The notes under the pieces are model-generated. The model made no database searches. It was not told the origin of the DNA and saw only the letters and a list, made by a program, of their open reading frames with translations. 64,000 bases of DNA from a virus. Shown piece by piece: positions 1 to 64,000 of this stretch (position 1 is the stretch's first letter; each line of letters opens with the position of its first letter). Location of the stretch: the IMG/VR virus record IMGVR_UViG_3300034170_000023, positions 1-64,000 of that record; one strand, given 5' to 3'. Made by a program: the position numbers and the translations under genes.

Positions 1-2
1 AG

Positions 3-406
3 AATGGCAGTAAATATTCTGATGGTAAGATTGGTATTAGATGCCTTCCTATTATCACCCAAGATAGTATTGCTTCTTGGCAATGGGATCAAGAGACTGG
101 CACTAAGATTACAGGGATGCTTCAGTGGAAGAATAAACCCGCTGGTTTACGTCAACTTGTAATGCTCACTGCTGGTCAGTATATTCCAATCCCCCGAGCT
201 AAATACATTCACTTCCGTAACAACCCTATCAAGGATAACCCGGAAGGGGTTTCTCCGCTAGCAAGTGTATGGCGGGCATGGAAGTATAAGGCTGCTCTAC
301 AAGAGCACGAAGCTATGGGGATCGCAGCAGACTTACGAGGTCTAAAGGTTCTATATATCCCTCCTCGGTATTTAGATCCTAATGCATCAGAGGAAGACAA
401 AGCGGT
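3..406 (+). CDS. Portal protein, 5' exon (gene starts before the window)
   Basis: Frame 3 is open from the first bases and reads as a phage portal protein: a block near 190-400 with KYIHFRNNP, GVSPLASVWRAWKYK and a conserved HEAMGIAADLRG stretch. The portal is the dodecameric ring at the head vertex through which DNA is packaged and to which the tail attaches. The frame hits a stop at 435-437, but the protein clearly resumes at about 1411, so this is the upstream exon of a split gene. The 3' end is placed at about 406-407 because GCGGTT (402-407) can pair with GGCCGC downstream as a group I intron P1 helix, leaving a U.G splice pair. The exact splice base is inferred. Confidence 0.8.
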
Positions 407-1410
407 TAAATGTGGGCCGCACGTCAGAGCAATTTGACGTTAAAAACTCTTTTAATTCGGTGAACCCCCAAACGTAAAGTCGTGGGCAATACCGAGCTAA
501 GTTCTCTTGTACACCTCCGAATATTAGTAGGAGGCTACATGAATAAAGTCCTTATAGAAAATTCTTTAGATTATTGGGTAACAGATACGGGTAGAGTTTT
601 TAGAGGTAAACGGGAATTAAAGAAGAATAAAGGAACTGTAGGTTACACAACAGTATCCATTGCATACATAAATGGTCCACGCAAACTTAAGTTTGTTCAT
701 CGTTTGGTTGCAGAAGCTTTTATTTCTAACCCTGAAAACAAACCTATCGTTAATCATAAAAATCTAGTAAAGAAAGACAATCGCATAGAAAATTTGGAAT
801 GGGTAACAGCACAAGAAAATTGTCGACACGCACATGATAACGGTGCACACAGGGTTGATAATGCTGCAACTTATTCCATGTACCCTATCGAACTAATCCA
901 TAAAATTTGTAGCTTGATACAAGAAGGTCGTAGGACCATCGATATTATCAAAGCATTGGCAGTTCCTAAACACTTAGTTCATGATATTAGGACTAAAAGA
1001 ATATGGAACCATATTAGTGATTTGTATGTATTTGTGAAAGCACGTACTCGCAGACTATCTGATCAAACTGCTGAATGGATTTGCAAGATGATTGTTGAAG
1101 GCAAAACACCAAAAGAAATTAAAGAGCTGTCGAGTGGAAAAGTTAACACTCACACAGTGAAAGATATAAAACAGAAAAAGAGCTATGCTGACATTTCTGG
1201 CAAGTATTTTTAATTAACTGGTGTACAAGAGAAAAAGTGTAACGACTATCGAAACGGCACAGAAATGTGGAACGGAGTAGAGTAGGGGCAAGTGCCCCGA
1301 AATGGAGAGCAACCCTAGAGGTTGAAGATATAGTCTACTCTCATGTGAAAGCATGAGCTGCACGTAAAGGTGCGGGAAGGGATTAACGAACCCTTTTGAA
1401 TATATGGCGG
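407..1410 (+). other. Group I self-splicing intron in the portal gene
   Basis: About 1 kb interrupts the portal frame. Core features are visible: a P1-like pairing GCGGTT/GGCCGC (402-407 with 415-420), a perfect ACGTCA/TGACGT stem (421-440), a P/Q-like pair TCGGT...ACCGA (about 457-495), an R-like segment near AACGACTATC (1241-1250), and the S-like AAGATATAGTC (1325-1335) that is nearly diagnostic of phage group I introns. Small stems GGGGCA/GCCCC, CATG/CATG and TGCAC/GGTGC follow, as in P8/P9 regions. The intron hosts an HNH gene. The 3' end is either 1407 or 1410: both end in G and keep the frame; the second gives exon junction ...KAV-EYYKQ. Confidence 0.85.
539..1213 (+). CDS. Intron-encoded HNH homing endonuclease
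   Basis: 224 residues, lying between the 5' and 3' core halves of the portal intron. Start chosen at ATG 539 because GTAGGAGG sits just upstream; a longer GTG-started frame from 482 would run into intron core sequence. The central block VHRLVAEAFISNP ... VNHK ... NRIENLEWVT is the HNH_3/NUMOD4-type endonuclease seen in phage introns. The C-terminal half has two repeats resembling helix-turn-helix NUMOD1/IENR modules (IDIIKALAVPKHLV and PKEIKELSSGKVNT), which probably contact DNA. Such enzymes cut the intronless allele so that the intron is copied into it. Activity here is inferred from family. Confidence 0.85.
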   Translation: MNKVLIENSLDYWVTDTGRVFRGKRELKKNKGTVGYTTVSIAYINGPRKLKFVHRLVAEAFISNPENKPIVNHKNLVKKDNRIENLEWVTAQENCRHAHDNGAHRVDNAATYSMYPIELIHKICSLIQEGRRTIDIIKALAVPKHLVHDIRTKRIWNHISDLYVFVKARTRRLSDQTAEWICKMIVEGKTPKEIKELSSGKVNTHTVKDIKQKKSYADISGKYF

Positions 1411-2077
1411 CGAATACTACAAACAGATTATGCGTAACCTACACACTAACGAACAGTCAGGTTTGATTCTGCCTCAAGTGTTGGATGATAAAGGTGAGCA
1501 ATACTTCAAGTTTGAACTGATGTCCATGACTGGTCAGAAGTCTTATGATGTAAGTGGTGTAATTAAGCGTTATGAGAAAGACATTATCACTGCATTGATG
1601 GCATCTCAAATGATGCTTGGCGGTGAGAATGGTGGTAGTTTCTCCCTTGCTGAATCCCTATCTAATATCTCTGAAATGGCTATTGAATCTAAGTTACTTG
1701 AAATTCAAGAACAACTTAATCATGACATGCTAAGACAGATATTTGAATTGAATGGTATGCGTACAGACGTAATGCCTGAGATTCGTTTCGGTAGTGTTGA
1801 TAAGACTGACCTTGATGTTCTATCTAAGTTTATTCAACGTGTGGGTGCAGTGGGTATGCTTGCTGATACACCAGAGACTATTAACTGGATCGCCCAACAA
1901 GCCAAGATGCCTAAGCCTTTTGATGATACTAGTATTGATCAAGAAACAGCTCGTGAAGCCCTTGTAGGGTTTACTAGCAATGCCGGTGAAGGTATGACTT
2001 CTGGTATGGGTAATGGTACAGGATCTTCCACAGGCTCATCAGGTGACAGTTCAACATCAAATGGAGAAAACACTTGA
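1411..2077 (+). CDS. Portal protein, 3' exon
   Basis: The portal frame resumes after the intron with EYYKQIMRNLHTNEQSG, a conserved portal segment, and ends at a TGA that overlaps the next gene's ATG. The C-terminal ~25 residues are a low-complexity G/S/T tail. The first in-frame ATG (1430) is internal to the conserved block, so it is not a real start: the upstream residues EYYKQI belong to the protein. Together with exon 1 (and more outside the window) this encodes the portal ring. Confidence 0.85.
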
Positions 2078-2640
2078 TGACTAAAGAAGATACAAAGAAA
2101 GGTTTAATGGATGGTTTCTTATCCTTGATTGAGAAAGCCTTTGGCTCTATAGAGAAAGAAACTCCTGATCAAGTATTGAAAGCTGAAGAAATGATTAGCT
2201 ATGAAGTTGTCTATGAGCCTGATGTTAAGGATGCTCATGGTGAATGGATGAGCACTGAAACTGTTGCTAAAGCTTGTGAAGACTTCAACCAATACTTAGA
2301 GGAAGGTGTTGTTCAACCTAACCTATTCCACCTTGAAAACACTGATGCTTTCACTATTGAGAAGTCTTGGATTGTTCCTGAGATCAATATGATTGTTGAA
2401 GCTACTGGTGAGAAAGTTAAAGCCGGTACTTGGATTGCCAAGATTAAGTATAACAGTGACCACCTATGGACACTAAAGAAAGCCGGTATTGTTGGTGGTG
2501 TCAGTATTGGTGCTATTGGCAAGGTCAATAAAAAGACTGGTGAAATCACTGATGTTTCTTTTGCTCCACAGGGAGAAACAACTACTACTGAAACTGGTAA
2601 GCCAAAGAACAAAAGGAAAAGGTTAGCTTATGCCCCTTGA
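2077..2640 (+). CDS. XkdF-like prohead protease
   Basis: 187 residues. The central block YEPDVKDAHGEWMSTETV, FHLENTDAF and GGVSIGAIG matches the XkdF family of putative phage serine proteases that mature the prohead by cutting scaffold and capsid. The residues around FHLEN and VSIG are candidates for the catalytic His and Ser; this is family inference. Start taken at ATG 2077, which overlaps the portal stop (TGATGA style); a TTG three bases earlier is possible. It overlaps the scaffold gene by 11 bases, the usual portal-protease-scaffold-capsid order. The C-terminus is basic (KNKRKR). Confidence 0.8.
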   Translation: MTKEDTKKGLMDGFLSLIEKAFGSIEKETPDQVLKAEEMISYEVVYEPDVKDAHGEWMSTETVAKACEDFNQYLEEGVVQPNLFHLENTDAFTIEKSWIVPEINMIVEATGEKVKAGTWIAKIKYNSDHLWTLKKAGIVGGVSIGAIGKVNKKTGEITDVSFAPQGETTTTETGKPKNKRKRLAYAP

Positions 2641-3586
2641 GATTACGAAAGTAGCCACAAAGAAAACTCCCCACTTAGCTCTATGTCATGAAGACCAAGG
2701 ATTCAGTGCTAACAATCGCTCTGTATCACTTCTGATGAAGTCCGGTGGTGAGTTCAGTGAAGAAGTACAGAAAGCTCTTATAGCTCTTGGTTATGATACT
2801 AATCATGCCCTTGTTAAAGCATTCTACAGCCAAACCCTTACTCAACTCACAGACCAGATTAAAGAACTGTATTGTGACGATGAAGATGATTGGCTGTATG
2901 TAGAAGACTTCGATGAAACACAAGCCATCTTCTGTATTGAAGGGTGTTTGTATTCTGTAAAGTATAGCAATTCAGACGGTGTTATCACGGTAGATGATAC
3001 TGCAACTCCGGTCACTAGAATGGTTTCTTACGATCCAGCCGAAGGCAAGATTGAGCTGTCTGAGCAAGCTGAAGATATGATTGAAGATGGCACTTATAAG
3101 CTTGTAAAAAAAGCTCTTAATAATCCTGAGACAGTCAAGCGGTTAGAAACTATTTTCAAGACTGCTATTAATAAAGACAATCAAACCCTTAAATCTAAAG
3201 TACAGGATACTCCCTTGAAAGAAGAAATCGAAAAAGCCGTCGCTGCCGTGGAAACCCTCCTGAAAGCACAGATCCATGCACAAACTGAAGCTCTGGAAAA
3301 AGCCAGCCTTCGTATTAAAGAACTAGAACAAACTGCTGTTACCAAATCTCGTAAGGAACTGTTGTCCTCTGTTGAAGAAGATGCAGTTAAACTTGACGCT
3401 CTGGTTAAGTCACTGGAAACACTTGGTGATGAAGCATTCGCTGTTGTAGCTGCAACTATGGTTGAGAAAGCTGCTGTCGTTGAACAAAGTGGTCTATTCA
3501 AACAAACATCCGTGCATATGAAAGTAGAAGAATCCGATGAAGGTTCTTTTGATGCAATGATGAAAGCCAAATACGCTGCCAAGTAA
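2630..3586 (+). CDS. Probable head scaffold protein
   Basis: 318 residues, between the protease and the decoration/capsid genes, where phages of this layout keep the scaffold. The N-terminal half is mixed; residues ~185-300 are strongly alpha-helical and charged (long runs of E, K, A and L suggesting coiled coil), typical of scaffolds removed by the protease. The N-terminal half does not match a family I can name, so a fused function is possible. Expected to shape the prohead and then be cleaved. Assigned from position and composition more than from motif. Confidence 0.6.
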   Translation: MPLEITKVATKKTPHLALCHEDQGFSANNRSVSLLMKSGGEFSEEVQKALIALGYDTNHALVKAFYSQTLTQLTDQIKELYCDDEDDWLYVEDFDETQAIFCIEGCLYSVKYSNSDGVITVDDTATPVTRMVSYDPAEGKIELSEQAEDMIEDGTYKLVKKALNNPETVKRLETIFKTAINKDNQTLKSKVQDTPLKEEIEKAVAAVETLLKAQIHAQTEALEKASLRIKELEQTAVTKSRKELLSSVEEDAVKLDALVKSLETLGDEAFAVVAATMVEKAAVVEQSGLFKQTSVHMKVEESDEGSFDAMMKAKYAAK

Positions 3587-3614
3587 TTTTAAATAATAAC
3601 AAAGGAAATATACA

Positions 3615-4082
3615 ATGCCACTAATTCAACGTCCTTATCAACTTCTGTCTGACCTCGTTGTACATGAAGTTGATCCATGTGTAGGTTACGCTCGAAAAGT
3701 TGTAGATGTAACTGTAGCTGCAAACACCACCATTAAACTTGGTTCTGTTGTGTTCCGTGCCAAAGGTACTGACCCAACTGTAGCATACTCTGTTGTAGCA
3801 GACGCTACTAGCTTTGTAACCACCAATGAATTTGCTGTTGTTATCGGCGACTTCTACGGTTATGAACTCTCTACAATTGCACTGACTGCTGCTACCAGCC
3901 CTCAGAAAATTACTGTTTACAAACGCGGCCAAGTGATCCTAAAAGACTTCACTCTTCTTGCTGCTGTTAAACTAAACTTTGCTGGCATCACTGATACCCA
4001 ATTTGGTGTTCTGAAGCATCTTCTTGAACTCCAAGATGTGCTGGTCGAAACCGCTGGTACTATTGTTCGTCCATCTATCTAA
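3615..4082 (+). CDS. Head decoration/stabilisation protein
   Basis: 155 residues directly upstream of the capsid gene with its own AAAGGAAATATACA ribosome site. Beta-rich, T/V/A-rich sequence with conserved-looking elements VVFRAKGTDPTV and FAVVIGDFYG; capsid-cementing proteins of the lambda gpD type occur next to E-type capsid genes. It is probably bound at capsid three-fold positions to reinforce the expanded head. A domain search would settle gpD-like fold versus an unrelated decoration protein. Confidence 0.6.
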   Translation: MPLIQRPYQLLSDLVVHEVDPCVGYARKVVDVTVAANTTIKLGSVVFRAKGTDPTVAYSVVADATSFVTTNEFAVVIGDFYGYELSTIALTAATSPQKITVYKRGQVILKDFTLLAAVKLNFAGITDTQFGVLKHLLELQDVLVETAGTIVRPSI

Positions 4083-4101
4083 TTTCGGAGTTTAAAATAA
4101 T

Positions 4102-5175
4102 ATGGCACTTTCGTATAACCCTAACAACCTCAACCAAGTAGTAGACCTATCCACTCAGATCAACTACATCCCTAACCAATGGGGTCTGTACAACAGCCTT
4201 GGTATGTTCTCTAATGAGATGCTGGCTACCCGTACTGCTTTGGTTCCTCGCTTCCAACAAGCTCTGACCATCACTGGTGATCGTGGCTGGGATGAACGCA
4301 ATAGCGTGCAGGGTAACTACACCCGTGATGCATTGCTAATTCAAGTTCCTCACTTCCCACTAGATGATAGCATCACCCCTAACGATATTAACGGTATGGT
4401 TGACTTTACCAACGTCTTCGCTGGTATCCAAACTGAATCTGTTAACCTTGTTCGTGATCGTAAAATGCAAATGGCTCGTCAGAGTCACGCACAACGTCTG
4501 GAACTGGCTCGTGCTCAGTTGATCAATGACGGTACTGTGTACGCTCCAAACGGCACCATGAAGACCTCTTACGGTAGCACTGTAAACTTCTTCCAAGAGT
4601 TCGGCGTTACTCAGACTGCTCTTACTCTGGCATTGAATGACCTGACCCAAGATCCTTTGGCTGGCGTTGAACCAATCATTGCAACCATCCAAGATCGTCT
4701 GCAAAATGGTGTATTCAACTACGAAGGCATCATGTGTGTTTGCTCGCCTGAGTTCTTCTCCAAGCTGATTGCTCATCCATTCGTTCGTGATACCTACAAG
4801 TATTTCAACCAACAACAATCAGCTATGTTGCTGAATGGTCGTTTGAGTGCTCCGGGTTCTATGGGTCTTGATGATCGTTTCCGTTCTTTCAGCTACGGTG
4901 GTGTTACTTTCGTTGAATACCGTGGTTCGATTGGTGGTCAGTTGCTGGTTCCAGCTAACGAAGCTCGTGCATTCCCACTGCAACGTGACGGCTCCATGTA
5001 CAAAACCTACTACAGCCCTGCTCCACGTTTCAGCACTGTAAACCGTCCAGCTTCAGAAGTTTACTACTTCGAACACCGTAACGATAAAGATGACATCATT
5101 GAAATCATGACTGAATCTAACTTCGCTAACGCTGTACTTCGTCCACAAGCTATTATCAAACTAACCATCGTTTGA
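4102..5175 (+). CDS. Major capsid protein, protein E family
   Basis: 357 residues starting MALSYNPNNL. The sequence is typical of the phage capsid protein E family (PF03864): N-terminal GMFSNEMLATRTALVPRF, central FDLs for the E-loop region, and C-terminal blocks SYGGVTFVEYRG and VPANEARAFPL, then DDIIEIMTESNF. Codon use shifts to strongly preferred codons compared with neighbours, as expected for a highly expressed gene. A hairpin terminator follows. This is the shell protein of the head. Confidence 0.92.
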   Translation: MALSYNPNNLNQVVDLSTQINYIPNQWGLYNSLGMFSNEMLATRTALVPRFQQALTITGDRGWDERNSVQGNYTRDALLIQVPHFPLDDSITPNDINGMVDFTNVFAGIQTESVNLVRDRKMQMARQSHAQRLELARAQLINDGTVYAPNGTMKTSYGSTVNFFQEFGVTQTALTLALNDLTQDPLAGVEPIIATIQDRLQNGVFNYEGIMCVCSPEFFSKLIAHPFVRDTYKYFNQQQSAMLLNGRLSAPGSMGLDDRFRSFSYGGVTFVEYRGSIGGQLLVPANEARAFPLQRDGSMYKTYYSPAPRFSTVNRPASEVYYFEHRNDKDDIIEIMTESNFANAVLRPQAIIKLTIV

Positions 5176-5182
5176 TAATTAA

Positions 5183-5208
5183 GGGGCTGTAAAGCAGCCC
5201 CATTGTTT
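5183..5208 (+). terminator. Hairpin terminator after the capsid gene
   Basis: GGGGCTG TAAAG CAGCCCC (5183-5201), a 7-bp perfect stem, followed by ATTGTTTTA. It lies in the short gap between capsid and the next gene, so it probably reduces transcription past the capsid gene. A near copy occurs at 10240. Confidence 0.75.
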
Positions 5209-5216
5209 TAGGAGTT

Positions 5217-5456
5217 ATGAATATGGCTGCAACACCCGTTGTTGGTGCTGGTTATATCACAGCAGTAAAGAGCATCGCTGCTCAGATTAATGCTGGTACT
5301 GCTGTTCCTGCTGCAACTACTACTGTAAATGGCGCTGTAAAGAAAGCTGCCTTGGTGGCTGTCCCTGCAACCTTTGCTGACCTTGCTGCTGTACGAACTT
5401 GGGCTGCTGCTTTGACTGCCTCCCTTATCGCTGCTGGTGAAATGTCCGCAACCTAA
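5217..5456 (+). CDS. Small Ala-rich structural protein, possible head fibre-like
   Basis: 79 residues, extremely rich in Ala, Thr and Val. The closing segment TFADLAAVRTWAAALTASLI resembles the short helical repeat found at the end of phage head-fibre and neighbouring small structural proteins. Ribosome site TTAGGAGTT directly precedes ATG 5217. Between capsid and connector genes, so a virion protein is likely. The exact role is unknown. Confidence 0.5.
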   Translation: MNMAATPVVGAGYITAVKSIAAQINAGTAVPAATTTVNGAVKKAALVAVPATFADLAAVRTWAAALTASLIAAGEMSAT

Positions 5457-5499
5457 ATAATGTGTCTCTGTGGTTCTTCTCCACAGAATAAGGAGAAGT

Positions 5500-5961
5500 A
5501 TGGCAACACTCACAGATGACCAAAAGATGATGATCATTAGGTTAGTAATTGGGGATGTTCCAAACAACCCCTTTTACCCTATGTTCATTGACGAAGAATA
5601 CTTAGCCTTCCTGTCTTATAATAAAGGTGTTGTTCAAAGGGCAATTCGTATGGCTGCCATTGGTGCCAGTATGATGCTTGCAACAATCAACTATAAAGAG
5701 ATGGTTGGGGATGAACAAGTCTGGTCTAACGTAAGTCGTGACTACCAGAAAGCTCTACAAGCACTGATTTCTGAAAGCGCTATTAACAACTTGGCTGACG
5801 GTATTATGCCGTATGCTTCTGGTATCTCTTATAAAGATATGGCAAGCAACAATGCTAATTGGGATAATGTCCGTCCAGAGATTTCTTATATTAACAGAGA
5901 GATGCACGCAAATGTATTCTTTAATAATAGAGTGATCCAATGGCCCTTAATTATCGTCTGA
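5500..5961 (+). CDS. Head-tail connector (head completion) protein
   Basis: 153 residues. Start at ATG 5500 chosen because AAGGAG lies 4 bases upstream; the frame is open farther but without a ribosome site. Mostly helical (FIDEEYLAFLSYNKGVVQRAIRMAA), as in the adaptor proteins that dock on the portal. Position directly after the capsid and before the head-closure gene supports this. Overlaps the next gene by 22 bases. Confidence 0.6.
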   Translation: MATLTDDQKMMIIRLVIGDVPNNPFYPMFIDEEYLAFLSYNKGVVQRAIRMAAIGASMMLATINYKEMVGDEQVWSNVSRDYQKALQALISESAINNLADGIMPYASGISYKDMASNNANWDNVRPEISYINREMHANVFFNNRVIQWPLIIV

Positions 5962-6326
5962 TTAAATTCTCTGATTTAGTAGTATCCCGTGGATCTCAAG
6001 GTCACTATTTGGATGGTGATTGGGTGGCAGGGGATGTAACAACTTTTACTATCAAAGCTAAAATCCAACCTCTGAAAGATACAGAACTCCTACTTCTGCC
6101 AGAGTCTTCAAGAAATAGGTCTTGGGTTAAGGTTTACATCCAAGAAGGTCAAGTTGCAACACACTCTGCGTTACGTGCTGCCCAACAAGGCCCACAAGGA
6201 TTTGACCCTGACTTTTTTACTTGGCAGGGCTATAAGTACGAAGTTATGAAAGACCGAAACTATGACAACTCTGTAATAGATCACACAAGAGTTTTTGCTG
6301 CTCGGGTTGAAGTCACCCCAAACTAA
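5940..6326 (+). CDS. Head closure / neck protein
   Basis: 128 residues, ATG inside the end of the connector gene. Beta-rich with WLPES-type and GYKYEVMKDRNYDNSVIDHTR elements typical of head-closure (stopper) proteins of siphovirus/myovirus necks. Likely plugs the portal channel after packaging. Assignment comes from order and general sequence character. Confidence 0.55.
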   Translation: MALNYRLIKFSDLVVSRGSQGHYLDGDWVAGDVTTFTIKAKIQPLKDTELLLLPESSRNRSWVKVYIQEGQVATHSALRAAQQGPQGFDPDFFTWQGYKYEVMKDRNYDNSVIDHTRVFAARVEVTPN

Positions 6327-6336
6327 GGAAATTAAA

Positions 6337-6831
6337 ATGTCCCTCACCAAAGATACTAAAGTTTGGGATAGTCTAAAGAAAGGATTTCTTGAAGCTGCTG
6401 AGAAAGAGATTCAACTTGGCTGGTTCCCAGAACAACGCTATGGGCCTGACAATCACAACCTCCCAATGGCTTACGTGGCTAGGATGAACGAAGAGGGGCA
6501 TGTTAACGGATTTAATTCTTTATTCCCCGGAGCTATTACACCACCTAGACCGTTCATGCGTGTTGGGCTGAAAGAGGCACTTATTAGTGGTTCAAATACT
6601 GCTCAATTCAACGCAATGATCAAAGCTGTGGTAAGTGGTCAGTCTGTACTTAAGTCGTTTAAAGAGGCTCTAAATCCCCTTGAACACACGCTTAGAAAGG
6701 TGATGATGGATTGGGATACTCCCGGAAACGCCAAGTCAACAATAGCCTTGAAAGGTTTTGATGATCCTCTTCGTAACTCTGGAGAGTTAATAGCTAACGT
6801 CACTGCCAAGGTGATGAACAAACAAGAATAG
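6337..6831 (+). CDS. Neck / tail completion protein (HK97 gp10-like)
   Basis: 164 residues; start at ATG 6337, with TAAGGAAA before it. Contains PPRPFMRVGLKEAL and, near the C-terminus, a DPLRNSGELIANVTAKV segment, the signature 'LxDTGxLxxSI' type end of gp10-like neck proteins. It should sit at the head-tail junction and help join the two. The frame is open upstream to 6295 but inside the previous gene. Confidence 0.7.
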   Translation: MSLTKDTKVWDSLKKGFLEAAEKEIQLGWFPEQRYGPDNHNLPMAYVARMNEEGHVNGFNSLFPGAITPPRPFMRVGLKEALISGSNTAQFNAMIKAVVSGQSVLKSFKEALNPLEHTLRKVMMDWDTPGNAKSTIALKGFDDPLRNSGELIANVTAKVMNKQE

Positions 6832-6839
6832 GAATTATC

Positions 6840-7373
6840 ATGGCAGTATACACAGATGTTAGAACAGGACTTAGGAATATAGCTGTTGCTGCACTCTCAG
6901 AGTTCACTTCTCCCCAAGTCATCTTCTCCAATTCAAGTGGTACAGAGCCTTCTGGTAGCTATGTCGTCGTTAATATTCTGGCTATTGAACAGATAGGTCA
7001 TAGAAGTAACTCTTCCAAACTAGATAGCCTTGGAAGACTTTCTACTATGGTTTCCTATGAAGTACAAGCTCAGTATAGTTTCATTGGTAGTGCTTCCGGT
7101 GATATGGCTCAAAGCTTCACACAAAGAATTAATAATAATCAAACAAGCTTGAATGCTCAGACAGCCAATAACCTTAGAGTTATGCGTAAGAGTAGCCTTC
7201 GTAGAGCACCACAGTTAAGAGATACCAAGTGGGTTGAGTATCATAACATTGATGTCACCTTCTCTTATAACGTAGTTACACAAGAAGCTGTGGATGAGAT
7301 TGATGTTGTAATCATTCAAAATCAAGCCACAAATTACACATTCACAGTGCCTCCGGGCCAAGCTATCCCATAG
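6840..7373 (+). CDS. Phage neck/tail terminator protein
   Basis: 177 residues, starting 8 bases after the previous stop with GGAATTATC as ribosome site. The conserved-looking RRAPQLRDTKWVEYHNIDVTFSY block is typical of gp12-like neck terminator proteins that cap the tail tube and sheath and dock to the neck. Directly precedes the sheath gene, the expected place. Confidence 0.65.
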   Translation: MAVYTDVRTGLRNIAVAALSEFTSPQVIFSNSSGTEPSGSYVVVNILAIEQIGHRSNSSKLDSLGRLSTMVSYEVQAQYSFIGSASGDMAQSFTQRINNNQTSLNAQTANNLRVMRKSSLRRAPQLRDTKWVEYHNIDVTFSYNVVTQEAVDEIDVVIIQNQATNYTFTVPPGQAIP

Positions 7374-7413
7374 CAATCCCGTAGCAGTAGCTACATTAAA
7401 TAGGAATTATAAA

Positions 7414-8703
7414 TTGAGCGACCTCGACAGTATTGTCTCTATCCAACTCACCCGTGCATCTACTCCCGTTACCACTGCTAGCTTCTCTATCCCACTGATC
7501 CTAGCTCACTTCACAAACTTTGCTGAACGTACTCGTGTGTATACAAGCATTGCTGGTGTATTAGCTGACTTCAAGTCCACTGACCCTGTATATTCTATGG
7601 CAGCACAGTTGTTTGGTCAGTCTACTGTTGGTGCTACCCCTTCAAGCATTGTTGTAGGTCGCCGACAAGTTGACCTAGTTACTGGTGTACCAACAGTTGC
7701 AAACTTGGCTGTCTATACTGTCACTATCAATGGTGTTACTTATAGCTTCACTAGTGGTGCATCAGCAACAGCTATTGCTATCTGTGCAGGCTTGAAGATT
7801 GCTGTTGGCACTGTAGCTGGTATTACCTTTGTAGATAAGTTGGACGGCACTTTCACAGTAGCTCCTTCAACTGTTGGCGCTAATTGGAGTGTTACTACTT
7901 CTGCTAACCTAGTCCTTACAGCAACCACCCCTACAGAAACTCATGTAGATGCATTGGCTGCCGTTAACGCTAGTAATAGCACTTGGTACTGCCTAGTAGC
8001 ACGCACCCACACTCAAGCTGAAGTAGTAGCTTTGAATGGCGCAGTTACAGCATTGCGTAAAATTTATGGCACGTCTACCCAAGATGCTGCTGTAATTACC
8101 ACTGGCACCACTGACGTTGCGGCTGTCCTAAGTGCTGCAAGTGCAGGTCGTACTTTTGGTGTATACCTCCCAACTGCGGACACTGAATTCCCTGAAGCTG
8201 CTTGGGTTGGGGCTCAACTATCCTACACTCCGGGCAGTAACGACTGGGACTTCAAACAAGCAGTTAACGTCACAGCTTCAGTATTGTCAGAGACTGCACA
8301 AGCAAATCTGCGTACTAAGAAATGTAATATGTATACCCGTAAAGGTGGTGTTGCAGTATTCCAAGACGGTAATATGTTTGATGGTTCTCCAATTGACCAA
8401 GTGGTGATCACAGATTGGCTGTATGCACGTCTTCAGGAGCAAATATTTTTCCGTATTATTAACTCCTTGAAGATTCCTATGACCAACCCCGGTCTGGTAA
8501 TTGTTGAAAACGAAATCCGATCTGTCTTATCCCAAGCCCAAGCAAATGGAGCTATTGACCGGGGTTGGAGTGTTACAGTACCAGACGTCTTAAGCATCCC
8601 TGAGAACATGCGAGCACTACGCACTGCTGGTGTATTCCAGTTCAATTGCCGTCTCGCCGGTTCCATCAGATCTGTAAATGTCCAAGGTTACTTGGCCGTG
8701 TAG
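7414..8703 (+). CDS. Tail sheath protein (DUF3383 type)
   Basis: 429 residues with a TTG start (7414) after AATAGGAATTATAAA. N-terminus LDSIVSIQLTRASTPVT and FNRVYTSIAGVLADF-like block, YTPGSNDWDFKQ, and C-terminal NPGLVIVENEIRSVLSQAQANGAIDRGW are DUF3383-type contractile sheath features. It forms the outer tube that contracts to drive the inner tube into the host. Use of TTG rather than ATG recurs in several key genes here. Followed immediately by an inserted HNH gene. Confidence 0.85.
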   Translation: MSDLDSIVSIQLTRASTPVTTASFSIPLILAHFTNFAERTRVYTSIAGVLADFKSTDPVYSMAAQLFGQSTVGATPSSIVVGRRQVDLVTGVPTVANLAVYTVTINGVTYSFTSGASATAIAICAGLKIAVGTVAGITFVDKLDGTFTVAPSTVGANWSVTTSANLVLTATTPTETHVDALAAVNASNSTWYCLVARTHTQAEVVALNGAVTALRKIYGTSTQDAAVITTGTTDVAAVLSAASAGRTFGVYLPTADTEFPEAAWVGAQLSYTPGSNDWDFKQAVNVTASVLSETAQANLRTKKCNMYTRKGGVAVFQDGNMFDGSPIDQVVITDWLYARLQEQIFFRIINSLKIPMTNPGLVIVENEIRSVLSQAQANGAIDRGWSVTVPDVLSIPENMRALRTAGVFQFNCRLAGSIRSVNVQGYLAV

Positions 8704-8732
8704 TTGACTTCCTCTTGTTATAGTGATACACT
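8704..8732 (+). promoter_or_regulatory. Sigma-70-like promoter of the inserted HNH gene
   Basis: TTGACT (8704-8709), 17-base spacer, TACACT (8727-8732), beginning right at the sheath stop codon. It would give the endonuclease gene its own transcript inside the late operon. Confidence 0.6.
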
Positions 8733-8764
8733 CTTTCCTTACAAATAAGTCAGGAGTGTGTATT

Positions 8765-9679
8765 GTGGCAAGAGGCAAGAAATCTAAAGTAGAAATAGGT
8801 TCAACATTTAATAGGTGGACTGTAGTTTCTACTCCGTTTGAAAGGGAATTCCCATCTGGAAGCAAGGCATTATTTGTTACTTGTAACTGTTCTTGTGGAA
8901 CAGTTGGGAAGGCTGTCAGGTTATCCCTGTTAACATCTTCTGCGTCAAATGCATCAAAATCTTGTGGTTGTATTAAAACAGAAGTTGCCAAGCAGAAAAG
9001 GGAACCTCCTATAGTTGGTAGTAAGTTTGGGAGATTGGAAATCCTTGAGGATTTGGGGCAAGTACAGGGTAAATCTAGGACATATAGTAAGGTACTTGTG
9101 ATCTGTTCTTGTGGCAGCCCGTCATTCCCAGTGTCTTATAGCTCCATAAAACAAGGTAAGACAATCTCTTGTGGTTGCTATAACAAAGAGCGAATAGTAG
9201 AAACTCATAAAACACACGGAATGTACAAGTCAAAGATTTACAAAGTGTGGATGGGTATCATTGATAGAATAGATAATCCTAATAACAAGCAATTTCATGA
9301 TTATGGTGGAAGAGGTATATCCAACTTATGGGAAGACTTTGAGCATTTCCTAGTAGATATGCAATATGGGTACTTTGATGGTTGTGAGATAGATAGGATT
9401 GATGTTAATGGTAACTACTGTACGTCCAATTGCAGGTGGGTAACAAAGTCAGTTAGCACACATAATAAGAGGAAGTCCCTAAACAGGACCTCTATTTATA
9501 TGGGCGTATACCTACACAATGTTAACTCAGCATGGATAGCCTCCTTACAGAAAGATGGTGTTAATTACTTATCAAAGTCTTTCCAGACTGAATATGCTGC
9601 TGCTTTTGCCTATGACAACGCCTCTGAGGAGTTCTATGGTGATCGCCCAAATAAAACAATTAAGGGAGTTATCCCATAA
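8765..9679 (+). CDS. Free-standing HNH endonuclease with zinc-finger repeats and AP2-like domain
   Basis: 304 residues, GTG start at 8765 with CAGGAG 8 bases upstream. N-terminal half has two CxC...CGC repeats (residues ~35-65 and ~105-140) that look like zinc fingers. Residues ~160-225 form the HNH core: VWMGIIDR, YGGRGI, then DRIDVNGNY and NCRWVT. The last ~50 residues (SIYMGVYLHNVNSAWIASL) are AP2-like DNA binding. Inserted between the sheath and tube genes, which elsewhere are adjacent, so this is a homing element. Codon use is poorer than the late genes around it. Confidence 0.9.
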   Translation: MARGKKSKVEIGSTFNRWTVVSTPFEREFPSGSKALFVTCNCSCGTVGKAVRLSLLTSSASNASKSCGCIKTEVAKQKREPPIVGSKFGRLEILEDLGQVQGKSRTYSKVLVICSCGSPSFPVSYSSIKQGKTISCGCYNKERIVETHKTHGMYKSKIYKVWMGIIDRIDNPNNKQFHDYGGRGISNLWEDFEHFLVDMQYGYFDGCEIDRIDVNGNYCTSNCRWVTKSVSTHNKRKSLNRTSIYMGVYLHNVNSAWIASLQKDGVNYLSKSFQTEYAAAFAYDNASEEFYGDRPNKTIKGVIP

Positions 9680-9697
9680 ATAAACAAGAGGTATTAT

Positions 9698-10222
9698 ATG
9701 TCTTCTGACGCCCTACTAGGCAACTACTCACCAGAGAGCCTTGTTATTGTATTGAGTAAAGGTGACTTTGTTCATACAATCCAAGGTTTTGCTGATGGGT
9801 CGTTCCTCAACATTAACCGTGAAACACCAGCCTCTACTTTGTATGTAGGCTCTGACCTATCAGCAGGTCGTGTTAAACGTCGCAACAAAGCTTCCACCAT
9901 CACCATCACCCTACACCAATTCAGTGCATCTAACGCTGTTCTTCAAGCACTACAACGTGCTGATGAAGAAGACGATACAGACACTTGGGTGGTAGCAATG
10001 ACCATTAAGGATACTTCTGGTACTTCTTCTTGGTCAAGCAACCAAACCTTTATTGGTACTGTTCCTGATGCTCAACTTGGCAGCACCGCTGAGAGTCGTG
10101 CTTGGGTACTACATGCTGTATCTCTGAATGCTAACGTTGGTAGTAATACCCGCTTTGGCGCTTCAGAGGTTGCTGCAATGGGTGCATTGGGCGCCACTGT
10201 AGAAGACCGTTGGAAGTTGTAA
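9698..10222 (+). CDS. Tail tube protein 1 (DUF3277 type)
   Basis: 174 residues, first of three similar genes. Core pattern: S-L-V-I-V-L ... GFADGSF ... INRET ... TITLHQFSASNAVLQAL ... MTIKDTSG ... ESRAWVLHAVSLNAN. This is the DUF3277 family of inner tube proteins in contractile tails. It is the best expressed by codon use and lies first after the sheath, so it is most likely the main tube subunit. A terminator-like hairpin follows. Confidence 0.8.
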   Translation: MSSDALLGNYSPESLVIVLSKGDFVHTIQGFADGSFLNINRETPASTLYVGSDLSAGRVKRRNKASTITITLHQFSASNAVLQALQRADEEDDTDTWVVAMTIKDTSGTSSWSSNQTFIGTVPDAQLGSTAESRAWVLHAVSLNANVGSNTRFGASEVAAMGALGATVEDRWKL

Positions 10223-10239
10223 TTAATACTTAGTAATGT

Positions 10240-10262
10240 GGGGCTGTAATAGCCCCTTATTT
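10240..10262 (+). terminator. Hairpin terminator after tube gene 1
   Basis: GGGGCT GTAAT AGCCCC (10240-10256) followed by TTATTTTG. Nearly the same design and sequence as the one after the capsid gene at 5183, placed after the presumed second most abundant virion protein. Confidence 0.7.
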
Positions 10263-10276
10263 TGCAAGAGGGCTGT

Positions 10277-10783
10277 ATGTCTGAAGATTTAGCAACCTAT
10301 ATACCAGCTTCAGTAGATATCCTTCTTGCAGGTATTATCCCTGTAAGTGGCTACATTGATGGGTCATTCGTCACCATCACTAAGGATGTAAAACCTTTCA
10401 GTTCTAAACGAACTGCTGATGGCACTATTAGCCGTATATATAATAATGACCAAACATATACTGTAAGTATCTCTCTGTACAGCGGTAGCAGTTCCAACGA
10501 TGCCCTGACTAAGCTTTGGCAACTTGATGAGATAAGTCAACGTGGTAAATTCCCACTCTTAATTAAAGACTCTAGTGGTAGTGATTTATTCTTCTCCGGC
10601 ACTACTTGGATTGAAGGTATCCCGCCACTAGTTAAAAGTAATCAGTTTGAAAGTAGAACATGGGTGTTGAGATCATCCTCAGCAGTTATCAACATTGGTG
10701 GTAACGGAAGTGAAGAATCCTTAATTGGGGATCTTATTAATATGGCTGCTTCTGCACTACCTGCATTGAAGGGGCTTATTTAA
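10277..10783 (+). CDS. Tail tube paralogue 2 (DUF3277 type)
   Basis: 168 residues; ATG 10277 chosen (AAGAGG upstream). Shares with tube 1 the pattern GYIDGSF-VTI ... YTVSISLYSGSSSNDALTKL ... LIKDSSG ... FESRTWVLRSS. Sequence is clearly homologous but diverged, so it arose by an old duplication. It overlaps the next paralogue by one base. It may form a distal or proximal tube ring instead of the main tube. Confidence 0.75.
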   Translation: MSEDLATYIPASVDILLAGIIPVSGYIDGSFVTITKDVKPFSSKRTADGTISRIYNNDQTYTVSISLYSGSSSNDALTKLWQLDEISQRGKFPLLIKDSSGSDLFFSGTTWIEGIPPLVKSNQFESRTWVLRSSSAVINIGGNGSEESLIGDLINMAASALPALKGLI

Positions 10784-11301
10784 TGTCTAATAGCTTTACA
10801 GTAAATACCTATAGTCCTTCAGATGTATCCCTAACCATTGGTGGGTATATCATTACAGGATGGGATACACTAACAATCTCCAGACGTATAAAAGGGTTCT
10901 CCCCCATATATGGAATTCGTGGTAAGAACACACGAGTAAAAAGTAAAGATACATCGGCTACTATCAACATTACCCTTATTCAAACATCTCCTAGTAATGA
11001 TGTATTAGGTTACATTCATGAACTAGACTTAGATGAAGAGACTGCACGTATTGCTCTGATGCTTAAAGATACTTCAGGTAAGAGTGTATTCTCAAGTAAT
11101 GAAGCTTTCATCTCCTCCTATCCTACAGTGAGTTACACAGGCGACTTCACTTACAGGAACTGGGAAATAATTCTACTATCTACTAACACCTACAATGTAA
11201 CTGGCAACACTCGACCTAGCACATCTCTGTTTGATAGTGCTGTTTCTAAGGTTGGTGATTTGGCTAACAGTGCAATTGATAAGGTTAGTAGTATCTTTTA
11301 A
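10783..11301 (+). CDS. Tail tube paralogue 3 (DUF3277 type)
   Basis: 172 residues starting at the TAATG overlap with paralogue 2. Same fold pattern: VSLTIGGYIITG ... TINITLIQTSPSNDVLGYI ... LMLKDTSGKSVFSSN ... RNWEIILLS. A C-terminal tail (SLFDSAVSKVGDLANSAIDK) is helical, as in paralogue 2 but not in tube 1, so 2 and 3 may share a role such as tail initiator or terminator rings. Confidence 0.75.
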   Translation: MSNSFTVNTYSPSDVSLTIGGYIITGWDTLTISRRIKGFSPIYGIRGKNTRVKSKDTSATINITLIQTSPSNDVLGYIHELDLDEETARIALMLKDTSGKSVFSSNEAFISSYPTVSYTGDFTYRNWEIILLSTNTYNVTGNTRPSTSLFDSAVSKVGDLANSAIDKVSSIF

Positions 11302-11337
11302 CAGAAGCTTATCTTCTACAATTCTGAGATTAAATAA

Positions 11338-11661
11338 ATGGCAGCTCCAAAGTTCACAGACTTCCTACCACAAGAGACACTAACAGTAGACGGTGTTGAA
11401 TACCTTACATCAGCAATGCCTGCAACTCAGGGTCTTATTTTCATGGAGAAATACCAAGAAGATCTGGATGCTGGTAAGAATGATTTCAGTGTCATGAAAA
11501 AGATTATCTGTACATATGTCACCAAAGATAATATGGCAATCACTGAAAAGAAGTTTGATATTATCTTTGCCCGTAAGTTTGTACACCTACAGAAGCTCTT
11601 TCAAGAGGTGTTGTCCTATAACTTCTCTGAGGTTTTTCAGGCACCCGATACAGAAGAGTAA
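11338..11661 (+). CDS. Tail assembly chaperone, short form (G-like)
   Basis: 107 residues between tube and tape measure genes, where contractile and long flexible tails carry the chaperone pair. Mostly alpha-helical (ITEKKFDIIFARKFVHLQKLFQEVL). A second frame continues the protein after a -1 shift near 11631-11640, giving the long form. Chaperones of this kind coat the tape measure protein during tail assembly and are absent from the virion. Confidence 0.75.
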   Translation: MAAPKFTDFLPQETLTVDGVEYLTSAMPATQGLIFMEKYQEDLDAGKNDFSVMKKIICTYVTKDNMAITEKKFDIIFARKFVHLQKLFQEVLSYNFSEVFQAPDTEE

Positions 11662-11921
11662 TTCCTTCTAGTATATCGGGTGATGGTCAGAAAGCTCCCC
11701 TCTCCCACCTAGAACAAGAGATTGAAGATAAGTTCAGTCAGAGGTGGGAGATATATAGAGTTGCCATGCATGAGAAAGGTGGCATTGAAATAGCTTTGGC
11801 AATGAGTAGTAAGTATAGCACCAAACAGTTATTTGATATGTTAGAGATGTTCGATGTACACGATGCACTTAAAAAGATGGCTCATGATAAAGCCTTAGCA
11901 GAATCTAAAATTACAAAATAA
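11631..11921 (+). CDS. Tail assembly chaperone, frameshift extension (T-like part)
   Basis: Frame 3 is open from 11631 (after a TGA at 11628-11630) to TAA 11919-11921 and reads like a real protein: SHLEQEIEDKFSQRWEIYR, AMHEKGGIEIALAMSSKYS, LFDMLEMFDVHDALKKMAH. It has no convincing own start, and it overlaps the end of the short chaperone in the -1 frame. The overlap holds GGTTTTTC (11631-11638), where TTT can re-pair one base back. The fused product would be about 194 residues. This is the lambda G/GT arrangement; the exact slip codon is not proven. Confidence 0.75.
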   Translation, partial: GFSGTRYRRVIPSSISGDGQKAPLSHLEQEIEDKFSQRWEIYRVAMHEKGGIEIALAMSSKYSTKQLFDMLEMFDVHDALKKMAHDKALAESKITK

Positions 11922-11931
11922 GGAAGCCATC

Positions 11932-13854
11932 TTGGAAATTGCAAAGTATGTTGTCGGTGTAGGTTTTAGCTTCCCAAAAGCTGAGATAGAGAAGCTTGAC
12001 GCAATATTGAAGTCTACAGAATCAAAACTCGCAGCCTTTAGTATATCTAAGTTTAAGGTTAATGATACAACCCTTAAAATGGTTTTAGGTACAGCACTCG
12101 ACTTAGCTAGTAAACAAGTGACTTTTGAGATTTCTAAGTTTGCAATTGATCAATCTCACCTAAACGCTACTATGGCACGAGCAATAAATCTTGCCACCAA
12201 CTCTGTACATCCAGTAGTTAACCCACATATTGTGATGGGTGCGAGAGCCACTAATGCTCCAACAACATCCTCTAAAACTGCAAGGAATGCTGTAGCTGGT
12301 GGGATGATTGGTGGTGGACTTTCTAGAATGTATGGACCTATTGCTGCATTGGCATTAGGTGGTTACGGACTATCAAGTCTCAACAAACGTAACCAAGCTG
12401 TGCAGGCAGCAGAACTGACATCTGAAGCTGTTGCCACATCTAATGGGCTGACACAAGAACAAGGTGCAGGGGCTTTTGACTGGCTGAAGAAGCTTGCTAA
12501 TAAGACTGGCTTCTCTTACATGGGAGCTGCTGACCAGTATAACGGGTTCCTAGCTAACTCTTTGAGCACAGGTTCATCTTTACAGCAATCCCAGAAGATG
12601 TTCAAGGGTATTGCTGAATACTCCCGAGTGATGCACCTTACACCTTATGCTCAGAAGCTTGTATTCAAAGGCTTCACTGACATGATGGGTAAGGGGAAGG
12701 TGATGTCGGAGGAACTCACCAAACAATTAGGTAACTCCCTTCCCGGTGCCAAACCTATCTTTGCTGCTGCATACCAAGAGTTCACAGGTGGTAAGCTCAC
12801 AGGTCAACCAGCAATGGCAGCCTTGTTAGATGCAATGAAGAAAGGTAAAGTATTATCTGCTGACATCATTCCAATTGCTACACGGATGATGGAAGAGAAG
12901 GCAGCCCCTACCATTGCACATGCTTCTGAGACTTCTCAGTCGGAAGAAGATCGGATGACCAACTCAGTGAATGATTTGGCTGTGTTAGCAAACAAAGCTG
13001 GTGTTGAAGAGGGTTTTGCTCGCATCTTCCGGTCTATTTCAACTGGACTAGATGAATCAGGTACACTAGTAACAAAGCTTGCTGAGGGATTCAACGAGGC
13101 CACTATTGCAGCATCTAAGCTTTTGTTATTTCCTCAGTCATTTGAAAGAGCTTTAGATGGCAGAGACAGCCTTGTTGCTGATTGGCTTGGTGTAGATAAG
13201 ACTACACAAATGATTGAAGATTGGTCACAGATTAAAGTGTTGTTTGATGATATCGCTAAAGCTGTAGGGTCTACGGAATGGTCACCTACCCTTAAATCCA
13301 CAGCAGATGAAATTGCACAGATTATGCACGGAATTGCAGAATTCCAAGTGTGGAAGCAACGTACAGGTGACACAGCCCAGCAGATAAATCAAGATGAATT
13401 TGATGCTGGTGGAGGCTCTGGTCTATCTCAGTTTAAAGGGCTTATTAGGTCAAATTGGCATACATTCAAAAATACCATAATGCCTTGGTCAGCAGATGAA
13501 CGCAACGCTGAGTATGGTGCTCAGAAATTAGCTGACAGTGGTGCCAATACTGATCCTTTTATGGGTGAGAGTGGATTAGATACCAAAGCTTACTGGAAGT
13601 ACACCCAAGACCAAGCTAAAGATTACTCGTTAAACCAGTTTGGCAGGAATTCCTATGGTGTATCCCTAGAAGAGTCTGCAAACACTAAATCTGGTGCAGA
13701 TACCTTTAAACAAGGTGACTCACAAGATAAGACCAATAATACATTCTATATGGAATTCCATATGAGTGGTGAGCCTGCTGTCATGGAAGACTGGTTCAGA
13801 ACTAGCCTAACAAAAGAAATCGCTAAAGTAATGCCTAACCTCCCGGAGAGATAG
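11932..13854 (+). CDS. Tape measure protein
   Basis: 640 residues, TTG start at 11932 after AAGGAAG. N-terminal ~100 residues are helical; ~135-165 is a hydrophobic Gly/Ala-rich stretch (GGMIGGGLSRMYG, IAALALGG); the middle matches the tape-measure N-terminal domain pattern (GKGKVMSEELTKQLGNSLPGA, KGKVLSADIIPIATRM). It sets tail length: at ~1.5 angstrom per residue, 640 residues suggests a tail near 95 nm. Follows the frameshifted chaperone, as expected. Confidence 0.88.
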   Translation: MEIAKYVVGVGFSFPKAEIEKLDAILKSTESKLAAFSISKFKVNDTTLKMVLGTALDLASKQVTFEISKFAIDQSHLNATMARAINLATNSVHPVVNPHIVMGARATNAPTTSSKTARNAVAGGMIGGGLSRMYGPIAALALGGYGLSSLNKRNQAVQAAELTSEAVATSNGLTQEQGAGAFDWLKKLANKTGFSYMGAADQYNGFLANSLSTGSSLQQSQKMFKGIAEYSRVMHLTPYAQKLVFKGFTDMMGKGKVMSEELTKQLGNSLPGAKPIFAAAYQEFTGGKLTGQPAMAALLDAMKKGKVLSADIIPIATRMMEEKAAPTIAHASETSQSEEDRMTNSVNDLAVLANKAGVEEGFARIFRSISTGLDESGTLVTKLAEGFNEATIAASKLLLFPQSFERALDGRDSLVADWLGVDKTTQMIEDWSQIKVLFDDIAKAVGSTEWSPTLKSTADEIAQIMHGIAEFQVWKQRTGDTAQQINQDEFDAGGGSGLSQFKGLIRSNWHTFKNTIMPWSADERNAEYGAQKLADSGANTDPFMGESGLDTKAYWKYTQDQAKDYSLNQFGRNSYGVSLEESANTKSGADTFKQGDSQDKTNNTFYMEFHMSGEPAVMEDWFRTSLTKEIAKVMPNLPER

Positions 13855-13855
13855 A

Positions 13856-14689
13856 ATGACAATTGCTCTGAGTTGGGGTGATGACAACATTACCGACCTA
13901 AATAATGCAACTAGTGGATTTATCTACTTTGATGCTGTAACAGCTTTCACTCAGAGTTACACAGGACAAGTTACTAAACATCCTGTTGACTCTGGCGGGG
14001 TTATCTCTGATCACTTCATTGTTAATAACCCTAAGTTTAGTTTGTCAGGGGTTATTACTTCAGCAGATATCTCCGTAGGTGTACAGGATATTGAATCCAT
14101 CTCTGGGGCCAAGCCTTATAATGTAAGAGAGGCACCTACAGCAGTAAGTGTTAACAGCAGTAATAGTAGTATGTTACAGAAGTTCATACCAGACTCAGTT
14201 GGTCAGTTTATGGCCCCTAGTAATCCTGAGGTGGTGGTTGATAGTGCTAGGGTCAACCTTGAAGAGAATATCAGGGATTCATTGACTAAGCTTATCTATA
14301 AAGCAACTTCAGACGATGCCTATGTAGATAATAAGATTACCCTCGTCAGACTGTTTGAGTTCGATGGTAGTGTATTACGACGCTCCACTACTAGGCTTGT
14401 TGTGCTAGATGTTAAATTCAAAGAAGATGCTAATTCCGGTGATGCCCTATATTGTGAAATTAGTTTTGAACAAGTTACCTTTGTATTCCTACAGAGGACA
14501 GTATTACCAAAGAATATTATTGCAAAGCTAAATAAGAAGGCAGCTCCAAAAGTTGATAAAGGCATAGCAGATAGCACAGAGGAAACTCCCACAGCTATTG
14601 ACAGAGATAAACAGAGGGCTAACTATGGGGATGTAGTTAGTCAGCAAGAGTATAAGCTTGGTGGAAAATTGAATACAGGGAGTTTGTAA
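13856..14689 (+). CDS. Dit-like baseplate protein
   Basis: 277 residues, one base after the tape measure stop. The N-terminal half with QVTKHPVDSGGVISDHFIV and NPKFSLSGVIT is the Dit-like tail protein N-terminal domain found in simple contractile baseplates. It likely links tube and hub. The C-terminal ~60 residues are charged and probably flexible. Overlaps the plug gene by one base. Confidence 0.75.
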   Translation: MTIALSWGDDNITDLNNATSGFIYFDAVTAFTQSYTGQVTKHPVDSGGVISDHFIVNNPKFSLSGVITSADISVGVQDIESISGAKPYNVREAPTAVSVNSSNSSMLQKFIPDSVGQFMAPSNPEVVVDSARVNLEENIRDSLTKLIYKATSDDAYVDNKITLVRLFEFDGSVLRRSTTRLVVLDVKFKEDANSGDALYCEISFEQVTFVFLQRTVLPKNIIAKLNKKAAPKVDKGIADSTEETPTAIDRDKQRANYGDVVSQQEYKLGGKLNTGSL

Positions 14690-15018
14690 TGACACTAAAA
14701 ATAGTAAACCTACCTCTGTACTCAGACTCCTACTATACCTACGCACTAGCACTTCAAGGTGTGTCATACAATCTTGAGTTTATTTATAACGAACGTTGTG
14801 GCTTATACTTCCTAAACTTCCTAAACTCTGATAGCGTGCCTATTGTTGAAGGTATTGCACTCACCCCGTCCTATCCAATACTTCTGGATTATGCACTAGA
14901 ACCCCTCACTGGCTGGCTGTGGTTAGAAGAGAAATCCACTAACCTCTTTGAACCTTACAAATTATACCCAGATAAGATTGATCAGTATTATACCCTAAAA
15001 TACTCCTACGTTTCATAA
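14689..15018 (+). CDS. Baseplate plug protein (DUF6983 type)
   Basis: 109 residues, between Dit-like and hub genes exactly as in the simple Pam3-type baseplate, where the small protein at this place is the plug. Features ALQGVSYNLEFIYNERCGLYFLNF and GIALTPSYPILLDY match this small beta protein type. It would close the tube end inside the hub. Confidence 0.7.
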   Translation: MTLKIVNLPLYSDSYYTYALALQGVSYNLEFIYNERCGLYFLNFLNSDSVPIVEGIALTPSYPILLDYALEPLTGWLWLEEKSTNLFEPYKLYPDKIDQYYTLKYSYVS

Positions 15019-15030
15019 GGATAACTTAAA

Positions 15031-15927
15031 ATGACCCCTATCCTTATCCAACGCAATAGGGTGTACGAGCTTATCATTGGTGATTCTAAGAAGAATGATG
15101 CCATATTGATCAATAGCTTACAGATTACCTTTGACATCAGTAAGGTGTCCAGTAACAAGCATAAGACTAACTCCTGTGCTATTGAGATATACAATCTATC
15201 AGACCAGTCTTTAAAACTTCTAGACGTAAGTTACCCGGCAGCCTCTTTTAAGGCTGGGTACGCTGACACAGGTGGACCTCAATTCTTATTTGGCGGTCAG
15301 ATTACACAAGTCAGTACACGTAAGAAAGGACCAGATAGGATTACACAGATTCAGATGGGGACTGGTTATACAGACCTTAATCACCAAGTGTTGAGTCAAG
15401 TTGTAGCTCCGGGGCGTACTGTCAAGGATGTTGCTGAAGATATTCGTAAGAATCTTCCCGGCGTATCAAGAAGTGTATTTAGTGGTACTAACCTGAACAA
15501 TAGCATCCTCTACGGATATCCTTTAATGGGAACACCTAAAGAGATGTTAGATGAGTTGTCTGAGAAGTATGCTCTAGACTGGCAGATTGACGGTAATACG
15601 CTATATGTACATGATAATGACAGGGCCAACTCAGAGAACTTTAAGCTAGCCTATGTTATATCCCGTTTCACCGGACTAATAGAGTCTGCATATAGAGTTA
15701 GTGGTGACGTAAGACGATCTAAGAAAGATAAAGTAAAGAAACAAGGTGTACAGATGAAGCTCCTTCTCAACCCTGATATCAAGGCTGGGGATATAGTTAG
15801 GTTGGAAGATACTCTAATTACTGGCTGGTACAAAGTAGACGATATTAGGCACTATGGTAACTTTAGGTCCAACCCTTGGTATACAGAACTAAAATGCAGT
15901 GCACTTGAGAAGGTAGTTAAGTCATGA
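15031..15927 (+). CDS. Baseplate hub protein
   Basis: 298 residues, gp27/gp44-like hub by order and by sequence: LQITFDISKVSSNKHKTNSCAIEIYNLS at the N-terminus, TDLNHQVLSQVVAPGRTVKDVAEDI, and KMLLNPDIKAGDIVRLED near the end. Forms the trimeric hub on which the spike sits. Overlaps the spike gene by four bases (ATGA). Confidence 0.75.
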   Translation: MTPILIQRNRVYELIIGDSKKNDAILINSLQITFDISKVSSNKHKTNSCAIEIYNLSDQSLKLLDVSYPAASFKAGYADTGGPQFLFGGQITQVSTRKKGPDRITQIQMGTGYTDLNHQVLSQVVAPGRTVKDVAEDIRKNLPGVSRSVFSGTNLNNSILYGYPLMGTPKEMLDELSEKYALDWQIDGNTLYVHDNDRANSENFKLAYVISRFTGLIESAYRVSGDVRRSKKDKVKKQGVQMKLLLNPDIKAGDIVRLEDTLITGWYKVDDIRHYGNFRSNPWYTELKCSALEKVVKS

Positions 15928-16703
15928 GTAGGGAAGCTAGTTTAGAAGAAATGCTAAAAGCTTCCTTTGCTAATGGCATGGAGAAGCTACATACATCCAT
16001 ACCTTGTATTGTCATTGCTGTAAGGGATAACCTCTCTGGACAGATGGTTGACATACAACCGACTATCAACCAGAAGTTTGTAGATGGTACCGTTAAAGAA
16101 CGTCCACCTGTATACGGTGTTCCTGTAAGTTTCCCTGTTTCTAAAACAGCAGGAATGACTTTCCCCATCAATGTTGGTGATACAGGCATGGCTATATTCT
16201 CTATGAGGAGTATGGATGCTTGGAAGGGTGGGAATGGCAGAACAACCACACCAACTAACTTTGGTAAGATGGACAAGGGTGATGCTATATTCATTCCCGG
16301 AATTCAACCTCCCGGAATGGCTGTAAACAATCCAGCAAAGCATGTTCATCCTCATGATACCCACGACACTGTAATGTTTACTAACTTAGGCGGTGTTGAA
16401 GCTGAGATGAGGTTGAAGGCCGATGGCAGTATTGAAATTAACACCTCTAACCAGCCTGTCACCATAAACTGCTCAGATGCAACTATTAATGCTATAGACA
16501 CTATTAGTTTAAATGCTAAAGTGATTGACATTACAGCCCCTACCACGAATTGGGTGGGTAGCATTAACCTAACTGGTAATCTAACTCAATCCGGTAACTA
16601 CACAGGGACTGGCGTTGCTACATTTAACGGTATTGTTTTCAGCACCCACAAACACCTTGGTGTAACAACGGGTAGTGGAACTTCTGGAGTACCAACAGCA
16701 TAA
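15924..16703 (+). CDS. Baseplate central spike (Gp138 N-terminal domain)
   Basis: 259 residues. N-terminal OB-like Gp138 domain (IPCIVIAVRDNLSGQMVDIQ, VPVSFPVSKTAG, GDTGMAIFSMRSMD) followed by a beta-helical needle with repeated short strands (INCSDATINAIDTISLNAKV). The tip HKHLGVTTGSGTSGVP keeps an H-x-H that in such spikes binds iron. It punctures the outer membrane during contraction. Confidence 0.82.
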   Translation: MSREASLEEMLKASFANGMEKLHTSIPCIVIAVRDNLSGQMVDIQPTINQKFVDGTVKERPPVYGVPVSFPVSKTAGMTFPINVGDTGMAIFSMRSMDAWKGGNGRTTTPTNFGKMDKGDAIFIPGIQPPGMAVNNPAKHVHPHDTHDTVMFTNLGGVEAEMRLKADGSIEINTSNQPVTINCSDATINAIDTISLNAKVIDITAPTTNWVGSINLTGNLTQSGNYTGTGVATFNGIVFSTHKHLGVTTGSGTSGVPTA

Positions 16704-17068
16704 TGGATATCTTACTAGATTTAAATACTAAGGATGCTGCGTTCTTTAATGGTCCCCTCACTCCTGAATATACAACACAACCATTAACACAGACTGTTGA
16801 GCAACGCCTTCGTATCCGTTTAAGCACCTTTCAAGGTGAGTGGTTCATGGATACAACTTATGGTATTCCATACTTCCAGTCAATCCTAGGTAAGAAGTCT
16901 ACTAAAGAAGCTGTGGATTTTATATTCCAACAAGCAATCCTAGCAGAAAATGGAGTAAAGGAAGTTTCATCTTTTACATCTACTCTTGCAAACAGAAAGT
17001 ATTCAATGACTTTTACAGTCAAAGTTAGTAACGGCCAGATCACACAGCCTGTAACTATTACCCCCTAA
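16703..17068 (+). CDS. Baseplate wedge protein, gp25-like
   Basis: 121 residues, overlapping the spike gene by one base. ALxL...T.EQRLRIRLSTFQGEWF and DTTYGIPYFQSILGKK are the gp25/GPW family signatures (lysozyme-like fold without activity). It joins the sheath to the baseplate wedge. Confidence 0.82.
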   Translation: MDILLDLNTKDAAFFNGPLTPEYTTQPLTQTVEQRLRIRLSTFQGEWFMDTTYGIPYFQSILGKKSTKEAVDFIFQQAILAENGVKEVSSFTSTLANRKYSMTFTVKVSNGQITQPVTITP

Positions 17069-17082
17069 TTCAAGGAATAAAT

Positions 17083-18522
17083 ATGGCTGGTCTATCATCA
17101 ACTGGCTTTACTACAAAAGCTTTGCCTGAAATTCTCACAGACAAGAGGGGAGTTGCAGTAACCCTTTTCCAAGACTTAGTTGTACCCGGAGATATAGTAG
17201 ATACAAGTGATAGTGCTCTGCTTGGCAGGCTGGTGTCTCTGGACAGCCCAAGTGAGGCTGACCTGTGGCAAGCAGCACAACAAGTATATGCAGCATTTGA
17301 CCCTAGCTCTGCTACTGGCATTGCACTAGATAACTTAGTGGCTCTTGCTGGACTTGTTCGGTTAGGTGAGACATACACCACATCTTCAGTGATTGTTGCT
17401 GGCGATACTAATACATTGATCACTGCGGGAAGTGTTGTATCAAGCAGCACAACAGCAGCACAGTTCAATGTAAATACCCCAATTGCTTTATCAGCAAGCT
17501 TAGCTAGTGGTATTACAGTTGGTGTCCTTGCCGTAGCAAACACCACAGCTTATAGCATCACTTATACATCCTCTACAACAGCTAACACAATCACCTACAC
17601 TTCAGATGGTACAGCAACGGAGCTTGAAATCCTTACTGGGTTGTTAGCTGTTATCACCTCTGCCCATCCTACACTTACAGCCAGTATTGTTGGTTCCACT
17701 CTAGTCATTGATAATACTGATATCTATCGGACAGTAGCTTTCACAACCACTTCCAACCTAGGAATTACCAAGGTAAGGACTATTGGCGAAGTGGTTGCTA
17801 ATGTATCTGGTATGCTGTCTCAGCCAGTCAATACAATTGACACTATACTTACACCTATTCTTGGTTGGGACAGCGTAACAAACCCTGTAGTGGCTACATC
17901 AGGCCGAAGTGTTGAAACTGATGAAGAACTCCGTATAAGGTTCCGTAATGGTAAGTTTGATAGGGCGACTAATACATTAGATGCTATCTACTCAGCACTA
18001 CTTAATCTATCAGGTGTTACAGAGATTGTTATCTACGAGAATGATACAAGCGTTGTAGATGGTAACGGGGTTCCTGCACATAGCTTTCTGCCTATCGTTG
18101 TTGGTGGTTTGAGTGGTGACATTGCTAAGGCTATTTGGGATAACAAAACTATTGGTATTCTAAGTTACGGTAACACCACAGTGAATGTTAATGATATTCA
18201 AGGAAATGCTCACCCTGTCAGCTTCTCTAGACCAGCTCCAGTTGTTATCTATGTCACGCTGAACATTACAACTGACAGTACATTCCCAGCTAATGGTAGA
18301 GATGCTATTGCCTCTTCAATTCTGAGTTATGCAGCAACCAATATTGGGGTTGGTGATGATGTTATCTACAGCCGCCTATATACACCTATCAACGCTATCT
18401 CGGGTTTCCAAGTAAACTCAATGTTTATTGGTACTTCTCCTAGCCCAACAGGTGTGGTGAATATTCCAATTAACTTTTCTGATATTGCAAGTTTTAGTTC
18501 AGTTAATATTATCATCCCATAA
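17083..18522 (+). CDS. Baseplate J-like protein
   Basis: 479 residues. GLSSTGFTTKALPEIL at the start and the diagnostic SGRSVETDEELRIRFR at ~280 identify a baseplate J-like wedge protein. The middle (residues ~110-210) is Thr/Ser/Ala-rich, a probable inserted beta domain. Followed by DUF2612 gene after an AAGGAGG site. Confidence 0.88.
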   Translation: MAGLSSTGFTTKALPEILTDKRGVAVTLFQDLVVPGDIVDTSDSALLGRLVSLDSPSEADLWQAAQQVYAAFDPSSATGIALDNLVALAGLVRLGETYTTSSVIVAGDTNTLITAGSVVSSSTTAAQFNVNTPIALSASLASGITVGVLAVANTTAYSITYTSSTTANTITYTSDGTATELEILTGLLAVITSAHPTLTASIVGSTLVIDNTDIYRTVAFTTTSNLGITKVRTIGEVVANVSGMLSQPVNTIDTILTPILGWDSVTNPVVATSGRSVETDEELRIRFRNGKFDRATNTLDAIYSALLNLSGVTEIVIYENDTSVVDGNGVPAHSFLPIVVGGLSGDIAKAIWDNKTIGILSYGNTTVNVNDIQGNAHPVSFSRPAPVVIYVTLNITTDSTFPANGRDAIASSILSYAATNIGVGDDVIYSRLYTPINAISGFQVNSMFIGTSPSPTGVVNIPINFSDIASFSSVNIIIP

Positions 18523-18531
18523 GGAGGGTGT

Positions 18532-19290
18532 ATGTCAGAGATTACACCCTTTGAGGTAGTTGATTATTTAGAGGAAGCTAGAGGAAGAGTAACAGAGCAG
18601 TTTAAGCTTAACGGTGAAGCTGGTGGTCAGGTGTTCGACAGATATCTCCAGTTAATTCTAAGTGAGAAAGTGGAACTACAGCTTGTATTCAAAGACTTGA
18701 TGCAGAAGCGTTCTATTGATACTGCCACAGGTGCTCAGCTAGATATCCTTGGAGACATTGTTGGTCAACCAAGAGAGCTTATTGATACAGCTCTCTTAAC
18801 TTACTTCGCCTACCTTGGCTACTCAAATGCAGCATCTTTTGGGGATTTAAACAACCCCACATTAGGTGGCCCTTACCACAGCCTTGGTGATCCCCTTTCA
18901 GGTAATACACTCCTAAGTGATGACCAATATAGACTCTTCATTAAAGCTAAGATTCTAAAGAACAATACCAATACTACACCAAACCAATTCATTGAGTTTA
19001 TGCAGTTTGTATTTGGTATAGATATTAACTTAGTGGTTGCTGAGGGTAATGCTGAGTTTACTTTGATGATGGGTAGGTTGCTATCTCCCTTTGAAAAAGT
19101 GTTGCTTAACTATACATCATACTCTTCTGGATACCCATCTAGGTTTGTGCCTAAGCCTATTGGCGTTAGAGTCAACTTTGGCGAGTTTGACGCTACAAAC
19201 TATTTTGGCTTTCAAGGATCCCCTAACGCAAAAGGTTACGGGGATATAAATGACTCAACAGTTGGTGGCGTCTACGCCCAGCTCATCTAA
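18532..19290 (+). CDS. Baseplate wedge/tail protein, DUF2612 type
   Basis: 252 residues with a perfect AAGGAGG ribosome site. N-terminal domain resembles DUF2612: KRSIDTATGAQLDILGDIVGQPR, then DDQYRLFIKAKILKNNTN. This protein closes the wedge and receives the fibre. The C-terminus (VNFGEFDATNYFGFQGSPN) is also typical of this family. Confidence 0.82.
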   Translation: MSEITPFEVVDYLEEARGRVTEQFKLNGEAGGQVFDRYLQLILSEKVELQLVFKDLMQKRSIDTATGAQLDILGDIVGQPRELIDTALLTYFAYLGYSNAASFGDLNNPTLGGPYHSLGDPLSGNTLLSDDQYRLFIKAKILKNNTNTTPNQFIEFMQFVFGIDINLVVAEGNAEFTLMMGRLLSPFEKVLLNYTSYSSGYPSRFVPKPIGVRVNFGEFDATNYFGFQGSPNAKGYGDINDSTVGGVYAQLI

Positions 19291-19305
19291 AAAGGAAACA
19301 TTAAA

Positions 19306-20760
19306 TTGACCGAGATTCTTAGACCAGACATGACTTACCAGTGGGCTTCTGGTGGTGTGATGGTAACTCCATCCAGTGTTAAGATGCAAACAGGATGGGG
19401 TGCTGAAGTCCCACCTTACCAGTGGGAAAACTATATTCAGAATCGCCAAGACAATGCTATCACACACCTATTTCAGAAAGGTGTGAGTGTTTGGTCAGCG
19501 ACTCAGGATTACTACTATGCTGTAGGTGGGACTCGTGCATTTGTGCAAGGCAGCGACGGTAAAGTTTATGAGGCTGTTGCTAATAGCACTAACCAAAACC
19601 CATTAACAGATACTACCAACACCTACTGGAAGATTGCCTTTCGTGACCAGTCCGGTAGTGCCCTCTACGCACTAGACACTGGTACAGCTAACGTATACAA
19701 AGCCGACTATGCTCCAGTAGTTAAGACTTTAGTAGATGGTATGGTGCTGAAGTTTAAAGCACTTAATGCTAATACATCTACAGCAACGTTCACCCCAGCT
19801 AACGGTGTTATTGCAGCAGCCCCCATTGTTGGTGGTTCACATAGTGCCCTACAAGGGGGTGAGATTGCGGCATTAGGCGATGTGTGGGTACAGTGGAACA
19901 CTTCTATTGGTGGTGGCAGTTGGGTACTGATTGATAGTACAGGTGGTGCTCTACAAGTTGGTGCTGCAACTAAACCTTTACAAGCACTTCAGTTAGGTCA
20001 GGCACAAGCTCTATTCTCACCGTCAGTGATTGGATCTTCCCGTAATGTCAAAATGTCAGTGCCAACTGCATCAGCAAGCGCCACTTTAACAGCAGATGAG
20101 ATTATCCTTGGTACAGTACTTGGGGGGCAGAATTATAGAGTTGCAAGCTTCAGTAAAACTGTAAACCTTGCAACAACAGGTGCAGGAGGTATGGACACAG
20201 GTACAGCCCCGGTATCAGGTTTTGTATCTATCTATGCCATATATAATCCAACAACCCTTACTTCAGCCTTACTAGCCTGTGCCCAAGCAACCTCAAACGG
20301 TAGTGTATACACAGGTGGAAACATGCCGTCTGGGTTTACATCTTCCGCACTTGTCAGCTCTTGGTCAACAAATGCAAGTAGCCAATTTACTGTAGGGTAT
20401 CAAGTAGATAGGACTGTAAGTTTTGCCAGTATACAGGTATTAAGCACTACAGTACAACAAGGCAGCTCTACTTCATTAAGCATCGCAGCAGCCGTTCCAT
20501 TAAACGCTACTAAGGCAAAATTGCGGGGGAGTGTTGCATCAAGCACAGCGGCAGTGGTTGGCACAATGACACTTGCTGCAACTGCAACTCAGATCGGTAT
20601 TTCACAACTTGCCGCTGTGCTCCCAACAGCCTCTATCGCTTTTACCGCTGAAATGGGTGTAATCCCTTTGTTGACACCTCAGACAGTATATTACACACTG
20701 GCACTAAGCACAGGTGCAGTAAGTGGTGCTAACTTTACCGTAACGGAGTATCAATTCTAG
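19306..20760 (+). CDS. Tail fibre protein
   Basis: 484 residues, TTG start at 19306 with AAAGGAAACATTAAA ahead. N-terminal 75 residues (YQWASGGVMVTPSSVKM, VPPYQWENYIQNR) form the baseplate-docking domain shared by such fibres; a carbohydrate-binding-like module follows (VWSATQDYYYAVGG ... NTYWKIAF). The rest is Ser/Thr/Ala-rich beta structure, with a receptor-binding tip. Directly upstream of an SGNH hydrolase with overlapping stop/start, so both may act at the cell surface. Confidence 0.78.
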   Translation: MTEILRPDMTYQWASGGVMVTPSSVKMQTGWGAEVPPYQWENYIQNRQDNAITHLFQKGVSVWSATQDYYYAVGGTRAFVQGSDGKVYEAVANSTNQNPLTDTTNTYWKIAFRDQSGSALYALDTGTANVYKADYAPVVKTLVDGMVLKFKALNANTSTATFTPANGVIAAAPIVGGSHSALQGGEIAALGDVWVQWNTSIGGGSWVLIDSTGGALQVGAATKPLQALQLGQAQALFSPSVIGSSRNVKMSVPTASASATLTADEIILGTVLGGQNYRVASFSKTVNLATTGAGGMDTGTAPVSGFVSIYAIYNPTTLTSALLACAQATSNGSVYTGGNMPSGFTSSALVSSWSTNASSQFTVGYQVDRTVSFASIQVLSTTVQQGSSTSLSIAAAVPLNATKAKLRGSVASSTAAVVGTMTLAATATQIGISQLAAVLPTASIAFTAEMGVIPLLTPQTVYYTLALSTGAVSGANFTVTEYQF

Positions 20761-21383
20761 TGAAGAAAATACTATTCTGCGGTGATTCAACAATGGTCGG
20801 CCGTACCCGAAAACCGGGGATTGCTGACCTAGTGGTGTCAGAGTTTAATGAGCCTAAGGTTTGCAATGACTTACTTGTTGCAAAGTATGGTGCAGGTGCG
20901 GTCACTATTATTAATGCTGGGATTGGAGGCACTAACTGTATCCAGTGGTGTAATGGTGACCCATCCTTCGCTATGCCTTCAATGTCTGCTAGGATGTTAC
21001 TTCCTGAGAATGCTGATGTAGATATTGTAGTAGTGCAGATTGGTATTAATGATGCCTTCAATGGATCTGTTACTATTGATGCTTTTAATTGGTGCTTGCA
21101 AGAGATGTGGCGAATTGTTGTTAAGGTGCATGGTAAGAAGATTATTTTTTGTACACCATCTCCGATTGACAATGCTGCTGGTCCACGTCTCTGGACAATG
21201 CAGAATGGTATGAAGCAAGTGGCTGCTGCTTGTGGTGTTCAAGTTGTTGACCACTATGCATCCTTACTATCCGTAGCAGCGGGTTGGACTATCCTCTTAT
21301 CAGATAATACACACCCAACAGATGAGCTGTATGCTTTCAAGGGTCATGCAATGTTCTTAGCCCTAATTCCACATTTCAAATAG
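20760..21383 (+). CDS. SGNH/GDSL-type hydrolase, likely tail-associated esterase
   Basis: 207 residues, GTG start overlapping the fibre stop. All SGNH blocks are visible: GDS with Ser10, the glycine block GIGGTN, the Asn block GIND, and D182-x-x-H185 (SDNTHP). These enzymes remove acyl groups; next to a tail fibre they usually deacetylate surface polysaccharide. No signal peptide. Acting on host O-antigen or capsule is inference from position. Confidence 0.82.
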   Translation: MKKILFCGDSTMVGRTRKPGIADLVVSEFNEPKVCNDLLVAKYGAGAVTIINAGIGGTNCIQWCNGDPSFAMPSMSARMLLPENADVDIVVVQIGINDAFNGSVTIDAFNWCLQEMWRIVVKVHGKKIIFCTPSPIDNAAGPRLWTMQNGMKQVAAACGVQVVDHYASLLSVAAGWTILLSDNTHPTDELYAFKGHAMFLALIPHFK

Positions 21384-21393
21384 AGGTATCACT

Positions 21394-21543
21394 ATGCAAT
21401 ATGTTCAGTTTGCAGACACTGACCAGAAAAGTATCACTAGTGTCTTTGGATGTGCTCAGGACGAAGTAGATCATCCAAATCAAGGTAAGGTGGAAGATAA
21501 TGATCCTCGATATCTGGCATTCCTAGAAACCTTAACTGAATAG
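21394..21543 (+). CDS. Small protein next to the fibre genes
   Basis: 49 residues, ATG 21394 after TAGAGG. Reads MQYVQFADTDQKSITSVF... and ends with ...DDPRYLAFLETLTE-like sequence (NDPRYLAFL), a short motif common to small proteins coded beside phage tail fibres. Function unknown; perhaps a chaperone or fibre partner. Confidence 0.6.
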   Translation: MQYVQFADTDQKSITSVFGCAQDEVDHPNQGKVEDNDPRYLAFLETLTE

Positions 21544-21550
21544 GGAACTT

Positions 21551-22075
21551 ATGAGCACCAACTCTAATTTGTATAAAAAGCTTCTTGGAGTTGGGCTTGG
21601 CTCAGCTCTCGCTATTAGTGGGGCATTCTTAGTCAGCCCGTCAGAGGGTCTTGTAAATAAAACATACAAAGACCCTATTGGTATCATTACGGCGTGTAGA
21701 GGGCACGTAGACAGTTCATTGAAGATGGGACAAACATTCACAACAGATCAGTGTGACGCTATCTTTGCAGACGATCTTGTAAAGCATGATAGGCAATTAC
21801 TCTCTGTTGTAACTGTCCCTTTCAAGTCAGACTACGAACATGCAGCAATGTTATCCTTTGTTTATAACGTAGGTATTGGGAAGTTTAAATCCTCTACAAT
21901 GCTCACTAAACTAAACAATGGTAATCATGCTGGCGCCTGCTCTGAGTTGACTAAATGGGTATACGCAGCAGGAAAGAAATTAAATGGCTTAGTCACTAGA
22001 CGCACACTAGAGTATAAGATGTGCATAGGTGAAGTTCCTTTGGAGATTGCTAATGAAGTTAGTGGAAAACAGTAA
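21551..22075 (+). CDS. Endolysin, GH24 lysozyme with SAR signal anchor
   Basis: 174 residues. Residues ~11-28 are a weak hydrophobic Gly/Ala/Ser-rich segment, typical of a signal-arrest-release domain. The catalytic triad of T4-type lysozymes is in register: Glu32 (SEG), Asp41 (YKDP), Thr47 (GIIT). Cleaves the peptidoglycan glycan chain after release from the membrane. Cys residues near the active site (TACRGH) might control activation by disulphide exchange, as in other SAR endolysins. First gene of the lysis cassette. Confidence 0.88.
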   Translation: MSTNSNLYKKLLGVGLGSALAISGAFLVSPSEGLVNKTYKDPIGIITACRGHVDSSLKMGQTFTTDQCDAIFADDLVKHDRQLLSVVTVPFKSDYEHAAMLSFVYNVGIGKFKSSTMLTKLNNGNHAGACSELTKWVYAAGKKLNGLVTRRTLEYKMCIGEVPLEIANEVSGKQ

Positions 22076-22286
22076 GAACCTTTGGAAGAGTTACAGCGTC
22101 ATCTCTCATATACTAAACCTTCTAGTGGCTATCTCAGCAGTAGGACTAAGTGCCTTACCAATCCTAAGTGATTACATTGCTCCGGGATTGTTATTTGGTA
22201 TTGTAGGTTGTCTTAGTCTGGCTGGGCTAGTTGGCAGGTATGTGAAGCAGTCGCTAGATGAAGAAAAGGATAAAGAAGATGTTTAA
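22053..22286 (+). CDS. Holin
   Basis: 77 residues; ATG 22053 chosen (TGGAG seven bases before), inside the end of the endolysin gene. Two hydrophobic segments (ILNLLVAISAVGLSALPIL and GLLFGIVGCLSLAGL) separated by a short acidic turn, with a charged tail DEEKDKED: a pinholin/class II-type topology that fits a SAR endolysin. Depolarises the membrane and times lysis. Confidence 0.75.
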   Translation: MKLVENSKNLWKSYSVISHILNLLVAISAVGLSALPILSDYIAPGLLFGIVGCLSLAGLVGRYVKQSLDEEKDKEDV

Positions 22287-22746
22287 TGGTGTCTTCTTTT
22301 ACTTATCCATATTCTTAGCGATTACAACAGCCTCTGTTGGCTGGTATTCTGTGCATGAAACAGCGTTGTTAGCTGTAGCTGAACATTCCCTCAAGGAACA
22401 AGAGAACGTCGTTTTATCCCTACAAAACTACCTCACTTTACAGGATAAATCTTGCAAACAAGATGTCCAGAGTGTTGTAGAAGTGGAAGCTCAGAAGATT
22501 AACCTAAGACTGAAGATGGATGCTGTTACTGAACAGATTGCTTCTCTCAATTCTGGCCTTAAACAAGAAGCTACTGTAGAAACTCCCTCAACAACCAAAC
22601 AAACTAATAAGGTGGTGAGTATTAATGCAACCTCTAAAAGTAATGTCCTTACTGGCCCTGAGTTGCTTAGCCCTCAACTTATCGGCTTGTTACACCAATC
22701 CTTCTGTAGTGCAGAGACCACAGACAGTCAATGTCTACCCAAGTGA
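22279..22746 (+). CDS. Inner-membrane spanin (Rz-like)
   Basis: About 155 residues from ATG 22279 (AAGGAT upstream; an alternative start is ATG 22258). One N-terminal membrane segment (FYLSIFLAITTASVGWYS) then a helical periplasmic part with coiled-coil features. The Rz1-like gene is embedded in a different frame. Connects the inner membrane to the o-spanin for outer-membrane disruption. Confidence 0.78.
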   Translation: MFNGVFFYLSIFLAITTASVGWYSVHETALLAVAEHSLKEQENVVLSLQNYLTLQDKSCKQDVQSVVEVEAQKINLRLKMDAVTEQIASLNSGLKQEATVETPSTTKQTNKVVSINATSKSNVLTGPELLSPQLIGLLHQSFCSAETTDSQCLPK

Positions 22747-22912
22747 TGCACTCTTAGTTGACCCCTGCAAAGCTGTCAGTGCTGGTGAGAGTTTAATTGA
22801 ACTAGCTCAAGCCTACAACAAGAACACATCTTGCATTGGGATGTTCCACTTGCAGATGAATAAGCTTCGTGAAAACAAAGCTGCACAGGAAGTTCTCTAT
22901 CATGTCAAATGA
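22625..22912 (+). CDS. Outer-membrane lipoprotein spanin (Rz1-like)
   Basis: 95 residues, overlapping the Rz-like gene in another frame. Signal peptide with lipobox LSAC (Cys22) and a Pro/charged following region. Longer than lambda Rz1. It extends past the end of the Rz-like gene, so the nesting is partial. Pairs with the i-spanin to fuse the membranes at the end of lysis. Confidence 0.78.
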   Translation: MQPLKVMSLLALSCLALNLSACYTNPSVVQRPQTVNVYPSDALLVDPCKAVSAGESLIELAQAYNKNTSCIGMFHLQMNKLRENKAAQEVLYHVK

Positions 22913-23219
22913 CGATACTAACATTAAGATCAACAACCTGTGGGAAAGGCTGTGTCTAGGACTTCTCTCCTTCATTGTTAGCTGTCTATTCCTTTTCTAT
23001 CAAGGTCAGCGTGAAGACTTTAAAGGGCTTGAAGAGAAAGTTGTGACGATGCAGACAGGTAAGGTCAACAAAGAAGACCTCCGAGAGGTTGAGGCAAGGC
23101 TTAACACTAAAATGGATGCTGGCTTCTCCAACTTAATTGCTAGGAGTGCTCAGGATAAAGCTGATGTGATTTCTCGTCTAGACTTATATTTTAGTCAGGT
23201 GAAGAACACTAAGCGATAA
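22902..23219 (+). CDS. Small membrane protein with helical tail
   Basis: 105 residues from ATG 22902 (CAGGAAG upstream). Hydrophobic segment LCLGLLSFIVSCLFLFY at ~19-35, then a charged coiled-coil-like region (EEKVVTMQ, EDLREVEARLN). Follows the lysis genes; could be a second holin-type or an antiholin, but no specific signature was seen. Confidence 0.55.
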   Translation: MSNDDTNIKINNLWERLCLGLLSFIVSCLFLFYQGQREDFKGLEEKVVTMQTGKVNKEDLREVEARLNTKMDAGFSNLIARSAQDKADVISRLDLYFSQVKNTKR

Positions 23220-23227
23220 GGGGATTT

Positions 23228-23566
23228 ATGATTTGGTTAGCGATTGAAAGGGCTATACATCTAACCACTCTAGTATTATTGATAATCATGATCTCTATCA
23301 TTTTCTCTAATAACAAAAGTACACAAGAAGTAGGCAACTTTAGCATTAAGCTTGATTCTGTCAAACAAGATATCTATAAAGTGATGAGTAATAATGTTGA
23401 TTATCAAGACTCAAGGATTAATAAACTAGCTGAGAATCAAGACTCATATCAAGTGGGTACTGACCAGAGAGTTTACTTGCTAGAACAACAGATAAAGTTA
23501 GTGCAAGCAACCAATAAGAATAATAATCGTATTGTGAACACTAACATTAATACTGTGAATAATTAA
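23228..23566 (+). CDS. Small membrane protein with coiled coil
   Basis: 112 residues. Membrane segment HLTTLVLLIIMISIIFS at ~11-27 followed by helices with Asn/Gln-rich end (KNNNRIVNTNINTVNN). AAGGGG-type ribosome site. Last gene of the rightward late block, before the strong terminator. Function unknown; topology resembles the preceding protein, so the two may be functionally related. Confidence 0.5.
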   Translation: MIWLAIERAIHLTTLVLLIIMISIIFSNNKSTQEVGNFSIKLDSVKQDIYKVMSNNVDYQDSRINKLAENQDSYQVGTDQRVYLLEQQIKLVQATNKNNNRIVNTNINTVNN

Positions 23567-23628
23567 AATAATATTACAATAAGAAACACAAACAGGTGAC
23601 TGCCCTTACCTGAATCTCGGATACAATT

Positions 23629-23668
23629 AGGCCCGGCCATCCTGTGAAGGAGCCGGGCCTTTCTTTGT
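23629..23668 (+). terminator. Strong terminator closing the late operon
   Basis: AGGCCCGGC (23629-23637) and GCCGGGCCT (23652-23660) form a 9-bp GC-rich stem, followed by TTCTTTGTC. It sits between converging transcription units (late genes from the left, replication genes from the right). Confidence 0.85.
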
Positions 23669-23679
23669 CTAAAATAAAG

Positions 23680-23940
23680 TTATTCAGTGTACTTCACAGC
23701 AATTTCGAAAGGTTGTACACTCATAGCCGTATAGCTAAATTCTTTTTTAACTTTATTCACAGAACTTTCCTTTGGAAACACCTTCACCCCCTCTTGTGGT
23801 GATTGCTTAATAACTTCAATCACTCTCTTGTGTTCAGTTTGTTTAATGAGCTTATTCTCTAGGTAATAATAGCCTCCGAAGAGTGTGATAGCTAAAGCTA
23901 AGAGGATACAGGATATGTCGCAGAGTAGATACTTTTTCAT
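23680..23940 (-). CDS. Small membrane protein
   Basis: 86 residues, last gene of the leftward block. N-terminal hydrophobic segment (YLLCDISCILLALAITLFGG) and a charged cytoplasmic or periplasmic remainder (KRVIEVIKQSPQEGVK). Ends at the late terminator. Unknown function. Confidence 0.55.
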   Translation of the reverse strand: MKKYLLCDISCILLALAITLFGGYYYLENKLIKQTEHKRVIEVIKQSPQEGVKVFPKESSVNKVKKEFSYTAMSVQPFEIAVKYTE

Positions 23941-24098
23941 TAGATTTCTTCTCCGTTAAGTGAGATAAAGTCAGCACACAACTTCTTGAAATTGCCATCA
24001 TAACCTTCTGATGAGAGCCGTAAAGTGGCTTCATATAGTAGAGCTAAAGATTCCTCTAGCTTCAGTTTCAGTTGGATAATTTTATCTTTCTTTTTCAT
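23940..24098 (-). CDS. Small helical protein
   Basis: 52 residues from ATG 24098, which overlaps the upstream stop; CGGAG lies upstream. Helical and charged (KKKDKIIQLKLKLEESLALLY). No family recognised. Confidence 0.55.
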   Translation of the reverse strand: MKKKDKIIQLKLKLEESLALLYEATLRLSSEGYDGNFKKLCADFISLNGEEI

Positions 24099-24469
24099 TA
24101 GATATAGCACTCCGAATAAAGGGTTCCGGGACAAGTATCTTCACGGATAATCTGACCTGCTGCTTTAGCAATTACATAAGCTTCTTTACGGGCTAGAAAG
24201 TTACCGTATTGGTCAGTGAAGCCTTGTACCATTCCACCAAGTCCACACCACTCTTGCAACTCTTCTTCCATCACCATAATCTGCATTTCCATGATAGGGC
24301 AACTATGACGTGTGCCTGTTACAATATAGCCATTATAGTTATAGGCAGCTTGGGCGATTCGACGTTGTACACCATAATATTCCCAACGCATACGTCCATC
24401 TTCCATAATGTTACCACGTAGACGTTCTTGGTATTGTTCTACGACAGCTTTGATTCGTTCAATTGACAT
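24098..24469 (-). CDS. Conserved hypothetical phage protein
   Basis: 123 residues from ATG 24469, chosen over a longer frame because TTGGAAAATACAA precedes it. Contains GMVQGFTDQYGNFLARKEAY and VIAKAAGQI, a block seen in small conserved phage proteins of unknown function. Overlaps the upstream gene by 11 bases. Confidence 0.6.
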   Translation of the reverse strand: MSIERIKAVVEQYQERLRGNIMEDGRMRWEYYGVQRRIAQAAYNYNGYIVTGTRHSCPIMEMQIMVMEEELQEWCGLGGMVQGFTDQYGNFLARKEAYVIAKAAGQIIREDTCPGTLYSECYI

Positions 24470-24719
24470 TTGTATTTTCCAAAGCTTTAGAATACACGAA
24501 TACGAATAATTGTTCAAAGCTTATCTCTATAGTTTCTTCGTTGGTGTAGTCTAGATTGGTTTCATACGAAGGCAGATATTCAATCTTTACAGTCCAACCT
24601 GTCAAAGACCTTGTGTACTTGTTTACAGTTAGGTGCTTGTTGTGTTTATCCCAGTAAAAGTCATGGGTGTCTTGTGAGCCTGACCTAATGAAGTCTGCAA
24701 GTAGTGTTTCAAAATTCAT
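24459..24719 (-). CDS. Hypothetical protein
   Basis: 86 residues, starting with ATTAGGAGATTAACAA before the ATG. Mixed beta sequence (HLTVNKYTRSLTGWTVKIEYL), acidic. Transcribed from the promoter just downstream of nrdA. No family recognised. Confidence 0.55.
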   Translation of the reverse strand: MNFETLLADFIRSGSQDTHDFYWDKHNKHLTVNKYTRSLTGWTVKIEYLPSYETNLDYTNEETIEISFEQLFVFVYSKALENTNVN

Positions 24720-24744
24720 TTGTTAATCTCCTAATAAAGAAAAA

Positions 24745-24770
24745 GCTCCACCTGATTTCTCAAGCAGAGC
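24745..24770 (-). promoter_or_regulatory. Leader stem-loop directly after the promoter
   Basis: On the minus strand GCTC TG CTTGA GAAA TCAGG TG GAGC, two stacked stems with a GAAA loop, followed by TTTTTCTTT. It starts only about 4-10 bases after the expected start of transcription, so it is either a protective 5' hairpin or a terminator for read-through from nrdA. Confidence 0.6.
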
Positions 24771-24773
24771 CAA

Positions 24774-24802
24774 ATTATGAATCATTTATGGGGTTGTGTC
24801 AA
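24774..24802 (-). promoter_or_regulatory. Sigma-70-like promoter overlapping the nrdA stop
   Basis: Minus strand TTGACA (24802-24797), 17-base spacer, CATAAT (24779-24774). The -35 box contains the nrdA stop codon. Would drive the four small genes ending at 23680. Confidence 0.7.
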
Positions 24803-26532
24803 GCACTGCACGAAATACATTCATCCTTCACCACAACACCACTACGAGAGTAGATGTAATACTGACTCAAGATGTTCTCATCTAGCAACACCTTTGTCAA
24901 CAGTGTAGCAATCAAATCCTCACTCCCATCCTCTGGAACATAGAAGTTTAAACTCTGACCTTGACAAGTATACTGCTGGCGTTGACTTGCGTGGCGTAGA
25001 AGAATCTCTTGATCCATTTCAAAGCCATTTAGATATACCAACTTCTCTTCTTCATCAGCCCAATCAACATGTTGAATAGAGCCAAGGTGGTCGATAATAT
25101 CTTTAACAGTCTCTTCTGTGTAAACTCCCTTGTCCTTCATAAACTTATAGAACATTGGAGGAATACGTCGTAGCTCTCCAACACTACTACCAGCATCAAA
25201 GATCATGCCCGGATCTGGGAACCATGATTCACTAACACCACCCATCAACAAGCTTGTAGTCTTAGTTGGGGCATAGGCTGTACGGTGTGTATTACGAACA
25301 CCATAACCTTCACACCACTCAGGACTTCCATACTCTTTAGCTAACCACTCACTTGCACGCAAGGATTCATCATTCAAGTGTTTAGCAATGCGTGTACTTA
25401 GGAACTGAGCTTCCAAACTAATGTAAGGGATGTTCTTAGATTGCAAATAAGTATGGAAACCTAAAACACCCAAACCAATTGCACGACCTTTAATTGTAAA
25501 CTCACGAACCTTTTCAAGACCTGTAATGTCTACAGACTTTTCAATGAACTCTGAACACAAGCAGTCAAGGAAGACGGTTGCAATGAACACTGACTCACGT
25601 TCTGGTATAGTATCCCAGTGAACAAGGTTCAAGGAAGCTAAGATACAAGAGTAGGTTAGCAACTCAGAGCTGTGCAACATAATTTCCGTACAAAGGTTTG
25701 AAGCTTCAATAAACAAGCCCCAGTCTTTGTACATCTTAGGACGGTGACGGTTTGCACAATCTACCTTAAACAGATAACCTTTGCCAGTTGTCAGCTTAGT
25801 GTATACAGCTTTAATCCAACGACGATTCGCTTCTGGGTCATTCTGTTTTAACTTCTCAATAAAAGTATCTTTAATGATCCAACCATAGTTCTTACCATTA
25901 TGATCATGAGCAAGGGAATCACATGCTTCTTCCCAATCACCATGTTCAATGTCTAGGTAGGCGCCAATAGAGCCTCGACGAGCACCACCTTGACTGATCT
26001 TAGCTACAGCAGTGAAGTAATCATCAATTACTGGGACAGCACCATTAGCTTTACCACCAGCACTAATCTTACTGCCTCGTGGACGGATATGGCTAAAGTT
26101 TGCACTTGTACCAAAACCCTCTTTTGATAACAAAGCAGTCTCTTTAATACCATCGTAGAAACTTACAACACTATCACCAATCAATTGACCAGAGCAAGCT
26201 ACCATCATCCCACGATCAGTGCCTGTATTAGCCAAAGCTGGTGAACTAGGGGAGAGAATACCATCCCACAACTCATTAAAGAACTTCTGTTCCCACTCAG
26301 CTTCACGACCTTTCATATGTTTCGAGAGGGTATTAGCAATCTTCTGATGACGACCTAAAACCGCAGCTTCGTCTTTATAAGCATACTTCTCACGGAACAT
26401 TTGCCACCCTTGTGTTGAATACCACTCAGGTAGGTGCCCTTTCTTTTGTAGCTTCTTACGTTCTTTACTTAGCTGTTCAAACTTCTGTAGTTCCTCTTCA
26501 GGGATGTCGCCTACACTGTCTTCAATTAACAT
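24799..26532 (-). CDS. nrdA: Ribonucleoside-diphosphate reductase, alpha subunit (class I)
   Basis: 577 residues, shorter than cellular NrdA (~760) because the N-terminal ATP-cone is missing. Visible signatures: SSPALANTG, the first redox Cys in ACSGQL, NLCTEI with the radical-site Cys and Glu, SCILASLNL with the second redox Cys, APTKTTSLLMG, and the C-terminal CISC pair that passes electrons. Reduces NDPs to dNDPs with NrdB. Without the cone it may lack dATP shut-off, as in many phages. Stop codon is one base from nrdB-start direction: the two are adjacent. Confidence 0.92.
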   Translation of the reverse strand: MLIEDSVGDIPEEELQKFEQLSKERKKLQKKGHLPEWYSTQGWQMFREKYAYKDEAAVLGRHQKIANTLSKHMKGREAEWEQKFFNELWDGILSPSSPALANTGTDRGMMVACSGQLIGDSVVSFYDGIKETALLSKEGFGTSANFSHIRPRGSKISAGGKANGAVPVIDDYFTAVAKISQGGARRGSIGAYLDIEHGDWEEACDSLAHDHNGKNYGWIIKDTFIEKLKQNDPEANRRWIKAVYTKLTTGKGYLFKVDCANRHRPKMYKDWGLFIEASNLCTEIMLHSSELLTYSCILASLNLVHWDTIPERESVFIATVFLDCLCSEFIEKSVDITGLEKVREFTIKGRAIGLGVLGFHTYLQSKNIPYISLEAQFLSTRIAKHLNDESLRASEWLAKEYGSPEWCEGYGVRNTHRTAYAPTKTTSLLMGGVSESWFPDPGMIFDAGSSVGELRRIPPMFYKFMKDKGVYTEETVKDIIDHLGSIQHVDWADEEEKLVYLNGFEMDQEILLRHASQRQQYTCQGQSLNFYVPEDGSEDLIATLLTKVLLDENILSQYYIYSRSGVVVKDECISCSA

Positions 26533-27540
26533 TTATACCAATTCCTTTTTAAAACCCAAGAGGTGTTTAGACCAGTTACGTGTGTACTGTAGCTGTGTGC
26601 TTGCAAAGAAGTCTGGAACCTTAACAGTAGACAGTTGTTGATAGAACCAACCACTAATAACACTCTGTTTACGTTCAAACATTGGTGGTCGATCAAGTCG
26701 ATTCATCACAATATTAATTCGATCTTCCAAGAATTCAATACACTCTTTCTTCTTCACAACACGATTCTTTCCAATCTCAAACATTTTGTCTATGATAAGA
26801 AGCTCATGATTATACACATCCAAGGCAATCTTATCAATCTTTTCATTCAGGATATTGTCACGACGTGTGCTGTGATTCCCTAAATCTTTACGTTCAGCTT
26901 TACATTGTTTAAACAAGTTGGCTGATGCAATAGAGTGAAAATTCTCATCCTTAGCACTTCCATCGATACCACTAACGAAGTGTGGTATTAAGTTAAAACC
27001 ACGACTGTTGAAACCTTTGAAGTAACCAAACACTGAGAATAGGATGGCACCTTCCATAAAGGCTAAGGCTGCTGTTACTTCAAGTGCATCATTACTGCTT
27101 GCACACTGACTAATAAACTTAATTCGTTCTGATAGTACAGGGTCCAGTTTCCATTGAGTGTAGAACTCATCTGTTGCTTTACCCAGCACTTTGTTACCTA
27201 GATCGTAGAAGGGTGCATGGCTACCCAATTCAACATTAGCAAAGCAAGCGCACATCCGTTGAATTTCTGGACGTGGAAATAGCTTTGCAATCTTACCACC
27301 CCACAACTCATCACCCCCAATCATCAGTTCATATTGAGTAAGAATAGATTGTGCTGTCAGAATACCGTGCAATTCACCCGCAGTTAGATTAGTTCGGAAA
27401 TCTTGTTCATCGTCATCAACACCTAACTCTTCAGCAGGCCAGAACAACGACTGTTGTTGAATAGCCATCTCAGTTGCCCAAGGGTAGTGTGTAACATATG
27501 AATCGGTTGGTGTTTCAATTTGACTTAAGTGCTTTGACAA
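26533..27540 (-). CDS. nrdB: Ribonucleoside-diphosphate reductase, beta subunit (class I)
   Basis: 335 residues, immediately upstream of nrdA with no gap. Ligand helices of the di-metal site are visible: the ELGSHAPFYDL helix with a Tyr that could carry the radical, EGAILFSVFGYFKGF, and KDENFHSIA with Glu and His ligands. Spacing in the second helix (E then H four residues on) is slightly off the textbook E-x-x-H. Makes the radical that starts nucleotide reduction. Confidence 0.9.
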   Translation of the reverse strand: MSKHLSQIETPTDSYVTHYPWATEMAIQQQSLFWPAEELGVDDDEQDFRTNLTAGELHGILTAQSILTQYELMIGGDELWGGKIAKLFPRPEIQRMCACFANVELGSHAPFYDLGNKVLGKATDEFYTQWKLDPVLSERIKFISQCASSNDALEVTAALAFMEGAILFSVFGYFKGFNSRGFNLIPHFVSGIDGSAKDENFHSIASANLFKQCKAERKDLGNHSTRRDNILNEKIDKIALDVYNHELLIIDKMFEIGKNRVVKKKECIEFLEDRINIVMNRLDRPPMFERKQSVISGWFYQQLSTVKVPDFFASTQLQYTRNWSKHLLGFKKELV

Positions 27541-27550
27541 CTTCTACCCC

Positions 27551-27910
27551 TTAATTGGCATGTTTCTGCATATGATTAATAATACTTGCTGTACTATCTT
27601 GTTGCTGACCAATAGTCTTCAAAGCAATTCGTAGTTCTAGGTCACAACTATTAACCGTATTCTCCCAACTACATCCAATACTTTTAAGCCACTTTGGGTC
27701 ATCCCGTTCATGTGCTTCCCAACGGAGACAAGTAACAACTTTACCTTGTAAGTTACGGTGCTGACATACTACCTCATCTACCCCAAGGGAGCAATCTAAT
27801 CCATTATCCCACAAATACTTATTAATCTTTTCTTTATCATCTGAACCAAATGCTTCTGAAAACCCTTTGACAAGTAGCATATCCGACAAACTTAGGCTGT
27901 GACCAATCAT
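27551..27910 (-). CDS. Hypothetical protein of the nrd cluster
   Basis: 119 residues, just upstream of nrdB. Several Cys and Trp (CQHRNLQGKVVTCLRWEAH, GCSWENTV). Sits between thyX and nrdB, so a role in dNTP supply is possible, but no family was recognised. Confidence 0.5.
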   Translation of the reverse strand: MIGHSLSLSDMLLVKGFSEAFGSDDKEKINKYLWDNGLDCSLGVDEVVCQHRNLQGKVVTCLRWEAHERDDPKWLKSIGCSWENTVNSCDLELRIALKTIGQQQDSTASIINHMQKHAN

Positions 27911-28086
27911 ACAATTTCCTTAAATTCTTCTACATCTTTATAATTAATGTTAAACCCTAGAAACGTAAAAGCATCGTGGAAGGCTGCTCCAAGCTCCTGA
28001 GCCTCAAAACAAGCATTTTGATCATTTATTAGAACTCGGTAGAATCCCTCACAGCCATCATCTACGCATTCGACTTCAATATTCAC
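27907..28086 (-). CDS. Small acidic protein between thyX and the nrd cluster
   Basis: 59 residues with a GTG start at 28086 that overlaps the thyX stop; its own stop overlaps the next ATG. Reads MNIEVECVDDGCEGFYRVLI... and FEAQELGAAFHDAFTFLGF. Translational coupling on both sides supports a real gene. Unknown function. Confidence 0.65.
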   Translation of the reverse strand: MNIEVECVDDGCEGFYRVLINDQNACFEAQELGAAFHDAFTFLGFNINYKDVEEFKEIV

Positions 28087-28766
28087 AACTGTTTCTCCAT
28101 CAATTGTTCTAGGAACGGGAAGTGAGCAATAATAGCAGGCTTAACTTTCCGTGCTAAGTCTACATGCTCTTTCTGTGTAACACCCAAATCATCACGAACT
28201 TTCAGATAAGTAATCCACTGACGTACAGTGCCATTTGCATACATATAACTCATTGTGTTACCTTCAGGAAGGATAACACGAGCACACTCTTTAGCGATAT
28301 CATTATCTAATGCCCAACGGTAATTCTCTCGTACTAGATCCAACACTTGAGTCTGTCGTTTATTCCACTCAAACATTAAGTTAAAGTCAAGCTGATTAGT
28401 CAAATCAAGTTCAACACTATTCTGTCGATTCTTGGTATCTTGCATACGAGTTTCACGGATTACAAAAGTTTGGGCTTCTGCGTATCGTTGTGAGAATTCT
28501 TGAAACTTAATGCTTGAATGTCGCAGCACTTGACGAGCAATATCTCGTGGAGCTTCAATCTCAATCACAATATTAGACATATCGAATACTGACCAATGTC
28601 CTACACGCATACAATACTTTAGAAGTCCTGCTGCTGTGTCAAAGTTCTTCTGGTTCTCAGGGTTACTGACACGAGCGCAGTATGCTGGGAGGTCTTCTGC
28701 TGTAGGAATGTAATCAACTACTGGAGTTGTTACACCAATTACTTTTGCACTGATAAAATCAAACAT
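28083..28766 (-). CDS. thyX: FAD-dependent thymidylate synthase ThyX
   Basis: 227 residues from ATG 28766 (AAGGAGAG upstream). ThyX makes dTMP from dUMP with FAD and methylene-THF. The signature region reads LRHSSIKFQEFSQRY: the RH and the following seven-spaced Ser (RHxX7S) are kept, but the third residue, normally Arg (RHR), is Ser. The family features VSNPENQ, GHWSVFDMSN and ILPEGNTMSY also fit. The missing Arg contacts substrate phosphate in ThyX structures, so activity should be checked. Confidence 0.9.
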   Translation of the reverse strand: MFDFISAKVIGVTTPVVDYIPTAEDLPAYCARVSNPENQKNFDTAAGLLKYCMRVGHWSVFDMSNIVIEIEAPRDIARQVLRHSSIKFQEFSQRYAEAQTFVIRETRMQDTKNRQNSVELDLTNQLDFNLMFEWNKRQTQVLDLVRENYRWALDNDIAKECARVILPEGNTMSYMYANGTVRQWITYLKVRDDLGVTQKEHVDLARKVKPAIIAHFPFLEQLMEKQL

Positions 28767-28947
28767 TACTACTCTCCTTAACCCCGTTAACACTCTTCAA
28801 ATATTCATCAACCTCTTTCCAACTAATATTTGGAAAGTAGACGTACATCATTCCACTTTTAGCTAGATTGTCATAGTCTTCTTTCACCTTAATCAAGTCT
28901 TTCCAGTCTAGTTTACCACGTTCTGTTGGGACTGTTGCATGGATCAT
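28759..28947 (-). CDS. Hypothetical protein
   Basis: 62 residues, overlapping both neighbours by a few bases. Charged, with KLDWKDLIKVKEDYDNLAKSG and WKEVDEYLKS. Between the MazG-like and thyX genes; no family recognised. Confidence 0.5.
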   Translation of the reverse strand: MIHATVPTERGKLDWKDLIKVKEDYDNLAKSGMMYVYFPNISWKEVDEYLKSVNGVKESSNV

Positions 28948-29423
28948 TTGAATTCCTTCCCAACAAACTTCTCTAGTGTTGGTCGCTTATGGTCAGCTAG
29001 TTTCAATACCTTCCCATCTTCTTGTCGCTTGACACAATACAGTGTTTCACCTTCATAAACTGTTTGATCAATATAACATGGAACACCATTCTCTTCCAGC
29101 ACTTCTTTACTCATCAAAGCATATGTGTAGGAAGTTGTAATCTTACTTGTATTATTCTCACAAACAGCTTTTAGAGCTTTCTTTGTATCACAACCAAAGG
29201 AATACAGGAGATGCTCTAGCCAAGTGTTGAGGTACTGAATGTCACAATAAGCATCTAGAGCTTCGGTCATGTCATTCTCTTCACAAGCATCTACAAGCTC
29301 ATTTGCTTCCTCTAGGATAAGCTTTGCTTGGAGTTTCAGTTGCTTCCATACATCATATTGATCACCCATTGTAGGAGGAGAGCCAATACCGTAGTTGAAT
29401 TTTTTAACTTCTGACTTGCTCAA
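28944..29423 (-). CDS. MazG-like nucleotide pyrophosphohydrolase
   Basis: 159 residues. The MazG/all-alpha NTP-PPase pattern is present: ILEEANELVDACE (ExxE-like) followed by EALDAYCDIQYL (ExxD-like) for Mg binding, and CENNTSKI later. The C-terminal ~50 residues (PCYIDQTVYEGETLYCVKRQEDGKVL) are an added beta piece often fused in phage versions. Hydrolyses (d)NTPs or alarmones; the target here is unknown. Neighbours thyX, fitting nucleotide metabolism. Confidence 0.78.
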   Translation of the reverse strand: MSKSEVKKFNYGIGSPPTMGDQYDVWKQLKLQAKLILEEANELVDACEENDMTEALDAYCDIQYLNTWLEHLLYSFGCDTKKALKAVCENNTSKITTSYTYALMSKEVLEENGVPCYIDQTVYEGETLYCVKRQEDGKVLKLADHKRPTLEKFVGKEFK

Positions 29424-29432
29424 TTCTCTTCC

Positions 29433-29657
29433 TTAAATTGTAATGTTGTTTGGTACTTGTTTATTATTAAAGTGTCGTCTTACTGCGTAGCCCCTCATCA
29501 AACTCCAGCAAGTACACGCAATAGTTGTGGAAGTTGCAATACCAATAGGGCTTGTAAAGAACATCAAGCAGCCTAGAGTTAGTAGCCAACTTCCGATCAT
29601 GCCTATCGTAGTACTTGTTGCTATTTCAATCAAGGATTGTTTTCTAGTTTGTGTCAT
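29433..29657 (-). CDS. Small membrane protein
   Basis: 74 residues with two hydrophobic segments (IGMIGSWLLTLGCLMFF and GIATSTTIACTCWSLM) and basic ends. Overlaps the upstream gene by 14 bases. Unknown function. Confidence 0.5.
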   Translation of the reverse strand: MTQTRKQSLIEIATSTTIGMIGSWLLTLGCLMFFTSPIGIATSTTIACTCWSLMRGYAVRRHFNNKQVPNNITI

Positions 29658-30135
29658 CCTTAGCCTTCTCCTGAACTAGTACACGTTCTGCAAAGAATAC
29701 CAGCTTTTCAGCATCATAGACAGAGTTATTACCTTTCTTTTTCTTGCCGTTACGATCAGCAGCCATTCGCCAGATTGCCTTAAACAGATTCCCTTCAGCA
29801 AATGTCAAACCAAGAGATTCAATAATATCATTGGCTTCAGCATCATAAGGTCCAGCAAGTGTTGTAGGGTGGGCTACATGAACCTTGTAATAGTTAACAG
29901 AGCCTCCTGTGTGTTCGGCTTCTTGTGTAGTGGTGACCTTACTGACACTCAACAACTCAAGCTCATTCTCAAAGAATGCTTCTGGTCCAGTAGTACCTTC
30001 TGCATATACTTCGTACCCCCATCGGGTGTCAGTGCCTAGTACATAACCAATCCAACCTTCCGGTACAGTTGGTGTATCACGGATAGCAATAACTTTGTCG
30101 CCAATATTAAATTTCTTACTTTCCACTACCGTCAT
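29644..30135 (-). CDS. Hypothetical protein: SH3/KOW-like N-terminus with DUF3310-like C-terminus
   Basis: 163 residues, ATG 30135 with AAAGGAG. The first ~60 residues (KFNIGDKVIAIRDTP, GWIGYVLGTDTRWGYEV) look like a small beta-barrel. Residues ~80-155 (VNYYKVHVAHP ... NLFKAIWRMAADRNGKKKK ... DAEKLVFFAERV) resemble the DUF3310 'nucleotide kinase-like' domain found in many phages. The match is by eye and not certain. Confidence 0.55.
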   Translation of the reverse strand: MTVVESKKFNIGDKVIAIRDTPTVPEGWIGYVLGTDTRWGYEVYAEGTTGPEAFFENELELLSVSKVTTTQEAEHTGGSVNYYKVHVAHPTTLAGPYDAEANDIIESLGLTFAEGNLFKAIWRMAADRNGKKKKGNNSVYDAEKLVFFAERVLVQEKAKDDTN

Positions 30136-30271
30136 TATGTAACTCCTTTAGTCTGCGAATTTGTTCGATCATATCTGCTTGTTGTTGACGCATATTGTGC
30201 ATCTCCTTGTGAAGCTTGTCAACAACTGTTTCTAGTGTTTCTACTCGTTGGTAGAGTCTGAAATCACGCAT
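30116..30271 (-). CDS. Small coiled-coil protein
   Basis: 51 residues from ATG 30271 (AAAGGC upstream). Nearly all helix with heptad-like spacing (VETLETVVDKLHKEMHNMRQ, ADMIEQIRRLKELH). Its upstream neighbour is the HNH insertion. Unknown function. Confidence 0.55.
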   Translation of the reverse strand: MRDFRLYQRVETLETVVDKLHKEMHNMRQQQADMIEQIRRLKELHNDGSGK

Positions 30272-30818
30272 CTGTATGCCTTTCTGTGTACCCTGCACCT
30301 AGATTATTAAGCTCTTGTATCATTTTATCACGGTACTCACAAGCTAAAGTAAAAGCTACCTCTCCATACTTTTTGTCTGTGAATGTTTTTGATTTCGGCT
30401 TACCATTGATATCTTTCCACTCAGCCCTCCACAACCACCTCTCTTCTCCTGCTATGTTGTATGCAATCCTGTATACCCCTAGGGTTTCATTAATACTATC
30501 AATATTCCTTTTTCTATTCCTCTGATTAATTTTAATCTCCACAAGACGAATGTTTTCAATACTATTGTTTAACTTGTTTCCATCAATATGATCAATAACT
30601 AGTCCAGTGGGTATAGGTCCGTTTATAGTCTCCCATAAAACTCTGTGAATCAGTTGAGTCCTACCATACCAACCCAATTGCCAATATCCGTGGCTGCCTA
30701 CACACCCTACAATAGACCCCTTAGGCTTCTTCAGTCTTCCCCAAGAGTCACGGATATCCCTCTTAGCTACTATACCAGAAGGGCTTTCGCAGTTGTACTC
30801 TATATCCTCAATTTCCAT
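30264..30818 (-). CDS. HNH homing endonuclease with AP2-like domain
   Basis: 184 residues. HNH core at ~60-105: LIHRVLWETINGPIP, VIDHIDGNKLNNSIENIRLV. C-terminal AP2-like region (LGVYRI ... WLWRAEWKDINGKPKSKTFTD). Lies between the metallophosphatase and a small coiled-coil gene, overlapping both ends slightly: a typical free-standing homing gene next to an essential gene. Overlap with 30808 gene's end suggests precise insertion. Confidence 0.88.
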   Translation of the reverse strand: MEIEDIEYNCESPSGIVAKRDIRDSWGRLKKPKGSIVGCVGSHGYWQLGWYGRTQLIHRVLWETINGPIPTGLVIDHIDGNKLNNSIENIRLVEIKINQRNRKRNIDSINETLGVYRIAYNIAGEERWLWRAEWKDINGKPKSKTFTDKKYGEVAFTLACEYRDKMIQELNNLGAGYTERHTDA

Positions 30819-31581
30819 ATTTACTCATCACAAAATCTAGTGATATAAAAGAAGGTAGTCCAAACCCATCCTCAACTTCATGCAGCATTGTCAAACCCCT
30901 GAAATGATTGTTACCTTGATGGCCCTTGTAATCCTCGTCAAATGGGTAACAAGCCCCGTTAATAACTCCAATCTGCATCTTACCATTCAGTGTTGGGCGG
31001 AGTGACACATCTAATAACTGTTTATGTCCGACGACGAAGGAGCACCCCACAGTCTTAAGTTGTGCAAGAGCATTCCCCCCATAAGGTTTACCTGTAAATG
31101 GGTTAGCTAAGTAATGTACATAATTGATCCCATCAACAACAGCAGGCTTTAAAAACGGATACACAGTCCACCCATACTTCTCAAGGTTTAGCTGGGATGT
31201 TCCTAGAAAACCTGTGAACTCTGGATTATCATTTGCAAACCTATCAGCACGTGCCTCATGATTACCTAAGCAAAATACCATTTTTGGGTTATAGGCTTTC
31301 TTCTTGGCCTTTCGTTGGTTCTCCTGAACTCGCCAAATAGGTTCCATAATACGCCGCATTCCCTCATGACCAGCCTTTAGGTCATCTACTACCCTTCGGC
31401 CTTCAAAGCTTTTCTTGCCTTTGTCATAAGAACTTAGACTTTCCATATCAAAGTGATCACCAATATGCACAATCACATCTGGTTTCTTTGCTGCGATGTA
31501 CTCGCCGATTGCGGACAAATAGCTAAGGTCATGGCAAGGTTTGACTTGTGTATCGGCTATTACTAGATGTTTACGACTCAA
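30808..31581 (-). CDS. Calcineurin-like metallophosphoesterase
   Basis: 257 residues. Metal motifs: IADTQ near residue 8, HIGDHFD (~40), CLGNHEARAD (~105) and VVGHKQ (~190), i.e. D-x-[QH] ... GD ... GNHE ... GH. Phage members act on phosphate esters of nucleotides or nucleic acids, possibly as a DNA exonuclease/phosphatase; the substrate here is unknown. HNH gene is inserted just downstream. Confidence 0.85.
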   Translation of the reverse strand: MSRKHLVIADTQVKPCHDLSYLSAIGEYIAAKKPDVIVHIGDHFDMESLSSYDKGKKSFEGRRVVDDLKAGHEGMRRIMEPIWRVQENQRKAKKKAYNPKMVFCLGNHEARADRFANDNPEFTGFLGTSQLNLEKYGWTVYPFLKPAVVDGINYVHYLANPFTGKPYGGNALAQLKTVGCSFVVGHKQLLDVSLRPTLNGKMQIGVINGACYPFDEDYKGHQGNNHFRGLTMLHEVEDGFGLPSFISLDFVMSKYGN

Positions 31582-31717
31582 TTTGCTTCTCCAATATAGT
31601 ACCTGTTAGTTTAATATACATACAATCTAGGTCATTACTACTTGCGTAGAGTAGGTAGTCGTCTTCACTACTAAAGTCTACCCCACAGTATAAGAGGGTG
31701 TATTCTTGTAAGCTCAC
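31571..31717 (-). CDS. Small acidic protein
   Basis: 48 residues, GTG start at 31717 overlapping the upstream stop and ending inside the next gene's start. Reads MSLQEYTLLYCGVDFSSEDD... then LLYASSNDLDCMYIKLTG. Overlaps on both sides support translation. No family recognised. Confidence 0.6.
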   Translation of the reverse strand: MSLQEYTLLYCGVDFSSEDDYLLYASSNDLDCMYIKLTGTILEKQIES

Positions 31718-31956
31718 AGGATAACCTTATATTTAGCTTCAACAGCCATCTTATACAGATCATTGCAAATACTAATCATACTATCCAACACCTCTTGCTT
31801 TTTATAAACACTGTTCTTGTGAAACTCATTAGAAATCTTCAGGTTACGTTCTTGCCAATTATCAATAAGCTCTTGTGGAGATTCTTGTTTATAATCACAT
31901 TCTTTATTGCTTGCAACATTGAATAAACTAATAACATTACTCACATCATGCCCCAT
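31714..31956 (-). CDS. Hypothetical helical protein
   Basis: 80 residues; mostly charged helix (SPQELIDNWQERNLKISNEF, EVLDSMISICNDLYKMAVEA). Coupled to the 48-residue gene downstream by an overlapping stop/start. No family recognised. Confidence 0.5.
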   Translation of the reverse strand: MGHDVSNVISLFNVASNKECDYKQESPQELIDNWQERNLKISNEFHKNSVYKKQEVLDSMISICNDLYKMAVEAKYKVIL

Positions 31957-32063
31957 TGATTCATAGCTACAAACAAGAAGAGGTAATATTGAGATAGTGT
32001 AATATCATCTTGGAATGCTGCTGAACAAAGGTAATTGTATAGTGTGGCGTATAGAGTTTTCAT
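31941..32063 (-). CDS. Very small protein
   Basis: 40 residues from ATG 32063 with AGGAGAACGA directly upstream, a clear ribosome site. Reads MKTLYATLYNYLCSAAFQDD then ITLSQYYLFLFVAMNQWG. Hydrophobic/aromatic, possibly membrane-bound. Overlaps the next gene by 16 bases. Confidence 0.55.
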   Translation of the reverse strand: MKTLYATLYNYLCSAAFQDDITLSQYYLFLFVAMNQWGMM

Positions 32064-32071
32064 TCGTTCTC

Positions 32072-32233
32072 CTAGCAAACCATTTCAGGTTTATCAATAC
32101 CAAGTTCTAGACAAAGTTTAGTAAGATTTTCGTCAGCCTCTTTCCATTTCTTAACGTATTCAATACTCCGTTCACGATTATCTTTTAGTTGTCCTGGAGT
32201 AAACTTTAAATCATTTAGGTTGAACTTGATCAT
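32072..32233 (-). CDS. Small charged helical protein
   Basis: 53 residues from ATG 32233 (GGAAGAGGGA upstream; a longer frame exists without a good site). Helix-rich: LKDNRERSIEYVKKWKEADE. No family recognised. Confidence 0.55.
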   Translation of the reverse strand: MIKFNLNDLKFTPGQLKDNRERSIEYVKKWKEADENLTKLCLELGIDKPEMVC

Positions 32234-32250
32234 TTTTCTAGTCCCTCTTC

Positions 32251-32391
32251 CTATTGTGGTATCCAATGCTTAGGTTTTGTTGCAGGGCCAGCTTTAGCTT
32301 GATAGAAGTATTGATTAACTTCCTGACGCAATTGTTTCAGTTCACTATCAAGTTGTGCAAACTTACGGAATAGTTCATCAATGTCACTCAT
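32251..32391 (-). CDS. Small coiled-coil protein
   Basis: 46 residues from ATG 32391 with AAAGGAGATGAATAAAA upstream. Helical heptad-like SDIDELFRKFAQLDSELKQL followed by a Pro/Lys end (GPATKPKHWIPQ). Overlaps the HNH gene's end. Unknown function. Confidence 0.6.
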   Translation of the reverse strand: MSDIDELFRKFAQLDSELKQLRQEVNQYFYQAKAGPATKPKHWIPQ

Positions 32392-32974
32392 TTTTATTCA
32401 TCTCCTTATTTAGTACATCACGAATAGCATTTCGTCTGGCTAATGGATTCTTTGCAGATGTAGAGCCTTTACTCTTAATCCATGCATCTTGCTGTGCTGC
32501 CTTCAGCTTACAGAGTTTGATAACCTCCTTCTCAATACGACTCTCTTCGAAGCTAATACCTAGAGACTCGGATAGTGTTTTGATTAAGTGATCTTCTTTG
32601 CAAAGTACCTGCAATCCATCAAAGTTAACCATGAGAATATTATTGAAGTAAGACTCAAAGTCTGAGACTTTTGTAAAACTACTACCTCCAATATATTTAT
32701 GGTCAATTTCAATGTCAGCTAACTTAAACATGTTACCACATATCTCACACGGAACCAACCATTTTGTTCGTGTGGTGTCATCCATGTCAGGAATTGTTTT
32801 AGAGTAGAGATATGCTAACTTAACATCACTCTTCATCCATGCCTGCCTAATAGCTGACCTTACAACACTAACAACATGCTTCTCTTGTGGCGATCCATCT
32901 TCATTAAGTTTCTTTTTAAACTGTTGAAGTTTCTCTTCTCGCTTCTTGATATCAAATTGTGATGGGACTGTCAT
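32384..32974 (-). CDS. HNH/endonuclease VII-like nuclease
   Basis: 196 residues. Zinc-binding CEICG (~76) and QVLCKEDH (~120) flank EIDHKYIGG, an HNH-type core of the kind in phage recombination endonucleases and some terminase-associated nucleases. Unlike the homing genes here it is coupled (ATGA) to the exonuclease gene and sits in the replication block, so it is more likely a DNA-processing enzyme (branch or debris nuclease). The choice between this and a homing role is not settled. Confidence 0.7.
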   Translation of the reverse strand: MTVPSQFDIKKREEKLQQFKKKLNEDGSPQEKHVVSVVRSAIRQAWMKSDVKLAYLYSKTIPDMDDTTRTKWLVPCEICGNMFKLADIEIDHKYIGGSSFTKVSDFESYFNNILMVNFDGLQVLCKEDHLIKTLSESLGISFEESRIEKEVIKLCKLKAAQQDAWIKSKGSTSAKNPLARRNAIRDVLNKEMNKNE

Positions 32975-33918
32975 ACAAGATCAATCCCCATCTTACTCAA
33001 GGTTTGTTCTACATCCAACCTATCAGTTTCAAATCGTCGCATATGCGCACAATCCGTGTAAAGCTGCATCATCTGTAGCCAACTCCCTTTTACTTCTTCA
33101 CCATTCCAAGCTGTGTACATAAACTCTTCTGGATACCAACCTTGATAAAGCTCCTTCATCTTCTCCCAACATTCTTTATCAGTAGTCAGTTGATCAAAGT
33201 CTTTGAAGGCGGATGCAGCACCATACTTAGCTGATACAAGTTCTGTAGGTTTATAACAGTCAGATGGATCACCTACACAGATTTGATAATAAAGAAACTT
33301 ACGACCGTACCCCTTACCTTCTTTATTGAAACCACCTAACCCTGAGATATACATTGGCTCTTGCATCTTATCCCAGTTGTATAACCAACCCATGCACTGG
33401 TTTGCATCCTTGTCAATCGTTGCCTGTACTATACGTTTTTTGGTAGTAAAACCTTCGTAAGCGTAAGCAGCTAGGACATCATCAGATTCCCGGCCATTAG
33501 CTTTTTCAGCCTTATATTTACCTATCAAGTAGTCTCTCGCTTCGGCTAAATGGAGTGGGCGCTGTGTATCTACACGGTTTGATTTGTACTTAGTTGGTAG
33601 GAGTAGATTATCTCGGAAGTTGCCCTCACCTTGGACAACTACTTTCATTTCATCACAACCACTCTTCTCATGAATGCCTTGCAACATCATCTTCACAGTG
33701 TGTAGGCAGTTCTCTAAAGGTTCCGGTGTTTGTATGTCAGTGATTAAATAATCTTTAATATTCTTGTCAGCATCTTTAAGCCAAGCTTTGAATGCTGTCC
33801 GATTAGCAAACTCTACCTCTCGGTCATTATCAATATTCTTTACTAGGATTGTTCGTGTTTCACTTGCTGCTGATGCTTTGTAGCTGATTAAATCTCCATC
33901 GACTACGACGAGGCTCAT
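32971..33918 (-). CDS. 5'-3' exonuclease, T7 gp6/FEN-like
   Basis: 315 residues. FEN-type acidic motifs: VVVDGDLISYKASA at the N-terminus, YKSNRVDTQRPLHL (~115), GRESDDVLAAYA (~150) and IDKDANQ (~175). In T7-like replication this enzyme removes RNA primers and degrades host DNA. Directly followed by the nuclease at 32384 (4-base overlap). C-terminal ~50 residues are not conserved in my reading. Confidence 0.85.
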   Translation of the reverse strand: MSLVVVDGDLISYKASAASETRTILVKNIDNDREVEFANRTAFKAWLKDADKNIKDYLITDIQTPEPLENCLHTVKMMLQGIHEKSGCDEMKVVVQGEGNFRDNLLLPTKYKSNRVDTQRPLHLAEARDYLIGKYKAEKANGRESDDVLAAYAYEGFTTKKRIVQATIDKDANQCMGWLYNWDKMQEPMYISGLGGFNKEGKGYGRKFLYYQICVGDPSDCYKPTELVSAKYGAASAFKDFDQLTTDKECWEKMKELYQGWYPEEFMYTAWNGEEVKGSWLQMMQLYTDCAHMRRFETDRLDVEQTLSKMGIDLV

Positions 33919-33933
33919 TCCTTACTCCTATAA

Positions 33934-33958
33934 ATAAGGGGCACGAAGCCCCTATTAA
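33934..33958 (-). terminator. Leftward intrinsic terminator
   Basis: On the minus strand GGGGC TTCGT GCCCC (33952-33938), flanked by A/T pairs that extend the stem, followed by TTATTTA. It lies between the 93-residue gene and the exonuclease gene, so the exonuclease group may be expressed at a lower level by read-through. Confidence 0.75.
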
Positions 33959-33971
33959 AACCAATCAAATC

Positions 33972-34253
33972 TTAGTAATTTGTCAACGTCTTATACTTAG
34001 CAATCACCGCAGCGTTATCACCAGTAAACTCTTCAAACAATTGTTTAGCTTCTAGCTTAGCTGCCTGAGAAACGAATTTAATATCATCCTTTGAGATCCC
34101 TTTAGGATTCTCATCCTTGTGAAATTTTGCATCAGCTTTCAAGGAAGCAATATCTTCAGAGAGTGTTAGTTGATCTGTAAAGAGTTTAACCAGACGATCA
34201 AAAAGTTGTTGTTCGTTCAAAGTTACTCGTGTCACTACGTTTGTATCAGTCAT
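33972..34253 (-). CDS. Conserved hypothetical replication-region protein
   Basis: 93 residues, mainly helical and charged: LNEQQLFDRLVKLFTDQLTL, IASLKADAKFHKDENPKG, and AAKLEAKQLFEEF. The pattern is reminiscent of small DNA-binding chaperone-type proteins (GapR-like DUF2312), but I cannot confirm it. Between SSB-linked genes and a terminator. Confidence 0.5.
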   Translation of the reverse strand: MTDTNVVTRVTLNEQQLFDRLVKLFTDQLTLSEDIASLKADAKFHKDENPKGISKDDIKFVSQAAKLEAKQLFEEFTGDNAAVIAKYKTLTNY

Positions 34254-34274
34254 TTGTAAATTCCTTTAGTTAAA

Positions 34275-34760
34275 TTAATATACGGTTGAAAGTGTTTGAA
34301 TAGTATCAGAATAAACCCGTACAGCTTCTAGGTCATTATCCTTAATAGCTACTCGCAAAGCTGCAAAGAGAAGGCTTTCTGTTGAAACAGTTTCTTCCTG
34401 TGTCTGTGCTTGTACAACATAGTCATGAAGACGACTCTTTAGTTCATCACCTGAAATTGTAGGCTCTTTGACAAACTCATCATTCTCATCCAAGTCTACA
34501 TTACTGCCATCAAAGTCTAGTGTAAAGAACAAACTCTTACAAAGTTTATAACCTTCTTCACAGCCACCATTGAAGTCTACATAAGCACTTACTTTATCGT
34601 AATCTTCTGCGTCAATATTGAATGGCTTTGATACTTTGTTAATTTTACTCAGCAAACTATTAACGCTAGGATTGTCATTATATCGAAGATTCCCCATAAC
34701 GCAAGCTAGAATGTATGCTTCGGAATCTGTTAGGGATAGTGTGTGTTTTTTATTGCTCAA
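34275..34760 (-). CDS. Hypothetical protein next to SSB
   Basis: 161 residues from TTG 34760 chosen because AAGGAGAAACAC precedes it; the ATG at 34787 lies in an ill-placed context. Acidic, with CEEGYKLCKSLFFTLDFDG and TQEETVSTESLLFAALR. Downstream of the SSB gene. No family recognised. Confidence 0.5.
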   Translation of the reverse strand: MSNKKHTLSLTDSEAYILACVMGNLRYNDNPSVNSLLSKINKVSKPFNIDAEDYDKVSAYVDFNGGCEEGYKLCKSLFFTLDFDGSNVDLDENDEFVKEPTISGDELKSRLHDYVVQAQTQEETVSTESLLFAALRVAIKDNDLEAVRVYSDTIQTLSTVY

Positions 34761-34808
34761 GTGTTTCTCCTTAAATTGGTGACTCATCCTTGAGTCTTAG
34801 TTGTTAGA

Positions 34809-35453
34809 TCAGAACGGTAAATCAGACAGTTCGTCGTCTTCTAGCTCTACAACTTTCTTAGCAGTCTTCTTCACTGGTTCCTCAACCAAAGCTTTCTGTG
34901 CATCACTCTGCACTCGCTCAGGAATATCTGAGAAGTCATCTGCAAGTGATTCTACATCACCTAGCTCAGAGAAGTCATTAGATGCACCACCTTTCTTCTT
35001 ATACTCAACCAATGAATCAACCCGTACAGCCTTCAAACTAGAGAAGTGACCATACTCATTGTCTCGGATGTCATAACTAACAGTGCCTACAGAGCCGTTT
35101 GCAATGAGGATATCTTTAGTGATGTCCTGAAGCTTACCGTTATCACCTTTGAGGAAAGCACGAGGACGCATTGCATCAGGGATAGGTGTCAGATCCTTGT
35201 ACTGAGCTGGCTTGCGAATAGCTAGAACGTAAAACTCATCATCGTCTGTTGGTGGTTCAATCTTGTAAGCCTTTTCAAAGTCTGAGCGATCAACTTCACG
35301 AGCTTTCTGTTTTGGAAATTCTTTGTTCCAAACTTTAGCTTCAGCTTTAGTGATGATCAAGTTCACTGAGAACTCTTTCTCTGTAGTAGAACCAAACTTG
35401 AAGTCTGGTTGTTGCAGTTTGACGTAAGCGAGAATGCCTGAAATAGTAGCCAT
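34809..35453 (-). CDS. Single-stranded DNA-binding protein, T7 gp2.5-like
   Basis: 214 residues. N-terminal OB-like part (GILAYVKLQQPDFKFGSTTEK, FYVLAIRKPAQYKDL) followed by a long acidic tail ending ELEDDELSDLPF, with the terminal Phe that gp2.5-type and bacterial SSBs use to bind replication partners. Protects template DNA and recruits polymerase and helicase. Fits the gp6-like and gp4-like neighbours. Confidence 0.85.
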   Translation of the reverse strand: MATISGILAYVKLQQPDFKFGSTTEKEFSVNLIITKAEAKVWNKEFPKQKAREVDRSDFEKAYKIEPPTDDDEFYVLAIRKPAQYKDLTPIPDAMRPRAFLKGDNGKLQDITKDILIANGSVGTVSYDIRDNEYGHFSSLKAVRVDSLVEYKKKGGASNDFSELGDVESLADDFSDIPERVQSDAQKALVEEPVKKTAKKVVELEDDELSDLPF

Positions 35454-35535
35454 GTTTAATATTTCCTTAAATTATTTCATCATTATTTACAGCGCTTTTG
35501 CCTAAATGGCGTTATTGCTTTTACACAATTCTTTC

Positions 35536-35754
35536 TTAATGTTTCGTCTCTTTCAAGCCAACCACTTTACCACTCACCCCATCCTCTTGCAAGCTTTCTT
35601 TCAACATTTCTTCAAGACTCGTTAGAGACTCTTTCAACACATTCTGTTTATAATCCCCCCACTTTAGGAAGTCTGCAAAATCACTGAATGTATATTCTGT
35701 TGTGAAGGAAGTGTCACCAACACGTTCAGATTCGCGGATGGTTACTAGAGACAT
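35536..35754 (-). CDS. Hypothetical small acidic protein
   Basis: 72 residues from ATG 35754 (AAGGTGG upstream). Acidic and helical: SDFADFLKWGDYKQNVLKES, LEEMLKESLQEDG. Coupled to the 56-residue gene upstream. Unknown function. Confidence 0.5.
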   Translation of the reverse strand: MSLVTIRESERVGDTSFTTEYTFSDFADFLKWGDYKQNVLKESLTSLEEMLKESLQEDGVSGKVVGLKETKH

Positions 35755-35755
35755 A

Positions 35756-35926
35756 TTAACTAACCACCTTACCAAAGATTGGCATGTATTGCTGCTTCAC
35801 AATGTAAGCTTTCTTATCTGTCACTTTCAAAGCTTTCTTATACTCCCGTGCAAGCTTCAAAGAATTAGCTACAAAAGTAATTGTCCCTTTTGAAGAATGC
35901 ACATCATACTTATAACTTAGTTTCAT
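35756..35926 (-). CDS. Small basic protein
   Basis: 56 residues from ATG 35926 with AGGAGCTTGAC just upstream. Lys-rich and beta-like: KLSYKYDVHSSKGTITFVAN, SLKLAREYKKALKVTDKKAY. Possibly nucleic-acid binding by charge, but no family recognised. Confidence 0.6.
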   Translation of the reverse strand: MKLSYKYDVHSSKGTITFVANSLKLAREYKKALKVTDKKAYIVKQQYMPIFGKVVS

Positions 35927-35939
35927 GTCAAGCTCCTAA

Positions 35940-36107
35940 TTATCGAATAACTTTCTGTTTGTTGAGTGTCCAGACATTCTGGATAATCTGAGACTTTACA
36001 CCAACCTCGGTAAGCATTCGCTTGAAGTTGCGTGCCTCTTCACGAGTAGTAAAGCCACCAGTTGACCCATCTACATCTAGTACGACGTATTCAGTCTTAG
36101 TAGTCAC
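35940..36107 (-). CDS. Small basic protein
   Basis: 55 residues, GTG start at 36107 after AAGGAGAGTTATAA. Reads VTTKTEYVVLDVDGSTGGFT, then REEARNFKRMLTEVGVKSQI. A small alpha/beta fold with the pattern of a phage 'insert-in-frame' regulator, but no family recognised. Confidence 0.6.
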   Translation of the reverse strand: MTTKTEYVVLDVDGSTGGFTTREEARNFKRMLTEVGVKSQIIQNVWTLNKQKVIR

Positions 36108-36129
36108 TTATAACTCTCCTTAGTCCCTA

Positions 36130-36303
36130 TCAGCGAACTTGTTTGATAGTAGTTGGAACGAATAGTGTCTGATAAATCTTAGCTGTCACAAACCCTTGTT
36201 CCTTAACCTCTGCCAAAGCTGCTCGTGCAGAAGAACGTGTTGAAAGGTCATCTGCAAAGATGTTGGAAGCGTCTTGAATGCTGTAGGAATATTTAGTTTT
36301 CAT
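36130..36303 (-). CDS. Small protein
   Basis: 57 residues from ATG 36303 (GGGGGGTAAG upstream). KYSYSIQDASNIFADDLSTR and ALAEVKEQGFVTAKIYQT. Similar size and feel to its two downstream neighbours (a short beta-alpha-beta protein). Function unknown. Confidence 0.5.
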   Translation of the reverse strand: MKTKYSYSIQDASNIFADDLSTRSSARAALAEVKEQGFVTAKIYQTLFVPTTIKQVR

Positions 36304-36304
36304 G

Positions 36305-36535
36305 TTACTTACCCCCCGATTTAATTTGAATTGTAAAGTTGCTTTCAAACACTTTCAAGTCTTCATTATCTTGTGCAATGCCCTCAAGTCCATAGTAAAC
36401 ATTATCTACAAATTTACGAACAGGACCACCTCCACCAATATTACCAAAGAGTTCATATACCCAATTAACTTCCTCTTGAGTTTCCAGAACAATACTCACT
36501 GGTTTGAAAGCTTCTGGTGCTTTAATGATTTTCAA
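36305..36535 (-). CDS. Hypothetical protein
   Basis: 76 residues; a Gly-rich loop (NIGGGGPVRK) inside VNWVYELFG ... VDNVYYGLEGI, then EDLKVFESNFTIQIK. One base from the next start. No family recognised. Confidence 0.5.
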   Translation of the reverse strand: MKIIKAPEAFKPVSIVLETQEEVNWVYELFGNIGGGGPVRKFVDNVYYGLEGIAQDNEDLKVFESNFTIQIKSGGK

Positions 36536-36546
36536 TGTGTTTCCCC

Positions 36547-36876
36547 TTATTTAGTTTCGTAGACAGTGACCACTTTACTCTTTGCAAACACTTCTGTCAA
36601 CTCAATTTCATCACTATCATTCTCATAAGCTCGCTCATCTTGGCATTCTGTCGCACCTACAGAGTAGGTTGAGCTATAGAACTTATTAGAGGTGAGGTCT
36701 TGATAAATCACTTCGTGAATATTGCTCCAACGAGATGTGTCGATAAGCTCTGATTGGATGAGCTTAAATATTAGTGCTGGTTCACCATCAAACCAGTCTT
36801 CTTGCCAGTCAGATGTGTCTTCACCTACGGATAGTTCACCAGCTAGTAGTTGTGCAGTGGTCTTTGCAATCTTCAT
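36547..36876 (-). CDS. Hypothetical acidic protein
   Basis: 109 residues, ATG preceded by AAGGAGAAGAAACA. Acidic with Trp: DTSDWQEDWFDGEPALIFKL. Just downstream of the HNH insertion next to the polymerase gene; a ~100-base spacer separates them. Unknown function. Confidence 0.5.
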   Translation of the reverse strand: MKIAKTTAQLLAGELSVGEDTSDWQEDWFDGEPALIFKLIQSELIDTSRWSNIHEVIYQDLTSNKFYSSTYSVGATECQDERAYENDSDEIELTEVFAKSKVVTVYETK

Positions 36877-36975
36877 TGTTTCTTCTCCTTATTTACTTTA
36901 GGGATTTCTATTCTAGACTTCTATTCCAGAAAACATATTCTACGTGTTATTGGTGAGGATGTACAGCGTTATTTT

Positions 36976-37521
36976 CTAGTTTGTGTGGGGTTGAGAAAGC
37001 ATTTCTTTTTGCACAAACTCAAACAGTTCCCAGTTACTCCTGCCGTTGAACACGCTAGAAATCGTAGTACGCGGAAAGTCTAGCATGATTGCAATCTCAT
37101 TAACACCTTTTCCTTGATGAGAAAGCAAAGCAATTTGACAAATGATTGACTCAGTTACCTTACGGTTTCGTTTGGGGCGATTTACATTGATTTTACCATC
37201 ACGAATACCATCAGCAGTATTTTGTTTAGGTGTTGTCCAATATAAATTGCTGACACTATTATTAGAGCGAGTGTGGTCCTTATGTCCAACCTGAGGTAGC
37301 TTATCAGGATTCTCAATAAATGCAATAGCTACTAAGCGATGAACATATCGAATACGAACTGCACTTCTAGGACCTTGAAGCCCCACATTCATATAACCAG
37401 CACCGTTATCATGCCAAGCCATATACTTTTGGTTCTTCAAGTCTATTACGCGACCTAAGCTGCTGACTGCATACCTCTCTTGAATATCATCAATCAGTAA
37501 TGGTTTCCATACTTCTTTCAC
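36976..37521 (-). CDS. HNH homing endonuclease (NUMOD4 type)
   Basis: 181 residues. N-terminal NUMOD4 (VWKPLLIDDIQERYAVSSLGR), HNH middle (YVHRLVAIAFIENPDKLP, GHKDHTRSNNSVSNLYW) and a C-terminal helix-turn-helix region (GVNEIAIMLDFPRTTISSVF), so architecture matches the intron HNH near 540. It overlaps the last 32 bases of the polymerase gene and sits right after it, as homing genes do next to polymerase targets. Confidence 0.88.
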   Translation of the reverse strand: MKEVWKPLLIDDIQERYAVSSLGRVIDLKNQKYMAWHDNGAGYMNVGLQGPRSAVRIRYVHRLVAIAFIENPDKLPQVGHKDHTRSNNSVSNLYWTTPKQNTADGIRDGKINVNRPKRNRKVTESIICQIALLSHQGKGVNEIAIMLDFPRTTISSVFNGRSNWELFEFVQKEMLSQPHTN

Positions 37522-39706
37522 AATTTTTACCTTGTTTATCAGTTACATCCTCCGACACGGCTTCAATAAGTTTAGCTGCCTGATCAATGTAATACTTATA
37601 GTCAACTCCCCAAGAGAAGTCATTAATGTTATTGCATGTTCTCACATTCCAATCTGTATCAACACCTAACCGTCGATACTCACCACCTTCTACCATTGGC
37701 GGCATAATCTTGATTAGTTTCCCACCCTCCTTTGCTGGATAATAACGGCAAATATTCTGCTGAGGGATATCTTCACCATCCTCAACAATCACCAAGCTAC
37801 TACTGCGAGGCACTTTAGTCCTCAACATAAAATCATACTTGTTCTCATGCAGTCGAATAAATTCCTCAAAGTCAACACCATCAAGTAGCTGAGCTTTCAC
37901 AGCCATCGGTATTACCATAGCCGAGTGGTTTTTATGCCATCCCAGTTTATCAAAGTCCATAAATTCATAGGCTCCTTTAAGCTTCACCTTACCGGACTCA
38001 GTTACCGAAATATAATTATTTACGTCTCGGATGAACATCTTAGAATAAGAGTCACCTTCCATTTGAAGCTTAGTAAGATCCTCCCACCATTTTACCCATT
38101 TATCAGCCTCTTCAAACTTGTCAACATCAATAATGTATTCAAACCCATCAGTATTACACATGATAATCCGGGCATCACAATGGTCAATTAGTTTTTCCAT
38201 CAGCATACACAGTGATAGCTGACCACCAATAGTGATCGCCATTGTGTATGCTGGATCAAGTAATGGGCTGAACTCATTATTCGAGTCTCCGTATACACCG
38301 TTCAATGCCAGCTTTAACGCAGCATTAGATGCTGACCCTTTTGGGGTTGCCTTTCGTTGCTCATATAGGTCAGAGTACACCTTACAGAATGTCTTACCCA
38401 AATGTTGCGGGTAAATCTGGTTAGCAATGGCCATATTTGGGTAGTAGCTAGCAACGTCAAGCGTCCTAACCTTACGAGTCTCAGTGCTGTGGATATTACC
38501 TTGGGTCGCCCCGTGAATACCACCCACGCCATAATCGTAACGAAATCCGTTAATAACTACATTCAATGTTTCCGCAACACTCCAGCACCAATAATAACTC
38601 TTCGCTCCTTTCGGTGATTTAAGTTCTTTCTCTTCAATCCAACCTAATGGTTGTTCTTTCTTAAGATCAATTATATGGAGTTGTTGAGGGTAGAAAGTTT
38701 TACTTCTAGTCCCTTTATAATCATCAAATCCATACTTTGTACAATCATTCAGATTTCCAAGTTTCTTTTTCTTCACAACCATTTCAGCATACTTAGCAAC
38801 ATCACCAAGTTGGTGTTCCATCAAATCACTAAATACGCCTTTTGTCTCAGTAATGATCTGACCTTGGAACCACTTATGAATAGCTTTGAACTCTGGTCTA
38901 TCGAATGTGATATATGGGAATAGACAATCCTTGATAATGATCTTAGCTCGCTTTGTCTGTCTCACCTCACGCCCATACTCAGTTTTCAAGTAGCAGCTTC
39001 CGGGGGCTTCCTTTTCCAGTGTGCGGATAAACAACTCTTTACCAATCTTTGTATCATTGAAATTTGTACAATCAAAGCCAAACTGTGTTGTCAGCTCTGC
39101 TCGGAGTTTCAGGTTCTCATAGGAATACCAATAAAACTTTAGTGTCTCACTGACATCGTGCTTGTTATATTTGATAAGTACATCTTTTTCTGCATCAGTC
39201 AATACTGTACCCACAGGGTATGGAAGGTCTTCAATATTAGTAGACCTCATGTTGTATTCAAGCATCTTTAGGGATGTTGAGCGTGCCCTGTTATCAAAGT
39301 GATGAATCTTAAACAGATCGACTTGTGGAATTACAACATCTTTTTCTTTGATTGCGCTACCAAACTTTTCGTCCTTATTAGAGTTGATAATTTTCATTGC
39401 AACATCGTAAAGCTCTTTAGCTGTCACTTTGAGTTTCTTATCTGTCCCATGAATCTTTCGGGCTTTCTGCAAAATGTGATGAACCACAGGGTAGTCGAAG
39501 TTATTGTTGTTGAAGCCGACAAACCTATGACCTGCACTCTTGACTTTACGAAAGAACTCAAGAAGCTCACCTACTTCATTTTTACGGTCACTAATTTCAA
39601 AGGCTCGCATACCTTTACCATTCGCATATACAGCAGCAAATGTAAAGGTGTTTGGGAAAGTTTCAATATCAAACACCCAGTCACCATTAAAGAATTTCTT
39701 TTCCAC
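37490..39706 (-). CDS. DNA polymerase, family B-like, with 3'-5' exonuclease
   Basis: 738 residues, GTG start. Exonuclease motifs: FDIET (Asp13/Glu15), NNNNFD (Asp71) and YNKHD (Asp184). Polymerase motif A DVASYYPNM (Asp417), motif B KLALNGVYG (Lys465), motif C CNTDG (Asp520), a variant of the usual YGDTDS. This is a family-B pattern. It is shorter than cellular family B enzymes and has no obvious terminal-protein regions. Works with the gp4-like helicase, the SSB and the exonuclease. The unusual motif C is discussed separately. Confidence 0.85.
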   Translation of the reverse strand: MEKKFFNGDWVFDIETFPNTFTFAAVYANGKGMRAFEISDRKNEVGELLEFFRKVKSAGHRFVGFNNNNFDYPVVHHILQKARKIHGTDKKLKVTAKELYDVAMKIINSNKDEKFGSAIKEKDVVIPQVDLFKIHHFDNRARSTSLKMLEYNMRSTNIEDLPYPVGTVLTDAEKDVLIKYNKHDVSETLKFYWYSYENLKLRAELTTQFGFDCTNFNDTKIGKELFIRTLEKEAPGSCYLKTEYGREVRQTKRAKIIIKDCLFPYITFDRPEFKAIHKWFQGQIITETKGVFSDLMEHQLGDVAKYAEMVVKKKKLGNLNDCTKYGFDDYKGTRSKTFYPQQLHIIDLKKEQPLGWIEEKELKSPKGAKSYYWCWSVAETLNVVINGFRYDYGVGGIHGATQGNIHSTETRKVRTLDVASYYPNMAIANQIYPQHLGKTFCKVYSDLYEQRKATPKGSASNAALKLALNGVYGDSNNEFSPLLDPAYTMAITIGGQLSLCMLMEKLIDHCDARIIMCNTDGFEYIIDVDKFEEADKWVKWWEDLTKLQMEGDSYSKMFIRDVNNYISVTESGKVKLKGAYEFMDFDKLGWHKNHSAMVIPMAVKAQLLDGVDFEEFIRLHENKYDFMLRTKVPRSSSLVIVEDGEDIPQQNICRYYPAKEGGKLIKIMPPMVEGGEYRRLGVDTDWNVRTCNNINDFSWGVDYKYYIDQAAKLIEAVSEDVTDKQGKNCERSMETITD

Positions 39707-39751
39707 CGCTAAATCTCCTAATCTGAACGGAGGATTCTAGCCCTCCTTATT

Positions 39752-41500
39752 TCAAAAGTCAACAATATGTGCAGGTACTTCTAGATTTTCTACTGATGGT
39801 GGTTCCAATAGTTCTTCAATATATGGGTCAGAGGTTGCAAACATATGTGTTGTAGCACCATCATAACGTAACCATCCTGCATCTCCGGTGTTCCCAGTAC
39901 GACGACACTTAACTAATTGGAGCTTGGTAGCTGACTTTTTGATTGGGTCAGGATTCATCTTATCGCGGCTGATTAGAATTGTATTGAATGCAATTTGATT
40001 TAAAGAACTGGAACCCATTAATTGGTATTCGGTGACAGCGTGCGGATTCTCTTCAGAAGGCTTCCTCATGTGACTAATCGCCACCACACAAGTATCTGTT
40101 TCCTTTGCAAACTTCAATAGTGTATCCATGAACTCAATGATCGCACCATTATCGCTACTATTCACACCTGCCTGAACTGGGTCGATAACAATTACATCAC
40201 AGTTTTCAGCCTTCGCTAAGTAATTGAGCTTATCAAAAATCTCAGTGGTTGAAATGCTACCTTGGTGGTCAACATACACAAACTGATCTTTCTTTGCAAG
40301 GTTCTCAAAGAATCGATTCTTCAGCGCTTCAATATCCACATTCTCACGATTCACTGTACGCAAGTTCATACCGGCATCGAGTGAGAGCAGATCACGCACC
40401 ACTTCACGTTTAGTGCCTTCTAGATACATTGCACCCACTTTAAAGGTGGTGTTCTCAATGAGTGAATACACAATATTATTTACGATTGAACTTTTACCAA
40501 TAGAGGTCAAAGCACCGATAATTGTAATCTCACCCTTTTCCATTCCCCCATTCATCATTTCATTAAGGTGTGCCCAAGAAGATGGAAATGGAATCTTTAC
40601 GTTATTGTCTTCACTTTCAAAGTCATCCCACATTTGACTAAGGTGAAGGACATCTACACGACTGAATGGTGTGGCTTTCCAGAACAACTGTTTAAGCTCT
40701 GCTGTCCGACCAGTTTTAACCATATCGGAGGCATCTTTAACACCTGCTGGGAGCTTGGCAATAAAAGCTTTACCCGGAGTGAGTAGACGGGCAGCCTCTT
40801 CTACATATTTTTGTGCTGATTCGTCTTGATCAAACGATAGGATTACTTTAGAGAAGCTATTAATGTATTCAAAGTTAGCCTTGAACTGTTTAATGATACT
40901 ACCATCACCACAAGTGACACTAACGCATGGTGTCCAGTATTCCACACCATCTTTCTTTGAGTAAAGTGCTTGAGCAAACGCTAAAGCATCTTCTTCCCCG
41001 GTCGTTATGACCAAGTATTTCTGACCAGCTTCAAAGACAGATTGACCAAATAATTCATTAGTTGCTTTTGTGTTACCAATCCCAACGAAGTCTTTAGGGT
41101 TCAAACGTTTCTTAAAGCCTACAATTTTACCATCTGATGTTGATGGGTAGTAACGTGCTTTCACATCATAGTCATTCTCAATCTCTGTGTGAATACCATA
41201 CTTGGTTGATACAGGTTGACCAATACCACGCTCACGCCACCCACGGAATGGGATTGCTTCAATATTTGAAAAATCAACTACTTCTGACACTTTGTTTTTC
41301 CCTTCTTTAATTTTAATACCAACTTCTTCAAGTTGATCGTGGTTGAAATAATTAGTGCAGACAAAGCAGAAAGCATCGTGTACTGGCTTCCCATCAATCT
41401 CTTTTACATATACTGCCATACCATCTGAAGAAGAACAATCATCTCCGATACAAGCGGCATGATATAGAAGCTCCCCTTCCGGTTTTTCGTATTTACTCAA
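39752..41500 (-). CDS. DNA primase-helicase (T7 gp4-like)
   Basis: 582 residues, TTG start at 41500 after TTTAGGAGAGCG. N-terminal zinc ribbon (Cys17, Cys22, Cys45, Cys48) then TOPRIM primase (ITTGEEDALA near 166-174 and SFDQDES near 222-228), then the DnaB-type helicase domain with Walker A ALTSIGKSS (about 330-338) and Walker B DVIVIDPVQA (about 435). Makes primers and unwinds DNA at the fork; interacts with polymerase by its C-terminus. Confidence 0.88.
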   Translation of the reverse strand: MSKYEKPEGELLYHAACIGDDCSSSDGMAVYVKEIDGKPVHDAFCFVCTNYFNHDQLEEVGIKIKEGKNKVSEVVDFSNIEAIPFRGWRERGIGQPVSTKYGIHTEIENDYDVKARYYPSTSDGKIVGFKKRLNPKDFVGIGNTKATNELFGQSVFEAGQKYLVITTGEEDALAFAQALYSKKDGVEYWTPCVSVTCGDGSIIKQFKANFEYINSFSKVILSFDQDESAQKYVEEAARLLTPGKAFIAKLPAGVKDASDMVKTGRTAELKQLFWKATPFSRVDVLHLSQMWDDFESEDNNVKIPFPSSWAHLNEMMNGGMEKGEITIIGALTSIGKSSIVNNIVYSLIENTTFKVGAMYLEGTKREVVRDLLSLDAGMNLRTVNRENVDIEALKNRFFENLAKKDQFVYVDHQGSISTTEIFDKLNYLAKAENCDVIVIDPVQAGVNSSDNGAIIEFMDTLLKFAKETDTCVVAISHMRKPSEENPHAVTEYQLMGSSSLNQIAFNTILISRDKMNPDPIKKSATKLQLVKCRRTGNTGDAGWLRYDGATTHMFATSDPYIEELLEPPSVENLEVPAHIVDF

Positions 41501-41713
41501 AACGCTCTCCTAAATTATTCCCAACTATCTAACCAATCTTCCTAACCAACCCACTCTACCACACGCCCTATCACATTAGAATAGCCTAATCATAGCGTCT
41601 TTTAAGCCCTCTCGGGAGCGTTAGCGACCAACCCCTCACAAGGACACTCCCAAGTCCTCTAAACGCCTAGAAGGGTGCTAAAACGTGCATGTTGAGGGGT
41701 TATTGTTTGACGC
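41501..41713 (-). promoter_or_regulatory. Intergenic region upstream of the primase-helicase
   Basis: About 210 bases without a gene. Holds an inverted repeat AACCCCTCA...TGAGGGGTT with arms 50-60 bases apart, a stem CTCTCGGGAG, and the 17-mer AAACGCCTAGAAGGGTG (41661-41677) that recurs once at 47084-47100 inside a promoter. On the minus strand a weak TTAAAA-16-TATTCT promoter (positions about 41560-41590) could drive the primase gene. Roles are inferred. Confidence 0.45.
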
Positions 41714-42076
41714 TTACCAAGAAGCTGATACAACTTCTTCATCGCCATACTTTAGAGTACAGAATGCTCCATAGCTCCAACCTGAGCCAGACCCTGCTGA
41801 TAGATCATACCCTAGAATCAGACCTTTCTCACCTCCAAGATCAAAGATGAAGTTAGCAACAACTCGTTCACCATCGCCACCGTCGTCATTGTAATCAATC
41901 TTAACGATATCAAACAAGACTGCGTTATCAGCGTCTTCCAAGTCTTTTACTGCATCAATAACCTCTACGTCAGCACAACCACAGCAATCACCATCGTCCT
42001 GTTCAATAGAAAGCGCCTGAACGATTTCTTTGTAAGTCTTACCGACCAAGTGTTGCATTATCTTTTCAGTTTTCAT
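41714..42076 (-). CDS. Hypothetical acidic protein
   Basis: 120 residues, ATG 42076 overlapping the upstream stop. Strongly acidic with GDCCGCADVEV (a CCxC cluster), and a beta-rich C-half (NFIFDLGGEKGLILGYDLSAG). Common as a companion of the next gene upstream in early phage regions. Function unknown; Cys cluster may bind metal. Confidence 0.5.
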   Translation of the reverse strand: MKTEKIMQHLVGKTYKEIVQALSIEQDDGDCCGCADVEVIDAVKDLEDADNAVLFDIVKIDYNDDGGDGERVVANFIFDLGGEKGLILGYDLSAGSGSGWSYGAFCTLKYGDEEVVSASW

Positions 42077-42465
42077 CACTCATCCTCCCCAACAATCACC
42101 CAACTATCATCTGTATAGTTAAACAGAACACTCTCATTCCCATCATATTCATCAATACGATACATGTTGCTGTCACCACTCTCTGCAATCTTTAATTCGG
42201 CGTATCGACCAGAGGCATCATCACCTAATTGCTCTACCACTTGAACCAATACCTTATCATGTCGTTCGATGTTGTCATAGTACAACTCTTCTCGTCGGTC
42301 ATCTACTAGGGCAACGCCTGTGACTGGTTGGAGGTAGTAGTGTGTGCATCCGTAAGAACCCTTCTCAGGATAAATATCAATCCCTTTCAATTTAGCATAA
42401 AGAATATATGCCTCATCACTCAGACCAAAACCACCATAGCAAGCATTGTACACTACTTTTAACAT
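42076..42465 (-). CDS. Conserved hypothetical protein
   Basis: 129 residues from ATG 42465 (AAAGGAAAACAAATA upstream; the longer frame is less likely). Starts MLKVVYNACYGGFGLSDEAY, a sequence I recognise as a widespread phage hypothetical protein. Acidic C-terminus (DESVLFNYTDDSWVIVGEDE-like). No function known. Confidence 0.6.
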   Translation of the reverse strand: MLKVVYNACYGGFGLSDEAYILYAKLKGIDIYPEKGSYGCTHYYLQPVTGVALVDDRREELYYDNIERHDKVLVQVVEQLGDDASGRYAELKIAESGDSNMYRIDEYDGNESVLFNYTDDSWVIVGEDE

Positions 42466-42650
42466 TATTTGTTTTCCTTTAGAATAGGAGCCTGCACAGC
42501 CACCATAACACAATGCTCAGTTCGTGCAAGAGATTGTTCACAAATACGAATATCTTTCTTCATCTGATCAATGTCCCATACATATCCCATAGAAATAATA
42601 CCCATTAGAAGTCCAAAAGTCCAAACATAAAGATTCTGTAGAATTTGCAT
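42465..42650 (-). CDS. Small membrane protein
   Basis: 61 residues with one membrane segment (VWTFGLLMGIISMGYVW) near residues 9-25 and a short tail. Stop overlaps the next gene's start. Unknown function. Confidence 0.5.
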   Translation of the reverse strand: MQILQNLYVWTFGLLMGIISMGYVWDIDQMKKDIRICEQSLARTEHCVMVAVQAPILKENK

Positions 42651-42653
42651 TAT

Positions 42654-42827
42654 TTAATCCTTTAACATTTTAATAGCAGAGAAGTTCATTCCTGCACATG
42701 CTGCACCAATGAACACGTTAAGATAGGAAACAAACTGTGCATTTCCCATAAGAATTTGTGTGCAGCTCATAGTGACCAACCCTACCCCAAACCATGCACC
42801 TAGTCTACACATTGTTATGTCTTTCAT
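42654..42827 (-). CDS. Small two-helix membrane protein
   Basis: 57 residues from ATG 42827 (GGAGAG upstream). Two hydrophobic segments (GAWFGVGLVTMSC, YLNVFIGAACAGMNF). First gene of the leftward block after the divergent promoter region. Unknown function, perhaps an early host-modifying membrane protein. Confidence 0.5.
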   Translation of the reverse strand: MKDITMCRLGAWFGVGLVTMSCTQILMGNAQFVSYLNVFIGAACAGMNFSAIKMLKD

Positions 42828-42859
42828 CTTTCTCTCCATTTGTGTTTTCAATGGCACCC

Positions 42860-42887
42860 ACTTTAACACATCAATTCCACCTGTCAA
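42860..42887 (-). promoter_or_regulatory. Strong leftward sigma-70-like promoter
   Basis: Minus strand TTGACA (42887-42882), 16-base spacer, TAAAGT (42865-42860), about 33 bases before the first leftward gene. Drives the whole 42.8-37 kb leftward operon with the primase and polymerase genes. Confidence 0.75.
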
Positions 42888-42963
42888 CCCTCATCCCAAC
42901 AAAATACCCCTCAGTCTTCCTTGCTCTCCCATTGAATAAATTCACATCTATGAAAATCCCCTC

Positions 42964-42991
42964 TTGACTTCACCCCTTGATCTGTTATGAT
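42964..42991 (+). promoter_or_regulatory. Strong rightward sigma-70-like promoter
   Basis: TTGACT (42964-42969), 16-base spacer, TATGAT (42986-42991), about 28 bases before the first rightward early gene. Forms a divergent pair with the promoter at 42860. Confidence 0.75.
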
Positions 42992-43018
42992 TGGCCTACA
43001 TTAATTGAGGGGATTGTT

Positions 43019-43219
43019 ATGAAGAAACTTAAATTTGATAACCGTCGTTGTGTCTATTGTGAAGGTACCGTTGTAGCGATCTGGAGGGAATCAGGTACAG
43101 CCCCAATCAAATTTGCTTGCGAGGCACACAAAGAAAAACTGCAAGCTTATGAAAGAACACAACGAGAGAAAGAAGGTTACTGTAAAGCCGCTGATTGGGC
43201 TACTTGGATGAACCTATGA
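43019..43219 (+). CDS. Small Cys-pair protein
   Basis: 66 residues from ATG 43019 (TGAGGGG site). Two Cys pairs suggest zinc binding: CVYCEG near residue 8 and FACEAH near 30, then a charged C-terminus (KLQAYERTQREKEG, DWATWM). First early gene after the divergent promoter. Unknown function. Confidence 0.55.
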   Translation: MKKLKFDNRRCVYCEGTVVAIWRESGTAPIKFACEAHKEKLQAYERTQREKEGYCKAADWATWMNL

Positions 43220-43340
43220 AACAAATCACAGCAGAAGATGTACGCCTACTCTAGAAAGAAACTGGTACGGACTGGCGTCCTCTACACTCAAACGCCGTTA
43301 TGGGCTTAAGGAGCAAAGAGATAAATTCTCTCCAAATTGA
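43216..43340 (+). pseudogene. Small gene with an apparent frameshift
   Basis: ATG 43216 overlaps the previous stop and reads MKQITAEDVRLL then TAG at residue 13. In another frame the sequence directly continues ERNWYGLASSTLKRRYG, LKEQRDKFSPN, stop at 43338-43340. The two halves make a plausible 40-residue protein if one base is added or two removed near CTACTCTAGAAAG. Either a degenerate gene, a sequencing error, or an unusual recoding site. Confidence 0.5.
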
Positions 43341-43427
43341 CCAAACAAAAGATAAATTTACTTGCACCTGAAGTCTGAGATATCAGACAATTCACTTATG
43401 AATTTGAGTGACAACGAGGAAATAAAA

Positions 43428-44666
43428 GTGCAGACTAAAATTGAGCTTCTTGATTCAATCATGGGAAGTGGTAAGACACAGGGTGTGATTCAGTGGATGC
43501 TGAACAATCCTCAGAACAAATACCTGTATGTTAGCCCAATGCTGACAGAAGTAGAAGAACGTATTCCTACAGCTTGTCAAGCACTGGAATTCACATACCC
43601 TTGCACAGAAGAATACAAGACTAAGGGCCAACACCTTCTTAAGCTTCTTGAAGAGGGCTGCAACGTTTCCTTTACACACTCGTTGTTTACTGACTTGACA
43701 AAGCAACACCTTGCACTGATACGGAAACATGAATATGTGTTGATTGTAGATGAAGAAGTAGCTTTCATTGAGCCGTACAAAGGTAACTACAGTCGTGATG
43801 ATATTGTATCGCTTGAGAAAGCTGGTCACATCAGGGTAGAAGAAGACAATCTTGGTCGTGTAGTTTGGCAGTGGTATGATGATAATGAAATGAATGACAC
43901 TGCATACAGCAAGCTTAAGAGAATGTCTGATCTAGGCATGTTGTACTGTGCTAAACGTGATCGTAAGATTATGGTTGTCCACTTACCAATTGAGTTAGTA
44001 CAGTCTTCAAGACGTGTTATCCTTCTTACCTACCTCTTTAAAGGCAGTGTGATGGAATCCTTTATGGATCTTAAAGGGATTGAGATTGTACCATTTGCAG
44101 AAGTAAGACCACTTAAATCAACAACTGATGTACTTAGTAAAGCTAAAAGCCTTATTACTTTTATTGATACAACTACTACAAAAACAGTTTCTAATCTCTC
44201 TATGTCTTCCACTTGGTACAGTAAAAATGCTACTACAGCAGATTTAGAAAAGGTTTCAAATGCTATCTTTTCTGTTTACCGTAAGTTTGGAGATAAAGAA
44301 AGTTTTATCTTTACAGCTCCTAAGTCTCTGGCTGACTACCAATATGTAAAAGATGAAAAACTTAAACGTAACATTATACACAAGAAGATGCCTAAAGACG
44401 TAGACTGGATTTATTGTGGTACTAAAGCAACTAATATGTGGTCACATAAGTCTATTGCTGTCCATGCTTATAATAGATTTGTAAATACAGCTATCAAGGC
44501 TTACTTACAGGATTATGGTACACCACCAGATGATGATATGTTTGCTTTATCTGAGATGGTACAGTGGATTTTCAGGACTTGTATCCGCAATGATGAGCCT
44601 TTACAACTGTGTATTTTGAACAACAGAATGAAAGGTTTGCTTTGTAATTGGCTTAATGGAAATTAG
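43428..44666 (+). CDS. Helicase-like ATPase, copy 1
   Basis: 412 residues. Walker A LDSIMGSGKTQG (~12), Walker B-like LIVDEEVAFIE, and a C-terminal MVQWIFRTCIR that looks like helicase motif VI. GTG 43428 is chosen because GAGG precedes it and because the second copy (58164-59390) aligns from exactly this point; an upstream TTG (43362) would add a poor 22-residue tail. Role unknown: an SF2-type helicase or motor that may help origin or host-DNA handling. Identical order of motifs in both copies. Confidence 0.72.
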   Translation: MQTKIELLDSIMGSGKTQGVIQWMLNNPQNKYLYVSPMLTEVEERIPTACQALEFTYPCTEEYKTKGQHLLKLLEEGCNVSFTHSLFTDLTKQHLALIRKHEYVLIVDEEVAFIEPYKGNYSRDDIVSLEKAGHIRVEEDNLGRVVWQWYDDNEMNDTAYSKLKRMSDLGMLYCAKRDRKIMVVHLPIELVQSSRRVILLTYLFKGSVMESFMDLKGIEIVPFAEVRPLKSTTDVLSKAKSLITFIDTTTTKTVSNLSMSSTWYSKNATTADLEKVSNAIFSVYRKFGDKESFIFTAPKSLADYQYVKDEKLKRNIIHKKMPKDVDWIYCGTKATNMWSHKSIAVHAYNRFVNTAIKAYLQDYGTPPDDDMFALSEMVQWIFRTCIRNDEPLQLCILNNRMKGLLCNWLNGN

Positions 44667-44670
44667 TATT

Positions 44671-44697
44671 TGGGAAGTGAAACGTCCCACTTTTTTC
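44671..44697 (+). terminator. Terminator after helicase-like copy 1
   Basis: TGGGA AGTGAAACG TCCCA (44671-44689) then CTTTTTTCT. Moderate 5-bp stem with a good T tract. Confidence 0.65.
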
Positions 44698-44700
44698 TGG

Positions 44701-44745
44701 AAGCCTTGATCTACAAGGGCTGTAGAGGTGATCCCTTATAGTAAA
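44701..44745 (+). promoter_or_regulatory. Conserved RNA element with alternative hairpins, copy 1
   Basis: CTACAAGGG (44711-44719) and CCCTTATAG (44733-44741) form an 8-of-9 bp stem around a loop CTGTAGAGGTGAT; AGCCTT (44702-44707) can instead pair with AAGGGCT (44715-44721). AGAGGTG resembles a ribosome site. A related element follows copy 2 of the helicase-like gene at about 58.1 kb. Probably a regulator of the next gene or of message end processing; the function is inference. Confidence 0.5.
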
Positions 44746-44772
44746 AGATACTAAGAAGAGGGTTGATTTATC

Positions 44773-45066
44773 ATGACTATTGTGGTTAATAAATACAAAG
44801 TTAATATGTCAGATCCCGATATTGTTTACATTGGAAGGGGTAGCCTATTTGGTAATCCTTTCAAAATGCATAAGGAAGATGACAGACTTAAAGTCATTGA
44901 CCTGTATAGGCATTGGCTATGGGAAGCTTTACAAGATGGTAAGATTACAAAAGAGATGCTTTTAGCTCTTGACGGTAAGAGGTTGGCCTGTTATTGTGCA
45001 CCTAAAGCATGTCATGGTGATGTGTTGATTAAAGCTATTGAGTGGGCTAAAGGAGAACAGGGGTGA
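44773..45066 (+). CDS. DUF4326-like protein
   Basis: 97 residues. Contains YIGRGSLFGNPFKM and CYCAPKACHGDVL, the DUF4326 signature found in phages (Cys-containing, nucleotide-related?). Next to the helicase-like gene. Function not established; family recognised by motif. Confidence 0.72.
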   Translation: MTIVVNKYKVNMSDPDIVYIGRGSLFGNPFKMHKEDDRLKVIDLYRHWLWEALQDGKITKEMLLALDGKRLACYCAPKACHGDVLIKAIEWAKGEQG

Positions 45067-45239
45067 AAATAGAAATTCCAGATTTTGATAGGTTCAAAAC
45101 AGAGTATAATGAAGCTGTACAAAGAGGGTTGGCTGAATACAGATCGGATGATGAGCTTGTTATTCTCATCTTACAGTGTAATTTAGCTTCGTCGAAACGC
45201 TGGCAGAATTTGTTTGTCCCAATTGGAGAATATCAATGA
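45063..45239 (+). CDS. Small acidic protein
   Basis: 58 residues, GTG start overlapping the previous stop (GGGGTGA). KIEIPDFDRFKTEYNEAVQR and SDDELVILILQCNLASSKRW. Overlaps the next ATG. No family recognised. Confidence 0.6.
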   Translation: MKIEIPDFDRFKTEYNEAVQRGLAEYRSDDELVILILQCNLASSKRWQNLFVPIGEYQ

Positions 45240-45352
45240 ACTCTCGTGAAATTGTTTTGCTGAAATGGGTGCTATCTGAGTACAACTGGTCAAGTTCAAA
45301 ACAGACACAAGATCAGATGGTTAAAGAGTTATCAGGCTTACTTGAAAGCTAA
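45236..45352 (+). CDS. Small protein, possibly frameshifted
   Basis: 38 residues (MNSREIVLLKWVLSEYNWSS... then KELSGLLES). In the +1 frame the same DNA continues as SYQAYLKAKWVEWACREKP, KVVWTGRNQPEWV to a stop at 45427-45429, with no start of its own. A shift near 45330 would fuse both into a ~65-residue protein. So this may be the N-terminus of a broken gene. Confidence 0.45.
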   Translation: MNSREIVLLKWVLSEYNWSSSKQTQDQMVKELSGLLES

Positions 45353-45429
45353 GTGGGTAGAATGGGCTTGTAGAGAGAAGCCTATTAAGGTAGTATGGAC
45401 GGGTAGAAATCAACCGGAGTGGGTGTAAT

Positions 45430-45642
45430 ATGAGAAATAAAATTATTGAGTATTCCTACAGAATTGTTGACATGGGTTGTGGTTGCTGCCAAGAAGGTCA
45501 ATCTCAATATTCTGTATGGGAGGATGGTGTACCGACTGTAGCAGACGAAGACTGCCCTATCATGAGTGACGAACAGGATCTGAGGGACTACCTCTCACAC
45601 CTTGAACCTTTTGATATTGATAAAGATTGTGAATTCTTTTAA
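45430..45642 (+). CDS. Small Cys-rich acidic protein
   Basis: 70 residues. N-terminal MGCGCCQEGQSQYSVW cluster (four Cys in 15 residues) then a very acidic C-terminus (DIDKDCEFF). Could bind metal. Immediately follows the possibly frameshifted gene. No family recognised. Confidence 0.55.
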   Translation: MRNKIIEYSYRIVDMGCGCCQEGQSQYSVWEDGVPTVADEDCPIMSDEQDLRDYLSHLEPFDIDKDCEFF

Positions 45643-45658
45643 TAAGAGGTTACAGAAT

Positions 45659-45721
45659 ATGATTGAAATTAAAGATGTGATTGAGAGTGTGAATAAGTAT
45701 ATTAAGGAGATGAATAAATGA
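45659..45721 (+). CDS. Possible very small peptide
   Basis: 20 residues, ATG 45659 with AAGAGGTTACAGAAT upstream; TGA overlaps the next ATG. Reads IEIKDVIESVNKYIKEMNK. Too short to judge; may simply be a coupling leader for the next gene. Confidence 0.3.
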   Translation: MIEIKDVIESVNKYIKEMNK

Positions 45722-45930
45722 ACATAGCAACCTTTATCAAATGGCTCGAAACACATGATCAGGAATTGGAAGTAGCTGTTGTAGAGTATCGTGAAGAAGA
45801 TGATTGGTGCTATAATGGTGAGGATGAGGTATTAAAAACTTTTGAATACGCTGATGGTGTTTGCTTTGATGACCCTATTAGGCAAGCTCGTGCGACTAAA
45901 TACACACTGACTCTAGGTGTTGAGAAATGA
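45718..45930 (+). CDS. Small acidic protein
   Basis: 70 residues. IATFIKWLETHDQELEVAVV then EYREEDDWCYNGEDEVLKTF. Four-base overlap with both neighbours. Pattern of a small phage early protein; no family recognised. Confidence 0.55.
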   Translation: MNIATFIKWLETHDQELEVAVVEYREEDDWCYNGEDEVLKTFEYADGVCFDDPIRQARATKYTLTLGVEK

Positions 45931-46130
45931 AAGACATCCTAGGTACACCTATCCTCCTCAATCAGAAAGTAGTATTTGGCTCAGCAGGAAGTATGTCTCT
46001 TCGCGTTGGAACTATTGTCAAGGTATGCCCTAAGACAGTGATTATTAAACATGAAGAATATAATAATGGCTCTTACAGCACTATTGTAGAATCCCGTAGA
46101 AACTTTGATGATGTGGTGGTGATAGGATGA
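45927..46130 (+). CDS. Conserved hypothetical beta protein
   Basis: 67 residues. DILGTPILLNQKVVFGSAGS and LRVGTIVKVCPKTVIIKHEE, a small beta-barrel-like pattern common in phage early genes. Coupled to the next gene. Unknown function. Confidence 0.6.
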   Translation: MKDILGTPILLNQKVVFGSAGSMSLRVGTIVKVCPKTVIIKHEEYNNGSYSTIVESRRNFDDVVVIG

Positions 46131-46285
46131 AAATACGACAAAGGTATCAAATGCTTCTCAGCATCCCATTGTGGTTTCCTGTAGTGGGTGTTATATTATT
46201 ACTCTTACTGATTTTTCTCCCTAAAACTTTTAATAGTAGTGGAAAGGAGTTTATTGAAATCTTGAAATTTGCGTGGAGGAATTAA
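46127..46285 (+). CDS. Small membrane protein
   Basis: 52 residues, ATG 46127 overlapping the previous stop. Membrane segment LWFPVVGVILLLLLIFLP near residues 15-32, basic N-terminus (KIRQRYQ). Unknown function. Confidence 0.6.
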   Translation: MKIRQRYQMLLSIPLWFPVVGVILLLLLIFLPKTFNSSGKEFIEILKFAWRN

Positions 46286-46462
46286 ATGACACTCCCTAAA
46301 ACAAAGCTTGACATAGTGCTCTGCCTATCCGATAATTGTCCTAAGCGCTCATCTTGTACACGCTTTCTACAGGAGCCTAGAGCTATTCACCAAGCTTATT
46401 TGATATTGGCTGTTAGTGTGCCAGATGTGAATAAATGCAGATTTTACATTGAGGAGAAATGA
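46286..46462 (+). CDS. Small Cys-rich protein
   Basis: 58 residues, ATG directly after the previous stop, with GTGGAGGAAT as ribosome site. CLSDNCPKRSSCTRFLQEP is a C-x4-C-x5-C cluster, maybe metal-binding. Unknown function. Confidence 0.6.
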   Translation: MTLPKTKLDIVLCLSDNCPKRSSCTRFLQEPRAIHQAYLILAVSVPDVNKCRFYIEEK

Positions 46463-46463
46463 G

Positions 46464-46637
46464 ATGACCTTATTTGAAAGAGAATTAGATAACGCACTTA
46501 ATATTACAGAGCACTCCTATGATCATGGTAAATACCTATTCTCACGGGAAGAGTTAAAGTCACTTGTAGAGTGCATAAGCCTTGCTGTTATCTATAATCC
46601 AGAACTTCGTGACGAGATTTACAAGGAAAACAATTAA
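46464..46637 (+). CDS. Small acidic helical protein
   Basis: 57 residues from ATG 46464, ribosome site GAGGAGAAATG just before it. FERELDNALNITEHSYDHGK and SREELKSLVECISLAVIYN. No family recognised. Confidence 0.5.
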   Translation: MTLFERELDNALNITEHSYDHGKYLFSREELKSLVECISLAVIYNPELRDEIYKENN

Positions 46638-46853
46638 ATGAAACCTAAACGCACAGCTACTGTAAGTAAGAAAATCACCGACAACACACTAAAGAATAGT
46701 ACTCGCTGGAATTGGCTCCTTGAGAACTATAGTAAGAAGTGGGAAGAGTTGTCGGAGGAAGGGAAAGAGTTCTTTGAAGCTCTAGAGACAGGAATGTTTG
46801 AGTTGATTAATGAAGCGGCTGATCAGGCTTTGGCTGCTGGGGAGAAAGCTTAA
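46638..46853 (+). CDS. Small basic-then-acidic protein
   Basis: 71 residues. Basic start (MKPKRTATVSKKITDN), then W-rich (RWNWLLENYSKKWEELSE) and helical (EFFEALETGMFELINEAADQ). Directly adjoins both neighbours. Unknown function. Confidence 0.5.
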   Translation: MKPKRTATVSKKITDNTLKNSTRWNWLLENYSKKWEELSEEGKEFFEALETGMFELINEAADQALAAGEKA

Positions 46854-47014
46854 TGATTATATTTGACAAATCATATTCAGACGAGAGTTTAGTTGACTTG
46901 AGCGAACAAGTTATGGATGCTATTTGTGATGACTCTTTAAACCTACCAACAGATGAATATGGACTCCGTAAAGGTATTTTTAAAGTGGTAGTAACTTGGG
47001 AGAGTGAAGACTAA
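46853..47014 (+). CDS. Small acidic protein
   Basis: 53 residues, ATG 46853 in a TAATG overlap. SYSDESLVDLSEQVMDAI followed by a beta segment GIFKVVVTWESED. Last gene of this unit before a promoter. Unknown function. Confidence 0.6.
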   Translation: MIIFDKSYSDESLVDLSEQVMDAICDDSLNLPTDEYGLRKGIFKVVVTWESED

Positions 47015-47079
47015 CGAGGCTTAGAAACAGCCATATAAACACGCAGTGTGACAAACCCTATACATTCACCTAGGGAAGC

Positions 47080-47107
47080 TTGCAAACGCCTAGAAGGGTG
47101 ATATAAT
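47080..47107 (+). promoter_or_regulatory. Sigma-70-like promoter with the 17-mer repeat
   Basis: TTGCAA (47080-47085), 16-base spacer, TATAAT (47102-47107, consensus). The spacer and -35 contain AAACGCCTAGAAGGGTG (47084-47100), the same 17-mer as at 41661. Transcription of the next unit. Confidence 0.65.
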
Positions 47108-47149
47108 GCCTACAGAATCGGTATTTATGATTGAATTTGAGGAGAGGAT

Positions 47150-47593
47150 ATGAAAGATTTTAAATTGGCAATGGATAAAGTTAGTGTTGAGTGGACAGTG
47201 TACCAATGTGATACATTCTCAGTAACTGTGAAATCTTGGAAGACTAAGAATTATGAATTCATTGAGAAAGGTTATGGTTCAGAATTCCGGCATCATTGGA
47301 ATGTTTACGCTAACATCTTCCACACACACCCAATCTATGAGACACCAGAGCTAGCCAAGGATCTACCTCTTCATGGTGGGTGTACATTTGACAAACAAAC
47401 AATTTCTCAGCCAATCGGCGGTATTAGATATGATTGGCAGAAAGTAAGTAATACTCTTAAAGTTGGATCAGATTATAGTCACTACATGGATCACTTTGAA
47501 GATGAAGATCCAGCTCGTGGCATCCCTCATGAAGTTTTTAATGATGCTGAAGCGTTGGTTGATGCTTTGTTGAACTGGAAAGAGTCGGAATAA
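47150..47593 (+). CDS. Hypothetical protein
   Basis: 147 residues with GAGGAGAGGAT as site. Trp/His-rich (HHWNVYANIFHTHPIYE, GSDYSHYMDHFEDEDP). Conserved-looking, with an aromatic core. Four-base-type coupling to the next gene. No family recognised. Confidence 0.55.
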   Translation: MKDFKLAMDKVSVEWTVYQCDTFSVTVKSWKTKNYEFIEKGYGSEFRHHWNVYANIFHTHPIYETPELAKDLPLHGGCTFDKQTISQPIGGIRYDWQKVSNTLKVGSDYSHYMDHFEDEDPARGIPHEVFNDAEALVDALLNWKESE

Positions 47594-47787
47594 TGGACAC
47601 CACACTCTCAGATAAACTAACATCCCGTAAACTATGGATTGCTGTATGCTTTGAAATTGTCTTTACAATCCTTCTATGTTATGGCAAGTTACCTACAAGT
47701 GTTTATGAAAGCTTGTCTTATATGTTGTTAGGTGGTTATTATTTGAGCAATACAGCAACTAATATTATGTTGGCTAAGAAGAGTTAG
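47593..47787 (+). CDS. Small two-helix membrane protein
   Basis: 64 residues. Two hydrophobic segments: LWIAVCFEIVFTILLCYG and LSYMLLGGYYLSNTATNIM. Overlaps the previous stop by one base. Unknown function. Confidence 0.55.
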   Translation: MDTTLSDKLTSRKLWIAVCFEIVFTILLCYGKLPTSVYESLSYMLLGGYYLSNTATNIMLAKKS

Positions 47788-47791
47788 AGAT

Positions 47792-48142
47792 ATGTTGTCA
47801 TATTGTATAAAGAAAGCTTCAGAACTGCCCTTCACTCCTGATCAGAAGCGTCTGTACAGCGTCGTCCTAAACAAGAGAGGTCACATCATCTCAGAAGGTG
47901 CCAACTCTTACACTAAGACATCTAGTCGCCAATACAGGGCAGCTAAACGTGTGGGAATGCCTGAGAAGGTGTGTCTCCACTCAGAAGCGATTGCTCTCTT
48001 CAGGAGCAAGGGTAAAGGTGTAAAATTAGTAGTTGCACGAGTAAATTCTAAAGGAGAGGCTTGCCTATCTAAACCCTGTGACGTGTGTATGGAATTGGTG
48101 AGGTTACATGGTGGGATAAAGTCAATAGAATTCTCTGTGTAA
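47792..48142 (+). CDS. Cytidine/dCMP deaminase-like protein
   Basis: 116 residues. Zinc motifs of the cytidine deaminase fold are clear: His63-Ser-Glu65 (CLHSEA, the HxE) and Cys96/Cys99 (KPCDVC). It may deaminate dCMP or another base and so affect dNTP pools, or act on modified bases. Substrate cannot be told from sequence. It is small, without the N-terminal part of full dCMP deaminases. Confidence 0.72.
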   Translation: MLSYCIKKASELPFTPDQKRLYSVVLNKRGHIISEGANSYTKTSSRQYRAAKRVGMPEKVCLHSEAIALFRSKGKGVKLVVARVNSKGEACLSKPCDVCMELVRLHGGIKSIEFSV

Positions 48143-48148
48143 AAATTG

Positions 48149-48177
48149 TTGACAGCTATGTGGAAGTGATTCATAAT
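48149..48177 (+). promoter_or_regulatory. Sigma-70-like promoter
   Basis: TTGACA (48149-48154), 17-base spacer, CATAAT (48172-48177), starting just after the deaminase stop. Followed by a leader hairpin GCAAGAAG/CTTCTTGC (48192-48209), 5' of the next gene. Confidence 0.7.
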
Positions 48178-48234
48178 CAGCCACAACATAGGCAAGAAGA
48201 GCTTCTTGCAAATATAATTAATTGGAGAGACGTG

Positions 48235-48603
48235 ATGACCACATTTACAAAAGATATGCTGCGTACAGGTATGCGTGTCAAGTACAATAATGATCAAACT
48301 GCAATGGTACTGAAAGACATTGGTATTCTTGCAATGGATGGCGGCTTTAATTTTCTTTCACACCTAGATGATGACATTCAAGACAAGGATAACAACGACA
48401 ATACAGAATGGAGCATTGATTCTGTATATGAAGGTTATGAAGGCAACTCTAATATTCTAGACTTAAAGAATCTTGGCAAATTAATCTGGAAACGTGAGGA
48501 CAAATCACCCGAACAAGTCCAACTGGACATTCTTCTAAAACAAATCTCAGAACTAAACACACAAGCTAATAAACTTCAAGAAACTATCAATGTGAAGGCA
48601 TAA
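48235..48603 (+). CDS. Conserved hypothetical protein with coiled-coil end
   Basis: 122 residues from ATG 48235 (GGAGAGACG upstream). FTKDMLRTGMRVKYNNDQTA at the N-terminus is a short block that I associate with small phage proteins. C-terminal helical region (DILLKQISELNTQANKLQET). Unknown function. Confidence 0.55.
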   Translation: MTTFTKDMLRTGMRVKYNNDQTAMVLKDIGILAMDGGFNFLSHLDDDIQDKDNNDNTEWSIDSVYEGYEGNSNILDLKNLGKLIWKREDKSPEQVQLDILLKQISELNTQANKLQETINVKA

Positions 48604-48614
48604 GGAGAGACATT

Positions 48615-48830
48615 GTGGAAATTGATATTCGTAAAGAAGACTTGACAGAAGTAGTTGATGTTATCCGGTTCAATGAAGATGGTATTTTGCAGAACGCACT
48701 AGACCACTGTGTATTTGTAACAGACTCTGAAGATGGTGATCGATTTGCTGTTGAGTTGAATACAAAGAAAGATGCAGAACATCTCATTAAAGCTTTGGAG
48801 AAAGCCATCAGTTTGGGGTGGTGGAAATGA
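48615..48830 (+). CDS. Small acidic protein
   Basis: 71 residues, GTG start after AAGGAGAGACATT. LTEVVDVIRFNEDGILQNAL and DRFAVELNTKKDAEHLI. Coupled to the next gene (ATGA). Unknown function. Confidence 0.55.
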   Translation: MEIDIRKEDLTEVVDVIRFNEDGILQNALDHCVFVTDSEDGDRFAVELNTKKDAEHLIKALEKAISLGWWK

Positions 48831-48988
48831 GCGATTGGTTTGATAGGGCAGAACAAGAAATCTCCAAAGATCATGACAATGGGGATCTCACTGATAAAGA
48901 GTATCAGCAAGCTATGAAAGACCTTCACCGAGAGTATGACGACTATGCTCACCAAGAAGCTCAGAACACCTACGACAGCTTCTATTAA
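48827..48988 (+). CDS. Small highly charged protein
   Basis: 53 residues. DRAEQEISKDHDNGDLTDKE and YQQAMKDLHREYDDYAHQEA: the middle resembles a SHOCT-like short helical module. Unknown function. Confidence 0.55.
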   Translation: MSDWFDRAEQEISKDHDNGDLTDKEYQQAMKDLHREYDDYAHQEAQNTYDSFY

Positions 48989-49013
48989 TCTGTAAAATAA
49001 TCGAACACACAGC

Positions 49014-49041
49014 TTGCTTTCCTTTACACACAACGTAGAAT
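49014..49041 (+). promoter_or_regulatory. Sigma-70-like promoter
   Basis: TTGCTT (49014-49019), 16-base spacer, TAGAAT (49036-49041). Leader hairpin CGGC-ATAA-GCCG at 49054-49065 follows. Confidence 0.55.
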
Positions 49042-49084
49042 TGACGTCAGAAGCGGCATAAGCCGTCCAAAGGAGCTTAAAGAA

Positions 49085-49378
49085 GTGACTAACACAATTA
49101 ATAATGTTGTCAAGTCAGCACAAGAAAACATTATCACCTTCCTAGAGGCTATGAATCAGGATAGTGACGCTGTACAAGATTGTAAATTTGCAGTTGGCCT
49201 GAATGTAAGCCTCTTAGAGAACCATTTCCAGCACTGGTTGTGGGTGGACTCGCCTACTTGGGTGGGGTATGACGAAGAAGAACGAGCTTATGCGCTTGAT
49301 TTGGGAAGGATTGAAGAAGAAATGGCGTTGAATGGCTGGATTTACGACGCTGATGAAGGAAGCATCATTTCAAAATAA
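49085..49378 (+). CDS. Hypothetical acidic protein
   Basis: 97 residues, GTG 49085 after AAAGGAGC. NIITFLEAMNQDSDAVQDCK, then WVDSPTWVGYDEEERAYALD; Trp-rich and acidic. Unknown function, its own promoter upstream. Confidence 0.55.
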   Translation: MTNTINNVVKSAQENIITFLEAMNQDSDAVQDCKFAVGLNVSLLENHFQHWLWVDSPTWVGYDEEERAYALDLGRIEEEMALNGWIYDADEGSIISK

Positions 49379-49391
49379 TTAAATTCTCTTG

Positions 49392-49420
49392 TTGACAGAC
49401 GTTTTTACCTGAGCTAATCT
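49392..49420 (+). promoter_or_regulatory. Sigma-70-like promoter
   Basis: TTGACA (49392-49397), 17-base spacer, TAATCT (49415-49420). A TATAAC at 49420 is too far. It drives the transcript with the long leader before 49540. Confidence 0.6.
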
Positions 49421-49426
49421 ATAACT

Positions 49427-49539
49427 ACTGAAGCAGAGGTTGCTACCAAGAAGCCGGTAGCAGAAGTAAGGAAGTTCTTCAGAAGGTAGTAAGGAAACAA
49501 CCTCACATTTCGTGAGTCCTCCTGAAAATTTCTAGTAGA
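49427..49539 (+). promoter_or_regulatory. Long structured 5' leader
   Basis: About 115 bases between the promoter and the start codon, unusual in this dense region. Contains GCTACC AAGAAGCC GGTAGC (a perfect 6-bp stem near 49441-49460) and CTCAC ATTTC GTGAG (49502-49516). The start codon is not preceded by a Shine-Dalgarno; TCCTCC (49518-49523) could block or pair. Looks like a regulatory leader; function unknown. Confidence 0.5.
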
Positions 49540-49761
49540 ATGGTGAATATTATGGCCGCATCGACTCAAGCAAAAGGTTCTTTTAGCCCTATCAACGGTA
49601 GCAAAGTTCGCCGTGTCTTTAATGAACATGAAATGTTCCTAGGCACCATTACAAAACTTGATGATGGCTCAGGTTACAGGGTTTTCAGGCTAAAAGATGG
49701 TAAAATTCGCACCAAACGTTATCTGGCAGATGCCTTTAAAAGTATTCGCCGCGACAATTAA
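49540..49761 (+). CDS. Small basic protein with structured leader
   Basis: 73 residues from ATG 49540, or 69 from ATG 49552. Basic: AASTQAKGSFSPINGSKVRR, then RVFRLKDGKIRTKRYLADAF; the charge suggests nucleic acid binding. Together with the structured leader this invites an autoregulation model, but that is inference. A hairpin CCCCTTAAATGGGG follows. Confidence 0.55.
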   Translation: MVNIMAASTQAKGSFSPINGSKVRRVFNEHEMFLGTITKLDDGSGYRVFRLKDGKIRTKRYLADAFKSIRRDN

Positions 49762-49789
49762 ATTTCAAAGCAACATATTGTAATAAAAG

Positions 49790-49809
49790 CCCCTTAAATG
49801 GGGTTTATC
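49790..49809 (+). terminator. Intrinsic terminator
   Basis: GCCCC TTAAAT GGGG(T) (49789-49804) then TTTATCTATTT. The same hairpin (CCCCTTAGATGGGG) occurs at 51842-51855; both precede an HNH-like gene. Confidence 0.6.
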
Positions 49810-49826
49810 TATTTAGGAGATTTAAA

Positions 49827-50522
49827 GTGAAAACAATTAACATACTGAATGTTCCTGATTTTAAAAGGCCCGATGGGAGTTGGGGAAAGTCTTACTCTGA
49901 AGCGGCAGAAGATCATAGACTTTCCATGCACACACGGTCCTCTATTCTCTGGAATAATCTCAAAAGTAGGTGCAAAGATGGTAGTGCGCAACGTAAAAAT
50001 TCTACAAGCTATGCGGGCATAGAAAATCACTTTGAAAATTATGACATTTTCACCTCTTGGTGTCAGACTCAGTATGGGTATCTGAACAAGAATAGAAATG
50101 GAACTTTTTGGAGCTTAGATAAAGACTTACTATACCATGGGAATAAAGTGTATAGTCCGGACACTTGTATGTTTATACCTCATGACGTAAACTGTCTTAT
50201 GATGTCCTCGGATGTTTGTCGGGGAGTGTATCCAGTAGGAGTTGAGCCCGATTACCAAGTTAACAAAATTAGGTACATTGCCTGTTGCCGTAAAAGGACT
50301 GGCAGCAAATTTATAGGTGTTTATGACACACCTATAGAAGCTCATAGAGGGTGGCAGGAAGTAAAGATTTCAAGGATTATGGAGGAAGCTGACCACAATA
50401 AAGATCATATTAAAATGTGCGGAGCGCTTTTGTCCATGGCTACTAGGATCCAAAGTGATTATGATAACGGAAGGGAAACAAAGGTAGAGTGGTGGACAGA
50501 TCGAGGCTTGACAATACACTGA
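49827..50522 (+). CDS. HNH-type endonuclease, AP2-like
   Basis: 231 residues, GTG start after AGGAGATTTAAA. HNH-like core: LWNNLKSRCKD, then the LDKDLLYHGNKVYSPDTCMF block in which the first H is replaced by D as in this phage HNH family, and a C-terminal segment KFIGVYDTPIEAHRGW resembling an AP2 repeat. A second gene of the same family is at 51885. Inserted between two early units; its end carries the next promoter. Confidence 0.82.
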   Translation: MKTINILNVPDFKRPDGSWGKSYSEAAEDHRLSMHTRSSILWNNLKSRCKDGSAQRKNSTSYAGIENHFENYDIFTSWCQTQYGYLNKNRNGTFWSLDKDLLYHGNKVYSPDTCMFIPHDVNCLMMSSDVCRGVYPVGVEPDYQVNKIRYIACCRKRTGSKFIGVYDTPIEAHRGWQEVKISRIMEEADHNKDHIKMCGALLSMATRIQSDYDNGRETKVEWWTDRGLTIH

Positions 50523-50535
50523 CCTAGGCTACTCT
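50508..50535 (+). promoter_or_regulatory. Sigma-70-like promoter inside the end of the HNH gene
   Basis: TTGACA (50508-50513), 16-base spacer, TACTCT (50530-50535). The -35 box lies within the final codons of the HNH-like gene, which ends at 50522. Confidence 0.55.
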
Positions 50536-50565
50536 GTACCTACACACCACAGAAAGGATGGCGAC

Positions 50566-50934
50566 ATGACTAACTCTAAAGTTGTGGCTTGGCTTATCGA
50601 GGGGCACGGACGCTCCTCTGTGTTCACTACAGAACAACCTTGGGCACTTGAGGATGAGAATTACAAAGTAACTCCCTTGATTGGTATGTCTGAGAGCGCA
50701 CCAATACATTCCTTGACAGACGACACACAAGAACGTATTAGTATTATGGAAGAACTCTATGAGCTAATGCAGCAAGAAATAGACGAGTTGAAGGAGCGAC
50801 TAGAAGCTGCTGTTGAGGTGATTGAAGTTGTGGAAGAGTTCTCAGCCAAGAAGAGTGATAATTTCATGGAGAACAAAGCTACCTTACTTCTCATCTCAGC
50901 AGCTTGCCGGGATTGGTTGAAGTCAAGCGAATAA
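50566..50934 (+). CDS. Coiled-coil hypothetical protein
   Basis: 122 residues after AAAGGATGGCGAC. Helical region with heptads (ISIMEELYELMQQEIDELKE, RLEAAVEVIEVVEEFSAKKS) and a small aromatic end. Unknown function, own promoter. Confidence 0.55.
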   Translation: MTNSKVVAWLIEGHGRSSVFTTEQPWALEDENYKVTPLIGMSESAPIHSLTDDTQERISIMEELYELMQQEIDELKERLEAAVEVIEVVEEFSAKKSDNFMENKATLLLISAACRDWLKSSE

Positions 50935-50953
50935 AGTTTAAAGAATTTACCTC

Positions 50954-50989
50954 AGGAGCCTTGACTGGCTCCTTTTTCTTGTCTACAAT
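50954..50989 (+). promoter_or_regulatory. Fused terminator-promoter
   Basis: Hairpin AGGAGCC (50954-50960) TTGACT (loop) GGCTCCT (50967-50973) then TTTTT: a terminator for the previous gene. Its loop is exactly TTGACT, and 17 bases later lies TACAAT (50984-50989). So the -35 box of the next promoter is in the loop of the terminator hairpin. Confidence 0.7.
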
Positions 50990-51019
50990 AGCCACATACA
51001 AACCAACTGGAGATACAAA

Positions 51020-51271
51020 ATGAAAACTATCCTGATCTTTGATCAACTCTTTGAACGTCCTGTAAGCTTTCGTGTTGTCGAAGGTGATTACTCTTTCCTC
51101 AATGAAGCGTACGTCAACTCAGTGGAGACGTCAGAGGAAGACCAAGATGTACTGATGGGACTCTTGTACAAGGACGAAGAAGGAAACCTGCACGATGATT
51201 GGCTGTCAGAGTTCCCTGTTGAACAAGTAGCAGCGAACACTAAAGTTATCGTGGTTGGGTTTCTTCCGTAG
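51020..51271 (+). CDS. Small acidic protein
   Basis: 83 residues with CTGGAGATACAAA before ATG. ILIFDQLFERPVSFRVVEGD and SVETSEEDQDVLMGLLYKDE; acidic alpha/beta. Unknown function. Confidence 0.55.
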   Translation: MKTILIFDQLFERPVSFRVVEGDYSFLNEAYVNSVETSEEDQDVLMGLLYKDEEGNLHDDWLSEFPVEQVAANTKVIVVGFLP

Positions 51272-51290
51272 ACTTTGTTAGCTTAAACTA

Positions 51291-51316
51291 ATCCCTCCTC
51301 GCCCGAGGGATTTTTA
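51291..51316 (+). terminator. Intrinsic terminator
   Basis: ATCCCTC (51291-51297) CTCGCCC GAGGGAT (51305-51311) then TTTTATT. Perfect 7-bp stem. Confidence 0.8.
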
Positions 51317-51351
51317 TTGCCTAGAATTTAATAAATAATTGAAAAGAGATG

Positions 51352-51408
51352 TTGACGAGGGTGGGTGATAGGACTAGAATCACCCCAAACAGGAAGCGAA
51401 TAGCTTCT
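51352..51408 (+). promoter_or_regulatory. Promoter with leader stem-loop
   Basis: TTGACG (51352-51357), 17-base spacer, TAGAAT (51375-51380). About 13 bases past the -10, GAAGC GAATA GCTTC (51393-51407) forms a leader hairpin, a design shared with 54427 and 56805. Confidence 0.7.
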
Positions 51409-51431
51409 AATACAGACAAAGGAATACTCCA

Positions 51432-51617
51432 ATGATCACTATAAAGACACACGCCATGAAAGCTATGATCCAGAAACAGTTCCCTTGGGCAGAAGACATT
51501 GAACTAGACTTCACAATTGATGAGACTGGTAAAGAGACTATCAAAGTCACTTTGAATGATGAAGGAACACCTCGGGAATTTATTTTGACGATTGACTTGA
51601 AGGAGGTGGAGCTATAA
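51432..51617 (+). CDS. Small protein
   Basis: 61 residues, AAAGGAATACTCCA upstream. THAMKAMIQKQFPWAEDIEL then TIDETGKETIKVTLNDEG: a small alpha/beta fold. Joined to the next gene by a one-base overlap. Unknown function. Confidence 0.55.
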   Translation: MITIKTHAMKAMIQKQFPWAEDIELDFTIDETGKETIKVTLNDEGTPREFILTIDLKEVEL

Positions 51618-51820
51618 TGTCCAGTCAAGTGATGTGCAACTGTAGGGTGTGCGGAATAAAGCCCGGTATCCGTACTGGTCTGAGCGGCGTCGCTCATGTT
51701 GGTAACCTGTTCTTATGCTTCTTGACAGGCTTGTTATGGGTGTTGCCGTACCTACTGATTTGGGCTTGTAGCTATAAGGTACAGTGTATGTCGTGCGGAC
51801 GCTACGCACGAAGGTTCTGA
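51617..51820 (+). CDS. Small membrane protein with zinc-like Cys pairs
   Basis: 67 residues. N-terminal NCRVCG, membrane segment LFLCFLTGLLWVLPYLLIW, then VQCMSCGRYARR: CxxC pairs on both sides of the membrane segment, like LITAF-type zinc-binding membrane proteins. Function unknown, topology suggests membrane-associated. Confidence 0.6.
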   Translation: MSSQVMCNCRVCGIKPGIRTGLSGVAHVGNLFLCFLTGLLWVLPYLLIWACSYKVQCMSCGRYARRF

Positions 51821-51839
51821 CGTAAGAGTTGTAAATAAT

Positions 51840-51861
51840 CACCCCTTAGATGGGGCATTTT
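51840..51861 (+). terminator. Intrinsic terminator
   Basis: CCCC TTAGAT GGGG (51842-51855) then CATTTT. Near copy of the hairpin at 49790 and, like it, in front of an HNH-like gene. Confidence 0.5.
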
Positions 51862-51884
51862 GCCATTAAATAGGATGGTTTATA

Positions 51885-52634
51885 ATGGCTGTTGTGCGTA
51901 AAAGTTACAAAGTTGGAGATGTTTGGCCGACTAAATCAGGGGTAGATGTTGAGATTATAAAGACCTTTAAGGGCTCTCAGAGGGTTGTGATTAAATGGTT
52001 AGATGAGTACCAGCATACAACAGAAATTTATCAGTGTGCATTACCAAGATCTAACCTTAAAAATCCATATGAGAGGACTATCATCGGTGTGGGGTTCCTA
52101 GGGACTAGTTATGCAGCACAAAACCCTCTGAAATTTAAGAGGGAGAAGATTGTTTGGAGTGGTCTATTTAAGAGGGCTTACGATGAGAAAACTCTGATAG
52201 AACGCCCCGGATACGCTGGTGCAACAGTGAATGCTGGCTGGCACGAGTTTGGAGGTTTTGTAGACTGGACAGAGCAGGCTGTTGGTTGGAAAAACAAAAA
52301 TTGGCATGTAGACAAGGATCTTATTTTAAGAGGTAACAGGGAATACGGACCAGAAACTTGTTGCATGTTGCCACCTGTGGTTAACTCCGCATTGTGGGTA
52401 AGAGAACACATTTTGCCTCCGGGAGTTACTAAACTTCCAGACGGGTACTACAGGGGCGGTTTTTATGAAGATGGAAAGGTACAACAAAAGAGGTTTAAAA
52501 CACCCGAAGAAGCTTTTGAATTTTATAAGCCACTGAAGGAGGGTAGAATAAAACAACTAGCAGATGAGTATAGATATCAGATTGATCCTAGAGCCTATGA
52601 TGCATTGATGACTTGGGAAATTGGTCTTGATTGA
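51885..52634 (+). CDS. HNH-type endonuclease, AP2-like
   Basis: 249 residues. Same family as the gene at 49827: KIVWSGLFKRAYD, then VDKDLILRGNREYGPETCCM, and a late segment GYYRGGFYEDGKVQQKRF like an AP2 module. N-terminal extra part (VGDVWPTKSGVDVEIIKTFK) could be an added DNA-binding module. GTG/ATG start with ATAGGATGG. Inserted between two small-gene units. Confidence 0.8.
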   Translation: MAVVRKSYKVGDVWPTKSGVDVEIIKTFKGSQRVVIKWLDEYQHTTEIYQCALPRSNLKNPYERTIIGVGFLGTSYAAQNPLKFKREKIVWSGLFKRAYDEKTLIERPGYAGATVNAGWHEFGGFVDWTEQAVGWKNKNWHVDKDLILRGNREYGPETCCMLPPVVNSALWVREHILPPGVTKLPDGYYRGGFYEDGKVQQKRFKTPEEAFEFYKPLKEGRIKQLADEYRYQIDPRAYDALMTWEIGLD

Positions 52635-52645
52635 AAATAAACCCT

Positions 52646-52683
52646 AAAGAGCCCTTGCGGCTCTTTCTTTTTGCTTGTACAAT
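52646..52683 (+). promoter_or_regulatory. Fused terminator-promoter
   Basis: AAAGAGCC (52646-52653) CTTGC GGCTCTTT (52659-52666) then CTTTTT terminates the HNH-like unit. TTGCGG (52655-52660) lies across the loop and stem, and 17 bases later TACAAT (52678-52683) follows: the same fused layout as at 50954. Confidence 0.7.
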
Positions 52684-52721
52684 TACCTCATCGAAACAAC
52701 AAAGCTTCAGGGAGACACAAC

Positions 52722-53354
52722 ATGACACGCATGTACATACAACCATCATTCCTAAATAGCTGTGAAGAGCACGGCTTATGGTCTGGTGGAAATGACCAAT
52801 ACCGTGGCGACAGGTCTGTTGACTTCAGCACATTTGATAAGAATGGTCGTGCTCGTGTTGAGGCTTTCTCTGATGCTGCACTTGAAGCCAACAAAGAGAA
52901 AAGGAAAACATCCGTTCCATTAAAGGATAGGATTTTACCACAGGCACGGCGCGTTGCTGTCCTAACTGAGCAGCTTATTGAGTTGGAACAAGTGTACAGG
53001 TCTGGTAATATGTCTATCAATGAATACTCCACATTACGTGCAGTGTTGGTAAACAAACGCAACAGAAGTCAAGTGTTGTATGAACGTGCAATCTCTGTTA
53101 AAGAGCCTTCATATGATGACCTTGAAGAGTGTGCCGCTACATACAAGAATACATCAACCAAATCAACCTATTCATGCGGGGAAAGTGGCTCTGAAAACGA
53201 TGATAGCGGTCAACCTATGCCATCGTGGCTCTCAAGCATTAGCAATGAAAATAGCCTGAAAAATACGCTAATAAAAGCTTGCAAGGTTGGCGAGACGTTG
53301 GTAAGATGGCACCAGAAAGCAAGAAACTACATAAACGAATTGAAGGCACTTTGA
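52722..53354 (+). CDS. Hypothetical protein
   Basis: 210 residues from ATG 52722 (CAGGGAGACACAAC upstream; a longer frame is not needed). Helical middle (QARRVAVLTEQLIELEQVYR), S/T/N-rich linker, C-terminal helix (LIKACKVGETLVRWHQKA). Unknown function. The largest non-HNH product of this stretch. Confidence 0.55.
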   Translation: MTRMYIQPSFLNSCEEHGLWSGGNDQYRGDRSVDFSTFDKNGRARVEAFSDAALEANKEKRKTSVPLKDRILPQARRVAVLTEQLIELEQVYRSGNMSINEYSTLRAVLVNKRNRSQVLYERAISVKEPSYDDLEECAATYKNTSTKSTYSCGESGSENDDSGQPMPSWLSSISNENSLKNTLIKACKVGETLVRWHQKARNYINELKAL

Positions 53355-53355
53355 A

Positions 53356-53541
53356 ATGACTGAACAATTGACAGCTAACGAAAAAGCTTATGATCTTGGC
53401 TACTCTGATTGTGTAGAAGGTAATTTCATGATTAGCTATGAAGACTGGTGTCAAGAAGGTAGGGAAGGATCTCATTCAGCTTATAAAGCTGGGTACGAGG
53501 ACTGTGAACAAGACAATCCAGAATGCAGTGAAGAGGAATAG
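53356..53541 (+). CDS. Small acidic protein with repeated motif
   Basis: 61 residues. Two copies of a motif: AYDLGYSDCVEGN and AYKAGYEDCEQDN, i.e. A-Y-x2-G-Y-x-D-C-x-(x)2-N; a tandem duplication inside the gene. Acidic, Cys-containing. Unknown function. Confidence 0.55.
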   Translation: MTEQLTANEKAYDLGYSDCVEGNFMISYEDWCQEGREGSHSAYKAGYEDCEQDNPECSEEE

Positions 53542-53545
53542 TACA

Positions 53546-53737
53546 GTGATCATCCAACTACCAAACCACACTAATAATTCTGTGTCAAGCTTTGACAGCT
53601 TCCCCCTTCAATACTCTGACGATTGCTCATCAGCTCTGTTACAATGTGTAGACGCTGGGAAGGAGTGGTTGAAGCAGTGGTGCTGTGTTGAGATGCGGCA
53701 GAAGGCTATTTTTAATTCTATTAATGGTGAAGTGTAA
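53546..53737 (+). CDS. Small protein
   Basis: 63 residues from GTG 53546 (GAGGAAT upstream). IIQLPNHTNNSVSSFDSFPL, then CSSALLQCVDAGKEWLKQWC: three Cys. Overlaps the next ATG by one base. Unknown function. Confidence 0.5.
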   Translation: MIIQLPNHTNNSVSSFDSFPLQYSDDCSSALLQCVDAGKEWLKQWCCVEMRQKAIFNSINGEV

Positions 53738-53913
53738 TGAAACTTACAGACCTTGAACACGCTATACAAGAAATCAAAGAACACTTTGGCGAGCATATGG
53801 CTCAAGCTGACATCTTCTTTGATGACACATTTGGTGGAGAGTTGGTGATTGTTGTTACAGAAGACGTACTAGATCGAATCTGCCCCATGCCTACATTGGA
53901 AATCGGTAAATGA
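53737..53913 (+). CDS. Small acidic protein
   Basis: 58 residues. LTDLEHAIQEIKEHFGEHMA and GELVIVVTEDVLDRICPMPT. TAATG overlap upstream and ATGA overlap downstream. Unknown function. Confidence 0.6.
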   Translation: MKLTDLEHAIQEIKEHFGEHMAQADIFFDDTFGGELVIVVTEDVLDRICPMPTLEIGK

Positions 53914-54044
53914 AACCTATTAAATTCAATATGTCAAACAAAGATTACACGTATTCCCTTGAAAAGAAACAACAACTAAAGCAGCATAAGAGCTTGCGAG
54001 ATGCTAAGAAAGGGCGTAAACAAGTGTGGCAGGAGGCTGAGTGA
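53910..54044 (+). CDS. Small basic protein
   Basis: 44 residues, ATGA overlap. Lys/Gln-rich helix (NMSNKDYTYSLEKKQQLKQH, LRDAKKGRKQVWQEAE). May bind nucleic acid by charge. Unknown function. Confidence 0.55.
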   Translation: MKPIKFNMSNKDYTYSLEKKQQLKQHKSLRDAKKGRKQVWQEAE

Positions 54045-54187
54045 TGAACAATAAACAGAGGGATTGGGCACGACAGTACAATTGGTTTTATTGCAGTGAC
54101 TCCAAAGCAATATGGGTTAAAGATTCTGATGGGCAAGTCTTGAAATTTACCAGTATGAGGGCACTGAAGTCGTGGACGACTCTATAA
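54044..54187 (+). CDS. Small Trp-rich protein
   Basis: 47 residues. NKQRDWARQYNWFYCSDSKA, then WVKDSDGQVLKFTSMRALKS. Coupled to both neighbours. Unknown function. Confidence 0.6.
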   Translation: MNNKQRDWARQYNWFYCSDSKAIWVKDSDGQVLKFTSMRALKSWTTL

Positions 54188-54384
54188 ACCCTCGCTGGCA
54201 AGCATTCTGTAATCTTTGCTTAAAGGATGGAAAAGCTATTGACAAGTTTGAATACATGATTTGGGTGTGGGAGATGAAACATCTTTACCTAGATTCAATA
54301 GGTGACTCGCAGTCATCCTCTATTCATGGAACTATTTCTGATCATGCTGCGTTCACAAAGTTTATTGAAGAATATGTGAAATAA
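54172..54384 (+). CDS. Small protein
   Basis: 70 residues with a GTG start inside the end of the previous gene. DSINPRWQAFCNLCLKDGKA and WVWEMKHLYLDSIGDSQSS. Last gene of this unit, followed by a promoter. Unknown function. Confidence 0.5.
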   Translation: MDDSINPRWQAFCNLCLKDGKAIDKFEYMIWVWEMKHLYLDSIGDSQSSSIHGTISDHAAFTKFIEEYVK

Positions 54385-54388
54385 AGGG

Positions 54389-54442
54389 TTGACGTGTGTT
54401 CTGTATGGGTTAGAATAGACACATAGGAAGCGAGAACGCTTC
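54389..54442 (+). promoter_or_regulatory. Promoter with leader stem-loop
   Basis: TTGACG (54389-54394), 16-base spacer, TAGAAT (54411-54416). Leader hairpin GAAGCG AGAA CGCTTC (54427-54442) follows. TAGAATAGACACAT is shared with the unit at 56790. Confidence 0.75.
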
Positions 54443-54466
54443 TGCGGACAGAAGAGAGATAAGATC

Positions 54467-54625
54467 ATGATCAGCGAAGTCAAAGAATTATATGAAGTGG
54501 CTAAGTCTTTCGTTTCAGGTGACGAAGAATGCTCTATTAAGCAGCTTGATGATGCGTTTCTAGTGATTGAACTGGTAGAAGATGGGGCTTATGAAGAGGC
54601 CTTCAAGGTTGGTATGATTTACTGA
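54467..54625 (+). CDS. Small acidic protein
   Basis: 52 residues after AGAGAGATAAGATC. ISEVKELYEVAKSFVSGDEE then KQLDDAFLVIELVEDGAYEE. Single-gene unit with its own promoter and leader hairpin. Unknown function. Confidence 0.6.
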   Translation: MISEVKELYEVAKSFVSGDEECSIKQLDDAFLVIELVEDGAYEEAFKVGMIY

Positions 54626-54634
54626 AAATAAAGA

Positions 54635-54663
54635 TTTACAGAGGTTCGAAAGAGCCTCATAAT
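54635..54663 (+). promoter_or_regulatory. Sigma-70-like promoter with hairpin spacer
   Basis: TTTACA (54635-54640), 17-base spacer, CATAAT (54658-54663). The spacer holds GAGGTTC GAAA GAGCCTC, a stem (one G.U) with GAAA loop (54641-54658), which may double as terminator of the previous short gene. Confidence 0.6.
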
Positions 54664-54694
54664 CCTCCTACACCAACCAAACAGAGCTACCGCC

Positions 54695-54931
54695 ATGACA
54701 ACTTACACAGCCACACAGTTCATGTCCTCTCCAGCATTTGTAAAGATTGCTTTCGAGGATGCTATCAAATTGGTAGCTAAGACGAACAACCAAACTGTTG
54801 AATTGACTCAGAAGGCTTTCGATATGGAAGTAACAACTGTCGTTGTTGCAGTGGCTAAGCTTATGGTGAAAGCTGCCGAGGTATGTGCTCAGGAAGCTAA
54901 CCAAGGGACTTTGTGGAAGGCTAATGTATGA
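54695..54931 (+). CDS. Small helical protein
   Basis: 78 residues. TATQFMSSPAFVKIAFEDAI then LVAKTNNQTVELTQKAFDME; helical, mildly acidic. Four-base overlap with the next gene. Unknown function. Confidence 0.5.
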   Translation: MTTYTATQFMSSPAFVKIAFEDAIKLVAKTNNQTVELTQKAFDMEVTTVVVAVAKLMVKAAEVCAQEANQGTLWKANV

Positions 54932-55218
54932 CTACCTATGAACAACTCTACACATTCCTGAAACGACACTACAAACATAGTCGGTTTGAAGATAGGAACG
55001 CTTGGGGTGTTGGTTGGGGCGACTACTCAAAGTCAGTGACACGTCGCTACCTGACTCATCTAGATGCTAACGGCTCAGCCTGTATAACATGGCATGAAAG
55101 CAATACAGGGATGGAGGTAGTGTTTGATCAAGAATTGAACATCTTAAACCTTGATGTGACTCCTGTACAGCGTTCTAGCTGGTCGAGTGGTAAGGGTAAT
55201 TTGTCTGGTTTATTCTGA
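54928..55218 (+). CDS. Hypothetical protein
   Basis: 96 residues. YTFLKRHYKHSRFEDRNAWG, WHESNTGMEVVFDQELNILN and a Ser/Gly-rich end (QRSSWSSGKGNLSGLF). Unknown function. Confidence 0.55.
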   Translation: MTTYEQLYTFLKRHYKHSRFEDRNAWGVGWGDYSKSVTRRYLTHLDANGSACITWHESNTGMEVVFDQELNILNLDVTPVQRSSWSSGKGNLSGLF

Positions 55219-55242
55219 TAGGATTGTTTTGATAATTAGGTG

Positions 55243-55271
55243 TAGACAAGCATGGTGGGATGTTAGATAAT
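55243..55271 (+). promoter_or_regulatory. Sigma-70-like promoter
   Basis: TAGACA (55243-55248), 17-base spacer, GATAAT (55266-55271). Weaker than its neighbours; drives the gene at 55318. Confidence 0.5.
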
Positions 55272-55317
55272 AATGCCATCAGGGCGAGTAAGCTCACAAC
55301 ATACAGGAAGCTTTCAA

Positions 55318-55713
55318 ATGACCACTATCAAACAATCAACAATCGAAGCTATTCATGATAGCAAGAATATCCTTGTTAACTTCTGTAAGTATGGCACTCA
55401 CACAGGTGCAAAGACTAAAATCAGCATGACATTCCATGACACCACTTATGCCTACACAGTAAGCTGCTACGCTGTAATTTCCCATCAGAAATACCTTTCC
55501 TTGCATTCTTACAATGACATTGTTGAACTGTTGAAACCAACAGAATATGACGCTGTAATGACTCACAAGGAGACGGGAGAGGACTGTATTCATAGCAACC
55601 CATCAAAGGTTAAAGAACTCTTCAAAGTATTGTGCAGCGAGCTGGCAGAGCGTACAGATAGCGTATATCTGGATATGTATCAATCATTCAGCAAGAAGCC
55701 GAAAGCCTTATAA
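55318..55713 (+). CDS. Hypothetical protein
   Basis: 131 residues from ATG 55318 (CAGGAAGCT upstream). TIEAIHDSKNILVNFCKYGT and YLSLHSYNDIVELLKPTEYD, TKETGEDCIHS-like block. No family recognised. Confidence 0.55.
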   Translation: MTTIKQSTIEAIHDSKNILVNFCKYGTHTGAKTKISMTFHDTTYAYTVSCYAVISHQKYLSLHSYNDIVELLKPTEYDAVMTHKETGEDCIHSNPSKVKELFKVLCSELAERTDSVYLDMYQSFSKKPKAL

Positions 55714-55732
55714 TAGTTTAGAAATAAGTGAA

Positions 55733-55768
55733 AAGACCCCTTTACAGGGGTTTCTTGCGTGTTATACT
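55733..55768 (+). promoter_or_regulatory. Fused terminator-promoter
   Basis: CCCC TTTACA GGGG (55737-55750) then TTTCTTG terminates the previous gene; its loop TTTACA is the -35 box, and 16 bases later lies TATACT (55763-55768). A leader hairpin AAGAC...GTCTT (55778-55797) follows. Confidence 0.75.
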
Positions 55769-55817
55769 AAACCCATCAAGACAGCAAACGCAGTCTTACA
55801 AAGCAAGGTGATACCAA

Positions 55818-55994
55818 ATGACTACTCAAAACACTGTTTACACTCTGATGACTCAGGAACACGAGCTGTCTGTTGCCGAGTATCGTGAAACTGAAAGTCT
55901 TTCTTTTGCTGAGAAAATGGGCACACAAGGCGGCTTCTATAAAGTACAGTTGATTGATGAAGTGGGTGTGATTGTAGCTGAGTGGAAAGCATAA
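55818..55994 (+). CDS. Small protein
   Basis: 58 residues after GCAAGGTGATACCAA. TQNTVYTLMTQEHELSVAEY and GGFYKVQLIDEVGVIVAEWK. One-base overlap with the next ATG. Unknown function. Confidence 0.6.
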   Translation: MTTQNTVYTLMTQEHELSVAEYRETESLSFAEKMGTQGGFYKVQLIDEVGVIVAEWKA

Positions 55995-56194
55995 TGATTA
56001 TTGAAGAATACAAACTAGCTTGCAAGCGTGGCTATGAGGAATGCTCAAAAGACCTTGAAACCCTCCCCCTGTCGGAGTGTGTAGAAAAGCTGATGGGCAT
56101 GACAAAGTTTACCAATATGATGAAGGATGGAAGACACAAGCATTACTTTGCAGTTGGCTATAATGATAGATTGAAGGAAGAAAAGAGAAAATAA
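55994..56194 (+). CDS. Small charged protein
   Basis: 66 residues from ATG 55994. IEEYKLACKRGYEECSKDLE then CVEKLMGMTKFTNMMKDGRH; helical. Unknown function. Confidence 0.5.
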   Translation: MIIEEYKLACKRGYEECSKDLETLPLSECVEKLMGMTKFTNMMKDGRHKHYFAVGYNDRLKEEKRK

Positions 56195-56197
56195 TCC

Positions 56198-56226
56198 TTT
56201 ACAGGGTGTTGGTGAAGCATTATAAT
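56198..56226 (+). promoter_or_regulatory. Strong sigma-70-like promoter
   Basis: TTTACA (56198-56203), 17-base spacer, TATAAT (56221-56226, consensus). CC and GG flank the -35 box. A 40-base leader leads to the next gene. Confidence 0.8.
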
Positions 56227-56267
56227 CTACCTATCGAAACAAAACATCTTCTTAAAGGAATCACCAA

Positions 56268-56402
56268 ATGTTCAACATCATCGACACACAAGATCGCTCA
56301 GTAGTTGCAACCCGTAAAACTCTGGCTAGCGCCAAGAAGTGGGCAGTAGGCTTGAATGAAGGTTTTAAAGTGGCTCGCTATGTTGTGTCGAAAGCAGCTT
56401 AA
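56268..56402 (+). CDS. Small basic protein
   Basis: 44 residues after AAAGGAATCACCAA. FNIIDTQDRSVVATRKTLAS then KKWAVGLNEGFKVARYVVSK; basic. Unknown function. Confidence 0.6.
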   Translation: MFNIIDTQDRSVVATRKTLASAKKWAVGLNEGFKVARYVVSKAA

Positions 56403-56419
56403 AATAGATTTAAATAACG

Positions 56420-56449
56420 TTGTACAGGGCTGACAAATGGCTGTACAAT
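56420..56449 (+). promoter_or_regulatory. Promoter with flanking inverted repeat
   Basis: TGTACA (56421-56426) as a -35-like box, 17-base spacer, TACAAT (56444-56449). TTGTACAG (56420-56427) and CTGTACAA (56441-56448) are an 8-bp inverted repeat overlapping both boxes, so it may be an operator. The downstream gene starts at 56481. Confidence 0.5.
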
Positions 56450-56480
56450 AACCCTACACCAAGCAGACAAGGGCTCTATC

Positions 56481-56750
56481 ATGAACTACCTAGACGCTGT
56501 CACCTACAAACAGGCTCTTTACACAAAGAACAATAAAGCTAGTGAAGCTTTGAAAGAGTTTGACAAGTATGGCAAATCATCCATGGGTATGACACCAGAT
56601 CACGTTAAATCAATGCCTCAATGGCAAGCAGCAAAGCTCGCCTTTGATGTTTCCTTTGCTGAATTGAGAAACTTTAATGGTTGGTTCGCAAAGACTTTCA
56701 AAGCTGAGATTAAGAAAGAGCCAAGGGTGTATGGTAACAAAGCTTTGTAA
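56481..56750 (+). CDS. Hypothetical helical protein
   Basis: 89 residues. AVTYKQALYTKNNKASEALK then AAKLAFDVSFAELRNFNGWF. Unknown function. Confidence 0.5.
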   Translation: MNYLDAVTYKQALYTKNNKASEALKEFDKYGKSSMGMTPDHVKSMPQWQAAKLAFDVSFAELRNFNGWFAKTFKAEIKKEPRVYGNKAL

Positions 56751-56767
56751 ATAGACGAAAATAAAGC

Positions 56768-56822
56768 TTTACAGCTAAGCTCAAAGTGTTAGAATAGACA
56801 CATCAGAAGCAAACAAGCTTCT
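56768..56822 (+). promoter_or_regulatory. Promoter with leader stem-loop
   Basis: TTTACA (56768-56773, between AGC and GCT), 16-base spacer, TAGAAT (56790-56795). AGAAGC AAACAA GCTTCT (56805-56822) forms a leader hairpin. Same 14-base -10 region as at 54411. Confidence 0.75.
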
Positions 56823-56844
56823 ACCAACCAAAGAGAACACAGAC

Positions 56845-57003
56845 ATGAACAGCCTTAACACTTCCTCTTCTAAAGCTTGCATGAATCGTTGTGTAGCAGT
56901 ATGGGAAAAGACAGTTCACTTGGAAGGTAAATGCTCCAAAGAAGCACAACGACGTGCCCACCGTCTAGCACTTAGCATCTTCGGTCAACTGGTACGTGAC
57001 TGA
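56845..57003 (+). CDS. Small basic protein
   Basis: 52 residues. SLNTSSSKACMNRCVAVWEK and KEAQRRAHRLALSIFGQLVR; Arg/Ala-rich with three Cys. Last gene before the non-coding stretch. Unknown function. Confidence 0.6.
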   Translation: MNSLNTSSSKACMNRCVAVWEKTVHLEGKCSKEAQRRAHRLALSIFGQLVRD

Positions 57004-57033
57004 TCTGTATAGTAATTCAAGCAGGATTATTCT

Positions 57034-57058
57034 AAGCCCACTATCAAGTGGGCTTTAT
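57034..57058 (+). terminator. Terminator ending the rightward early region
   Basis: AAGCCCAC TATCAA GTGGGCTT (57034-57055), a perfect 8-bp stem, followed by TATGC. Near the end of the rightward block; T tract is weak. Confidence 0.65.
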
Positions 57059-57763
57059 GCTGTCTGTAATATGACTACATCCTCCGTTCTAGTCACAATG
57101 TGAGCTACTTTCTTAGTCTCTTTACATCCTCCTACAAAGTCCCTTCTAAGTCTTACACAGTGTGGTGTGGACAATCCTATTGGTTGAGCCTGTAAACAGC
57201 TATACGACGCTATAAGTGGCTTGTTGAGATGGGTGATAAGGTGTAGTCAACTAACCTCATGGGGTTAAGCATTACAACATCCCTCGCTCCAACTCCCCTC
57301 ATCCCCATATCACACCCACTTCAAAGTGTCAACTAACACACTAAACAATCATTCCTATCAGTATTTAATAGTTAATATACAATGTCTATCAGTGTCCTGT
57401 TCACCTCAATAGTGATAGAGGGTGATTAGAGTATCAATAGGCCAAGTCTATAAGGTAACATTTAACATAAGGTATCTTCGGCGTAGTGTTACCTTATGAG
57501 ACACCTAGTGATGAGTTATAGCTATCGATGAAGAGGTTGGCACGAGTGTTGCTTAGAAGAGATTAGTCAATGAGTGGTAGGTAAAGTGGCATGAGTCTTG
57601 CTAGATATTTTAAAGGCTCAGATCAAGGGCGAGATCAAGATCAAGTACTGGTTAAGTCGGTAGGAGCACTATCCAATAATTCACAGAACCTAAGAGTGTT
57701 GCCTAAGTAATACTGCCTCAGAGTATTCACACATAAGCCTTATAGATATTCTGGACACAATAA
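57059..57763. other. Non-coding stretch of about 700 bases
   Basis: No plausible gene on either strand. Contains an inverted repeat with a third copy of its arm (57450-57497), several GAGTGTTGC(T/C)TA-like words (57545, 57691; a variant at 57591), and AGATCAAG repeats near 57610-57645. This is unlike the packed rest and is a candidate regulatory or origin region, or a degraded gene. Function not demonstrated. Confidence 0.5.
57450..57497. repeat. Inverted repeat with third partial copy
   Basis: ATAAGGTAACA (57450-57460) and TGTTACCTTAT (57487-57497) are an 11-bp perfect inverted repeat. A direct partial copy ATAAGGTA (57467-57474) lies between them. Could be a protein-binding or replication element. 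Confidence 0.6.
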
Positions 57764-57792
57764 AATAGGAGTCACTAATACAAGCTGACTCC
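57764..57792 (-). terminator. Terminator of the rightmost leftward operon
   Basis: Minus strand GGAGTCA GCTTGTATTAG TGACTCC (57792-57768), 7-bp stem, then TATTTTATT. It lies about 40 bases past the last gene. Confidence 0.7.
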
Positions 57793-57830
57793 CAAAATAG
57801 GGGGAATTGGAAAGTTACACTGTCAAGACT

Positions 57831-58052
57831 TTACTTACGCTTCCTGTTGTAACTACGTTTCTTATACATCTTCAATGCTTCCTTCTCTTCTTGCTCCACC
57901 TTATCAGCATACTCAAAGTGTTGCTTACACAGAAGCTGTCTGTGTTCCTGAGTCATTCCTTTAGTAGCTACAGTGTCCAGTGTTAATATTTCACCACCTA
58001 GTTTACGGTAGTAGTCTGGAACAGATAGCTCTGATTTTATATCATGTTTCAT
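57831..58052 (-). CDS. Small basic protein
   Basis: 73 residues, AAGGAAAAC upstream. Highly charged helix (YADKVEQEEKEALKMYKKRS) with a basic tail. Follows the RNA element of the helicase-like gene. Unknown function. Confidence 0.5.
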   Translation of the reverse strand: MKHDIKSELSVPDYYRKLGGEILTLDTVATKGMTQEHRQLLCKQHFEYADKVEQEEKEALKMYKKRSYNRKRK

Positions 58053-58087
58053 GTAAAGGTTTTCCTTTTCTTATTTAATGTAGTTCC

Positions 58088-58136
58088 TACTATAAGGGCA
58101 CACCTCTGTAAGCCCCGGTTTATAAGGGCTGTAGGT
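58088..58136 (-). promoter_or_regulatory. Conserved RNA element with alternative hairpins, copy 2
   Basis: Minus strand: AGCCC...GGGCT and GGGC TTACAGAGGTGT GCCC share the central GGGGC, so only one can form. Loop AGAGGTG and the tail CCCTTATAGTA match copy 1 at 44711-44745. Located directly after the helicase-like gene, as in copy 1. Confidence 0.5.
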
Positions 58137-58163
58137 TTTGAGTGTGGAAGCCTCTCTACAAAC

Positions 58164-59390
58164 TTATTTCTTAGTCATTCCTAGCCACTGTTTAAGTAGT
58201 AATTCCATACGCTTATTCAACACACAGAGTGTTATAGGTTCATCATTTCTGATACGACTTCTCCATATCCATTGTATCATTTCAGACAATGCAAACTTAT
58301 CTTCATCTGGTGGTGTACCGTAGTCCTGTAAGTAAGCCTTGATAACAAGGTTAGGAAACCGATTATAGGCATGTACTAATACAGACTTGTGTGAGTAGAT
58401 ATTTGTTGCCTTTGCACCTGAGTATAGAAACTGGTCATCTGGTATATCTTTGTGTAGGATTGTTCGTTTACGCTTCCTTCCTTTGTCATCATACCTAGTG
58501 CCTACTTCCTTAGCTGATGTAAACAAGAATTCTCCTTTAGGTGCTTTCCTATACATACTGAGCAGTGCTTTAGAGATTAGATCCAGTTCTTCTTTTGATG
58601 CAGAGTTAGCATACCAAGTGAAAGACATAGACAGCTTCTTAACGGCTTTGGTTGTTCTAGTGTCTACAAAGTTAATAAGCCTCTTTGCTTTATCTTTGGT
58701 GTCTGTATCAGAGTAGTACCCTAAATCAGTAAACTTGGATATTTCCACACCTCTCATCTTCATAAAGCATTCCATAAGACTGCCTTCAAATAGATAGGTT
58801 AGGAGAATAGTACGTTTGGAACAGGACACTAACTCTAATGGTAGGTGGATAACCATCATACTCCTGTCCCTCTTTGCACAGTACAACATATCTAGATCAC
58901 ACAGTCTCTTCAGTTTAGAGTATACAGTGCTTCCCTCCATATCATCCCATGTCCAACTAACCTTTCCTAGATTATCAGTGTCAACAAAGATATGCCCGGA
59001 TTTCTCCAAGCTAACGATATCATCTTTACCGTACCCACCTTTGTATGCCTCTATGAAGTTTAGTTCCTCATCTACAATCAAAGTGTATTGGTGTCTTTTG
59101 ATCCAGTATAGGTGCTCCTTAGTCATATCTGAGAACAAAGAGTGAGAGAAAGATATGTTCTTTCCATCCTTTAGAAGTTCCAGAAGGTGTATTGATTTAG
59201 TTTTATATTCCTCTGTGTTAGGGTATGTGAACTCCAAGCTTTCACAAGCTGATGGTATTCGTTCTTCCACTTCACTCAGCATAGGACTTACATATAGGTA
59301 CTTGTTCTGTGGGTTATCTGTCATCCACTTAATGATACCTGTAGTCTTGCCGCTACCCATTACGGCATCCAATACTTCTATCCTAGTCAA
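58164..59390 (-). CDS. Helicase-like ATPase, copy 2
   Basis: 408 residues, about half identical to copy 1 by eye along the whole length. Walker A VLDAVMGSGKTTG, LIVDEELNFIE, and QWIWRSRIR are kept. TTG start at 59390, overlapping the upstream gene by eight bases. Having two copies on opposite strands suggests a duplication and later divergence. Function unknown; ATPase by motif. Confidence 0.72.
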   Translation of the reverse strand: MTRIEVLDAVMGSGKTTGIIKWMTDNPQNKYLYVSPMLSEVEERIPSACESLEFTYPNTEEYKTKSIHLLELLKDGKNISFSHSLFSDMTKEHLYWIKRHQYTLIVDEELNFIEAYKGGYGKDDIVSLEKSGHIFVDTDNLGKVSWTWDDMEGSTVYSKLKRLCDLDMLYCAKRDRSMMVIHLPLELVSCSKRTILLTYLFEGSLMECFMKMRGVEISKFTDLGYYSDTDTKDKAKRLINFVDTRTTKAVKKLSMSFTWYANSASKEELDLISKALLSMYRKAPKGEFLFTSAKEVGTRYDDKGRKRKRTILHKDIPDDQFLYSGAKATNIYSHKSVLVHAYNRFPNLVIKAYLQDYGTPPDEDKFALSEMIQWIWRSRIRNDEPITLCVLNKRMELLLKQWLGMTKK

Positions 59391-59613
59391 TCTCCACCCA
59401 CCCTACATATTCTTCTAGTCCATTAATTGAAAGATAACCATCATCAGCTAGATGAAAGGATAAACGATACTTTCCATCATTATCTAGATTAATTGTCTGA
59501 AACAAAGATCCATTAAAGAACATCTCCTCTACATAATCAGATTTAGGATAGATACTGTTTAGTGTAATCGTCTCACCGTAGTAAGTGATTGTGTATTCTA
59601 CTTTGTATTCCAT
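59383..59613 (-). CDS. Hypothetical beta protein
   Basis: 76 residues. VEYTITYYGETITLNSIYPK and RLSFHLADDGYLSINGLEEY: a small beta protein. Coupled to the helicase-like gene. Unknown function. Confidence 0.5.
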   Translation of the reverse strand: MEYKVEYTITYYGETITLNSIYPKSDYVEEMFFNGSLFQTINLDNDGKYRLSFHLADDGYLSINGLEEYVGWVEID

Positions 59614-59618
59614 TTTAT

Positions 59619-60176
59619 TTAACTCTCCACAAATTTAATCAGTCGTTGTTTATCTTCTTCATTGTGCAAATTGAAACAAGGGATATCATACTTCTTAGCT
59701 AACTCCCAAGCTGTCTTAGTACCACCAGAGATATTACCGTGTTTGTCAACTTTCGCCCAGCAGATAAGGAAATTACTTGGGGTACTAAGATTTGATCCTA
59801 GCACTTGAAATGTGTTCCGTGCATGTAAAGCCTTAGCTCCTGTAGAGCACCTATCCCATGCTGGGTGTATTTCAGATGCTAGCTGATAAGCTTCTACTTT
59901 CTTAGGCATCCTATCCAACACCTTGTACCAGTCTTTGTAGTAATCATCATACTTAACGAATGACGCCCAAGGAATATAGAGTTGTGCAAGTGTTACACGT
60001 TCGTCTATCTGTTCAGCATATGCCTTAGCACCTTCCTCAAAGGCTGTATCTGCACCACCGGCTGAACCACTTCTAAGGATAAACCCTTTCTGTGCAAGCT
60101 TGAATGCAATATCTGTCATAAGCTTTAGGATATCTTTAGGCGTCTCTCGTGAACCAATTCCTGTATATGTTTTCAT
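59619..60176 (-). CDS. SLOG/LOG-like Rossmann protein
   Basis: 185 residues. TGIGSRETPKDILKLM and RSGSAGGADTAFEEGAKAYA: GIGSR and GSAGGADTAFE are the nucleotide-binding signatures of the SLOG superfamily (DprA/LOG-like). Such proteins bind nucleotide signals and often serve in phage-host conflict or DNA processing. Ends LICWAKVDKHGNISGGTKTA typical of the fold. Specific role unknown. Confidence 0.75.
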   Translation of the reverse strand: MKTYTGIGSRETPKDILKLMTDIAFKLAQKGFILRSGSAGGADTAFEEGAKAYAEQIDERVTLAQLYIPWASFVKYDDYYKDWYKVLDRMPKKVEAYQLASEIHPAWDRCSTGAKALHARNTFQVLGSNLSTPSNFLICWAKVDKHGNISGGTKTAWELAKKYDIPCFNLHNEEDKQRLIKFVES

Positions 60177-60179
60177 CTC

Positions 60180-60368
60180 TCACCACCTACCTTTTCTATA
60201 CCAAGGGTTCTTAGGGCGTTCATTCTTATCAAACTCTTCCAGTGCAAACTCAATAAGAGCTTGTCTGATTTGTTCGTGTGTCTCTTTAAAGATTGGTTTA
60301 TCATCAGCCCACCCTGTAATCTCTACGCCATCAATCCATAAAGAAATGTCTTCTGAACTATACTTCAC
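60180..60368 (-). CDS. Small acidic protein ending YRKGRW
   Basis: 62 residues. Helical IRQALIEFALEEFDKNERP and a C-terminal WYRKGRW. The end YRKGRW is also found in the gene at 62025. Unknown function. Confidence 0.5.
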   Translation of the reverse strand: MKYSSEDISLWIDGVEITGWADDKPIFKETHEQIRQALIEFALEEFDKNERPKNPWYRKGRW

Positions 60369-60650
60369 TTATACCTCCACATTAATAAAAGTTTTAATGT
60401 GCTGGATATCTACACCAAAGCTAGTAAGGTACTTACAAATCTTCAGGGCAGCCACACTATCAACACACTTACCTGTGATAAGTATACGACTATTTTCCTT
60501 ATCAATCTCCAGTACTATCAGTGTGTCCTGCGCATTCAACTGATTCCAGATATGACATACGCACTCAACAACCTTAACATCACCTAGCTTTGTGTGCAGG
60601 TACCCAAGACTTGTGTATTCTACTGGTAGATTATAGTTTAAATAGCTCAT
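60369..60650 (-). CDS. Hypothetical protein
   Basis: 93 residues, beginning a base after the next gene's end. VVECVCHIWNQLNAQDTLIV and RILITGKCVDSVAALKICKY; alpha/beta with several Cys. Unknown function. Confidence 0.5.
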   Translation of the reverse strand: MSYLNYNLPVEYTSLGYLHTKLGDVKVVECVCHIWNQLNAQDTLIVLEIDKENSRILITGKCVDSVAALKICKYLTSFGVDIQHIKTFINVEV

Positions 60651-60656
60651 CTCTAG

Positions 60657-60842
60657 CTACCTCTTCTCCTTAACTACAAACCCGTCAAGATGCCCTAGTA
60701 ATAGCTCAATCTGTTTTTGTTTACTCTCGATGTTCTGGAATTCGGCAGTAAGATCTTTTATCTTATCAGCCTGTTTACCGGTAGTCCATAATAGGCTGAT
60801 CCATACACCAAGAAATAGGCAAGCTAACGTACTGGTTTTCAT
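60657..60842 (-). CDS. Small membrane coiled-coil protein
   Basis: 61 residues from ATG 60842 (GGAGAAAGAAG upstream). Membrane segment LACLFLGVWISLLW then helix DKIKDLTAEFQNIESKQKQI. Unknown function. Confidence 0.55.
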   Translation of the reverse strand: MKTSTLACLFLGVWISLLWTTGKQADKIKDLTAEFQNIESKQKQIELLLGHLDGFVVKEKR

Positions 60843-60867
60843 TCTTCTTTCTCCTGTACCACAAATG

Positions 60868-61086
60868 TCATCTCTCACTCACCCTCTCAACATCCCCATC
60901 ACACATCTCCCTAAGCGTTTTCATACTTTCCTCTATGCTTGAATAAAACTCTACACACTCACACTCTTGGTAGCAGCCACTCTTCACCCTACTCCACCAG
61001 AATGTATTATCAACATCCACAGAGTTGTAAGGAGCTTCTAGTAGGAATGCGTATACATCCCACCAACTGTTAAATGATTTAGTCAT
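60868..61086 (-). CDS. Hypothetical protein
   Basis: 72 residues from ATG 61086 (GGAGGGCAG upstream). Trp-rich and acidic, with CYQECECVEFYSSIEES. Unknown function. Confidence 0.55.
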   Translation of the reverse strand: MTKSFNSWWDVYAFLLEAPYNSVDVDNTFWWSRVKSGCYQECECVEFYSSIEESMKTLREMCDGDVERVSER

Positions 61087-61183
61087 CTGCCCTCCACTCA
61101 TCAAGTGCCTCAGTTAAACCTTTATGGAATATCTTAGGATCTGACACATATCTCTGTGCGTACTCCTTGATTGTCTCATTCAT
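61079..61183 (-). CDS. Very small acidic protein
   Basis: 34 residues from ATG 61183 with TGGAGAGAATTACTT before it. NETIKEYAQRYVSDPKIFHK then EALDEWRADD. Overlaps the next gene by eight bases. Unknown function. Confidence 0.6.
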   Translation of the reverse strand: MNETIKEYAQRYVSDPKIFHKGLTEALDEWRADD

Positions 61184-61223
61184 AAGTAATTCTCTCCATA
61201 ATACAATATCTCCAGTATAACAT

Positions 61224-61761
61224 TCAGAGCAGCCTACATTTTTCATTCAATAGCTCCTGTAGTTCATCTAGAGGATACTCATCTAAGTCACTTTCTAGTT
61301 TAAACCCCTTACCAGCCACTTGAATCATACCATCTCCAGCTTTGTCATTATCACCAATACCAATTAGGTTGTAATCCATAGTGTGCAACCAAGACTTCAT
61401 TGGCTTAGGGTGACTGGTGAGTAGGGCTAGTGCATTGTATCCTAACATATGCAGAGTAGATGCTTTGAAGATCCCTTCCACTAGATACAAATCTTTCTTA
61501 TTAGGGTCTAGCGTCTCCAATCCCCAGCAAGCATTAACTCCCCGTTGACTGTATGTGAAGTATCGGCTAAGCCTTGGATCATTCAGACGTTTAGCTTGCT
61601 CATCTGGTCTATATTGCTGGTCTATATTGCTGGTATCCTAAGAACTGTCCACACAAGTTAGTGAGATATACAGTAAGAATATTATTATCTTCATCTAAGA
61701 CTTGATTCACATATCTGGTTGAATCGTAGTGTCTCGATAGTAAATGTTTTTGTAGACTCAT
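61224..61761 (-). pseudogene. TOPRIM/primase-like gene broken by a 13-bp tandem duplication
   Basis: ATG 61761 (GGGGAGTGTTT upstream) starts a frame MSLQKHLLSRHYDS... that ends early at TAG within CCAGCAATATAGA, which is repeated in tandem (61608-61633 on the plus strand). If one copy is deleted, the frame runs on through QQYRPDEQAKRLND and RYFTYSQRGVNACWG into the downstream ORF LYLVEGIFKASTL and IGIGDNDKAG with TOPRIM-like acidic residues, giving exactly 174 residues plus a stop. So a small TOPRIM-type (primase-like) gene has been frameshifted. The downstream ORF could restart at TTG 61520. Confidence 0.75.
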
Positions 61762-61785
61762 AAACACTCCCCACTTAATTACTGT

Positions 61786-62025
61786 TTATGAAACCTTCTG
61801 TATAACCAATCCAAGTTTCATAATGATATCTTCCAACTTCATCAGTGTCAACTTCCCATTATGATCTTTCACAAACGTACTCATCACACCATTAGTATTC
61901 ACCACTGTAAACACATCATCACTCCCTTCAAAGCTTACTGAGGATACACTCTTCAGAATAGCTCCATCAAGAGTTTTGAAGATTGGTGTATTGTTTGTAG
62001 ACATACGGCATTTAATTTGATTCAT
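61786..62025 (-). CDS. Hypothetical protein
   Basis: 79 residues from ATG 62025 in a TAATG overlap. TPIFKTLDGAILKSVSSVSF and FVKDHNGKLTLMKLEDIIMK. Unknown function. Confidence 0.5.
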   Translation of the reverse strand: MNQIKCRMSTNNTPIFKTLDGAILKSVSSVSFEGSDDVFTVVNTNGVMSTFVKDHNGKLTLMKLEDIIMKLGLVIQKVS

Positions 62026-62237
62026 TAGTCCCAACGTCCTTTACGATAATATGGTTTAGGTTTAATATTACTAATCTCCTCAGAACACTCAACTTGATCA
62101 TGAGTGCTATTAAGGATATATTTCATCCTAAGATGTTCCTCAATGCTTGCAAGCTTAATATCAATCTCTTTCCATTGGTCCTGTGACATACCTGATGTGT
62201 CTATACCAAGGTGGGTTATCATTCGATCAATAATCAT
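62025..62237 (-). CDS. Small acidic protein ending YYRKGRWD
   Basis: 70 residues. TSGMSQDQWKEIDIKLASIE and the C-terminal KPKPYYRKGRW, almost the same end as at 60180. Unknown function. Confidence 0.5.
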   Translation of the reverse strand: MIIDRMITHLGIDTSGMSQDQWKEIDIKLASIEEHLRMKYILNSTHDQVECSEEISNIKPKPYYRKGRWD

Positions 62238-62431
62238 TACAAATTCTCCAAGTCTCTTTCAAAATAATAATCCCTAGCATCATCCACACCATCCCAATAA
62301 CCTCTCCGGTAATCCATCCAAGATGTCTGTGTAGAAAGAGAGCAGAATACGTCTCCGCACATCTCAATATCACGTTCAGAGATTGTACAGTGTTGGATGA
62401 ATGACGCTAGGAGTTCTTCTTGTGTTTTCAA
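62237..62431 (-). CDS. Small acidic protein
   Basis: 64 residues. Two Cys (MCGDVFCSLSTQ), then acidic YRRGYWDGVDDARDYYFERD. Adjacent genes overlap by a base on each side. Unknown function. Confidence 0.5.
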   Translation of the reverse strand: MKTQEELLASFIQHCTISERDIEMCGDVFCSLSTQTSWMDYRRGYWDGVDDARDYYFERDLENL

Positions 62432-62658
62432 CGTCGTCCACTATTCAGGAGATTAATGATTTCAACTTTTACCCTACCAAGGTACTGCCAAGCTTCTACT
62501 GAGAAAGAATTTGTATAGTGAATAGCTTCCCCAATATTTAAGCCCATACATTTATACTCTTGTTCAATCATATAAATCTCAGATTCGACCATGTGTAGAA
62601 GTGCAGCGTTGACAGCCCGCATCTGGAACATTTCTTGATACTGCTCTAAAGTTTTCAT
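62428..62658 (-). CDS. Small helical protein
   Basis: 76 residues. EQYQEMFQMRAVNAALLHMV and NSFSVEAWQYLGRVKVEIIN. Four-base overlaps on both sides. Unknown function. Confidence 0.5.
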   Translation of the reverse strand: MKTLEQYQEMFQMRAVNAALLHMVESEIYMIEQEYKCMGLNIGEAIHYTNSFSVEAWQYLGRVKVEIINLLNSGRR

Positions 62659-63092
62659 TCTCCAAACATCCTACTCTCAAGTTTCCTTACAACATCCAGC
62701 ACACCATCAAAATCAAAGTTGTAAGCTAGGTTCCTAATATTGTGTAGGTCTTCTCGGAATTCTCCAAACACAGCTTGAATGATTGAGCGCTTTGTTTCTT
62801 CTAGTGCAATATTAAGTTTACTTGCATGGTGCGGTCCTTCTTGAATAATAATAGAAGTCTCTAGTATCACGCCAAGCTTATACACAGTTCCTATTGAAGA
62901 CAGACTACTAGGTGTATATTCTGACTCCACACTCAAATAGCTTTGCAGCGGTGAACATATAGGTTTTCTTACGTTTGTTTGCACAGCTTTAATCTGTTTT
63001 GATAGCTCACTCATGAGTTTCTCCTTACATGCATGATTTATGGGGTATAAACCATCGCCACTTACTAAGTAGTATGTTTGCTTGTCTTTCAT
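62655..63092 (-). CDS. Hypothetical protein
   Basis: 145 residues. Helical with PHHASKLNIALEETKRSIIQ and EDLHNIRNLAYNFDFDGVLD. Unknown function. Confidence 0.5.
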   Translation of the reverse strand: MKDKQTYYLVSGDGLYPINHACKEKLMSELSKQIKAVQTNVRKPICSPLQSYLSVESEYTPSSLSSIGTVYKLGVILETSIIIQEGPHHASKLNIALEETKRSIIQAVFGEFREDLHNIRNLAYNFDFDGVLDVVRKLESRMFGE

Positions 63093-63123
63093 ATTATCGT
63101 CGTTTTACACCCCATTTACTCCC

Positions 63124-63534
63124 TCACTTTACACTCTTTTGCCTCGATTTGAAAGGGATTTCTACAGGGAATGTTGGTGGATTAGTGAAATGCTGCTCAA
63201 TATACTCTAAAAGTGGCCCTACAACACCAATTGCTGACAGATGTTGGTTCAAACTCACGTATTCTTTGATATTGGAACATCCTGTACTCTCTACGAATAG
63301 GTTGATGTCAAAATTAGCCTTCTTAGCGATACGTCGAAGGTATTTATAGTCACTAGAAGGTTTCCACCACATTGGGAGCTTAGAGCCATACTTTGAAGCT
63401 AATTCAACCCAGTGTGTGTGGTCAGAGTATTCAGTTTTGAAGTGTGAACGGGCATATTCTTGTTCCTCTAGACGATTGATCTGTATTTGTGCTCTCTGTT
63501 CGTCTGTCATGATGGTGAATGGACTGGTTTTCAT
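63124..63534 (-). CDS. Hypothetical protein
   Basis: 136 residues. Charged start (DEQRAQIQINRLEEQEYARS), then KLPMWWKPSSDYKYLRRIAK. Unknown function. Confidence 0.5.
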   Translation of the reverse strand: MKTSPFTIMTDEQRAQIQINRLEEQEYARSHFKTEYSDHTHWVELASKYGSKLPMWWKPSSDYKYLRRIAKKANFDINLFVESTGCSNIKEYVSLNQHLSAIGVVGPLLEYIEQHFTNPPTFPVEIPFKSRQKSVK

Positions 63535-63693
63535 TTAGTATGCCTTCTTATATAAAATCTTACCACAGCAAATACACTGTAAACTGTACCAAGTACCTTC
63601 ATAACTACCACTATCTTTCTTAATGGAGTACGGTCCTTGAGATATAATCTTAAATTCATGTACTCCTAAGAAGCACCATAGCTTAGTTTTCAT
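63535..63693 (-). CDS. Small Cys-pair protein
   Basis: 52 residues from ATG 63693 (TTGGAGAAACAC upstream). KLWCFLGVHEFKIISQGPYS and YSLQCICCGKILYKKAY: a CxCC end plus another Cys suggests metal binding. Unknown function. Confidence 0.6.
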   Translation of the reverse strand: MKTKLWCFLGVHEFKIISQGPYSIKKDSGSYEGTWYSLQCICCGKILYKKAY

Positions 63694-63711
63694 GTGTTTC
63701 TCCAATATTAA

Positions 63712-63897
63712 TCATTCTTTCTCTCCTTCAGCATCATTAGCACATTCCAATAACATATTAATTTCCTGTAAAGCCTCTTCAAGAAGGATATTCTCAGGTA
63801 TATTTAAAGCCTTACTAATCTTCTTTGAGCGTGTATAGGCTTTTAGAAGGTCTTTGTGTAAGAGTGTGAGGTGTTTGGTTAGTTGTTTTGGTGTCAT
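63712..63897 (-). CDS. Small helical protein
   Basis: 61 residues. KQLTKHLTLLHKDLLKAYTR and ILLEEALQEINMLLECANDA; helical. Overlaps the upstream gene's stop by four bases. Unknown function. Confidence 0.5.
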   Translation of the reverse strand: MTPKQLTKHLTLLHKDLLKAYTRSKKISKALNIPENILLEEALQEINMLLECANDAEGEKE

Positions 63898-64000
63898 TTA
63901 TAAGTCTTCTCTTTGATGTCTAGTCGTTTACGGACTTCATTAAGGTCAATTGGAAAGTAGCCTGTATGTTCCATACAAACATTCAAGTATTTAGGGTCAT
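63894..64000 (-). CDS. Partial gene at the right edge
   Basis: An open frame enters from the right edge and ends at TGA 63896-63894, overlapping the next ATG. Readable end: DPKYLNVCMEHTGYFPIDLN then EVRKRLDIKEKTYK. Start is outside the window. Unknown function. Confidence 0.6.
   Translation of the reverse strand, partial: DPKYLNVCMEHTGYFPIDLNEVRKRLDIKEKTYK

Follow-up and report, generated by a model that had tools for sequence, protein, structure and literature searches.

The stretch of DNA analysed here, which we call the window, comprises bases 1-64,000 of an 83,207-base IMG/VR virus record (IMGVR_UViG_3300034170_000023). It encodes a tail sheath, a major head protein, a family B DNA polymerase (PolB), a primase/helicase and a ribonucleotide reductase. 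The PolB is at most ~57% identical to those of named phages, its relatives occurring in the Pseudomonas phages SYP and phiPMW, Acinetobacter phages, Nitrincola 1M3-16 and Rheinheimera Barba; no match to it was found in T4 or RB49. Between ~50 and 57 kb lies a series of small plus-strand genes, many with a sigma70-like promoter of their own. No nucleotide relative of this region, near or distant, was found in the phage collection, and an Rfam search of the window returned no family. At only 3 of the ~12 promoters of the region, the -35 box occupies the loop of a hairpin that follows the preceding gene (Table 1).

Table 1. Features of the three fused sites and their flanking genes
Feature	Position	Strand	Sequence or product	Basis
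Gene 5' of site 1	50566..50934	+	122 aa; homologues in G001, G009 and G012	
Site 1 terminator-like hairpin	50954..50973	+	AGGAGCC-TTGACT-GGCTCCT, then TTTTCTT	Sequence, RNA fold
Site 1 -35	50961..50966	+	TTGACT, equal to the hairpin loop; 5/6 to consensus	
Site 1 -10	50984..50989	+	TACAAT; spacer 17	
Gene placed under site 1	51020..51271	+	83 aa	
Gene 5' of site 2	51885..52634	+	HNH endonuclease-like	phrog_953, E 3.7e-38
Site 2 terminator-like hairpin	52646..52666	+	AAAGAGCC-CTTGC-GGCTCTTT, then CTTTTT	Sequence, RNA fold
Site 2 weak -35	52655..52660	+	TTGCGG, 3/6; final GG within the stem	
Site 2 -10	52678..52683	+	TACAAT; spacer 17	
Gene placed under site 2	52722..53354	+	210 aa; orthologues in 12 relatives	
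Gene 5' of site 3	55318..55713	+	131 aa	
Site 3 hairpin	55734..55753	+	AGACCCCT-TTAC-AGGGGTTT, weak T-tract	Sequence, RNA fold
Site 3 -35	55741..55746	+	TTTACA, 5/6; spans the loop and closing pair	
Site 3 -10	55763..55768	+	TATACT; spacer 16; preceded by extended TGT (TGTTATACT, ending 55768)	
Gene placed under site 3	55818..55994	+	58 aa, DUF7170	PF23776, E 3.3e-14

The initial annotation had called all three sites, and their coordinates, boxes and spacers were verified in the sequence. Its reading, in which a sigma70-type promoter overlies a terminator-like hairpin so that the loop holds the -35, is borne out by the sequence and by RNA folding, which gave -13.4 kcal/mol at site 1 (z = -3.1 versus shuffles), -10.5 kcal/mol at site 2 (z = -3.0) and -12.1 kcal/mol at site 3 (z = -2.4). 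As in intrinsic terminators, a GC-rich stem of 6-8 bp carries a short loop and is followed by a T-tract, clearly at sites 1 and 2 and weakly at site 3; as in sigma70-type promoters, the hexamers stand at the usual distance of 16-18 bp. The departure from an ordinary intrinsic terminator is that the loop is also the -35 hexamer and the T-tract also the promoter spacer. A 17-bp spacer is made up of the 3' arm (6-8 nt), the T-tract and a further 2-3 nt, so that the terminator fits exactly between the loop-borne -35 and the -10.

The sites are not of equal quality. Sites 1 and 3 match the promoter consensus at 10/12 positions. The description 'clear cases' that had been given to all three is not supported, because the -35 of site 2 is poor; at 8/12 this promoter is weak by consensus, though its hairpin is strong. 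The same -35 words with inverted flanks had also been pointed out at 56198 and 56768. These we reject as further cases, since their flanks are only 3-5 bp, their folds are no more stable than those of shuffled sequences (z ~ +0.1) and they lack a T-tract.

Each site is best explained as a dual-purpose element of ~36 bp, at once the intrinsic terminator of the upstream gene and the host sigma70-type promoter of the next small gene, with the loop serving as the -35 and the 3' arm and T-tract filling the 16-17-bp spacer. Polymerase arriving from upstream would form the hairpin and halt in the U-tract ahead of the -10, and polymerase initiating at the element's promoter would start downstream of the hairpin, so that promoter-derived RNA would not contain it. 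Since the upstream RNA would stop before the -10, the next gene would be expressed solely from its own promoter and shielded from read-through. We consider it probable that the element is a terminator and promoter in one, which keeps read-through out of the following gene while taking up as little sequence as possible; insulation is its likeliest role. The poor -35 of site 2 and the weak T-tract of site 3 count against this explanation, as do the small share of fused promoters in the region (3 of ~12) and the modest association of the two boxes under strict matching, given below.

The layout occurs much more often than chance would produce it. Composites were defined by a stem of at least 6, a GC count of at least 4 and a promoter match of at least 10/12, and the control was 100 dinucleotide shuffles, in two-kb blocks, of the whole 83-kb genome. 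The genome holds two composites (sites 1 and 3), against a shuffle mean of 0.01 and never two in any shuffle; its minus strand has none. The initial annotation had proposed scanning hairpin loops for -35 words in this genome and in related phages, and the scan found an excess. The first nine genomes held 9 promoters within 2 nt of loop centres, and their shuffles 0-1. The full comparison set numbered 18 genomes, namely 17 related ones and phiPMW. Sixteen had been added, 15 through a capsid-protein search together with G001, which was found through the hairpin pattern and has a capsid protein of 30% identity; phiPMW was included besides. Around the 143 distinct strict terminators of these 18 genomes, -35 hexamers (at least 5/6) form a sharp, isolated peak at the loops (17 in a 4-bp bin, where the mean is 3.9) and are almost missing from the hairpin arms. 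The peak of the -10 hexamers lies 20-23 nt past the loop centre (17 versus 3.4), matching the prediction from a 17-bp spacer. With both boxes held to at least 5/6, the association between -35 loops and -10 boxes is modest (6/19 versus 14/124, Fisher p = 0.03), since one of the two boxes is weak in several cases that look real. The reverse test left hairpins unselected and started from promoters whose spacer contains a T-tract; stems of at least 5 surrounded the -35 in 11 of 214, against a mean of 2.3 and a maximum of 6 over 200 permutations.

These counts bear on the simplest alternative, that independent terminators and promoters coincide where they are crowded into short intergenic gaps. Lenient thresholds do yield 0.8 composites per genome by chance, and outgroup phages contain isolated weak cases; T4, T5, RB49, Felix O1, Barba1A, BS46, SYP, phiPMW and Nitrincola 1M3-16 have zero or one weak case each. 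Coincidence would not account for the conservation, the recurrence across phages or the tight register, in which the -35 keeps to +/-3 nt of the loop centre and the spacing to 17 bp, and we give it almost no credence.

Presence in relatives, on which the initial annotation had staked its claim, was found: the layout occurs in related genomes, and sites 1 and 2 are themselves conserved. Further clear cases lie in G001 (at 76748, besides the copy of site 1 described below), G004 (73837), G005 (23643), G007 (24577), G009 (32005 and 68104) and G014 (49182). The site 2 element is kept before the orthologous downstream gene in G009 and G016 and is also found in contig L409; in the conserved copies one stem pair has changed from A:T to G:C, with both sides altered in compensation. 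Site 1 has a different history. Its 83-aa downstream gene has no homologue among the relatives, yet in the distant relative G001 the element itself (at 81200) is identical at 43 of 45 nt, although the upstream proteins there are only 37% identical and the downstream genes unrelated. Such a junction would be expected if the element were kept chiefly as a short stretch of homology for swapping small genes, as has been proposed for the PeSL cassettes discussed below. It is, however, the single clear one, the site 2 element moves together with its downstream gene, and most elements resemble each other in geometry, not in sequence; a mobile recombination cassette thus seems to us a rather unlikely main function.

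Several other relatives offer a second arrangement that bears on insulation. Before the same gene that follows site 2, they carry a different hairpin, whose 5' arm is formed by the promoter spacer and -10; its 3' arm, which is accompanied by a T-run and the ribosome site, stands directly before the ATG. Read-through RNA folds there at -22 to -27 kcal/mol, and RNA from the predicted start at -1 to -5 kcal/mol. That one gene has two different hairpins lying across its promoter, as insulation would predict, lends support to this role. In the leaders of T4 gene e, soc and I-TevI, a hairpin exists only in read-through RNA, the local promoter starting transcription inside or past it (PMC3014915). 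The hairpins at the window sites are likewise predicted to be confined to read-through RNA, but they end 5' of the -10, whereas in T4 the hairpin masks a late gene's ribosome site; it is the second arrangement in relatives, not the window sites, that the T4 leaders resemble.

Outside this group, IMG/VR was scanned with a pattern in which TTTT and TANAAT come after GCC-TTGACN-GGC, with spacings of 12-21 allowed. The pattern matched 48 contigs, versus 4 (of a single sequence family) with a scrambled loop; the spacing was exactly 17 bp in 39 of the 48, and most stems had 7-10 pairs. For the corresponding TTTACA pattern, 46 of the 52 distinct sites with a stem of at least 6, among the matches listed, had a spacing of 16-17 bp. 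The outer arm pairs of this set were paired in 62, 60 and 56 of 72 sites among the matches listed; the highest counts under permutation were 49, 45 and 50. These pairs, which among the same listed matches are of several types, lie outside the searched motif, and the covariation is therefore not a product of the search; it favours an RNA hairpin and speaks against a protein operator. The operator reading, in which the inverted repeat around the -35 binds a repressor or activator as DNA and is no terminator, draws on the existence of TTGAC-centred palindromes without a T-tract, which make up some of the pattern matches (the L044 and L047 families). Against it, arm sequences vary among sites while pairing is kept, unlike in a protein operator, and in window-type phages, stems around the -35 are clearly in excess only where the promoter's spacer contains a T-tract. 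We regard an operator as very improbable.

The layout recurs in many unrelated phages, including cyanophages and phages of Enterococcus and Staphylococcus; carriers with names are P-SSM4, S-T4 (three elements), a Mammaliicoccus phage and Enterococcus phage vB_EfaS_LM99 (MH355583). The last has identical geometry, ACAACCC-CTTTACA-AGGGTTGT being followed by TATAAT. It differs from the window phage in that its host is Gram-positive and in that its depositors had annotated, without comment, a terminator (12907-12930) and a promoter (12916-12944) that overlap. A match in pf16 was rejected as a terminator only, with a TTGATA loop and no -10 at the proper distance. A scan of bacterial genomes gave 41 matches, and after dereplication a stem of at least 6 was present in only 8 of 39; with so few long-stem cases in bacteria, the layout is mainly a phage feature.

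The PeSL (promoter-early stem-loop) cassettes, which reportedly go back to Arbiol 2010 and Comeau 2014, are like the window sites in joining a stem-loop terminator and a sigma70-type promoter into a single intergenic unit. Two accounts describe them from T4-type phages, where they lie in regions of small exchangeable genes and place a host sigma70 early promoter behind a terminator stem-loop (PMC4503421, PMC5931544). The window phage is not T4-type, and the geometry differs. We measured PeSL spacing on RB49 itself, where 13 of 37 strict terminators have a promoter behind them with its -35 outside the hairpin, ~30-46 nt past the loop centre, against ~0 to +1.5 nt at the window sites; PeSLs are thus tandem, not superposed. 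Our literature search, whose coverage left out most subscription journals and the original PeSL papers, returned no account of a -35 inside a terminator loop. With the PeSL -35 outside the hairpin and no published loop-borne -35 found, we describe the element as a compact form related to PeSL cassettes and apparently undescribed so far.

A further reading couples the two signals mechanistically. Single-molecule work shows that E. coli RNA polymerase (RNAP) usually remains bound to DNA after intrinsic termination (PMC6978380; also PMC6978322), and in vitro re-initiation at nearby promoters followed 37% of terminations, or 55% with added sigma70 (PMC6978380). A polymerase terminated at one of our sites might accordingly stay on the DNA, slide back tens of bases and restart inside the terminator, handing transcription over from gene to gene; overlap puts promoter and terminator at minimal distance, a layout that would favour restart. 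Yet insulation or compaction alone would give the same layout, and the promoter would be occluded by the terminating complex. We treat such termination-coupled re-initiation as possible but rather unlikely, and we are equally doubtful of its stronger form, in which the loop-borne -35, as a widespread phage element, captures just-terminated RNAP for the next promoter without its ever leaving the DNA. Returning to the dual terminator and promoter, the analysis establishes the overlap itself, its excess, its conservation and the covariation of the arms, and we infer that termination and initiation are real at these sites and that insulation within a compact genome is the trait selected.

The superposed sites indicate that stop and start signals can overlap, beyond mere adjacency, and that one geometry for doing so is common to phages whose hosts differ widely. 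For annotation, promoters may hide within predicted terminators. The elements may be of use where genetic parts need to be compact, and as ready-made natural systems for testing whether recycled polymerase re-initiates in cells. If capture of RNAP by the loop-borne -35 were true, termination and initiation, at opposite ends of the transcription cycle, would be coupled by a widespread phage element.

A second fused layout occurs in phages related to the window phage: a long hairpin takes its 5′ arm from the promoter's spacer and −10 box and has its 3′ arm and T-run in the leader. Since the arms lie on either side in this way, the predicted start site falls within the hairpin loop. In RNA folds, read-through transcripts reach −22 to −30 kcal/mol, versus −1 to −10 kcal/mol for RNAs begun at the element's own start. 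The layout was counted 19 times, compared with 7.6 under permutation, and resembles the control of T4 gene e. In its first gene family (orthologues of window gene 52722..53354), the 3′ arm and T-run are immediately upstream of the ATG.

Loci of the second layout and of neighbouring features (G, related phage genomes; L, contigs matched in pattern scans)
Feature	Location	Strand
Second layout, first gene family	G002 6888 (L064)	+
Second layout, first gene family	G013 63962 (L117)	-
Second layout, first gene family	G001 83230 (L063 3230)	+
Second layout, first gene family	G014 57045 (L096)	+
Second layout, first gene family	G012 4876 (L134)	-
Second layout, first gene family	G011 83517 (L113)	-
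Second layout, second gene	G007 51533	-
Second layout, second gene	G008 37868	+
Second layout, second gene	G010 80729	+
Second layout, second gene	G006 26007	+
Second layout, second gene	G005 11184	+
Fused element and CTA tRNA gene	L206 11724-11839	
Fused element and CTA tRNA gene	L214 8093-8208	
Fused element and CTA tRNA gene	L222 5964-6078	
phrog_2467 paralogue	window 43362-44666	+
phrog_2467 paralogue	window 58164-59390	-

Some inverted repeats around promoter boxes are without a T-tract. A perfect one, GGGTGAT-AGGACTAGA-ATCACCC (window 51365-51390), spans the −10 box of the 51432 gene's promoter, and the L044 and L047 families have TTGAC-centred palindromes with a −10 box; the latter are possibly repressor operators, not terminators.

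Paralogous proteins of unknown function (phrog_2467) flank the window's small-gene region in opposite orientation. The product of window gene 50566-50934 is weakly similar to the Gabija anti-defence protein Gad1 (E 0.0026; 17.8 bits, under the cut-off of 27).

In three freshwater phage contigs the first-layout element, with the −35 box in the terminator loop, is followed immediately, ~9 nt past the −10 box, by a tRNA gene whose anticodon is CTA; ARAGORN calls this gene tRNA-Pyl, and it is probably an amber suppressor. In many freshwater cases (L204, L205, L208, L226, L227, L235) an ATG lies ~6-9 nt past the −10 box, which would mean leaderless or nearly leaderless mRNAs.
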